From Chloroflexota bacterium (lineage in GTDB: Bacteria > Chloroflexota > Dehalococcoidia > UBA2247 > JAUWOP01), in assembly GCA_030612045.1 (NCBI GenBank), contig JAUWOP010000012.1, positions 1 to 32,212 on the forward strand: a stretch of 32,212 nucleotides of DNA. The letters are read 5' to 3'. A model generated the notes under the pieces. The model saw only the letters and a program-made list of their open reading frames with translations. It searched no databases and was not told where the DNA came from. The translations under genes and the position numbers were made by a program. Below, piece after piece: positions 1 to 32,212 of the stretch. How positions within the stretch are numbered: position 1 is the stretch's first letter; each line of letters opens with the position of its first letter.

Positions 1-254
1 CTGGAAACTTTAGAATAGGATAGTCTCTTCTTATGATTAGCTATTGTAGCGCCGATAGCCATTGTAGCGCCGAGGTTTATCCGGTTATCGTAGCGCCGAG
101 GTTTATCCTCGGCAGGGGTGGGGGACAAGCCCCCACGCTACTATGAAAATTCTAACTGGCTCACAGGGGGGGATGTTTTCATCCCCAGCAAAGAAGGAGC
201 AAGGTTAGGGGTACCAATGCCCCCACCAAGCGTAGAAAAGCTGAAATTGTTGTC
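1..254. repeat. Dispersed direct repeat, copy 1
   Basis: This stretch matches 31986-32212 in the same orientation. The copies differ at about ten scattered bases and by an insertion of about 27 bases in this copy, which is an extra tandem unit of the GTAGCGCCGAGGTTTATCC motif. It carries two perfect hairpins: GCCGAGG/CCTCGGC at 95-113 and GTGGGGG/CCCCCAC at 118-136. A shared reading frame (SVEKLKLL) begins in the last 40 bases of both copies, so the repeat may include the 5' end of a duplicated gene. The divergence argues against a simple circular-contig overlap. Confidence 0.9.
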
Positions 255-408
255 CGAAGCTGAGAACTGCCTGCGTCCCGGCATTACTTTTGAAAGTCTG
301 GAAGCAGTCGCCAATCAAATGAGCGACAATCAATTCGCAGAAAGGATGGTGAAAGCTCGTTCCAATCTCCTTCAACAAATCACCAGGTTCGCTAACCGAG
401 CTGCCTGA
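217..408 (+). CDS. Small hypothetical protein or gene fragment, duplicated at the window end
   Basis: I do not recognise this protein. From the ATG at 217 it would be 63 residues, mostly helical in character, with no cysteines apart from one near residue 19 and no signal peptide. The open frame runs back to a GTG at 118, but that GTG lies inside a hairpin of the dispersed repeat and is unlikely to be a start. The frame is conserved in the second repeat copy near 32169-32212, where an ATG-ACA-ATG start precedes the same SVEKLKLL segment; this is the main reason to list it. An AAGGAG at 194-199 is rather far (17 bases) from the ATG. It may be the remnant of a longer gene broken by the rearrangement that also truncated the next gene. 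Confidence 0.3.
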   Translation: MPPPSVEKLKLLSEAENCLRPGITFESLEAVANQMSDNQFAERMVKARSNLLQQITRFANRAA

Positions 409-572
409 AGCTGCTTCCTTTCTTTTATCCCCATATCCACCACTGTCCACAAAGAAAGAAGGGATTATTACTGCTGCCACTATCCTTCAGGCTCATTATT
501 CGATTAGAATAGACAACCACTGCCAGTGACTATAAGAATAGACTCACCGACAATTATGAATGGATTCAGGTA

Positions 573-3077
573 ATGGCTCATTCTTGGCCAGGTGGTCACG
601 CCTTTGAGAAGAATGGGAGATGGTCATATGTTCACTCCTCTGATATTAAAAGCATCGATCCCAAGGCATTTTTCTACAATCTTTTTGCCTGCTCAGCTTG
701 CCGATATGTTGAAAGTGACTATATAGGGGGCTGGTATATGTTTGCGGACACCTATGGGTTAGCAGCCATAGGCAGCACTAAAACTGGAAGTATGCAGGAA
801 TTTGAGGATTTCTACACTCCTCTAGGAGAAGGCAAGAATCTTGGCGAGTCCTTTGAAGAGTGGTTTATTAGCCAATCACCTTATACGCTGGATGATTGCC
901 GTTGGTTTTATGGGATGACTTTATTGGGATACCCAACACTTTGTATTGGTGGCAGCCAACTAACAGTCATAACTATAAATACTTCTGGTCTGGTCTCATG
1001 CCCAGCAACAATTTATTATGTGGAGGGTGGGGTAGATAAAACAGCTACAACCTATGACACTTGGAACGGCACACCTGACTATGGCTCAACGCTGAGTATT
1101 ACTAGTATTATTGTCTCCTCTACCGAGCTATACTATACCACCGATACAACCTCTTGGACAGTAACTGAGCCAGCAACATACTGGGTAACATACCATCGTC
1201 AGTTTAGGACTACTATCTCAGTTACAGGATTGAGCCCCACAAATTATGCCACCTTAACTTATTACTCCGAAGGTTCGCCTGCAACTTTTGACCTCTGGGA
1301 TAGTCACAGCTTCAACGGTTGGATTGACGCCGGTTCAACTGCAACTCTATCCAATTCATCCTCAGCTTCAACATCCACACACCGCTGGTATACAGAGACA
1401 AACTCCTGGGTTATAAACGATGCCAGCTCAAGGTCTGCTACCTACTGGGAACAGTTTAAACCTAATATCTCTGTTATAACCGCAGGTACCGGCCATACTG
1501 ATTTGGATGCCGCAAACTATGTGTTATTGACATATCAGCAATTCGGCTTCCCCTGTAGCTTCAATATCTATGATGCTCACAGCTTCAACGGTTGGATTGA
1601 TATAGGCTCAACTGCAACTCTATCCAATCCATCATCAGCCTCAACATCCACGCACCGCTGGTATACAGAGACAACCTCCTGGGTTATCAATGATGCCAGC
1701 TCAAGGTCTGCTACCTATTATGAGCAGTTTAAGCCCACAGTTATACTCAGTGAGCTAAGCCCATCCCATCCCACCACGGTAACCTTCATGCGATATGGAG
1801 AGCCACATAGCCTAACCACCTCTACTACATGGAGTGAGTGGGCAGATATCGGCTCAACATTATCCATCTCCAATCCTGTTACAGTTTCCTCAACCGAACG
1901 ATATTATTCCTTAGATACAACATCCTGGGTAGTAAATTCAGCACTAACGCAAGCAGTCAATTACTTTCATCAGTTCAAGGCTGCAATTACGCCCACCGGA
2001 CTAAATCCATCTCATCCCGCTACAATCAATGTAGTGCAATGTGGGACAATAAACCACCCCACCACTTATGCTCTATGGTCAGGCTGGGCAGATAGTGGCT
2101 CAACCTTAGGCATCGATAGTATTGTTACGGTCTCTTTAACCGAGCGATACCATACATCAGACACACCTTCTTGGACAGTAACTGAGCCAGCAACACACTC
2201 AGTAACATACTATCAGCAGTTCAAACCCACCATCTGTGTCACAGCCATCGGTGCAAACCTAACTTCCACAAATTATGCCACCCTGAGTTATTATTGCAAT
2301 GGTTCACCTACAACCTTTGAACTCTATGATGCTCAGAGCTTCAACGATTGGATTGATATAGGCTCAACCGCAAATCTATCCAATCCGTCCTCAGCCTCAA
2401 TATCCACGCACCGCTGGTATACAGAGACAACCTCCTGGATTATAAACAATGCCAGCTCAAGGTCTGCTACCTACTGGGAACAGTATAAAGCCACAGTTGT
2501 AGTTACAGGGCTGAGTTCATCCCATCCTGCTACATTGACTGTGGAGCAAAATGGACTAATAGATAATCCAACCACCTACAGCTCATGGTCAGATTGGACA
2601 GACATCGGTTCAACATTAACCATTTCCAATCCCGTTACGGTTTCTTCAACCGAGCGATGTTATTCCTCAGATACAATATCTTGGGTGGCAAATTCAGCAC
2701 TAATGCAAACAATCAACTACCTTCATCAGTTCAAGGTAACCATAGCCACTACAGGGCTAGACCCATCCCATCCAGCTACAATAACCTTCATGCAGTATGG
2801 AGCAATAAATGACTCAACTACTTCTACCACATGGAATGACTGGGTAGATTCTGGTTCAACTCTGAGCATAAGCAGTTCGGTAGAGGGTGATTGGACTGGT
2901 GACTGGTCCACCGGGGATGCAATCTCCTGGACAGTTAACTCCGCAATATCAGCCATAGATAACTATCACCGTAGTCACACAGGAATCTACATCCTGGTGG
3001 GAGCAATAGTAGGTGGTATAATTGTCATTGGTGTTATCATTTTCATGGTGAGAAGAAGAAAAGCTCGCTGCCAGTAG
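573..3077 (+). CDS. 5'-truncated gingipain-like (peptidase C25) surface protein with tandem repeats and C-terminal anchor
   Basis: Residues 1 to about 125 resemble the C-terminal part of a C25 (gingipain-type) cysteine peptidase. A GGHAF segment has a candidate catalytic His9, an FACSAC segment has a candidate nucleophile Cys40, and these are followed by YGLAAIGSTKTGSM and FYGMTLLGYPTL blocks. About eight Ser/Thr-rich repeats of roughly 80 residues follow, each ending in a Y-x-x-Q-F-K-like motif. The last 30 residues form a hydrophobic segment followed by RRRK, typical of a surface protein held by a C-terminal membrane helix. There is no signal peptide. Family-like sequence (DNYEWIQV) continues in frame upstream of the ATG to a stop at 510, so 573 is unlikely to be the original start. 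The N-terminal peptidase half appears lost at a junction with the repeat at the window start. Expression of the remnant is doubtful. Confidence 0.65.
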   Translation: MAHSWPGGHAFEKNGRWSYVHSSDIKSIDPKAFFYNLFACSACRYVESDYIGGWYMFADTYGLAAIGSTKTGSMQEFEDFYTPLGEGKNLGESFEEWFISQSPYTLDDCRWFYGMTLLGYPTLCIGGSQLTVITINTSGLVSCPATIYYVEGGVDKTATTYDTWNGTPDYGSTLSITSIIVSSTELYYTTDTTSWTVTEPATYWVTYHRQFRTTISVTGLSPTNYATLTYYSEGSPATFDLWDSHSFNGWIDAGSTATLSNSSSASTSTHRWYTETNSWVINDASSRSATYWEQFKPNISVITAGTGHTDLDAANYVLLTYQQFGFPCSFNIYDAHSFNGWIDIGSTATLSNPSSASTSTHRWYTETTSWVINDASSRSATYYEQFKPTVILSELSPSHPTTVTFMRYGEPHSLTTSTTWSEWADIGSTLSISNPVTVSSTERYYSLDTTSWVVNSALTQAVNYFHQFKAAITPTGLNPSHPATINVVQCGTINHPTTYALWSGWADSGSTLGIDSIVTVSLTERYHTSDTPSWTVTEPATHSVTYYQQFKPTICVTAIGANLTSTNYATLSYYCNGSPTTFELYDAQSFNDWIDIGSTANLSNPSSASISTHRWYTETTSWIINNASSRSATYWEQYKATVVVTGLSSSHPATLTVEQNGLIDNPTTYSSWSDWTDIGSTLTISNPVTVSSTERCYSSDTISWVANSALMQTINYLHQFKVTIATTGLDPSHPATITFMQYGAINDSTTSTTWNDWVDSGSTLSISSSVEGDWTGDWSTGDAISWTVNSAISAIDNYHRSHTGIYILVGAIVGGIIVIGVIIFMVRRRKARCQ
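1299..2489 (+). repeat. Near-identical 162-bp units inside the surface-protein gene
   Basis: Three highly similar 162-bp (54-codon) blocks lie at 1299-1460, 1572-1733 and 2328-2489. The first two are separated by about 110 bp and the third sits after unrelated repeat types. All are in the reading frame of the surface protein and contain the coding for STHRWYTET. More diverged repeat types at about 1740-2230 and 2500-2960 are also paired. The pattern suggests expansion by recombination within the coding sequence. Confidence 0.85.
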
Positions 3078-3133
3078 CAGTACCTGGTGACACCTTTTTC
3101 AGTGGTCTCTAATAAGAGAATACTTTATTAACC

Positions 3134-4804
3134 CTAGACAGAGACTCGCCTTCCCAACAACTTTTTTCTAAGCAATTCATGTATAACTTGGGGTAGCTGA
3201 TTAACAAGCCTAACCATCTGGAGGCTTTCCCCATATTGTTCCCGCATCTGGGAGACTCTCTCATAGCCACAGCCTAAAGTTATTAGATCTATATTCTTTT
3301 CAGCACAAAATGCTTTAGCTTCTGCTACACCCACTCCACAATTTGATTCTCCATCCGTGATATGAATAAGGAGTCTTCTCTTACCCGCAGGCATCTTCAA
3401 AGCGGCTGCAATTATTGCCTCACCAGCAGGGGTACGCCCCATTACAGGAACAGTAAACAGTCTATTATGGCGAAACATTTGATAAACCAAGCATACTCCA
3501 AAATGCTCATTATAACCAAATACCTCCAGTCTACTCTTATATCCTTGCAATGCCTTAGCAAGAGTAACACAGACATGTTCGGCTAATCGCTGTTTTCCTC
3601 CCCCCATTGACCCAGAGGCATCCACAAGGATGGTGATACTCCAGGCGTTCTCTAATACAGGTTCCTTCAGCAGGAAGACCTTCTTTGTGATAGGAATCCT
3701 GTATAATCTCCTTCCATCAAGCCTACCGCTACTGAGCCCTCGGTTTACTCTCATAGCCCGTTCCCATTGTGCATGGAATACCTGCCTCAACTTCCACACC
3801 ATATGAGGATCCGGCACTACTACACATGATTGGGTTGCATTTCTGAAATTAGTAGGAATCACATCTATCTTTTCACCCTTCACCGCTAGTCTAATGAGAG
3901 CCGTTATATCCTCTCCACTGGAAGCTAGTATCTCTTGCACCTCTTCAGATATCCGAGGAGATAAGGGACTTGATTCTCCACCACCTGGGGCTCCCATACT
4001 ATGATATTCCCAGGTCTCAGTAGGCAAGGCTCTTACTCGCCTTACTATCTTCTCCATATCCCATTTAATAAAAAACTTCTGAATAGCTTTCCAAAGCTCG
4101 CTATAGACTTTACTCCGATAGCTGATCTTATCTGAAATGGAAACTCCGCCCCCACCATTAATAATTTCATCAGTACGAGAAAGAAGAAGCCCCAGCGGTT
4201 CCAAGTAATCGGTGTGAATATCCTCATACTGCTGATTATCTATCACATACCTCCCCCAGATATGGAAAAGATTCTCTGCTGTGGGAGGTATTGAGGGATG
4301 AGCCATCATTTGTGATTGAGAGTGGCGCCATACTCGTGCTTTATGTACATAATCCCCTAGAATACTGCCACTAATAATCCTATCTACATAAATATCCTCA
4401 CCTGTCTCCACCAGACGTTGGAGATACCCCGTATGTCTAAGAGGCAACCTCTCCCGGACATCTGCCATCTTTACCCAAATCCAGTCACTCCCATATTTAC
4501 AGTGTAAAGCCTCACTAGCAGCTAACCCCACCAGAATATCCATCCTTCCTGGGGGAATAGGGTATCTTCCTAGTGCCACCTCTGGAGGTACATAAAGCTT
4601 CCCTGGTTCCGGCTCAGACATCCCACACCACTCCACACTCTTGACATTTGCTCCTACATACCCTACTATCTTCCTTAAAGCTCTGAGGGCATTAGCTAAC
4701 TCCAAGGGCTCCAGAGCAGATTTATTTATCCTCCAATATTCAGAATACCCTCTCCCTTCCCCTCCTCCACTCCTAGTGGTTACGCCAGAAAATCCTGTAA
4801 CCAT
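3134..4804 (-). CDS. von Willebrand factor A (VWA) domain protein, partner of MoxR/CobS-type ATPase
   Basis: This is a 556-residue cytoplasmic protein without signal peptide. The C-terminal third is a VWA fold with a MIDAS motif DASGSM at residues 395-400 and a later HITDGES segment. The N-terminal two thirds have no motif I recognise. The start overlaps the end of the upstream AAA+ ATPase gene by 32 bases, which implies translational coupling. Such ATPase/VWA pairs (MoxR, NorQ/NorD, CbbQ/CbbO, CobS/CobT) usually act as chaperones or activases that insert metals or remodel enzymes. The VWA end resembles the CobT/NorD type more than a surface VWA protein. Which enzyme it serves is not visible; a link to the glycyl-radical operon at 17394-22957 is only a hypothesis. 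Confidence 0.8.
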   Translation of the reverse strand: MVTGFSGVTTRSGGGEGRGYSEYWRINKSALEPLELANALRALRKIVGYVGANVKSVEWCGMSEPEPGKLYVPPEVALGRYPIPPGRMDILVGLAASEALHCKYGSDWIWVKMADVRERLPLRHTGYLQRLVETGEDIYVDRIISGSILGDYVHKARVWRHSQSQMMAHPSIPPTAENLFHIWGRYVIDNQQYEDIHTDYLEPLGLLLSRTDEIINGGGGVSISDKISYRSKVYSELWKAIQKFFIKWDMEKIVRRVRALPTETWEYHSMGAPGGGESSPLSPRISEEVQEILASSGEDITALIRLAVKGEKIDVIPTNFRNATQSCVVVPDPHMVWKLRQVFHAQWERAMRVNRGLSSGRLDGRRLYRIPITKKVFLLKEPVLENAWSITILVDASGSMGGGKQRLAEHVCVTLAKALQGYKSRLEVFGYNEHFGVCLVYQMFRHNRLFTVPVMGRTPAGEAIIAAALKMPAGKRRLLIHITDGESNCGVGVAEAKAFCAEKNIDLITLGCGYERVSQMREQYGESLQMVRLVNQLPQVIHELLRKKLLGRRVSV

Positions 4805-5630
4805 CTGCCCTAACCTCTCTATCTCCTGTCTCCATATGAACCGAAAGCAGCAAGGACTCTAACAAATCTCTGCTCAACTGAAGACTATAGATTACTGCTT
4901 CTCTTATTGAAGCCCCAACCGAAACCAATTCAGCTATCATCAGGCTATGCCTAACAGAAACTGAAAGGGGCATCTGGGTATTACCTCTCAACCTATTAAC
5001 AACTCGGATAATACTCCTCGCCTGTTCCTCAGAAACCCCAGTCTTCAAACCCAATACCTTCTCCTCTATATTAGAAGGAAGGTAATCCATCTGGATGACA
5101 TAGAACCTATCTCTCAAAGCAGCATCGAGTTCTTCCGCCCCAATGAATTCATCACCCTCATTCAGTGTAGCAAAGAAAACAACCCCTTTTGCCACCTTAA
5201 CCAGACCAAGTTGATCTACCCAAATACGCCTGTCCTCTGATAGAACAGAAAATAGCTCATTGAGAGCCTTAGGATGCTCTGGCCTATTTAACTCCTCTAG
5301 ATGAATCACACATCTAGGGAGAGTAATAGCCTTGGGGAACAGAAACTGCTGGTAGCAGGTCTCCCCATCCCTAAGTTGCTGTTCACCAAAAAGCTGCCCC
5401 GATTCAGAAAGAAGACCTATCTGAAAAGTAGCCAAGGGACGGTTATAGTATGCCGCAAATTGCCTTACCAAGGAGGATTTCCCACATCCCTGCTTTCCAG
5501 TAATAAGAATATTAGTAGGATGTCTCTGGGATAGATTCTCTATTCTATCCATAAAGGTTATAACTTCATCCCGCGCAAAAAAGTGAGCATCTTCCGCTGG
5601 AACTTCCACATCACTAACGTACTCTACCAT
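4773..5630 (-). CDS. MoxR/CobS-type AAA+ ATPase (AAA_5)
   Basis: This 285-residue protein has a Walker A motif GKQGCGKSS at residues 45-53, a Walker B strand CVIHLEE at 107-113 followed by NRPE, and a sensor/arginine-finger region around LDAALRDRF. The length and layout fit MoxR-family chaperone ATPases of the NorQ/GvpN/CobS branch. It is the first gene of a two-gene operon with the VWA protein, and a good promoter lies about 135 bases upstream. In toluene-degrading Thauera and Azoarcus the bss operon encodes an ATPase of this general class (BssE/TutH). That makes this gene a candidate helper of the X-succinate synthase in this window, although it is 12 kb away and divergently transcribed. 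Confidence 0.85.
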   Translation of the reverse strand: MVEYVSDVEVPAEDAHFFARDEVITFMDRIENLSQRHPTNILITGKQGCGKSSLVRQFAAYYNRPLATFQIGLLSESGQLFGEQQLRDGETCYQQFLFPKAITLPRCVIHLEELNRPEHPKALNELFSVLSEDRRIWVDQLGLVKVAKGVVFFATLNEGDEFIGAEELDAALRDRFYVIQMDYLPSNIEEKVLGLKTGVSEEQARSIIRVVNRLRGNTQMPLSVSVRHSLMIAELVSVGASIREAVIYSLQLSRDLLESLLLSVHMETGDREVRADGYRIFWRNH

Positions 5631-5766
5631 TAATTTCTACCCCCAATTACATATAGACATCACTTTAGTGTAAACTTCCACATAAAACCCCCTCGACCTA
5701 CAAAGGAAACCACCCCCTAGCTATCCCAGTGTCCTCTACAATGAATAATTACACTTTAGCCTTTTT

Positions 5767-5795
5767 ATGATAACATCGAACAGAGGAAAAGTCAA
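5767..5795 (-). promoter_or_regulatory. Sigma-70-type promoter for the ATPase/VWA operon
   Basis: On the minus strand TTGACT (5790-5795) is followed after exactly 17 bases by TATCAT (5767-5772). Each hexamer is one base from consensus. It lies about 135 bases upstream of the ATPase start at 5630, in a 229-bp gap that otherwise shows no gene. Confidence 0.65.
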
Positions 5796-5859
5796 TCGTA
5801 TAAATTGAATTACCTGAAATAAAATGGCTTTTAGTATATGGCAGAAGTATGTAGTCACA

Positions 5860-6489
5860 TTATCCTGATGATGTGACCATCTCAAGGATACCCAGGCGAA
5901 TCATCTTTACCGCAATTGCTGCCAGGAGCAGGCTGGCTACCTTGGAAACTGCTTTTAACCCACTTTCACCTACCAGTCTGGATATTCGATTAGCCTGAAT
6001 AAAGACTATCCATGCCACCAGCAAATTAAGAAGAAAGGCTACCAATATGACTATCACAGTATACATTGTGGAATACTCCAGTGAATACTGGTCCATTAGC
6101 AGCAGCAATGTAGTAAGAACAGCAGGACCCACCAGCAGGGGAGTTCCAATAGGGACAACTGCAACCATTTCATACTTTAAAGGCACATCTGCCATTTTAC
6201 CCGTGACCAGGTCCTTGAGGGCTAGTGCCAGTAAGATAATTCCACCAGCCACCAGGAAATCAGCTATTTCAACACTCAGCACATTCAGAATTAACTTTCC
6301 TACAGCGAAAAAGAATAATCCCAACCCCATTGCGGTGAGGACAGCAATATGAGCAGTCTTCATTCTCTCTCGAGTCTCCATCGTATCAGTAAGGGAGAGA
6401 AGAAAGGGCAGATTGCCTACTGCATCCATAGCTACAAAGAGAGGCAGAAAAGCCAATAGTAATGAATGAGGGAAATCAGCAATATTCAT
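5860..6489 (-). CDS. MarC-family integral membrane protein
   Basis: This is a 209-residue, very hydrophobic protein with about six membrane segments. The N-terminal LPLFVAMDAVGNLPFLLSL block and the central VPIGTPLLVGPAVLTTLL block are characteristic of the MarC (UPF0056) family. Members sit in the inner membrane and their transport substrate is not established; the old association with multiple antibiotic resistance in E. coli was not upheld. The length matches the family's usual 200-220 residues. No clear Shine-Dalgarno sequence precedes the ATG. It lies 51 bases downstream of gyrA on the same strand and may be read through from it. Confidence 0.85.
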   Translation of the reverse strand: MNIADFPHSLLLAFLPLFVAMDAVGNLPFLLSLTDTMETRERMKTAHIAVLTAMGLGLFFFAVGKLILNVLSVEIADFLVAGGIILLALALKDLVTGKMADVPLKYEMVAVVPIGTPLLVGPAVLTTLLLLMDQYSLEYSTMYTVIVILVAFLLNLLVAWIVFIQANRISRLVGESGLKAVSKVASLLLAAIAVKMIRLGILEMVTSSG

Positions 6490-6540
6490 TGGCTGTCAAT
6501 CGTCAGTCCTCAGTTGTCAACAAGATGTAACAAGGTTGGG

Positions 6541-9009
6541 TTAATCACCGTCAGAGGTGTCACTTAAACCCTCGGCAGGAATACAAGAAACATTAGTGAC
6601 AGTGTCATTACGGTTCAAATGCATTACTCCCACCCCCCTGGCACCTCTACCCTGAACCGAAATATTTCTCACCGGCAGTCTAATAACAATTCCCTGGGTG
6701 GAGAGAAGCATCAATTCCATGGAAAGGTCAACGACCCTGCTGGCAATAAGCTTACCAGATTTATTCAACAATCTATGAGCAATCACTCCTCTACCACCCC
6801 GATTTTGATTGGTAAACAATCTTACCTTAGTAAGCTTACCATACCCACCCTCGGTAATAGTAAGTAGATAGCTGTCAGGGATAATAACATCCATGCCAAC
6901 CAAGAAATTGTCCTTATCCAGCTTTATACCCCTCACACCACCACTAGTGCGAGAGGCTGTTCGTAGAATATCTACAGAGAACCTGATTGCCTTTCCCTCG
7001 CAGCTCACTACTATAACACTATCTCCTGAGCTTGCTACCTTCGCAGATATTAATTCATCGCCCTCAGCCAAATTCATGATGATGAGGCCGTTACTCCGAG
7101 CAAAGGCGATCTTCTGAAGCATAATCTTCTTAACTGAGCCATAGCGTGTAGCCAGAATCAAGGAAAGGGAGGGCTCAAATTCAGACACTCTTATCACTGC
7201 TGTAACCTTTTCTTGCTCAGTTATGGAAATCAGGTTAGTAAGAGGCACCCCACGAGATGTCCGAGTAAACTCCTGGGGAATAGCATGACACTTGAGTACA
7301 TACACCTTTCCCTTATTAGTAAATAGCAATATGGAGTCATGAGTATCAGCGATAAGGAAGATGTGAGCGGATTCTGTCTCCTTAAGCGTTACCCCAGTAA
7401 GTCCTTTACCACCACGATGCTGCAACCTATAGGAATCAATATTAACACGCTTGATATAGCCCCTACTCCCCATGGTAACTACCATTCGCTGGTGGGGAAT
7501 CAGGCTCTCATCAGTAACTTCCCTCAACTCCTCCTCCATAATCTCAGTACGGCGGGGGTCTCCATACTTGGTCCTGCATCCCTGTATCTCCTCCTTAATC
7601 ACATAGCGAATCTTTATTGGGTCAGCCAGCATGTTCTCCAGATAGACAATGTTCTTCAAAACCTCAACATACTCATCGAGAATCTTCTGGCGCTCCAGAG
7701 AAGCTAACCGCCGCAGTTGCATATCAATGATAGCTTGTGTCTGAATCCGTGATAGAACAAGCGTCTGCATCAGTTCATTACATGCTGCTTCTGCATTGGA
7801 GGACTGACGAATAATGCTAATCACCAAATCAAGCTGTTCCAGAGCAATCTTCAATCCTTCAAGTACATGAGCCCGTTCTCTTGCCTTCCGAAGCTCGAAC
7901 TGAAAACGGCGGGTTATAATCTGATAACGGAAGTCTATGAAGGTCTGAAGTGCTTCTCTGAGATTTATCACCCTAGGTTCACCATCTATCAGAGCAAGCA
8001 TATTAACAAAGAAGGCAGACTGTAGAGCAGTATGTTTATAAAGGTTATTCACTACTACCTGAGGTTCTGCTCCCTTCCTTAACTCGATGACAATCCGCAT
8101 ACCATGTCTATCAGACTCATCCCGTAACTCTGAGATACCCCAAAGCTTCCCCTCTTTTGCCAGCTCAGCTATCCTCGCCACTAATTCCGCTTTATTAGTC
8201 TGATAGGGCAACTCCGTTATTACTATCCTGCGCCGTTCCTTCACTACTTCTTCTATCTCTAACTTTGCCCGAACTATGACCTTACCTCGTCCACTGGCAA
8301 AAGCCTTTCGCACCCCTTCCTTCCCACAGATTATTCCCCCCGTAGGGAAGTCCGGACCCCGAACCAATGCCATCAAGTCATCAATGGTTGCCTCAGGGGA
8401 ATCAACCAAATAGCAGATAGCATCACATATCTCCGTCAGATTATGCGGTGGAATGTTAGTAGCTACACCAACAGCTATACCTGCACTCCCATTAATCAGC
8501 AGGTTTGGAATCCGGGAGGGTAATACAGACGGCTCCTTAAGTGAATCATCAAAATTAGAAACAAAGTCTACAGTCTCTTTCTCAATATCCACCAGGGTTT
8601 CCTGAGCAATATCCATCAACTTTGCCTCAGTGTAACGCATAGCAGCAGGAGGATCATTGTCTACACTACCGAAATTGCCCTGCCCTTTGACCAGAGGATA
8701 TCGCATGGAGAAGTCCTGTGCCAGCCGTACCAGAGTCTCATATATTGAGGCATCACCATGAGGATGATACTTTCCCATCACCTCTCCCACAATTCGTGCA
8801 CTCTTCTTAAAAGAAGAGGTATGACGCAATCCCATATCATTCATAGCATAGAGAATACGCCTTTGTACCGGTTTCAAGCCATCCCGTACATCAGGAAGAG
8901 AACGAGAAACAATGACACTCATCGCATAGGCTAAATAAGAGGTACTTACCTCGTCTTCAATCTTAATAGGTTTAACTCTCCCAATTTCCATCTTCACCAC
9001 CTTCTCCAT
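6541..9009 (-). CDS. gyrA: DNA gyrase subunit A
   Basis: This is the breakage-reunion subunit of DNA gyrase, a type IIA topoisomerase that introduces negative supercoils in the cytoplasm. The N-terminal block [20 protein letters not shown] is the family signature, and the catalytic tyrosine is Tyr126 in MRYTEAK. The C-terminal beta-pinwheel has a GyrA box at about residue 530 reading QHRGGKG, with His in place of the usual Arg/Lys at position two. The box supports gyrase rather than ParC. Length is 822 residues from the ATG at 9009, which is preceded by AAAGGGA. An ATG at 8991 behind GGTGG is an equally good start, and the open frame extends to 9045. The 5' end overlaps the TPR gene by 38 bases, so the two are probably cotranscribed. 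Confidence 0.97.
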
Positions 9010-9790
9010 AATAGTTTCCCTTTGAGACCGGTTCTTCAGGAGCAAGCACCTCCAGGGATTCTACTTCCAGAAAGGCTTTCCTATCTCCTGCCAGTAGGAC
9101 ATTTTCCCCTATCTTCTCACAACACCCAAGCTTATCATTTGTATCTGGAACAATAAAAAGAGGATCCTGCCTCAATACCCTCTGATGCGCCTCCTTAAAG
9201 ATTACCTTCACACTATCCTTATCAAGGCTAGAGAGAATTACCTCATATTCACTTCCCTCTCCAATTTTACCTATAAGATAAGCACCAAGCTCAGGTTCAA
9301 TCTCACCTAGACACTCACCATGCTCATTCTGCACCATCAGACATTGATTATCAACATGGAGATATACCTTATCACTGTCAGACATTTCTGCCAGAATCTC
9401 CTCGGGTGCCAGGCAAATCAGTTTTACTTCCTCTCCACTCCCTACTCCTTCGGAAAATTGGCCAAAACTTACCTCCCGGGATATAACCCCCATTTCAGGA
9501 AATGAGCTACTCATAAACTCTAATCTATCCAGGTTCTTCTTGGCAATTTTATTATGTGGGTCTAATCTCAGTGACTGGGTGTATGCCTCTCTTGCCCTGT
9601 GATAATCCCCAAGTTCCATCCAAGATTTACCTAAACGATTATAAGCACTGACATCAGAAGGGGAGAGTTCTAATATAGCCTCATTGACAGCGATAGAATC
9701 CCCCCATTTCCCCTCTATTGCCAATGCAATAGCCTGTTTAGTATAAAGCCGACTTAGCCTTGCTTTCTCTTTTCCCGGAATTGATATCAT
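8972..9790 (-). CDS. TPR-repeat protein upstream of gyrA
   Basis: This 272-residue soluble protein has two to three tetratricopeptide repeats in its first 75 residues, with the consensus-like segments [19 protein letters not shown] and [13 protein letters not shown] linker follows, and then a domain of about 110 residues (near 125-235) that I cannot name. TPR units form protein-binding scaffolds; the partner is unknown. The ATG at 9790 has AGAGGTG about nine bases upstream. The 3' end overlaps gyrA, giving a tight TPR-gyrA pair. Confidence 0.8.
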
Positions 9791-9849
9791 ACTTTATAAC
9801 ACCTCTCGAAAACAAAACTGTGAGCGATTCTAACTCCTCCTCTCATAAT

Positions 9850-9878
9850 TTGCAACAGGGCTAATCAAAAGATATAAT
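9850..9878 (+). promoter_or_regulatory. Probable promoter of hsp20
   Basis: TTGCAA (9850-9855), 17 bases, then a perfect TATAAT (9873-9878), ending about 55 bases before the hsp20 start. The -35 box is weak (4 of 6). No CIRCE-type heat-shock operator is visible around it. Confidence 0.45.
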
Positions 9879-9932
9879 AGTTAATAGTTTGTTCATAGGC
9901 TCCAGACAATCTCTGATGAAGAGGAGAAGAGG

Positions 9933-10382
9933 ATGGCTGAGTTCTACTATAGTCGGTCGGCAGAGGTATACGATGTGCAGCAGGAGATGAAGAAATTACT
10001 GGAATATATGGGTGGCGCTAAGCCACCAATAGCCCACTTTGCACCAAGCATGTGGGAACCTGCTGTAGATGTCTACGAAACGGAGGATGAGATTGTAGCA
10101 CTAGTAGAACTAGCAGGGGTAAATCCCAGCGAGGTAAGAATTATACTAGATGGAAGGATGCTAACCATCAGAGGAGTCAGAGAGGAAAGAGCACACCATT
10201 CGAGGAGAATTTACCATTATATGGAGATTCGCAAAGGGCTATTTGAGCGGAATCTCCTCTTACCTGCTCCGGTTGACGAGAGTAGGTCGGTGAGTTCGAT
10301 GGAAGATGGCTGTTTGAAGATTATTCTGCCTAAAGTAAAGCATGAGCAGGTCGTCCATATCGAGTGGCGCACTAGCATATAA
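9933..10382 (+). CDS. Hsp20-family small heat shock protein
   Basis: This is a 149-residue holdase chaperone that binds unfolding proteins without ATP. The alpha-crystallin domain covers about residues 45-140. It starts at WEPAVDVYETEDEIV and ends with the diagnostic block SMEDGCLKIILPK, the counterpart of the AxxxDGxLxIxxPK signature. A short C-terminal tail includes VVHIEW, which may act as an I-x-I-like anchor. The ATG follows GAGGAGAAGAGG, a strong ribosome binding site. It is transcribed away from gyrA and toward lon, forming a small protein-quality-control pair with that protease. Confidence 0.93.
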   Translation: MAEFYYSRSAEVYDVQQEMKKLLEYMGGAKPPIAHFAPSMWEPAVDVYETEDEIVALVELAGVNPSEVRIILDGRMLTIRGVREERAHHSRRIYHYMEIRKGLFERNLLLPAPVDESRSVSSMEDGCLKIILPKVKHEQVVHIEWRTSI

Positions 10383-10589
10383 TCCATCATTCCTGTGTGC
10401 ATGGAGACTCCAAATAATAGCCAGATTTCTGCTCACCTAGAATCATTGTGAGGGGTACAACGATGAAGCAACCTCAGAATTACTCAGTATCAAAGAGATG
10501 ATAGCAAAGTTGCTTTATTTTGCTTCCTAATAACCTAGGAGCAGAAGATAGTTGTTAACTACTTGTACATCCTATCCGAGGAAGGGAAT

Positions 10590-12944
10590 ATGGTAGCAAC
10601 AGAGCATGAAAAGGATACAGGTGAATTTGCAGTTCCTATTCCGGATGAGTTACCTATCCTGCCTGCCAGAGAGCACGTCCTTTACCCATCCATCATCATG
10701 CCTATAAGCACTGGTGAAAAGAACATTGTACATCTCCTTGATGATGCAGCATCGGGTAATAAGGTTATAGGTATCTTCTCTATACAGGATGGCGTGGATG
10801 CAGATAAAACAATATCCTTTCGAGAAATTGGCACAGCAGCTATGGTATCCCGCATGTTTAGATGGCCGGATGGTTCCATCAATGTATTCCTCCAGGGTAT
10901 TACCAGGATTCAGTTACAAAAAATAACACAGACTGAACCTTATTATAAGGCACAAGTGAAGGTGGCTAAGGAGACAATCGAGAGGACTACCGAGCTAGAA
11001 GCAATGACTCGTAATTTGCAGTCGCTATTTCAGAAGATAGTCCAACTTGCCCCAAACCTCTCACCCGAGATTAGTGTAGCAGCGCTTAATATCCCTGAGC
11101 CAGGAACTTTAGCTGATTTTATTGCTGCCCATATAAACCTCAAATCTGATGAAGAGCAAGGAATCTTAGAGACTCTAAATGTAGCAGAACGCATCAGAAA
11201 GCTGATCGGTTACATGAATAGCGAACTAGAGCTCCTGGAACTAGGTGACAAGATTCAATCTCAAATGAAAGGGGAGATGGATAAGAAGCAACGGGAATTC
11301 TTTCTCAGAGAGCAACTGAAGGCAATCCAAAAGGAGCTTGGGGAAACCGATGAACATACGGCTGAAATCAATGAACTCAAGCAAAAATTGGCTGAAGCTC
11401 AGCTCCCCCCCGAGGCACAGAAGGAGGCAGACCGAGAGCTAGAGCGTCTATCCAAGATGCCACCAGCTTCTGCCGAGTATACAGTCTCTCTAACTTATTT
11501 GGATTGGTTTATTAATCTCCCATGGACAAAGAGCACTGAGGATAACAGAGATATTAAGCATGCTGCGGCAGTTCTAGATGAGGACCATTACAACCTCAAG
11601 AAGGTAAAGGAGAGGGTCCTGGACTACCTGGCAGTGGGTCAGTTAAAGGAAGATAGGAAGGGTCCTATACTCTGTTTCGTGGGACCTCCGGGAACAGGGA
11701 AGACCTCTATGGGACGCTCTATTGCCCGTGCTCTAGGACGTAAATTTGTGCGATTATCACTGGGTGGTGTGAGAGATGAAGCTGAGATTCGAGGTCACCG
11801 CCGTACCTATGTGGGTGCCCTTCCGGGTAGAATTATTCAAGAGATACGCCGTGCTGAATCTAATAATCCGGTGTTTATGTTAGATGAAGTTGATAAAATC
11901 GGAGCAGACTTCCGCGGTGACCCCGCCTCTGCCCTACTCGAGGTTCTAGACCCAGAACAAAATTACTCCTTTGCTGACCACTACCTGGATGTTCCTTTCG
12001 ACCTCTCTAAAGTGCTATTTATCACTACAGCTAACCTTGCCGACCCTATTCCTCCTGCTCTCCAAGACAGGATGGAAACTATTGAACTCCCCGGTTATAC
12101 TGAACATGAAAAGTTATTTATCGCCAGAAACTTCCTTATCCCTCGCCAGATTAACGAGAACGGACTTAAGGAGGGACAGCTCTCATTTAGTGATGAAGCT
12201 GTACTTACTATAATCCGCGACTATACCAGGGAAGCGGGGATAAGGAATCTGGAGCGGGAGATAGGCACAGTCTGCCGTAAGGTAGCACGACAAGTGGTAG
12301 ATGGGTTCAGTGAAGCAGTTACGATTACCCCCAACGTACTATCTAAATATTTGGGTCTCCGTCGCTTTCATTACGAGTTAGCAGGCGAAGCTAATGAAGT
12401 AGGGGTAGCAACAGGTTTAGCCTGGACACCTGCCGGGGGGGACATACTATTTGTGGAGGCATCTTTAATCCCAGGAAAAGGTAAGCTGATACTTACAGGC
12501 AAATTGGGTGATGTAATGCAGGAGTCAGCTCAAGCAGCTTTCACCTATATTCGTTCCAGGGCAAATTCCCTTGGGGCTGATTCCGATTTTTATGAAAAGA
12601 ATGATGTACATATTCATGTTCCTGCAGGGGCTATCCCCAAGGATGGGCCCTCTGCCGGGGTTACGCTGGCGGTGGCTCTGGTCTCAGCACTGACCATGAA
12701 ACCAGTAAACAAGAATATAGCCATGACTGGGGAGATTACCCTGAGGGGCAAGGTATTACCGGTAGGGGGAATCAAGGAGAAGGTGCTGGCGGCACATCGT
12801 GCCGGAATCAAAAGGGTAATTATGCCCAAGGATAATGAGAATGACCTGGAGGAGGTTCCGTTAGAGATAAAGGAAAGTATGCAATTTATTTTCGTGAAAT
12901 ATATAGATGAGGTGCTAAAAGAGACTATAGCAGGAATCCCCTGA
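10590..12944 (+). CDS. lon: ATP-dependent protease Lon
   Basis: This is a LonA-type protease of 784 residues that degrades misfolded and regulatory proteins in the cytoplasm. The N-terminal substrate-binding domain begins at [15 protein letters not shown]. The AAA+ module follows, with Walker [10 protein letters not shown] near residue 365 and Walker [12 protein letters not shown]. The protease domain has catalytic Ser688 in KDGPSAG and Lys729 in GGIKEK. I chose the ATG at 10590 because GAGGAAGGG sits just upstream; the frame stays open to 10563, which would add nine residues. The 207-bp gap after hsp20 shows no obvious gene. Length and all catalytic residues are normal for the family. Confidence 0.96.
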
Positions 12945-13043
12945 GTTATCAGTTCTAGTCAGGTAAATTGAGCAGGAATTGGGACAGACCCTTACCTTGT
13001 CCAGATGGCCCCGGCTCCCGGAAGTAATCAAGAGAGAAGGAAG

Positions 13044-13421
13044 ATGTATCAGGTTTCTAGTAGCCAGCATTTTGACGCTGCCCACTATCTTAGAGGCTAT
13101 CAAGGTAAGTGTGAGAACCTCCACGGGCATCGTTTTCAAGTTGTAGCCACTGTCCAAGTTGAGGAAACCAATGAGCTTGGGCTGTCTTACGACTTCGTTC
13201 AACTAAGGCACCATTTAGGGGAAATCCTCAGATGCTTCGACCATACCTGCTTAAATGATGCAGCTCCTTTTGACTATCTTAACCCCTCCTCAGAAAACAT
13301 TGCCAGGCTCATTTACCAAGAGCTGAAAAATAGGCTCCAGGGTGAACCTGTCTCTATCTCCAGCATTCAGGTGTGTGAATCCCCCCAAAGTTGGGTAACT
13401 TACTATCCAGAGGGGAGCTAA
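13044..13421 (+). CDS. queD: 6-pyruvoyl-tetrahydropterin synthase/QueD family protein
   Basis: This 125-residue protein has the zinc site of the PTPS/QueD family: His14 in HFDAAH, and His27 and His29 in HGH, with the catalytic-type Cys23 in GKCENLHGH. A CFDHTCLND block and a C-terminal VCESPQSW segment with the conserved Glu also fit. QueD makes 6-carboxy-tetrahydropterin for queuosine and other 7-deazapurines. PTPS relatives act in pterin pathways, and sequence alone does not settle which role applies. The ATG at 13044 follows GAGAGAAGG; the frame extends to 13005. It lies about 100 bases after lon and appears to lead a four-gene series ending at 16473. Confidence 0.8.
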   Translation: MYQVSSSQHFDAAHYLRGYQGKCENLHGHRFQVVATVQVEETNELGLSYDFVQLRHHLGEILRCFDHTCLNDAAPFDYLNPSSENIARLIYQELKNRLQGEPVSISSIQVCESPQSWVTYYPEGS

Positions 13422-13468
13422 AACCATTTGTAGGAGTAATCTCAGGACTGTGACAAATCGTAATAGGA

Positions 13469-14359
13469 ATGTTGTCCTCACAGTTCTTACAGAAGATGTA
13501 TAAGATTGCTTGGTTTTCCACAGGGCGAGATAAAGCAGCCCATGACCTGTTGAAGGTAGTGCAGCAGAGTATCATTACCTCAAGTCTGCCTGCAGAGATT
13601 TCCTTTGTCTTTAGCAATCGTGAGCCCGATGAATCTCACGAAAGTAACCTCTTCTTTAATCTGGTAAGGGAATACAATATCCCACTTTTCACTTTATCCT
13701 CCTCAAGATTCAAACCTGAACTAAGAGAAGCTCATCCTACTTTTCATAGTGCTTATGCTCGGTGGCGTATTACCTACGATAGAGAGGTGATGAACCTGTT
13801 GAGAGGTTTAGAGGTTAACCTCTGTGTAATGGCTGGATACATGCTCATCATCGGGGAGGAAATGTGCTATGAATATGATATTATCAACCTCCACCCTGCC
13901 CTTCCCAACGGTCCCGCCGGCACCTGGCAGGAGGTCATTTGGAAGTTGATTGAAGCAAGAGCTACCCAGAGTGGTGTGATGATGCACTTGGTGACCCCAG
14001 AGTTAGATAAGGGGCCCCCGATAACCTACTGTACCTATCCCATTCGGGGTGAGCCTTTTGATAAACACTGGAAGGATACGGAAGGGCGAATCCCCCTTAG
14101 TCCCCCTTTAGAAAAGGGGGATTTAGGGGGATTGGCGGAGATAAAAAGAGAAGCAGGTGAGGAGTATCCCTTATTCAAGCTCATTCGTCAGCATGGGCTA
14201 AAACGGGAATTCCCACTTATTGTCAGTACCCTTAAATCATTCAGCAAAGGGGAAATCAGGATACATAATAGAAGGGTAATCAATGCTATGGGAGAACCCA
14301 TCAAGGGCTACGACCTGACGGATGAGATAGAGAAAGCTATCGTTAGCCCCACCTCCTGA
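13469..14359 (+). CDS. PurN-like formyltransferase-fold protein with in-frame repeat insertion
   Basis: This is a 296-residue protein of the formyltransferase fold found in GAR transformylase (PurN) and methionyl-tRNA formyltransferase. The expected catalytic set is present: Asn140 and His142 in NLHPALP, and Asp180 in TPELDKGP. The N-terminal part has SNREPD in place of the usual PurN loop, so the true substrate is uncertain. It may be a dedicated enzyme linked to the HAD and PfkB genes that follow (34-bp gap, then 7 bp). Residues about 207-222 (RIPLSPPLEKGDLGG) are encoded by a 45-bp palindromic repeat inserted without breaking the frame. The start is uncertain: family alignment favours ATG 13496 (MYKIAWF), and neither ATG has a strong ribosome binding site. 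Confidence 0.7.
   Translation: MLSSQFLQKMYKIAWFSTGRDKAAHDLLKVVQQSIITSSLPAEISFVFSNREPDESHESNLFFNLVREYNIPLFTLSSSRFKPELREAHPTFHSAYARWRITYDREVMNLLRGLEVNLCVMAGYMLIIGEEMCYEYDIINLHPALPNGPAGTWQEVIWKLIEARATQSGVMMHLVTPELDKGPPITYCTYPIRGEPFDKHWKDTEGRIPLSPPLEKGDLGGLAEIKREAGEEYPLFKLIRQHGLKREFPLIVSTLKSFSKGEIRIHNRRVINAMGEPIKGYDLTDEIEKAIVSPTS
14089..14133. repeat. 45-bp palindromic element inserted inside a coding sequence
   Basis: Two 21-base arms with two mismatches flank a 3-base loop. The arms are built of TCCCCCTT-type and AAGGGGGAT-type blocks. The length is a multiple of three, and the element adds about 15 codons to the formyltransferase-like gene in an open phase. Repeats of this AATCCCCCT/AGGGGGATT type are known as dispersed palindromes in several bacterial genomes. 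Confidence 0.8.
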
Positions 14360-14393
14360 TTATTGACTACCTTGACCGCTGAAAAGAGGAGCA

Positions 14394-15413
14394 ATGAATC
14401 GCTTTATCTGTTTCGACCTTGAAGGACCCTTGTCACCACAGGATAATGCCTATGAGTTGATGAGCCTCACCCTTCAAGGAAGGCAAGTCTTTGAAGCTCT
14501 CAGCCGCTACGATGACCTGCTGACATTGGAGGGGAGAGAAGGATACGAACCAGGAGACACCCTGTCTCTAATTGTGCCCTTTCTTATCTACTACGGAGTC
14601 ACCGAATCAGATATTACAGATATGGCACTAAGGGCAAAGCTAGTGGATGGCGCTACAGAGCTTATCTCACTAGCCCATCTACGGAAATGGGAGGTCTTTT
14701 GCATCAGTACCAGCTATGAACAATATGCGATGGGTATTACCCGCAGGTTAGGTATTATGCCAGAACATGTTGCCTCTACCTTATTACCAATACAACACTG
14801 GCACAAAAGCTCATATAGTATAGGTGCTGTAAAACACATAGAACGAGAAATACTACAGCTCCTAGAGTGTAAGCGTTATGAAAAAGATGATGATGAAAGA
14901 CTCAAATCCCTCTTAGACCACTTCTTCTGGACAGAAATCCCCTCGACCCCACTTGGAGAAGCAATGCGGGAGGTAGTTCCCGTGGGAGGCAGCCGAAAGG
15001 TAGCAGCATTACGAAAATTTGCCAGCACAAGTGTCACAAAAAAGGGGCAAAGTGCTACCCTTCATGACTTCATTGTAGTAGGCGATAGTATTACTGATTA
15101 TAAGATGTTAGAGGCGGTCAACACCGCCGGTGGACTTGCTATTGCTTTTAATGCTAATGAGTATGCCCTGCCTTATGCTACTATGAGCTTAGCTTCTACT
15201 AACCTCAGTGATTTGGAGATTATCTTGGATGCATGGGAAGAGGGCGGCATAGAAGCTGTAGAGAAAGTAGTTAAGGAAAATGAGATAATCGGTGGCAGCG
15301 GTGATAGGAAACACTTTCACTGGCTAGCAGGATGCAGTAACTTGGGGGAGTTGCTGGAAACTCACCACCGCATCCGTTACTTAGTAAGAGAAAATGCTGC
15401 GAAGCTAGGATGA
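14394..15413 (+). CDS. HAD-superfamily protein of the DLEGPLS type
   Basis: This 339-residue protein has HAD motif I as FDLEGPLS, with the nucleophile Asp8 but Glu10 at the usual second Asp. A motif II-like Ser/Thr lies in FCISTSYEQY, and motif IV is GDSITD (Asp231, Asp235). The DLEGPLSPQDNAYE opening recalls a HAD branch seen in archaea, including proteins annotated as energy-converting hydrogenase subunit EhaR. I recall that from family knowledge and cannot check it here. The Glu in motif I makes ordinary phosphomonoesterase chemistry uncertain. The gene is packed 34 bases after the formyltransferase-like gene and 7 bases before the PfkB kinase, so the three probably share a pathway. Confidence 0.75.
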   Translation: MNRFICFDLEGPLSPQDNAYELMSLTLQGRQVFEALSRYDDLLTLEGREGYEPGDTLSLIVPFLIYYGVTESDITDMALRAKLVDGATELISLAHLRKWEVFCISTSYEQYAMGITRRLGIMPEHVASTLLPIQHWHKSSYSIGAVKHIEREILQLLECKRYEKDDDERLKSLLDHFFWTEIPSTPLGEAMREVVPVGGSRKVAALRKFASTSVTKKGQSATLHDFIVVGDSITDYKMLEAVNTAGGLAIAFNANEYALPYATMSLASTNLSDLEIILDAWEEGGIEAVEKVVKENEIIGGSGDRKHFHWLAGCSNLGELLETHHRIRYLVRENAAKLG

Positions 15414-15420
15414 GGTAACA

Positions 15421-16473
15421 ATGGAGAACTATGACCCTATCCCCAGCACAAGCGTCAGGAAAAAGGTTATAGGTATGGGGGCGATGAACCTCGACCAGAT
15501 ATACCAGGTGGAGCGCCTAATTACTGATGGTGAGACCCACGTAGAGAATTTCAGGTATGCCCCTGGCGGTTCGGCTGCCAACACTATTTATGCCCTAGCA
15601 AAATTGGGAGTAAATACTGGATTTATAGGTGCTGTAGGTAATGATACAGAGGGTAAGATACTGATAGAAAACCTTGAGAGTATAGGAGTAGATACTTCAC
15701 ACATTAAGGTTAAACCAAAAGCGAAAACAGGTACGGCACTATGCCTTAGTGATAGAGAGGGGAAACGTTCTATCTATGTTTCCCCAGGAGCCAACAACTT
15801 GTTACATGATGCAGATATAGACCTGTTTAGCAACGCTTGTGCTGATTATATTAATCAGGCAGAGTTTCTGCACCTTTCCGCTTTCGTCCAGCAACAGCAA
15901 TTTGAACTCCAGAAGCGGATGCTCAAGAAACTCGACCCTGCAGTTCAGCTCAGCCTTGCTCCAGGGGCATTATATGCCGCCAGAGGATTCCAGCAGCTAA
16001 GTGACATGCTACAGAGAACCTGTGTACTATTTCTCAACAGGACAGAGCTAAGGCAATTGACAGGGAATGACCTCCCCACTGGAGCAGAAAAGTGCCTTAA
16101 GATGGGATGCCAAATTGTAGTAATTACCCTGGGTAAGGGAGAACCCGCAGAAAATACGCTACAGACCTTCTCTCACAACACTTATGCCTCTGAAGTCCCA
16201 CACTACGCCTGTTTTATCCTCCACAAAGGAGGCGAACTAAGAGTTGAATCAAGAATCCCCTTGCAGCCCAATGAGATTAAGGAAGCCACCGGGGCTGGTG
16301 ATGCTTTTGCGGCAGGCTTTCTCTACGGTCTCCTTCATAGAAAAGACCTGCATGAATGTGGGATTCTGGGCGACCTAATGGGTCACTTTTGTCTTAATGG
16401 GGTAGGAGCCAGAGAAGGCATCCCCACCCTCGATGAGCTATCTGAAAGGATAAAGAACTTGAGTTACCCTTAA
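15421..16473 (+). CDS. PfkB-family (ribokinase-like) sugar or nucleoside kinase
   Basis: This 350-residue kinase has the PfkB N-terminal signature GGSAANTIYALAKLG and the C-terminal signature ATGAGDAFAAGF, with the catalytic base Asp294. It transfers ATP phosphate to a sugar, nucleoside or similar alcohol. The substrate cannot be read from the sequence; the family includes ribokinase, adenosine kinase and fructokinase. The start 7 bases after the HAD gene implies cotranscription and coupling. A kinase next to a HAD protein suggests opposing or sequential phosphate steps in one pathway. Confidence 0.85.
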   Translation: MENYDPIPSTSVRKKVIGMGAMNLDQIYQVERLITDGETHVENFRYAPGGSAANTIYALAKLGVNTGFIGAVGNDTEGKILIENLESIGVDTSHIKVKPKAKTGTALCLSDREGKRSIYVSPGANNLLHDADIDLFSNACADYINQAEFLHLSAFVQQQQFELQKRMLKKLDPAVQLSLAPGALYAARGFQQLSDMLQRTCVLFLNRTELRQLTGNDLPTGAEKCLKMGCQIVVITLGKGEPAENTLQTFSHNTYASEVPHYACFILHKGGELRVESRIPLQPNEIKEATGAGDAFAAGFLYGLLHRKDLHECGILGDLMGHFCLNGVGAREGIPTLDELSERIKNLSYP

Positions 16474-16543
16474 GATGATATTCAGCCTCCAGTCATCACT
16501 ATTCAGCACCTGAACTCATACCACAAATCCAGATTCATAGTAT

Positions 16544-16573
16544 TTGACATCCTTTACTTCAGGGTAATATAAT
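16544..16573 (+). promoter_or_regulatory. Consensus promoter of the 5S rRNA gene
   Basis: Perfect TTGACA (16544-16549), 18-base spacer, perfect TATAAT (16568-16573). It ends 30 bases before the 5' strand of the 5S closing helix. Both hexamers being perfect is typical of stable-RNA promoters. Confidence 0.8.
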
Positions 16574-16603
16574 ACCTCTAAAGGATTTGAGATAGAGATA
16601 TTT

Positions 16604-16727
16604 GCCTCTTGGTGATCAGAGCGAGGTGGAACCACCCGTTCCCATCCCGAACACGGAAGTGAAACGCCTCAGCGCCAACAATACTGAGGGGGGGACTCCT
16701 TGGGAAGATAGGTCATTGCCAAGGGGC
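16604..16727 (+). rRNA. rrf: 5S ribosomal RNA (orphan)
   Basis: The conserved 5S core is present: GAGGTGGAACCACCCGTTCC, CATCCCGAACACGGAAGTGAA and a GGGGACTCCTTGGGAAGATAGGT 3' domain, here described by its key parts. The closing helix pairs GCCTCTTGG (16604-16612) with CCAAGGGGC (16719-16727) and continues with TGAT/ATTG wobble pairs. The mature ends may be a few bases inside these limits. No 16S or 23S rRNA lies within the window, so this 5S gene is unlinked and has its own promoter. Confidence 0.9.
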
Positions 16728-16968
16728 TATTTCTATCCTAAATAATGTATAACCTCGTCGGCTATAGTTAGTTAATGTAAGCTATCGTAGTTTTCCTCCT
16801 ACTTTGCAACCCACTATAATTAGCCGCAGATTCCCTATAACTGATCTCGCTCAGATAGATAGGATAACTCCCACCGTGTCTCCCCCAAGACACCTCAGGC
16901 AGCCAACAGTTTCAGTACACTGGTGTCAAGACTCTTTAGAAATGTCCTCCTTTCTTGACTCATTAGAA

Positions 16969-17175
16969 GCAACCGTTCATCTACTCTTTATATGTTACCC
17001 TGAGCCCTTCGCTTCCTGCCATTCTGAACCCTTCGCCATGTCATTCCGAACCCTTTGCCATGTCATTCCGAGCGAAGCGAGAAATCTCAACATGTGGCTC
17101 AGGGTAAACTCCGCGAAGGGTCTTCGAGATTCTTCGTCACTTCGCTCCTCAGAATGACATTGGGTGAACGGTTAC
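16969..17175. mobile_element. MITE-like element A with 8-bp target duplication
   Basis: Imperfect terminal inverted repeats (GCAACCGTTCATC at the left, GGTGAACGGTTAC at the right) enclose a palindromic core built from TGTCATTCCGAGCGAAGCGAG and its complement. The element is flanked by a perfect 8-bp direct repeat CATTAGAA at 16961-16968 and 17176-17183. The left half carries two extra partial copies of the TGTCATTCCGAACCC unit. It encodes no transposase, so movement would need an enzyme supplied in trans. Related elements sit at 19119, 24430 and 29450. Confidence 0.85.
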
Positions 17176-17183
17176 CATTAGAA

Positions 17184-17393
17184 ATGACCTCTGATTGATT
17201 CACACTGTTGATGGTACCCTCTTGGAAACAGATTGTAGATTGAACTTTCTCCAATGCGTGAGCGCTCTCTCTGGTTCATCACCAGAAGTCCTCCTTCCAT
17301 CAAGACACCTCCTACTGAGTTGCCTCTTATTTAACTCCTTTTCTCGGAAAGAGGACATTATCATAGAGTTACAACAAAAAGAGAGTCTGGGGG
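17184..17393. other. Intergenic stretch without recognised feature
   Basis: Between MITE A and the promoter of the glycyl-radical operon I see no credible gene, tRNA or terminator. Small open frames here overlap repeats or lack ribosome binding sites. Confidence 0.5.
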
Positions 17394-17422
17394 TTGACAG
17401 AATACGAAATTCATGTTAGAAT
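17394..17422 (+). promoter_or_regulatory. Promoter of the glycyl-radical (X-succinate synthase) operon
   Basis: Perfect TTGACA (17394-17399), 17-base spacer, then TAGAAT (17417-17422), one base from consensus. It leaves a 5' leader of about 110 bases before the GTG start at 17542. The leader contains a short TGCTCC/GGAGCA inverted repeat. No operator of a known regulator is recognised. Confidence 0.7.
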
Positions 17423-17541
17423 AATGTTGTTTTTGGGAATGAGTGGTGCTCCTGTTTGCAATATATGATGTGTGAGAATATGGAGCAGCCTAAGATATAA
17501 AAACGGAAGATAGTAAGTAGAGAAAAAAAGGAGGTGGTACC

Positions 17542-18492
17542 GTGGGAACGGATGGAACAACCCTGATGGTAACAAATATACAGGGTTACTCTGTCAACGA
17601 TGGTCCAGGTATCCGAACGACGGTATTTACTAAGGGATGTCCGTTAAGGTGTGAGTGGTGTCATAACCCTGAGTGTATTTACCCGCAAATACAGATAGAG
17701 TGGAGGAAAGCGAAGTGTACCCAATGTGGTACATGTCTTCAGGTATGTCCCGAGGATGCTATTAGTCCCCCAATTCCTCCAGATGAAGCTCAGGCGGAGG
17801 GGAGCACATATTACAAGATTGATCTGGAGCGGTGCAATAAGTGTATGAAGTGTGTGGAGGTATGCCCTAATGAAGCTCTTTTTGTAGTAGGTAGTGAGGT
17901 ACTTTTAGAGGAGATACTCCATGAGGTAAGGAGGGAGTATCCATTTTATCTTAATTCAGGGGGTGGACTTACAATCTCCGGAGGTGAGCCTACAACACAG
18001 ATAGATGCTGTGAAGGAATTGCTTATGGGGGCGCGTCGTCTGGGTGTCCATACCTGTGTGGATACCTGTGCCTATACCAGATGGGAGCAGCTTGAGCCGT
18101 TGATAAAGTTGACCAGCCTCTTTCTTATTGATGTGAAGAATATGGATGATGTACAGCATATTGCTCGTACTGGAGTATCTAATAGATTAATCCTGGAGAA
18201 TATCAGAAGGTTGGCTGAGAGGGGAGCCAAGATGAGGCTACGCTGTGTTGTAATTCCGGGATTCAACGATAATGAGGAGCATTTCAGGAAGGTAGGTGAG
18301 CTGGCTCAGTCTCTGGGTGACAGTGTTGAGGGGATAGATATACTACCTTTCCATAACTATTGCATGCCTAAGTATGAGCAGTTGGGGATGCAATGGTCTA
18401 TGGCCTCTATAGATAGCTTGGCACCTGAAGATGTGGCTCAGTGGGATGAGATTGTGAAGTCTTATGGTGTTGAAACTACAATAGGTGGCTAA
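17542..18492 (+). CDS. Glycyl-radical enzyme activase (radical SAM), BssD/AssD type
   Basis: This 316-residue radical SAM enzyme would install the glycyl radical on the catalytic subunit encoded at 19695-22265. The SAM cluster motif is C33-x3-C37-x2-C40 (GCPLRCEWCHNPE). An inserted ferredoxin-like domain has two four-Cys sets: Cys59/62/65/69 and Cys98/101/104/108. That insert is typical of activases such as BssD, HpdA and the glycerol dehydratase activase, and is absent from the simple PFL activase. The GGGLTISGGEPT block contributes to SAM binding. The start is GTG at 17542, decided by a strong AGGAGGT at 17529-17535. It is the first gene of the operon, matching the D-C-A-B order of bss/ass systems. 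Confidence 0.93.
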   Translation: MGTDGTTLMVTNIQGYSVNDGPGIRTTVFTKGCPLRCEWCHNPECIYPQIQIEWRKAKCTQCGTCLQVCPEDAISPPIPPDEAQAEGSTYYKIDLERCNKCMKCVEVCPNEALFVVGSEVLLEEILHEVRREYPFYLNSGGGLTISGGEPTTQIDAVKELLMGARRLGVHTCVDTCAYTRWEQLEPLIKLTSLFLIDVKNMDDVQHIARTGVSNRLILENIRRLAERGAKMRLRCVVIPGFNDNEEHFRKVGELAQSLGDSVEGIDILPFHNYCMPKYEQLGMQWSMASIDSLAPEDVAQWDEIVKSYGVETTIGG

Positions 18493-18554
18493 AAACAAGC
18501 TCTTGGCTGGAGTTGTGTGCTCCAGGTAGGGGTTATTTAGAGAGGGAGGTTTCG

Positions 18555-18782
18555 TTGGCTGCTAAGGAGAGCTATTCTCATGACATGCGTCGCGCGAGTT
18601 TCAGTGTAGGTGAGCTTTATGTATTCCCAAAGAAGGGGGAACCACATGAGGTAGAGGTGGCAAAGGCAGCAGAGCGATTTAGAAGGTTGTATGCCCGTTT
18701 GCAGTGGGCAGTAAAGGAAGAGAGGTATATGAAGGCAGCCAGGATAAGAGACAGGATGAAGCAAGTAAGAGAGATGCTATAA
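18555..18782 (+). CDS. Small UVR-motif protein inside the glycyl-radical operon
   Basis: This is a basic protein of about 75 residues from a TTG at 18555 preceded by AGGGAGGT; the frame extends to 18513. The last 36 residues (LYARLQWAVKEERYMKAARIRD and beyond, helical) resemble the UVR motif of UvrB/UvrC and McsA, a helical hairpin used for protein-protein contact, with the typical AARIRDRM ending. It has no cysteines beyond the dispensable N-terminus. It lies 62 bases after the activase and 100 bases before the zinc-ribbon gene. Its presence between the activase and the small subunit is not part of the textbook bss or ass order. A scaffold role is a guess. Confidence 0.65.
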   Translation: MAAKESYSHDMRRASFSVGELYVFPKKGEPHEVEVAKAAERFRRLYARLQWAVKEERYMKAARIRDRMKQVREML

Positions 18783-18882
18783 GCGTGTAAGTGTGACTGC
18801 GCTATTACTCCATTCCCAAGGAGGGATAGGCTTTTTGCTGATTATTGAGGAAGAGGATAACTAAGATAGATACGGGAGTGTT

Positions 18883-19110
18883 ATGGTAAAGTGTCTAAAC
18901 TGTGGATTTGAAGGAACAAGAGCGGATTTCAGATGGATGATGAGTGGTGATGGTAGTACGGCTATTTCAATTAGAGAGTGTCCCAAGTGTGGGAAGCCAG
19001 TGTATGTTAATGACCTTGACGAGGATGAGGAGAACCGAAATGTAGAGGTTTGGGGTAGTAAGATACTAGGAATGAGGCTGGATGGTAAGAAGAAACAGAA
19101 TACCTCATAG
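18883..19110 (+). CDS. Small zinc-ribbon protein inside the glycyl-radical operon
   Basis: This 75-residue protein has two CxxC knuckles, Cys4/Cys7 (CLNCGFEG) and Cys33/Cys36 (CPKCGK), spaced as in a zinc ribbon. An acidic stretch DLDEDEEN and a basic tail follow. GGGAG precedes the ATG at a good distance. It resembles the UGA-interrupted zinc ribbon at 29922-30257: C-x2-CG(F/Y)EG, an R at 31, and the second CxxC at identical positions 33 and 36. The function is unknown. Position suggests a role in assembly, regulation or protection of the oxygen-sensitive synthase. It could equally bind an Fe-S cluster rather than zinc. Confidence 0.75.
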   Translation: MVKCLNCGFEGTRADFRWMMSGDGSTAISIRECPKCGKPVYVNDLDEDEENRNVEVWGSKILGMRLDGKKKQNTS

Positions 19111-19118
19111 TAAATAAG

Positions 19119-19242
19119 ATAACCGTTCACCTGTGTTATTACGAGCGAAGCGAAGACGCAAAGCTAATCTTCGCCCTCCGCTTAGCAAGATTGTTATGTT
19201 ACTATGCTTCTCGTAATAACATGAGAGTGGGTGAATGGTTAC
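19119..19242. mobile_element. MITE-like element B inside the glycyl-radical operon
   Basis: Terminal inverted repeats ATAACCGTTCACC and GGGTGAATGGTTAC enclose a palindromic core with GTTATTACGAG at the left and CTCGTAATAAC at the right. The flanking octamers TAAATAAG and CTAATGAG match at only 5 of 8 positions, so the target duplication is decayed. It sits in the 178-bp gap between the zinc-ribbon and small-subunit genes and interrupts neither. In the transcript it would fold into a long hairpin. Confidence 0.8.
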
Positions 19243-19288
19243 CTAATGAGTTGGTTTAAAATATTTATAGAAAGGGGGTGAGTGAATA

Positions 19289-19588
19289 ATGCCAACATGC
19301 GATGAGTGTAAGAGCTTCTTTGAGTGGGAAGATGACCCAATGAGGGGGGATTGTGTGATAAGGTGCAAGGACATAAAGAGTGAGTACTGGTTAACACAGC
19401 CTACGGAAGCAATGAGAGATGCGTTAGAGTGTCCCCGGTTTATCGCCAGGGATGACCCCACTAAGCAGGTTGCTGACCTTGGTGATGCTGACCGTCCTAT
19501 TTGTGAAAGGCTAGACCTGATTTGGAAAGAGGCGCAAGAGGGTCGTAAGTTCCTTGAAGATTACGATTATATTGCTCCTATTGTATAG
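19289..19588 (+). CDS. X-succinate synthase small Cys-rich subunit (BssC-like gamma)
   Basis: This 99-residue protein has the small-subunit cysteine pattern: Cys4 and Cys7 (CDEC), Cys22 (GDC), then Cys48 in a CPRF block, plus an extra Cys26. In benzylsuccinate synthase the beta and gamma subunits each bind a HiPIP-like [4Fe-4S] cluster through such CxxC...GxC...CPxF motifs. It lies immediately before the catalytic subunit, the position of bssC. At 99 residues it is longer than the roughly 60-residue BssC, with a charged C-terminal extension after residue 55. A strong AAAGGGGGTG precedes the ATG. Assignment to gamma rather than beta rests on gene order. Confidence 0.8.
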   Translation: MPTCDECKSFFEWEDDPMRGDCVIRCKDIKSEYWLTQPTEAMRDALECPRFIARDDPTKQVADLGDADRPICERLDLIWKEAQEGRKFLEDYDYIAPIV

Positions 19589-19694
19589 GTTATGCTTCCT
19601 AGCTGGATTGGGGTCGGCAGGGACTCAGAGTTGACAAAAGAGTGGAATTGTGTTGTATTGTCACATAAAGGAAGCGAAAGGAGGAGAGTGGAAA

Positions 19695-22265
19695 ATGGCT
19701 GAAAGGGATGTAGGGAGAGTAGTTACAGATGATGAAAGGGAAGAGCTAGCTGGTGATAAGCTCCGGTACTGGGAGTTGGCGGGAGAGCTCAGGACTGACA
19801 GGATAAATTACCTGAGGGGTGCAGCATACTCGAAGGGTCCCAGTGGCGGTAACTATCCTGCGGGTGTTAAGTTTGGGATGGGCAGGTTATTCTGGTGGAC
19901 ACGAGCCTTCCAGGAGGACCAGAGTGTTCCGTGGGGTGTAAGAAGAGCGAAGGCGATGGCATTATGGACAGAACATATGCCGCTCTTTATTATAGACCAT
20001 TCTCAGATATATGGGTATATTGAGTCCAGGCCATATGAGCTGTGCTGGATGCAGGATATAAGCCACCTCATGTCAGATGACCTCTGGTATGATAAGGTAG
20101 GATATGTTGAGAATGAGCGAGACAAAGAGTGGGGTCGTGCGGACCTTGACTGGTGGCGGGATAAGGATTTCCAGCACTGGGCTGAGCGGTATTTGTCACC
20201 TGAGGAGATTAAGATTACCAAGCTAGGTATCCAGGTCACAAGTCAGATATATATCGATGGTTTTACCAGTGCCATGCCAGAGTATGAGTGGGTGCATGAG
20301 ACGGGTTACAACAAGATATGGGATTTAATAGAGGATAATATAGAAGCGGCGCGCACTAAACTGGGCAGTGGACATGCTACACCAGATACGCACCCTCTGT
20401 TGGAGAAGATTGATGAGTGGGAGGCACAGTCAATTTCGGCTCAGTGGACGCTTCATTGGGGTGCGCGGTATGCCAGGCTAGCGAGGATAGTCGCTGAGAA
20501 CTTTGAGACCGACCCAGTGCGTAAAGAAGAGCTCCTGGAATTGGCAGCATGTGCTGATAGGGCAATTGCAGAGCCCACTGCAACCTTCCGTGAGGCGGTG
20601 CAGAAGCAGCACCTCATAATGATTGCACATAAGCTCATGGAGCGCTCCATGACAGGGTGGGGTTATCGTATGGACCAGACGCTTTGGCCCTACTATAAGA
20701 AAGATGTCCTGGAGGATAAGACCCTGACCAGAAGAGAAGCCCAGGAGTATATCGAGGAGATGTGGATCAGGACATGGGAGCTTGACCGGACTAATGCTCG
20801 CCTCTACCGTGAGATTATCATGGGGGGTGTTGGCCCCTGGGTAATTACTATTGGAGGAGTAAAGCCGGAAGACGGCAGTGATGCATGTAATGAGCTGACT
20901 GATGTTATCTGTGATTCTATGAGGTCGGTAAGGGTTTCCATGCCTTCTCTGATGTATCGGTGGCATCCCAATGCCAGGCTTGAGACGGTAAAGGCAGTAT
21001 TTGGCTGCATAAAGGAAGGTATGGGTAGCCCGTCAATCCATAACGACAAGACCTGTATAGACTCGTTGATGAACCTGTTCGGTGATTCCCGAACTGGACC
21101 ACTTAATATAGTCCCGACCGAGAGCAAGTCGCCGGGTATAACTCTGGAAGAGGCGAGGAGCTGGTGTAATGTGGTATGCATGTCGCCTTGTCCTTCTATA
21201 GGTGGGCGCAGCCAGGGAGTAAGGTATGCGAATTCGATGATATCAGCAACCAAGTGTGTGGAGCTTGCTCTCTACGACGGTTTTGACCCGCTTGTCTCCA
21301 AGGTACAGTTGGGACCTCACACTGGTAATGCTGCTGAATTTAAGACCTACGAGGAGTTTGCTCGTGCTTGGGAAGGACAGTATGATTTTTCTGCTACGAT
21401 TTCTACCAGGACACGAAATATCTGCCGCTTTGTAGAGGCACGTTGGGTATCGATGCCCATGACATCTACCCTCTTCAGGCGGTGTGTAGAAAGTGGAATA
21501 AATTGTATTGACCCCGCCTCCGGTGAATGTGGTAATCCGTGGGTTACACTAATTGTATCCAATGACGTGGGTGACTGCCTGTATGCAGTGAAGAAGGTCA
21601 TTTTTGAGGATAAGAAGTATACCATGGCACAACTGGTAGAGGCGTGCAAGGCTAATTGGGAAGGCTATGATGATATGCGTAAGGACATGATCAATGCTCC
21701 CAAGTGGGGTAATGATATTGATGCGGTGGATGAGGTGTGTGTCTACGCCTACGATAGAATGGAGAAGATCATAGAGCGAAATATAGAGTGGTGTGGACAG
21801 AAGTTCACCGCCCTGCCGCAGAATGCTTCTACATACATAGCTTACGCCTTAAGAGTAGGTGCGTTGACTAATGGGAGGCGCTGGGGTGAGCCTTTATATG
21901 ATGGTGGCTGCTCAGCCGGAGCAGGGTTCGATAAGAGGGGTCCCACTGCCTTACTCAGGTCTTGCTCCAAGATAGATTATTCCAGCATTAAGGAAGTTCT
22001 CCTTAATCAGAGATTGAATCCTGCCCAGTTGAAGGGTGATAAGGGCTTCCAAATGTGGGTGAACTACATGAAGACCTGGTATGACCTGGGGGTAGGCCAC
22101 ATTCAGTTTAATATGGTGGATAACGAAACCCTCAGAGCAGCACAGAAGGAGCCTGAGAAGTATCAGGAGCTAGTGGTAAGGGTTGCTGGATACAGTGCTC
22201 TTTTTGTTGAGTTGAGTAGGATCTGTCAGGATTCTATCATACAGAGGAATGTGAACGAGCTATAG
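19695..22265 (+). CDS. Fumarate-adding glycyl-radical enzyme, X-succinate synthase catalytic subunit (BssA/AssA family)
   Basis: This 856-residue glycyl-radical enzyme would add a C-H-activated hydrocarbon or aromatic across the double bond of fumarate, the first step of anaerobic hydrocarbon degradation. The radical glycine is Gly832 in RVAGYSALFVEL, 25 residues from the C-terminus. The thiyl cysteine is Cys495 in NVVCMSP. Arg510 lies exactly 15 residues later, the same spacing as Cys493 and fumarate-binding Arg508 in Thauera BssA (Gly829 there). The N-terminal FGMGRLFWWTRAFQED block also fits the family. An additional Cys499 follows the catalytic one, where other members I recall have Gly. 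The ATG at 19695 follows GAGGAGAG; the frame extends to 19650. Flanking Cys-rich subunits and the activase support this over HpdB-type decarboxylases. The substrate cannot be told from sequence. Confidence 0.92.
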   Translation: MAERDVGRVVTDDEREELAGDKLRYWELAGELRTDRINYLRGAAYSKGPSGGNYPAGVKFGMGRLFWWTRAFQEDQSVPWGVRRAKAMALWTEHMPLFIIDHSQIYGYIESRPYELCWMQDISHLMSDDLWYDKVGYVENERDKEWGRADLDWWRDKDFQHWAERYLSPEEIKITKLGIQVTSQIYIDGFTSAMPEYEWVHETGYNKIWDLIEDNIEAARTKLGSGHATPDTHPLLEKIDEWEAQSISAQWTLHWGARYARLARIVAENFETDPVRKEELLELAACADRAIAEPTATFREAVQKQHLIMIAHKLMERSMTGWGYRMDQTLWPYYKKDVLEDKTLTRREAQEYIEEMWIRTWELDRTNARLYREIIMGGVGPWVITIGGVKPEDGSDACNELTDVICDSMRSVRVSMPSLMYRWHPNARLETVKAVFGCIKEGMGSPSIHNDKTCIDSLMNLFGDSRTGPLNIVPTESKSPGITLEEARSWCNVVCMSPCPSIGGRSQGVRYANSMISATKCVELALYDGFDPLVSKVQLGPHTGNAAEFKTYEEFARAWEGQYDFSATISTRTRNICRFVEARWVSMPMTSTLFRRCVESGINCIDPASGECGNPWVTLIVSNDVGDCLYAVKKVIFEDKKYTMAQLVEACKANWEGYDDMRKDMINAPKWGNDIDAVDEVCVYAYDRMEKIIERNIEWCGQKFTALPQNASTYIAYALRVGALTNGRRWGEPLYDGGCSAGAGFDKRGPTALLRSCSKIDYSSIKEVLLNQRLNPAQLKGDKGFQMWVNYMKTWYDLGVGHIQFNMVDNETLRAAQKEPEKYQELVVRVAGYSALFVELSRICQDSIIQRNVNEL

Positions 22266-22286
22266 TCTTCTGTTTATTAAAAGGCT

Positions 22287-22336
22287 GGGGGGAAGGTTTG
22301 TGTATATTCTGTGAGGGTGGCAGGAGCCTTCCTCCC
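22287..22336 (+). promoter_or_regulatory. mRNA hairpin between the catalytic and beta-like subunit genes
   Basis: GGGGGGAAGG (22287-22296) can pair with CCTTCCTCCC (22327-22336) with one mismatch across a 30-base loop. No U-tract follows, so it is not a classic terminator. It might stabilise the message or set subunit ratios. Confidence 0.35.
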
Positions 22337-22381
22337 TCGTTTGAGGCAAGCCGGGAAAATTGAGTGATAAGGGGGTAGGAT

Positions 22382-22867
22382 ATGGCAGATAAAAAGATAT
22401 GCAGCTTGTGTGAATACTTCTCTGCCTATACCAGCGCTGGTTCCATGGAGGGAATCTGCCTCAAGAAGTTTCAGAAAGATAGAAGGGGAAGGCAGACTAA
22501 TGAACCTCTCCCCGTAAGATATAATACAGATGCGAGTAAGTGCCCCTTCTTCGAGCCAATGAAGACAGAGGTAGTAACCGATGGGTATCAGTATGGGTAT
22601 CACCCAGGATTAAGGGTATATGGTGAGGTTGAAGATAAGCCTGCGGTAGACATGGAGAAAAAGTCAGGTTGGGTTGGATATGCGGATACAAAGGAAGCAC
22701 CCAGTGTAGGTTCAGGTCGGGAAACGGTAGAGGCAGATGCGGAAGCTCTGAAAGGCATGTGGGTGGGAAAAGAGAGAAGCCATGATGGCGCAGCCGCCGG
22801 GGCGTATGGAGAAGTTCTAAGTGAAGAAGAGAAGAGGAAGAAGGAAACTAAAGAGGGGAAGAAGTAG
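22382..22867 (+). CDS. X-succinate synthase Cys-rich subunit (BssB-like beta) with long extension
   Basis: The first 60 residues carry the HiPIP-like cluster pattern Cys7/Cys10 (CSLC), Cys26 (GIC) and Cys54 (CPFF), as in BssB/BssC of benzylsuccinate synthase. The gene follows the catalytic subunit, the bssB position. BssB is about 80 residues, whereas this protein has 161. Residues 62-161 form a hydrophilic, probably disordered extension rich in Gly, Glu and Lys, ending in a run of charged residues. The extension is not something I recognise from described systems. The ATG follows AAGGGGGTAGG. A strong terminator begins 49 bases after the stop, so this is the last gene of the operon. Confidence 0.82.
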   Translation: MADKKICSLCEYFSAYTSAGSMEGICLKKFQKDRRGRQTNEPLPVRYNTDASKCPFFEPMKTEVVTDGYQYGYHPGLRVYGEVEDKPAVDMEKKSGWVGYADTKEAPSVGSGRETVEADAEALKGMWVGKERSHDGAAAGAYGEVLSEEEKRKKETKEGKK

Positions 22868-22915
22868 AGCTAGCTAGTAGAAAGAAGTAAAAAGTGTGGA
22901 AGGGTGTGAGGTGGA

Positions 22916-22957
22916 AATAGGCGAAGGGACTCTGTAGAGTCCTTTCGCCTATTTTTT
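22916..22957 (+). terminator. Intrinsic terminator of the glycyl-radical operon
   Basis: A 17-bp stem (AATAGGCGAAGGGACTC against its complement with one mismatch) with a 4-base TGTA loop is followed by TTTTTT. It is the strongest rho-independent terminator in the window and isolates the operon from hemL, which starts 26 bases later. Confidence 0.92.
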
Positions 22958-22982
22958 AAGTATTTACCATAGCTCTTTTCTC

Positions 22983-24332
22983 ATGATTATGAAACAGCAG
23001 CATTCGAGAGAACTTTTCAGAGAGGCACTACACTATATGCCCGGTGGCGTGAGTAGCCCGGTGCGTGCCTTCAGGGCAGTTGGTGGCGAACCCATCTTCA
23101 TAAAGCGAGGCAGGGGATCCCACATCTATGATGAAGATGATAATGAATTCATAGACTATGTTTGTTCCTGGGGACCGCTGATTCTAGGACATTCCCACCC
23201 ACAAGTAGTAGAGGCATTAAAACGGGCTGTAGAGCGTGGCACCAGCTTCGGAGCACCTACTGAATTGGAGACTACCCTGGCAAGGATAATCCATTCTGCC
23301 ATGCCTTCAGTAGAGATGATTCGTTTCGTTAGCTCAGGTACCGAGGCTGTTATGAGTGCCCTGCGTCTGGCTCGAGCGTTCACGGGCAGAAATAAGATAG
23401 TAAAGTTTGCCGGTGGCTATCATGGTCACTCAGATGGACTGCTGGTGAGAGCAGGGTCTGGGGTAGCTACCCAGTGTGAGCAAAGCATCAGCACTATGAA
23501 AAATGAAGAGGGAATACCTGATGTTCCCGGTGTTCCCCCAGGTTATGCCCTGAATACACTGGTAGCTCCATACAATAACCCTACAGCAATAGAGCAGTTA
23601 TTTGAAAACCATGCTGAGGAGATAGCGGCAATAATTGTAGAACCAGTAGCAGCTAATATGGGTGTAGTACCACCTCAGCCAGGCTTCCTAGAACATCTGA
23701 GGAGTTTAACCCAGAAATCGGGGGCACTACTCATTTTCGATGAAGTAATTACCGGCTTCCGGGTAAGCTACGGAGGGGCACAGGAGCTCTACGGGATAAT
23801 CCCGGACTTAACCTGCCTGGGGAAGGTCATTGGCGGTGGGCTACCAGTGGCAGCCTATGGCGGAAGAGAGGAGATTATGAGCTTAGTTGCCCCATCGGGT
23901 CCTGTCTATCAGGCAGGAACCCTCGCAGGTAATCCACTTGCCATGACAGCAGGGATTGAGACACTCCAAATCTTAAGTCAAGATGGCATCTATACTCAAC
24001 TGGAGGAAAAGTCATCTCTCCTGGAAAAGGGACTTGCTTCTTCTTGTAATAATACCCTAGTAGCTAGAGGAGGGATTCCTGTATCTATCTCAAGAGTAGG
24101 CTCAATTATCACGGTTTTCTTCACTTCAGAACCTGTGATTGATTATGACACAGCCAGGTGTGCTGATATTGAGCTCTATGGGAGATTCTTCCACCATATG
24201 CTGGAACAGGGCATCTATCTACCCCCCTCTCAGTTCGAAGCTTGTTTTGTCTCCCTTGCCCACGGAGATGAGGAAATCCGAGCTACTGTTGCAGCCTTCG
24301 GCAGGACACTTCGCGCTCTGAATGAATCTTAA
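22983..24332 (+). CDS. hemL: Glutamate-1-semialdehyde 2,1-aminomutase
   Basis: This 449-residue PLP enzyme converts glutamate-1-semialdehyde to 5-aminolevulinate in the C5 pathway of tetrapyrrole synthesis. It has the N-terminal [12 protein letters not shown] signature and the [15 protein letters not shown] cofactor-phosphate region. The FDEVITGFR block contributes the Asp that pairs with the pyridine nitrogen, and the PLP lysine is Lys281 in GKVIGGGLP. Two ATGs (22983 and 22989) are possible; neither has a clear Shine-Dalgarno. The gene starts just after a strong terminator, so its promoter must be very close or it may be leaderless. Length is slightly above the usual 425-435. Confidence 0.95.
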
Positions 24333-24429
24333 CGCGGCTTCCCCTTTTAAGAATGCAATTCTTAATCACCAGAGGATTTCAAAAAATAAACAGTCACACT
24401 TAGTTGAGGTATAACTCATTTGAGCAATA

Positions 24430-24539
24430 GGCTCACCCACACACCTGTCATTGCGAGGAGCGTTAGCGACGAAGCAATCTCATCGCCGCCCCACCGAGAT
24501 TGCTTCGCTTCGCTCACAATGACACAGGTGAACGATCAC
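24430..24539. mobile_element. MITE-like element C (degenerate ends)
   Basis: The core CTGTCATTGCGAGGAGC with AGATTGCTTCG and its mirror CGAGATTGCTTCGCTTCG...CAATGACA forms a long palindrome. The right end GGTGAACGATCAC resembles the family terminal repeat; the left end GCTCACC is shortened. No target duplication is visible. It occupies the 288-bp gap between hemL and mnmA, which also holds a TTAAGAAT/ATTCTTAA hairpin at 24347-24365. Confidence 0.75.
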
Positions 24540-24620
24540 CAATTCCGATGCTATTCAGTAAATTTAAGAAAACCTCAAATTTGATATTGCTATGCCCAAC
24601 TGTATATATACCTCTTGAGT

Positions 24621-25736
24621 TTAACATTCCATGTGACCACACTTCCCTGCCTGCTCTATCGTCCCCCCACCCACTACTATATCCCCATCGTAAAATACTA
24701 TCGCCTGACCGGGGGTGATTGCCATCTGGGGCTCCTTGAACTTTACGCAGGCTTTATCTCCACCCAGGGGAGTTACCACTGCTTCAGCCTCTTTATGAAG
24801 ATACCTTATCTTTGCCTTTATCTCAATGGGCTGTCTCAGTTCCCCTATGGTTATCCAGTTTAGCCCAGAGGCTATGAGATTGTCTCCATATACCTCCCTT
24901 TTAGTGCCCACCACAATAGTGTTCTTTTCCGGATAGATGGCTGTCACATATAACCGCTCCCCAGATGATATACCTAGCCCTTTGCGTTGCCCGATGGTAT
25001 AAAATGGGATTCCATGGTGCTCTCCCAAGATGTGCCCTTGTCTATCCAGTATTGGTCCTGGTCTTGTCCCTGCCTCCATAGTATGAGTATTATGAAAAAG
25101 GAAGGGATAATCTCCCGTAGCAAAGTCCTGACTCTCTGGCTTGTCACTAATGCCCAATTCCATAGAGCGAGCCATTCCTCTCACATCCTCCTTGAGATAG
25201 TTGCCCAGGGGAAATAGGGAGCGGCTAAGCTGCTCCTGGGATAGAGAAAACAGGAAGTAAGACTGGTCTTTTTTCAAGTCCCTGGCTTTTTTGAGTAAGT
25301 AACGCTGCTTGCTTCTGTCGTATTCCACCTGTACATAGTGACCGGTAGCGAAATAATCGAATCCAATCCCGCTCTCCCATGCTTTTTTAACCAGTGCATC
25401 AAACTTGACCCTGCGGTTACACCTGACACAGGGGTTGGGTGTTCTTCCCAATAGGTACTCACGACGGAAGTAGTCCAGTACCTCAATTTTATATTCCTCT
25501 CTGAGGTCAAAGATATAGAAGGGAATCCCTAGAATTTGAGTAACCTTACGGGCATCCTCTATATTTTTATCTTCCCATGGACCATAGCAACCATGGTGAG
25601 TCCCCTCTGTATTGAGAGCTTCCCCACCCCATATTCTCATGGTTATGCCGATGACCTCATAACCCTTCTCTTTAAGCAAAGCGGCGGTAATGGATGAATC
25701 CACACCGCCGCTCATAGCCACCGCTACCTTCGACAT
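24621..25736 (-). CDS. mnmA: tRNA-specific 2-thiouridylase MnmA, variant active site
   Basis: This 371-residue PP-loop enzyme adds sulfur to U34 of tRNA for Lys, Glu and Gln. The ATP loop is SGGVDSS (residues 9-15). The first catalytic cysteine region reads NPCVRCN (Cys103, Cys106), giving a CxxC where E. coli has NPDVLCN. The second cysteine region, SQxICFVPDGDY in most MnmA, reads SQDFATGDY (202-210). It lacks the usual second catalytic Cys and is three residues shorter. The DSSITAALLKEKGYEVIG and FATGHYV blocks are normal. It lies 28 bases after the cysteine synthase gene on the same strand, a logical pairing of cysteine supply and tRNA thiolation. Confidence 0.93.
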   Translation of the reverse strand: MSKVAVAMSGGVDSSITAALLKEKGYEVIGITMRIWGGEALNTEGTHHGCYGPWEDKNIEDARKVTQILGIPFYIFDLREEYKIEVLDYFRREYLLGRTPNPCVRCNRRVKFDALVKKAWESGIGFDYFATGHYVQVEYDRSKQRYLLKKARDLKKDQSYFLFSLSQEQLSRSLFPLGNYLKEDVRGMARSMELGISDKPESQDFATGDYPFLFHNTHTMEAGTRPGPILDRQGHILGEHHGIPFYTIGQRKGLGISSGERLYVTAIYPEKNTIVVGTKREVYGDNLIASGLNWITIGELRQPIEIKAKIRYLHKEAEAVVTPLGGDKACVKFKEPQMAITPGQAIVFYDGDIVVGGGTIEQAGKCGHMEC

Positions 25737-25764
25737 GATTCTCGTCTTTCTTATCTAAGCTAAT

Positions 25765-26715
25765 CTACTGGTGGGAGACAAACCTGCGGGCTGTAGAGGA
25801 TGATGAGGCTTTATTAGATGGTTGTCCAGACCAGAGGTTGGTACTAAGATATTTCCAGCCGCCATCTGCTAGAATGACCACAATAGTGCCCTTCTCCATC
25901 TTATGTGCAAGTTGAGAAGCACAGTAGACAGTAGCCCCTGATGAAATTCCGGCAAAAATTCCCTCTTTTTCAAGCAACTCCCTGGTAGCATCAGCAGCGT
26001 TTTTGTTACTGACTATAACCCTCTTCTGGATAAATCCGACATCCAGAATGGGAGGTGTGAATCCTGAAAGTATACGTCTCAAACCCTCTATAGGGTCATT
26101 CAGGTCAGGCTCAACTCCTACTAGCTGAATATCTGGATTATGCTCCTTCAATCTTCTCCCTGCTCCCATCAGGGTCCCACCAGTTCCAATCCCAGCAACA
26201 AAAGCATCTATCTTTACCCCTGGAAGGTCTTCCAGAATTTCCGCCCCGGTAGTCTCATAGTGTACCGCAGGGTTAGCCGGGTTGGCAAACTGATTAGGCA
26301 TATAGTACGAGTTGTCATGGCTCAATTTTGCAGCCAGCTCTATCGCCCCATCAGTTCCCCTGCTCCCATCAGAGAAAATGACCTCTGCTCCATAAACATC
26401 CAGAAGCTGTTTCCTTTCAGAGGTAACATTTTCAGCCATTACTATCTTGACCCGATATCCCTTCCTGCACCCAATCATTGCCAGCGCAATACCTGTATTG
26501 CCACTTGTAGCTTCCAGAATTGTCTTATCATGCGTGAGTTCACCACTCTCTTCTGCCTTCTGGACCATATGCCTGGCTGTCCTGTCCTTTATGCTTCCGC
26601 CAGGATTATATCCCTCCAATTTGGCAAAGATTCTCACCTCTTTCTTGGGACTCATACGGGCAATCTCCACCAAGGGTGTATGTCCTACTGCCTCTATAAT
26701 ATCGTTATATCTCAT
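25765..26715 (-). CDS. Cysteine synthase family PLP enzyme (CysK/CysM)
   Basis: This 316-residue fold-type II PLP enzyme makes cysteine from an activated serine and a sulfide donor. The PLP lysine is Lys43 in NPGGSIKDRTA. The substrate loop TSGNTGIALA and the phosphate-binding GTGGTLMG are present. The C-terminus carries a Ser-rich tail after SGQP not typical of the family core. Sequence alone does not separate CysK from CysM or O-phosphoserine-dependent types. A TATAAT at 26736-26741 (minus strand) lies about 20 bases upstream with a poor -35. It leads a two-gene unit with mnmA. Confidence 0.92.
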   Translation of the reverse strand: MRYNDIIEAVGHTPLVEIARMSPKKEVRIFAKLEGYNPGGSIKDRTARHMVQKAEESGELTHDKTILEATSGNTGIALAMIGCRKGYRVKIVMAENVTSERKQLLDVYGAEVIFSDGSRGTDGAIELAAKLSHDNSYYMPNQFANPANPAVHYETTGAEILEDLPGVKIDAFVAGIGTGGTLMGAGRRLKEHNPDIQLVGVEPDLNDPIEGLRRILSGFTPPILDVGFIQKRVIVSNKNAADATRELLEKEGIFAGISSGATVYCASQLAHKMEKGTIVVILADGGWKYLSTNLWSGQPSNKASSSSTARRFVSHQ

Positions 26716-26773
26716 TACCTCTAACCCTCTCGTTTATTATAGCATCCTGCAGAAATCTTCGCACAAATCCCCC

Positions 26774-26819
26774 CTCTTAAGAGTTTAGATGAGAATGAAT
26801 TGCGGAGAATTCTTTGCAA
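26774..26819. other. Paired palindromes between cysteine synthase and the radical SAM gene
   Basis: A perfect CTCTTAAGAG palindrome lies at 26774-26783, and a near-perfect TTGC-AGAATTCT-GCAA palindrome with wobble pairs lies at 26800-26819. They sit upstream of the cysteine synthase gene and downstream of the radical SAM gene. They could be an operator for the former or a weak terminator for the latter. Confidence 0.35.
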
Positions 26820-26842
26820 TCAACAACAGGTTGTCCCTGCCA

Positions 26843-27964
26843 CTATTCTGCTGCCATCAACAATGGTTCATACCAACATTGTGGGTCTTCCCCCATAATA
26901 TCTCCACTGACACTATAAGCTGCCCTGCGGCATCCTCCACAGACAAACCTTAGCTCGCATTTGCCACACTTGCCTCCCAATTTATCCCTGTCCCTCAGAA
27001 GGTTGGCTAACTCAGAGGTGTGCCATACCTCACTTAGACTCTGCTCTCTTAAATCACATATCTCAAGCTCAGGGGCGGTCATCACATCCCCCACCAGCGC
27101 TTTTCCGGAGGCATTCACACAATATTGACATATGCCAGTAATACATCCTATAGGAGTATCAGTAAATCCACCAGTTCTACCAGGGTTGGCGGCTACCCTT
27201 AGAGCATATTCATCTTCACTTATCTGGTAACGGTCTTCAAATACTATCCTACTAACCCCGTAAATCTTCTGTTGTTCTGCCATATACCTTTGCCATTCCA
27301 TGGTCTGCTCTTTAGTTAATAATAGATTCTCATATTTCTCGCCCCTCCCCAGGAGGAGAAGCTGAACCTGTGTAGCAGTTATCCCCATATCCATAGCTAG
27401 CTTTATCATCTGGGCAACCTCATCGTAATTCAATTGAGAAACAGTGGTTATCCAGTGTACACTGGGAATGCCTACTTCTACACAATTCCGTAGCGCTCGG
27501 ATACAATTCTCATAGGTACCGGCTCCCCTGTTCCAATCGTGGCTTTCCTGTAGTCCATCCACACTAACTTTTACCTGGGAAAGTCCAGCTCTTGCTAATG
27601 CCTGTACATATTTCTCGTCAACAAGTGATTGACCATGAGTGTTAAGGGCGACGAACATGTCTTTCTCTCTGGCAGCATAACGCACAATTTGCGTGAGGTC
27701 ATCTCTTAATGTTGGCTCCCCACCCCCAAACACTACAGCTCGTGTGCCCGCCTTGGCAATGTTATCCAGGAGACGGAACATCTCATGGGTAGTTAGTTCA
27801 TCTTTCAAGGGTTTGCTGGAATCGTCGAAGCAGAACTTACAGTGCAGGTCACACTCCTTGGTAAGGCTAATCCAGCACATGAGAGGTTTAGATTCCCTTG
27901 CTATCTTCTTAAATTTATCTCTGGTGATATTCAGAAAATCCTGTGGAGGAAGAGATAATCCCAT
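26843..27964 (-). CDS. Radical SAM/SPASM domain protein
   Basis: This is a 373-residue radical SAM enzyme with the cluster motif Cys38-x3-Cys42-x2-Cys45 (ECDLHCKFC) and a GGGEPTL SAM-binding strand. The C-terminal SPASM-type region is Cys-rich: CITGICQYC, then CGKCELRFVCGGCRRAAY and EDPQCWYEP. The GGCR-x-AAY...GD...EDP-x-C ending resembles NirJ, AhbC and AhbD, which act on tetrapyrroles. SPASM proteins also modify peptides, so peptide maturation is another option, given the Cys-rich miniproteins at 28708-29115. I chose the ATG at 27964 because AGGGGGTG sits about nine bases upstream; the frame extends to 28012. The substrate is unknown. Confidence 0.85.
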   Translation of the reverse strand: MGLSLPPQDFLNITRDKFKKIARESKPLMCWISLTKECDLHCKFCFDDSSKPLKDELTTHEMFRLLDNIAKAGTRAVVFGGGEPTLRDDLTQIVRYAAREKDMFVALNTHGQSLVDEKYVQALARAGLSQVKVSVDGLQESHDWNRGAGTYENCIRALRNCVEVGIPSVHWITTVSQLNYDEVAQMIKLAMDMGITATQVQLLLLGRGEKYENLLLTKEQTMEWQRYMAEQQKIYGVSRIVFEDRYQISEDEYALRVAANPGRTGGFTDTPIGCITGICQYCVNASGKALVGDVMTAPELEICDLREQSLSEVWHTSELANLLRDRDKLGGKCGKCELRFVCGGCRRAAYSVSGDIMGEDPQCWYEPLLMAAE

Positions 27965-28025
27965 CTCATAACACCCCCTAAGTTGCCGAGATGGCAACCT
28001 GTTTACTCCCACCTTCTATCTCTAT

Positions 28026-28062
28026 AACATTGCTTACTGTCTAAACAGTTACTACTTCCTTG
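28026..28062. repeat. 37-bp direct repeat, copy 1 (copy 2 at 29189-29225)
   Basis: These 37 bases recur at 29189-29225 with one mismatch and in the same orientation. Each copy covers the last codons (KEVV-x-V) and the stop of a minus-strand gene, higA here and the Nfu-type gene in the other copy. Each contains a small ACTGT/ACAGT palindrome. The copies bracket a segment of about 1.16 kb. Confidence 0.85.
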
Positions 28063-28355
28063 TAGGGACGGATTTCCTCCAACTGCTGCGCTTCTGATTG
28101 CTGAGCACGATACAAGTCCCAGCGCAGCTGAAGATTCATCCAGAAGTCTGCTGAGACCCCAAAGAACCTCTCCAGCCACAACGCTGTACTTGGAGTCACG
28201 CCCTTATGCTCATTAATGATTTCGTTGATGCGCTGGTAAGGAACACAGATGGCTTTTGCCAATTCTCGTTGCGTGAGCCCCATAGGAATCAGGAATTCCT
28301 CCAGCAACATTTCACCGGGATGTGTTGGTGCTCGATGGGTAGGTACACGAACCAT
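28041..28355 (-). CDS. higA: HigA-family antitoxin (XRE helix-turn-helix)
   Basis: This 104-residue protein has the HigA/VapI signature: an N-terminal THPGEMLLEEFLIPMGLTQ, a helix-turn-helix (RELAKAICVPYQRINEIIN) and the ALWLERFFGVSADFWMNLQ segment. It would bind the operon promoter and neutralise a RelE-type toxin. The ATG at 28355 follows ACGGGGAAAAG; the upstream in-frame TTG at 28373 is less likely. The last five codons lie in a 37-bp repeat shared with the Nfu gene. The toxin gene directly upstream is truncated (28385-28546), so this antitoxin may be an orphan. Confidence 0.9.
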   Translation of the reverse strand: MVRVPTHRAPTHPGEMLLEEFLIPMGLTQRELAKAICVPYQRINEIINEHKGVTPSTALWLERFFGVSADFWMNLQLRWDLYRAQQSEAQQLEEIRPYKEVVTV

Positions 28356-28384
28356 TTCTTTTCCCCGTTCCAATTGACTCCGAT

Positions 28385-28546
28385 TTATCTCTCTATCTCA
28401 ATGATAGTCAGTGATTTCAACAACATCTGCCCAAGTTTACGGATAGCTATCTTCCACAATATCTGCGGGCATGTTCTTCGTGCCGCCTTAGTGTTCTCAC
28501 CGTTGAAGATGGCTTCCGTGCCAGCGTTCTTAAAAGACCGAATCAC
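28385..28546 (-). pseudogene. higB: Truncated HigB/RelE-family toxin
   Basis: From a GTG at 28546 the minus strand reads 53 codons beginning VIRSFKNAGTEAIFNGENTK and continuing AARRTCPQILWKIAIRKLGQ. This matches the N-terminal half of HigB-type (plasmid maintenance killer) toxins. The family normally continues to about 92 residues with an LRVPPGNRLEAL block and catalytic C-terminal residues. Here the frame ends in unrelated KSLTIIEIER. The toxin has lost its C-terminal half and is probably inactive. It lies 29 bases upstream of higA in the canonical toxin-first order. A perfect 13-bp inverted repeat, ATGGCTTCCGTGC and its complement (about 28510-28522 and 28560-28573), flanks the start codon. 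Confidence 0.75.
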
Positions 28547-28707
28547 CTCTATCAGGGTAGCACGGAAGCCATGCTATATCAAGAGGGAACAATTACGGAT
28601 ATAGACACCTTATCATTGCCCAACTACCAAGCTCAACCTGCCGATAGATTTTTGATGCAATCACTCTCTAACTACACGCACTTTTTAATGCGTTATGTAT
28701 AGTAAGG

Positions 28708-28923
28708 TTATGGGCTTGACTCCGCCTCGCCTTGGACTTTTGGCACCTTCTCTTTAGAAATCTCTTGCGGGGTTTTGCTTGGGATAGAGGGGCTATCCCG
28801 TCTTCCCGTTTCCGCTTGCGTATCCATTATTTTACCTATGGGACAGCCTCCACACGTGCTGCAGTGGCTCAAGATTTTCTCTGCTACTTTACTTACAATT
28901 TTCGTCTTCTTATCTCCAAACAT
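28708..28923 (-). CDS. Small Cys-rich protein, paralog 2 (CSTCGGCP type)
   Basis: This 71-residue protein has no match I can name. It contains AEKILSHCSTCGGCPIGKI followed by MDTQAETG, then a Ser/Pro/Lys-rich tail. The first 40 residues align with the neighbouring miniprotein (EKI-x-S-x-CS-x-x-GGC...KI-x-DTQ-x-E-x-G), so the two arose by tandem duplication. Three closely spaced cysteines suggest metal or Fe-S binding, or a modified peptide. No good ribosome binding site precedes the ATG. Neighbours are an Nfu-type protein upstream and a decayed higBA plus a SPASM enzyme downstream, all on the same strand. Confidence 0.55.
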   Translation of the reverse strand: MFGDKKTKIVSKVAEKILSHCSTCGGCPIGKIMDTQAETGRRDSPSIPSKTPQEISKEKVPKVQGEAESSP

Positions 28924-28925
28924 TG

Positions 28926-29169
28926 AGCGGGTGGGGCTTTGGGTTTTCCTGGCTTAAAGCTCTTTCTCCAGTATCTTCTCTTTCAGGGTATCCCACTGTT
29001 CCCTGGTGAGAATGCAGGTGTTGTCCTTCTCCCCTACTTCCACTTGTGTGTCCGTTATTTTGACTACAGGGCAGCATCCCCCGGATGCGCTGCACAGGCT
29101 TACGATCTTTTCCACGTTTTTACATCTCCTCTCTTCTAGAATTTAGAGCCCTCATTAGCCCCACCCGCT
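28926..29169. repeat. 13-bp inverted repeat bracketing a Cys-rich miniprotein gene
   Basis: AGCGGGTGGGGCT at 28926-28938 is the perfect reverse complement of AGCCCCACCCGCT at 29157-29169. The two copies lie just outside the gene at 28954-29115. They could be ends of a small duplicated or mobile segment, or form a long-range hairpin in the transcript. Confidence 0.6.
28954..29115 (-). CDS. Small Cys-rich protein, paralog 1 (CSASGGCCP type)
   Basis: This is a 53-residue reading frame from a GTG at 29115, with AGAGGAG about ten bases upstream. It begins MEKIVSLCSASGGCCPVVKI and ends in a helical, charged segment (LTREQWDTLKEKILEKEL). Four cysteines are present: Cys8, Cys14, Cys15 and Cys34. It shares the EKI, CS, GGC and KI-x-DTQ-x-E-x-G landmarks with the protein encoded just downstream. 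The function is unknown. The GGCCP core and the Fe-S-related neighbours (Nfu, IscR-like Rrf2) suggest metal or cluster binding, but this is inference. Confidence 0.55.
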   Translation of the reverse strand: MEKIVSLCSASGGCCPVVKITDTQVEVGEKDNTCILTREQWDTLKEKILEKEL

Positions 29170-29188
29170 GCTTGGAAGAAAACCCTCT

Positions 29189-29225
29189 AACATTGCTTAC
29201 TGTCTAAACAGCTACTACTTCCTTG
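29189..29225. repeat. 37-bp direct repeat, copy 2 (copy 1 at 28026-28062)
   Basis: This is identical to 28026-28062 except for one base. Here it covers the 3' end and stop of the Nfu-type gene. See the first copy for structure. Confidence 0.85.
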
Positions 29226-29422
29226 ACCTCAGGCACTTGCTCTTTAAGTACTCGCTCGACTCCATGCTGTAATGTCATAGCTGCCATCGGGCAGCCATGA
29301 CAGGCACCAGTGAGCCTCACTGTGACTACACCATCATTGACACCTACTAGCTGCACATCACCACTATCTGCCATCAAAGCAGGTCTTATCTGCGCTAGAG
29401 CTGCTTCTACCTTCTCTCGCAT
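29204..29422 (-). CDS. NifU C-terminal (Nfu) domain Fe-S scaffold protein
   Basis: This 72-residue protein is a complete single Nfu domain, the unit that carries and transfers Fe-S clusters to client enzymes. The cluster site is Cys41-x2-Cys44 in TGACHGCPMAAMTL, preceded by the typical RPALMADSGDVQLVGV segment. AGGGAGGT lies just upstream of the ATG. The last codons fall in the 37-bp repeat shared with higA. A MITE (29450-29625) separates it from the FmdB-type gene. Together with the Rrf2 regulator upstream it points to Fe-S homeostasis as the theme of this region. Confidence 0.93.
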   Translation of the reverse strand: MREKVEAALAQIRPALMADSGDVQLVGVNDGVVTVRLTGACHGCPMAAMTLQHGVERVLKEQVPEVKEVVAV

Positions 29423-29449
29423 AATTCAACCTCCCTACTTTAATTTATA

Positions 29450-29625
29450 GTAACCATTCACCCACTCTCATGTCATTGCGAGCATCCGACCCACCGCTGC
29501 GCTGGGTGGGTTATATCAGAAAGGAACTCTGAGTTCCTTAGGAGGAGCATAGCGACGAAGCAATCTCTTCTACCCCACCGAGATTGCTTCGCCTTCGGCT
29601 CGCAATGACATAGGTGAACGGTTAC
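29450..29625. mobile_element. MITE-like element D with perfect 8-bp target duplication
   Basis: Terminal inverted repeats GTAACCATTCACC and GGTGAACGGTTAC enclose a core with TGTCATTGCGAG and CTCGCAATGACA. A perfect 8-bp direct repeat AATTTATA flanks it at 29442-29449 and 29626-29633. The right-hand duplication supplies the last sense base pair region and TAA stop of the FmdB-type gene. The left half contains two further hairpins (GACCCACC...GGGTGGG and AAGGAACTC...GAGTTCCTT), perhaps a nested insertion. No transposase is encoded. Confidence 0.88.
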
Positions 29626-29628
29626 AAT

Positions 29629-29859
29629 TTATAACCCACATGTGCTGCACATATGAGAACTACAGGAACTACAAGAACTACTGCTTATTCCCGAAGTCTT
29701 ACCATCACTCGAACCATGAATGAAGCATGAAGAGAAGAGTCTCTTAGGATTCCCTGCATGACACTTGGGACAACCGAGTCCTGAACCATCTTCCCCTATA
29801 GATTGAAGAACCTCAAATCGTTCACCACACTGAATACATCGATATTCATAGATTGGCAT
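29629..29859 (-). CDS. FmdB-family zinc-ribbon protein
   Basis: This 76-residue protein begins with the family signature MPIYEYRCIQCGERFEVLQS and has a second knuckle CPKC at about residues 35-38. Together these form a zinc ribbon. The C-terminus is unusually rich in Ser and Cys (SSSSCSSCSSHMCSTC), offering extra metal ligands. FmdB-type proteins are thought to act as small regulators, and their target here is unknown. The stop codon lies within the target duplication of MITE D, so the insertion landed exactly at the gene end. It is 62 bases downstream of the UGA-interrupted zinc ribbon. Confidence 0.88.
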   Translation of the reverse strand: MPIYEYRCIQCGERFEVLQSIGEDGSGLGCPKCHAGNPKRLFSSCFIHGSSDGKTSGISSSSCSSCSSHMCSTCGL

Positions 29860-29921
29860 AGCTTACCCTCTCACCCTACATTTCCTCTTGTAAGGCTCAT
29901 CTCTATTCTTACCCCAGAATT

Positions 29922-30257
29922 TCATGAATGCACTCGAGCCTCTCTCAGCTTGCTATCAATATACCGTATGAACTTACTCGCCCATTCTATATTAAGGCTC
30001 GCATTGAGCTCAACTATTTCCCTTCTAATTCCGGGGACATCTTCAAGCTTCCCTGAATTGACAAGGGTGTTAAGCTGCATACACAAACTCTTCAACTCTT
30101 GTTCATCTTCATCTCGCTCATCAATAATCTTACAGGCAATAGACTTGCGGCAGGTGGGACATTGCCGCACCTTTGTAGAACATCAGCCACCACCCCCACC
30201 TGATAAATAAGTGAACTCACGCCTTTTCCCTTCATACCCACAATACGGGCAGTCCAT
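29922..30257 (-). CDS. Zinc-ribbon protein interrupted by an in-frame UGA at codon 25
   Basis: From an ATG at 30257, behind GGGGGTGAT, the frame reads MDCPYCGYEGKRREF and reaches TGA at 30185-30183. It then continues without any other stop for 86 codons to 29922. Both halves are needed for the zinc ribbon: Cys3/Cys6 before the UGA and Cys33/Cys36 after it. The same layout and the same 33/36 positions occur in the zinc ribbon at 18883-19110, which has Ser at the UGA-aligned position. The remainder (KIIDERDEDEQELKSL and on) is charged and helical. The UGA may be a nonsense mutation or a selenocysteine codon. A 7-bp stem, TGCGGCA/TGCCGCA, begins 13 bases after it. Translation could also restart at a GTG at 30170. 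The ATG overlaps the Rrf2 gene by 26 bases. Confidence 0.6.
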
Positions 30258-30714
30258 TCTTATCACCCCCTCTCAATACTGTAGCAGTTGCCTCTTTCTC
30301 AGCTTGCCGTTCGACCAAATCCTGCAGAGTTGTAGATTCCAATATACCATCCATAGCTGCTTTCACCTCTACCCAGATATCATGGATTGCACAAAGAGAC
30401 GCTTGTGGGTATGCCTCAGGATTGTCAAGGCATTCTATGGGAGCCATAGAACCTTCCATAGCCTGGATGATTTCGCTGAGCCTTACTTGAGAGGGTGACT
30501 TAGCTAAAGTGAACCCTCCTCCTGTTCCACGGGCACTTCTTACCATCCCTGCTACCCTGAGCGAAGCCAGCAGATGCTCCAGATATCGCTCAGAGATTCC
30601 TTGCCTTCTGGCAATATCTCTTACAGAGATGGAGCCCTTCCCATAATGACGAGCCAAGTCAAGCATTGCCATCATTCCATAGCGTCCCCTGGTAGAAATT
30701 CTCACAACTGCCAT
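30232..30714 (-). CDS. Rrf2-family (IscR-like) transcriptional regulator
   Basis: This 160-residue winged-helix regulator starts with RISTRGRYGMMAMLDLA and contains the recognition segment ISERYLEHLLASLRVAGMVRSARGTGGGFTLAK. IscR and relatives hold an Fe-S cluster through three cysteines after the wing. Here only two are evident, in ECLDNPEAYPQASLC, with Tyr at the place where a middle Cys is common. Cluster binding may therefore differ or be lost. It sits at the head of a minus-strand series with zinc-ribbon and Nfu genes. Its own promoter overlaps palindromic sequence, which suggests autoregulation. Confidence 0.92.
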   Translation of the reverse strand: MAVVRISTRGRYGMMAMLDLARHYGKGSISVRDIARRQGISERYLEHLLASLRVAGMVRSARGTGGGFTLAKSPSQVRLSEIIQAMEGSMAPIECLDNPEAYPQASLCAIHDIWVEVKAAMDGILESTTLQDLVERQAEKEATATVLRGGDKNGLPVLWV

Positions 30715-30744
30715 CCTTTTATGAGCAAGTACATCATAATGATG

Positions 30745-30773
30745 ATATTACTCCACTTACATAAACCTGTCAA
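30745..30773 (-). promoter_or_regulatory. Promoter of the Rrf2 gene, with adjacent palindrome
   Basis: On the minus strand a perfect TTGACA (30768-30773) is followed after 17 bases by TAATAT (30745-30750). Just downstream lies the palindrome CATCAT-T-ATGATG, overlapping the expected start site, a plausible operator for autoregulation. Confidence 0.6.
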
Positions 30774-30871
30774 GTAGGAATTGTTGGGCTAAGCAGGCAG
30801 GCTCTTCAGCCATGGCACAAAGCCAGCAATGTAGGAGGTAGAAAGCTATCAATTGTCGGCTGAGTAGTAAC

Positions 30872-31011
30872 TCGACAATGTTACATTTCCGTGTCGTTGC
30901 GAGGAGCGTAAGCGACGAAGCAATCTCTTCAACCCCACCGAGATTGCTTCGTCTTCGGCTTGCAATGACAGGTGGAATTTCATCGTCCGTAACCTAATTT
31001 AACATTGTCAT
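30872..31011. repeat. Palindromic element E related to the MITE cores
   Basis: The core GTGTCGTTGCGAGGAGC and CGAGATTGCTTCG...TGCAATGACA matches elements C and D. The outer limits differ: a perfect 10-bp inverted repeat GACAATGTTA/TAACATTGTC (30874-30883 and 31000-31009) encloses it. No clear target duplication is seen. It lies in a 554-bp gap between the Rrf2 and lipoprotein genes in which I find no gene. Confidence 0.65.
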
Positions 31012-31065
31012 GATAACATCTACTAGTGCAGTGTCTCTTAAATGACCTGACAATAGAGTACCTCA

Positions 31066-31157
31066 TGTCATTCCTGCCCCGTATCAAGTACGGGGTAAAC
31101 TCCAGCAGGAATCCAGAAGGTCTAGGGGATGGATTCCGTGTCAAGCACGGAATGACA
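31066..31157. repeat. Palindromic element F, a second repeat family
   Basis: TGTCATTCCTGC at the left and GGAATGACA at the right enclose two nested hairpins, CCCCGTATCAAGTACGGGG and CCGTGTCAAGCACGG. This GTCATTCC-type repeat differs from the TGTCATTGCGAG family at 24430, 29450 and 30872. No transposase is present. Confidence 0.7.
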
Positions 31158-31268
31158 AACTGTATAGCTATTACGATTACACTACACTACACTAGCTTGG
31201 CGCCTCTAGTGGTGCTATCTATGAACATACTGGGACATCGGCCCACGGCCGCTCGGAGACTAGCCTCC

Positions 31269-31901
31269 TCAGCCGCACGGTTTAGTTTTAAAGTCATGGT
31301 CTTCAGACACAGCCTCATTATCAGAGCTATCCTTAGACTTCACCCTGAAGTGGTAGGTAGTATCTGGCTCAAGACCGTTTAGGGTAACAGTGTGGCTGGT
31401 GCCCAGGTTCTCATCTATGGTAGTGCTCGAACCATAAGCGGTGGCTTCACCATATTCCACCTGGCTGGTGGCTGGCTTGTCAGTTGTCCAGGTGATGGTG
31501 GCATCAGATTCAGTGATACCGGAGACATCAATCTCTGAGATTGTGGGGGCTGTGGTCTCAAGTGTAGCAAATATGTTATCTTCGGATACAGCCTCATTGC
31601 CAGAGCTATCCCTGGATTTCACCCTGAAGTGATAGGTAGTGCCTGACTCAAGACCAGTCAGGGTAACGCTACGGTAGATGACCATGTTCTCGTCTAAAGG
31701 AGTAGTTGAGCCATAAGTGGTAGCCTCACCATATTCCACCTGACTGGTGGCTAGCTTATCAGTTGTCCAGGTGATGATAGCGGTAGTCTCGGTAATATCT
31801 TGCGATGAGACATAGACATTCGTAATTGAGGGTGGAGTGCTACAGCTTACCCCTCCTAAGAGCAAGATAAGGATAATGATAACTACAAATAGCTGTTTCA
31901 T
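31269..31901 (-). CDS. Lipoprotein with two fibronectin type III-like domains
   Basis: This 210-residue protein has a lipoprotein signal: basic start MKQ, hydrophobic stretch FVVIIILILLLGG, then the lipobox VSC with Cys20 as the expected lipid site. Two tandem domains of about 90 residues follow. Each has ATITWTTDKPATSQVEYGE-like and GL-x-TTYHFRVKS blocks, which mark fibronectin type III or purple-acid-phosphatase N-terminal type folds. It would sit on the outer face of the membrane and bind polymers or proteins. There is no catalytic domain. The two domains are also similar at DNA level, indicating recent duplication. Confidence 0.85.
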   Translation of the reverse strand: MKQLFVVIIILILLLGGVSCSTPPSITNVYVSSQDITETTAIITWTTDKLATSQVEYGEATTYGSTTPLDENMVIYRSVTLTGLESGTTYHFRVKSRDSSGNEAVSEDNIFATLETTAPTISEIDVSGITESDATITWTTDKPATSQVEYGEATAYGSSTTIDENLGTSHTVTLNGLEPDTTYHFRVKSKDSSDNEAVSEDHDFKTKPCG

Positions 31902-31985
31902 CTGTGCCTCTAAAAAATTTTCCTAAGTATAAGCCAAAGGGCATCTCCTGGCAAGAAGAAGTCTCTTCCAATACTTTTAGTGATT

Positions 31986-32212
31986 CTGGAAACTTTAGAA
32001 TAGGATAGCCTCTTCTTATGATTAGCTATTGTAGCGCCGATAGCCATTGTAGCGCCGAGGTTTATCCTCAAGCAGGGGTGGGGGACAAGCCCCCACGCTA
32101 CTATGAAAATTCTAACTGGCTCAAGGGGGGATGTTTTCATCCCCAGCAAAGAATGAGCAAGGTTAGGGATGACAATGTCCCCAACAAGCGTAGAAAAGCT
32201 GAAATTGTTGTC
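31986..32212. repeat. Dispersed direct repeat, copy 2 (partial at window end)
   Basis: This matches 1-254 in the same orientation with about ten mismatches and one 27-base gap, and continues to the last base of the window. It retains the GTGGGGG/CCCCCAC hairpin. It also keeps the frame MTMSPTSVEKLKLL from an ATG near 32169, which is cut off by the window end. Confidence 0.9.

Follow-up and report, generated by a model that had tools for sequence, protein, structure and literature searches.

The four-subunit alkane-activating enzyme (1-methylalkyl)succinate synthase is known structurally from one betaproteobacterium (PDB 9O8U), and one of its subunits, named MASS-delta by the authors of the structure, folds like rubredoxin and holds one Fe (PMC12358834). 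The tail of MASS-delta contacts the glycyl radical domain, the subunit overlaps the modelled activase site, and it is more oxygen-sensitive than the other subunits; the authors left its role open and described the reason for a rubredoxin-like subunit as "enigmatic" (PMC12358834). Among the alkyl-type operons annotated here, the usual gene order was activase, gamma, alpha, beta, delta, delta-prime, MoxR ATPase and VWA protein, e.g., in Smithella (L083), and in Desulfatibacillum alkenivorans (L072) beta precedes gamma.

The window, i.e., the whole stretch of 32,212 nucleotides that was analysed, makes up the whole of contig C4 in the genome (G000, 1.6 Mb) of a Chloroflexota bacterium. A plus-strand row of genes at 17.5-22.9 kb encodes an activase, a UVR-like ORF, a four-Cys ribbon protein, and the gamma, alpha and beta subunits; a ribosome site precedes every gene of the row, and no terminator-like site was seen on its plus strand. 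Upstream of the operon lies a sigma-70-like promoter candidate (17394..17422, plus strand; TTGACA-17-TAGAAT with TG before the second hexamer) with 11 of 12 consensus matches, the number of such sites in the region not being above that in shuffles. The glycyl radical enzyme activase (17542..18492, plus strand) is a radical SAM protein with two extra 4Fe-4S motifs (TIGR02494, 327 bits; cut-off 174), and the gamma subunit (19289..19588, plus strand) belongs to the MasC/BssC, TutF family (PF08201, E=7e-14; MasC, E=1.7e-6). A MoxR-type ATPase of a kind that occurs in fumarate-adding operons (4773..5630, minus strand) and its partner VWA protein (3134..4804, minus strand) are encoded about 12 kb upstream of the operon on the opposite strand. 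Three MITE-like elements with the terminal inverted repeats GTAACCRTTCACC were found in the window (16969-17175, 19119-19242 and 29450-29625), and the second of these is situated between the ribbon gene and gamma.

The earlier note had placed two co-directional small genes with ribosome binding sites between the activase and gamma, and this was borne out, with the span 18555-19110 exact and ribosome sites present before both. For the UVR-like ORF (18555..18782, plus strand, 75 aa), the best start was TTG at 18555 behind gagggaggtttcg, with the stop at 18782; the ribbon ORF (18883..19110, plus strand, 75 aa, CxxC-x(25)-CxxC) starts with ATG at 18883 behind cgggagtgtt and stops at 19110. Both small ORFs are real genes: in each, the coding score was positive in the annotated frame only (one of six frames), homologues were found in other genomes, and for the UVR-like ORF the codon-position differences from the homologue in genome G079 (11/8/24 over 34 codons) fell mostly on third positions, which together indicate more than chance. 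The coding scores (0.31 bits per codon for the UVR-like ORF and 0.26 for the ribbon ORF) were similar to those of gamma and beta.

The alpha subunit (19695..22265, plus strand) scored 583 bits against MasD and 483 bits against TutD, and in a tree of 85 alpha rows it fell inside the alkyl-type clade (SH-aLRT 100) on a long branch, its identity to enzymes from other genomes not exceeding 42%. The catalytic Cys495 (thiyl) and the RVAGYS glycyl motif are both present; if the numbering in the alignment is taken to be shifted by 12, MASS Thr598 is kept and Tyr194 is replaced by Phe. The beta subunit (22382..22867, plus strand), with an unusual long C-terminus, gave no match when searched alone against the PDB, and as a family profile it was identified as MasB (9o8u_B, E=4.8e-37). 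Judged by these similarities, the operon would encode an alkyl-type X-succinate synthase (MAS/ASS-like). An 18-residue insertion (RTGPLNIVPTESKSPGIT) is located at about residues 466-483 of alpha, directly before the catalytic Cys loop, and has no counterpart in the other two alpha copies of the genome. These further alkyl-type alphas (C39:14734-17157 and C45:6493-9018, both on the minus strand) are 50% and 45% identical, respectively, to the window alpha, and the C45 locus also holds its own delta, beta, two PPOX-like proteins, activase, MoxR and VWA.

When the ribbon protein was searched alone against solved proteins, one relevant match was obtained, chain D of 9o8u (MasE; E=1.1e-4), to which all four Cys residues (Cys 4, 7, 33 and 36) aligned. 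A delta family profile built from 13 members matched 9o8u_D with E=5.8e-24, the match spanning residues 1-69 and taking in the PWGKS tail, and the runner-up was at 0.02; no Pfam or NCBIfam model reached its cut-off for the ribbon protein. The protein shares 24-39% identity with the other deltas compared, and in its tail (VWGSKILGMRL versus PWGKSAGIEGL) WG alone is kept, with the family profile spanning the tail. The gene at 18883-19110 is thus taken as a homologue of MasE, which is delta in (1-methylalkyl)succinate synthase, and the operon is read as encoding a complete alkyl-type set of alpha, beta, gamma, delta and activase. The earlier note had taken the protein for a four-Cys zinc ribbon; the four Cys residues stand, and as a homologue of the rubredoxin-like MasE, with structure 9O8U as the model, the domain would probably bind one Fe ion instead of Zn.

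Linkage of delta to alkyl-type enzymes was assessed in 80 fumarate-adding or related loci, which were fetched and annotated with profiles; from the 85 alpha rows of the tree, 28 near contig ends were left unscored for delta. A delta gene lay near alpha in 26 of the 29 scorable alkyl-type rows versus 1 of 20 (a weak match) in the sister clade, to which the bss-type enzymes belong (Fisher p=1.5e-9, kinship ignored). Within the class, the delta family was found in 5 of 393 genomes, in all five within fumarate-adding clusters; in the cluster of G124 the contig ends before any alpha. G032, of the same class, is Dehalococcoidia bacterium CSMAG_2522, as judged by the identity of the alpha rows L039 and L074. 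The search for ribbon homologues beside glycyl-radical synthase genes, which the earlier note had proposed, gave a very strong positive answer. Because of this linkage the ribbon protein is a standard subunit, and the ass gene list from which the earlier note had excluded it was incomplete: delta is present in alkyl-type operons, among them those of Desulfatibacillum alkenivorans and Smithella. Delta can thus serve as a marker that divides alkyl-type from benzyl-type operons.

The ribbon protein might instead be a factor apart from the enzyme that serves in assembly, oxygen protection or regulation, as the earlier note had suggested; its zinc-ribbon-like motif would suit such a factor, as would the oxygen sensitivity of MASS-delta and the role left open by its authors (PMC12358834). 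The family matches over its full length a subunit bound in the enzyme complex and is strictly linked to alkyl-type alpha, both of which speak against a separate factor and make it very improbable. The delta of the window is a known kind of subunit and a deep-branching member of it, by which the four-subunit alkane-activating enzyme is now extended to a deep Dehalococcoidia-like branch. On the model of 9O8U, the delta tail would pack against the glycyl-radical domain, and since delta would overlap the activase site as well, it would most likely control activase access, gating the opening of the domain for radical installation and otherwise keeping the domain closed.

A second type of delta, with the tail WGxxxLRGxxFxR, was observed immediately ahead of the activase gene, or overlapping it, in five operons (L064 5579-5800, L061 4404-4685, L066 429-683, L038 4278-4036 on the minus strand, and L108 537-782), all of which also hold a standard delta after alpha. 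The tail of the window delta partly resembles this pre-activase type. In the bss-type operon of Desulfosporosinus sp. BRH_c37, a Cys-rich delta-like protein is encoded after the activase (L103 7596-7832); it was rejected as a delta, the match being weak and by eye nearer to a Cys-rich delta-prime.

Paralogue searches revealed delta-prime, a protein of about 110 residues that joins a delta-like rubredoxin N-terminus to a helical C-terminus of about 60 residues and is usually encoded directly after delta in alkane operons. Of 16 clear copies, 11 have a putative selenocysteine (Sec; CxxGUPxxG) and the other five have Cys; the in-frame TGA of the eleven loci (L083 11226-11552, L079 11255-11593, L064 11340-11672, L038 2126-1785 on the minus strand, L070 3815-4141, L077, L081, L084, L108, L122 and L125) aligned with the Cys of CxxGCPACGES in the five homologues (L072, L086, L082, L068 and L100). 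The hairpin after the UGA retained 5-9 of 9 reference pairs in Sec genes and 4-6 in Cys genes. A tRNA-Sec exceeded the cut-off (threshold 47) in G000, G032 and the genomes of L072, L083 and L064, with best matches of 69-76 bits, weaker matches in this search being other tRNAs; G000 gave 69.7 bits together with a SelB of 357 bits, and SelB was also over its cut-off in G032. The predicted structure of a Cys-form delta-prime had 9o8u_D as its first match. A divergent delta-prime with an in-frame TGA that may be read as selenocysteine is encoded in the window outside the operon (29922..30257, minus strand); it has GGUC instead of GUPAC and overlaps an Rrf2-like regulator gene where the latter ends. 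Elsewhere in the genome (C1:74558-74719, minus strand; L051 4385-4744) a delta-prime-like protein that lacks Sec is encoded on its own, adjoining leuD-like and aminotransferase-like genes and away from any radical enzyme.

No Pfam or NCBIfam model was found to cover delta-prime, no entry for it was found among the entries examined in the table of a 2026 inventory of prokaryotic selenoproteins, and no literature pairing a selenoprotein with alkylsuccinate synthase was found. With the UGA/Cys alignment, the SECIS-like hairpins and the Sec machinery considered at the level of the family, delta-prime apparently constitutes an undescribed selenoprotein family, a reading drawn from sequence. We regard it as likely that the delta family is wider than the solved subunit in this way and that delta-prime is a candidate redox partner at the stage where the radical is installed or repaired. 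If true, delta-prime bears on the open question of why alkane-activating enzymes carry a rubredoxin-like part, and both paralogues of delta, the pre-activase type and the selenocysteine type, offer leads on it.

The other small gene, for which the earlier note had described a UVR-like helical hairpin, was modelled by AlphaFold as a disordered N-terminus followed by helices at 30-54 and 58-74 (pLDDT above 90). The two-helix prediction thus agreed with the note, and the family assignment was borderline: PF02151 gave E=3e-4 and 20.8 bits for the window protein, just under the cut-off of 21.5 (22.2 bits in the genome search), and 24.5 bits, above the cut-off, for its homologue in G079. The best Foldseek matches of the hairpin were McsA, ClpC and the UvrB C-terminus, with E-values above 1. 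A tie to fumarate-adding enzymes, also suggested in the note, was not seen in the 80 other fumarate-adding or related loci, none of which holds a UVR-like gene, and a general role in such operons (0/80 loci) was rejected; absence from related operons is what the note had named as refuting its idea, and it was observed here within fumarate-adding enzymes. The sole homologue among 393 genomes of the class and 400 of the phylum (overlapping sets) is that of G079 (49% identical), where the genes run activase, PPOX-like protein, UVR and multi-CxxC ribbon protein, with UVR two genes after the activase. The two glycyl radical enzymes of G079 are on other contigs, one of them without an adjacent activase. 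Since the sole homologue, too, is encoded near the activase of a glycyl radical enzyme, the gene may plausibly be tied to activation and not to the synthase; the two genomes amount to one independent case of the association, and by our own rough estimate the chance of a coincidental second occurrence is a few per cent. No literature pairing UVR with a glycyl radical was found. Two further candidates were set aside: G228 as a third match in the class (a 641-codon ORF of UvrB/UvrC size with a motif match only), and a descent of the UVR-like protein from the C-terminal half of delta-prime by gene splitting (one hhalign comparison, E=0.0018, probability 15%).

We read the UVR-like protein as an activase-associated accessory of inferred role. 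The main rival to this reading is an adaptor for proteolysis, whose hairpin would bind the UVR-type segment of ClpC, as McsA does, and direct the turnover of damaged synthase. Oxygen cleaves glycyl radical enzymes, so that cleaved synthase would be a substrate; the leading fold matches include McsA and ClpC, and G000 and G079 each have, apart from ORFs as long as UvrB/UvrC, a long ORF with a UVR motif that corresponds to ClpC in size (837 and 827 codons). However, any short hairpin is expected to give such fold matches, no McsB was seen nearby, and the chain lacks the zinc fingers of McsA, having zero Cys and scoring 12.7 bits against the McsA model NF053706 (cut-off 210), and we consider a proteolysis adaptor unlikely. 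Slightly less probable still is that the ORF is a passenger or a decaying gene without a functional part in the system. Its absence from the 80 other loci and its occurrence in two of several hundred genomes would fit a passenger, and the MITE-like element between delta and gamma indicates that insertions are tolerated in the operon; against this stand the coding signal, the ribosome site, the codon-position pattern relative to the 49% identical homologue, and the location of that homologue likewise near an activase. For the accessory reading, the UVR-like protein would be made together with the activase and would act as an adaptor whose hairpin docks, while activation takes place, on either the activase or delta; within the wider reading of the delta family, this free-standing hairpin protein may have a related docking role. 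Taken jointly, it is highly probable that the ribbon protein serves as delta in an alkyl-type (MAS/ASS-like) enzyme and that the UVR-like protein is a hairpin protein co-made with the activase and presumably a docking adaptor.

Compared with MasE (MASS-delta) of Azoarcus sp. HxN1 (9O8U chain D; PNAS 2025, PMC12358834), the window delta is alike in its rubredoxin-like four-Cys domain, in the WG motif of a short tail at its C-terminus, and in being co-encoded with alkyl-type alpha, beta, gamma and activase; the gene of MasE follows alpha, whereas the window delta is encoded between the activase and gamma and its tail has diverged. In Desulfatibacillum alkenivorans and Smithella sp. SCADC, the operons for alkylsuccinate synthase hold activase, gamma, alpha, beta and delta, as in the window, but have delta-prime, MoxR and VWA directly downstream, which in the window are elsewhere on the contig, and they lack the UVR-like gene that the window operon has. 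In its predicted helical hairpin and motif, the UVR-like protein resembles McsA, the ClpC linker and the UvrB C-terminus (PF02151); unlike these, it is a free-standing protein of 75 aa without zinc fingers, nuclease or ATPase domains, and whereas McsA combines zinc fingers and a UVR motif in one chain, the UVR-like protein carries its hairpin on a chain without Cys.
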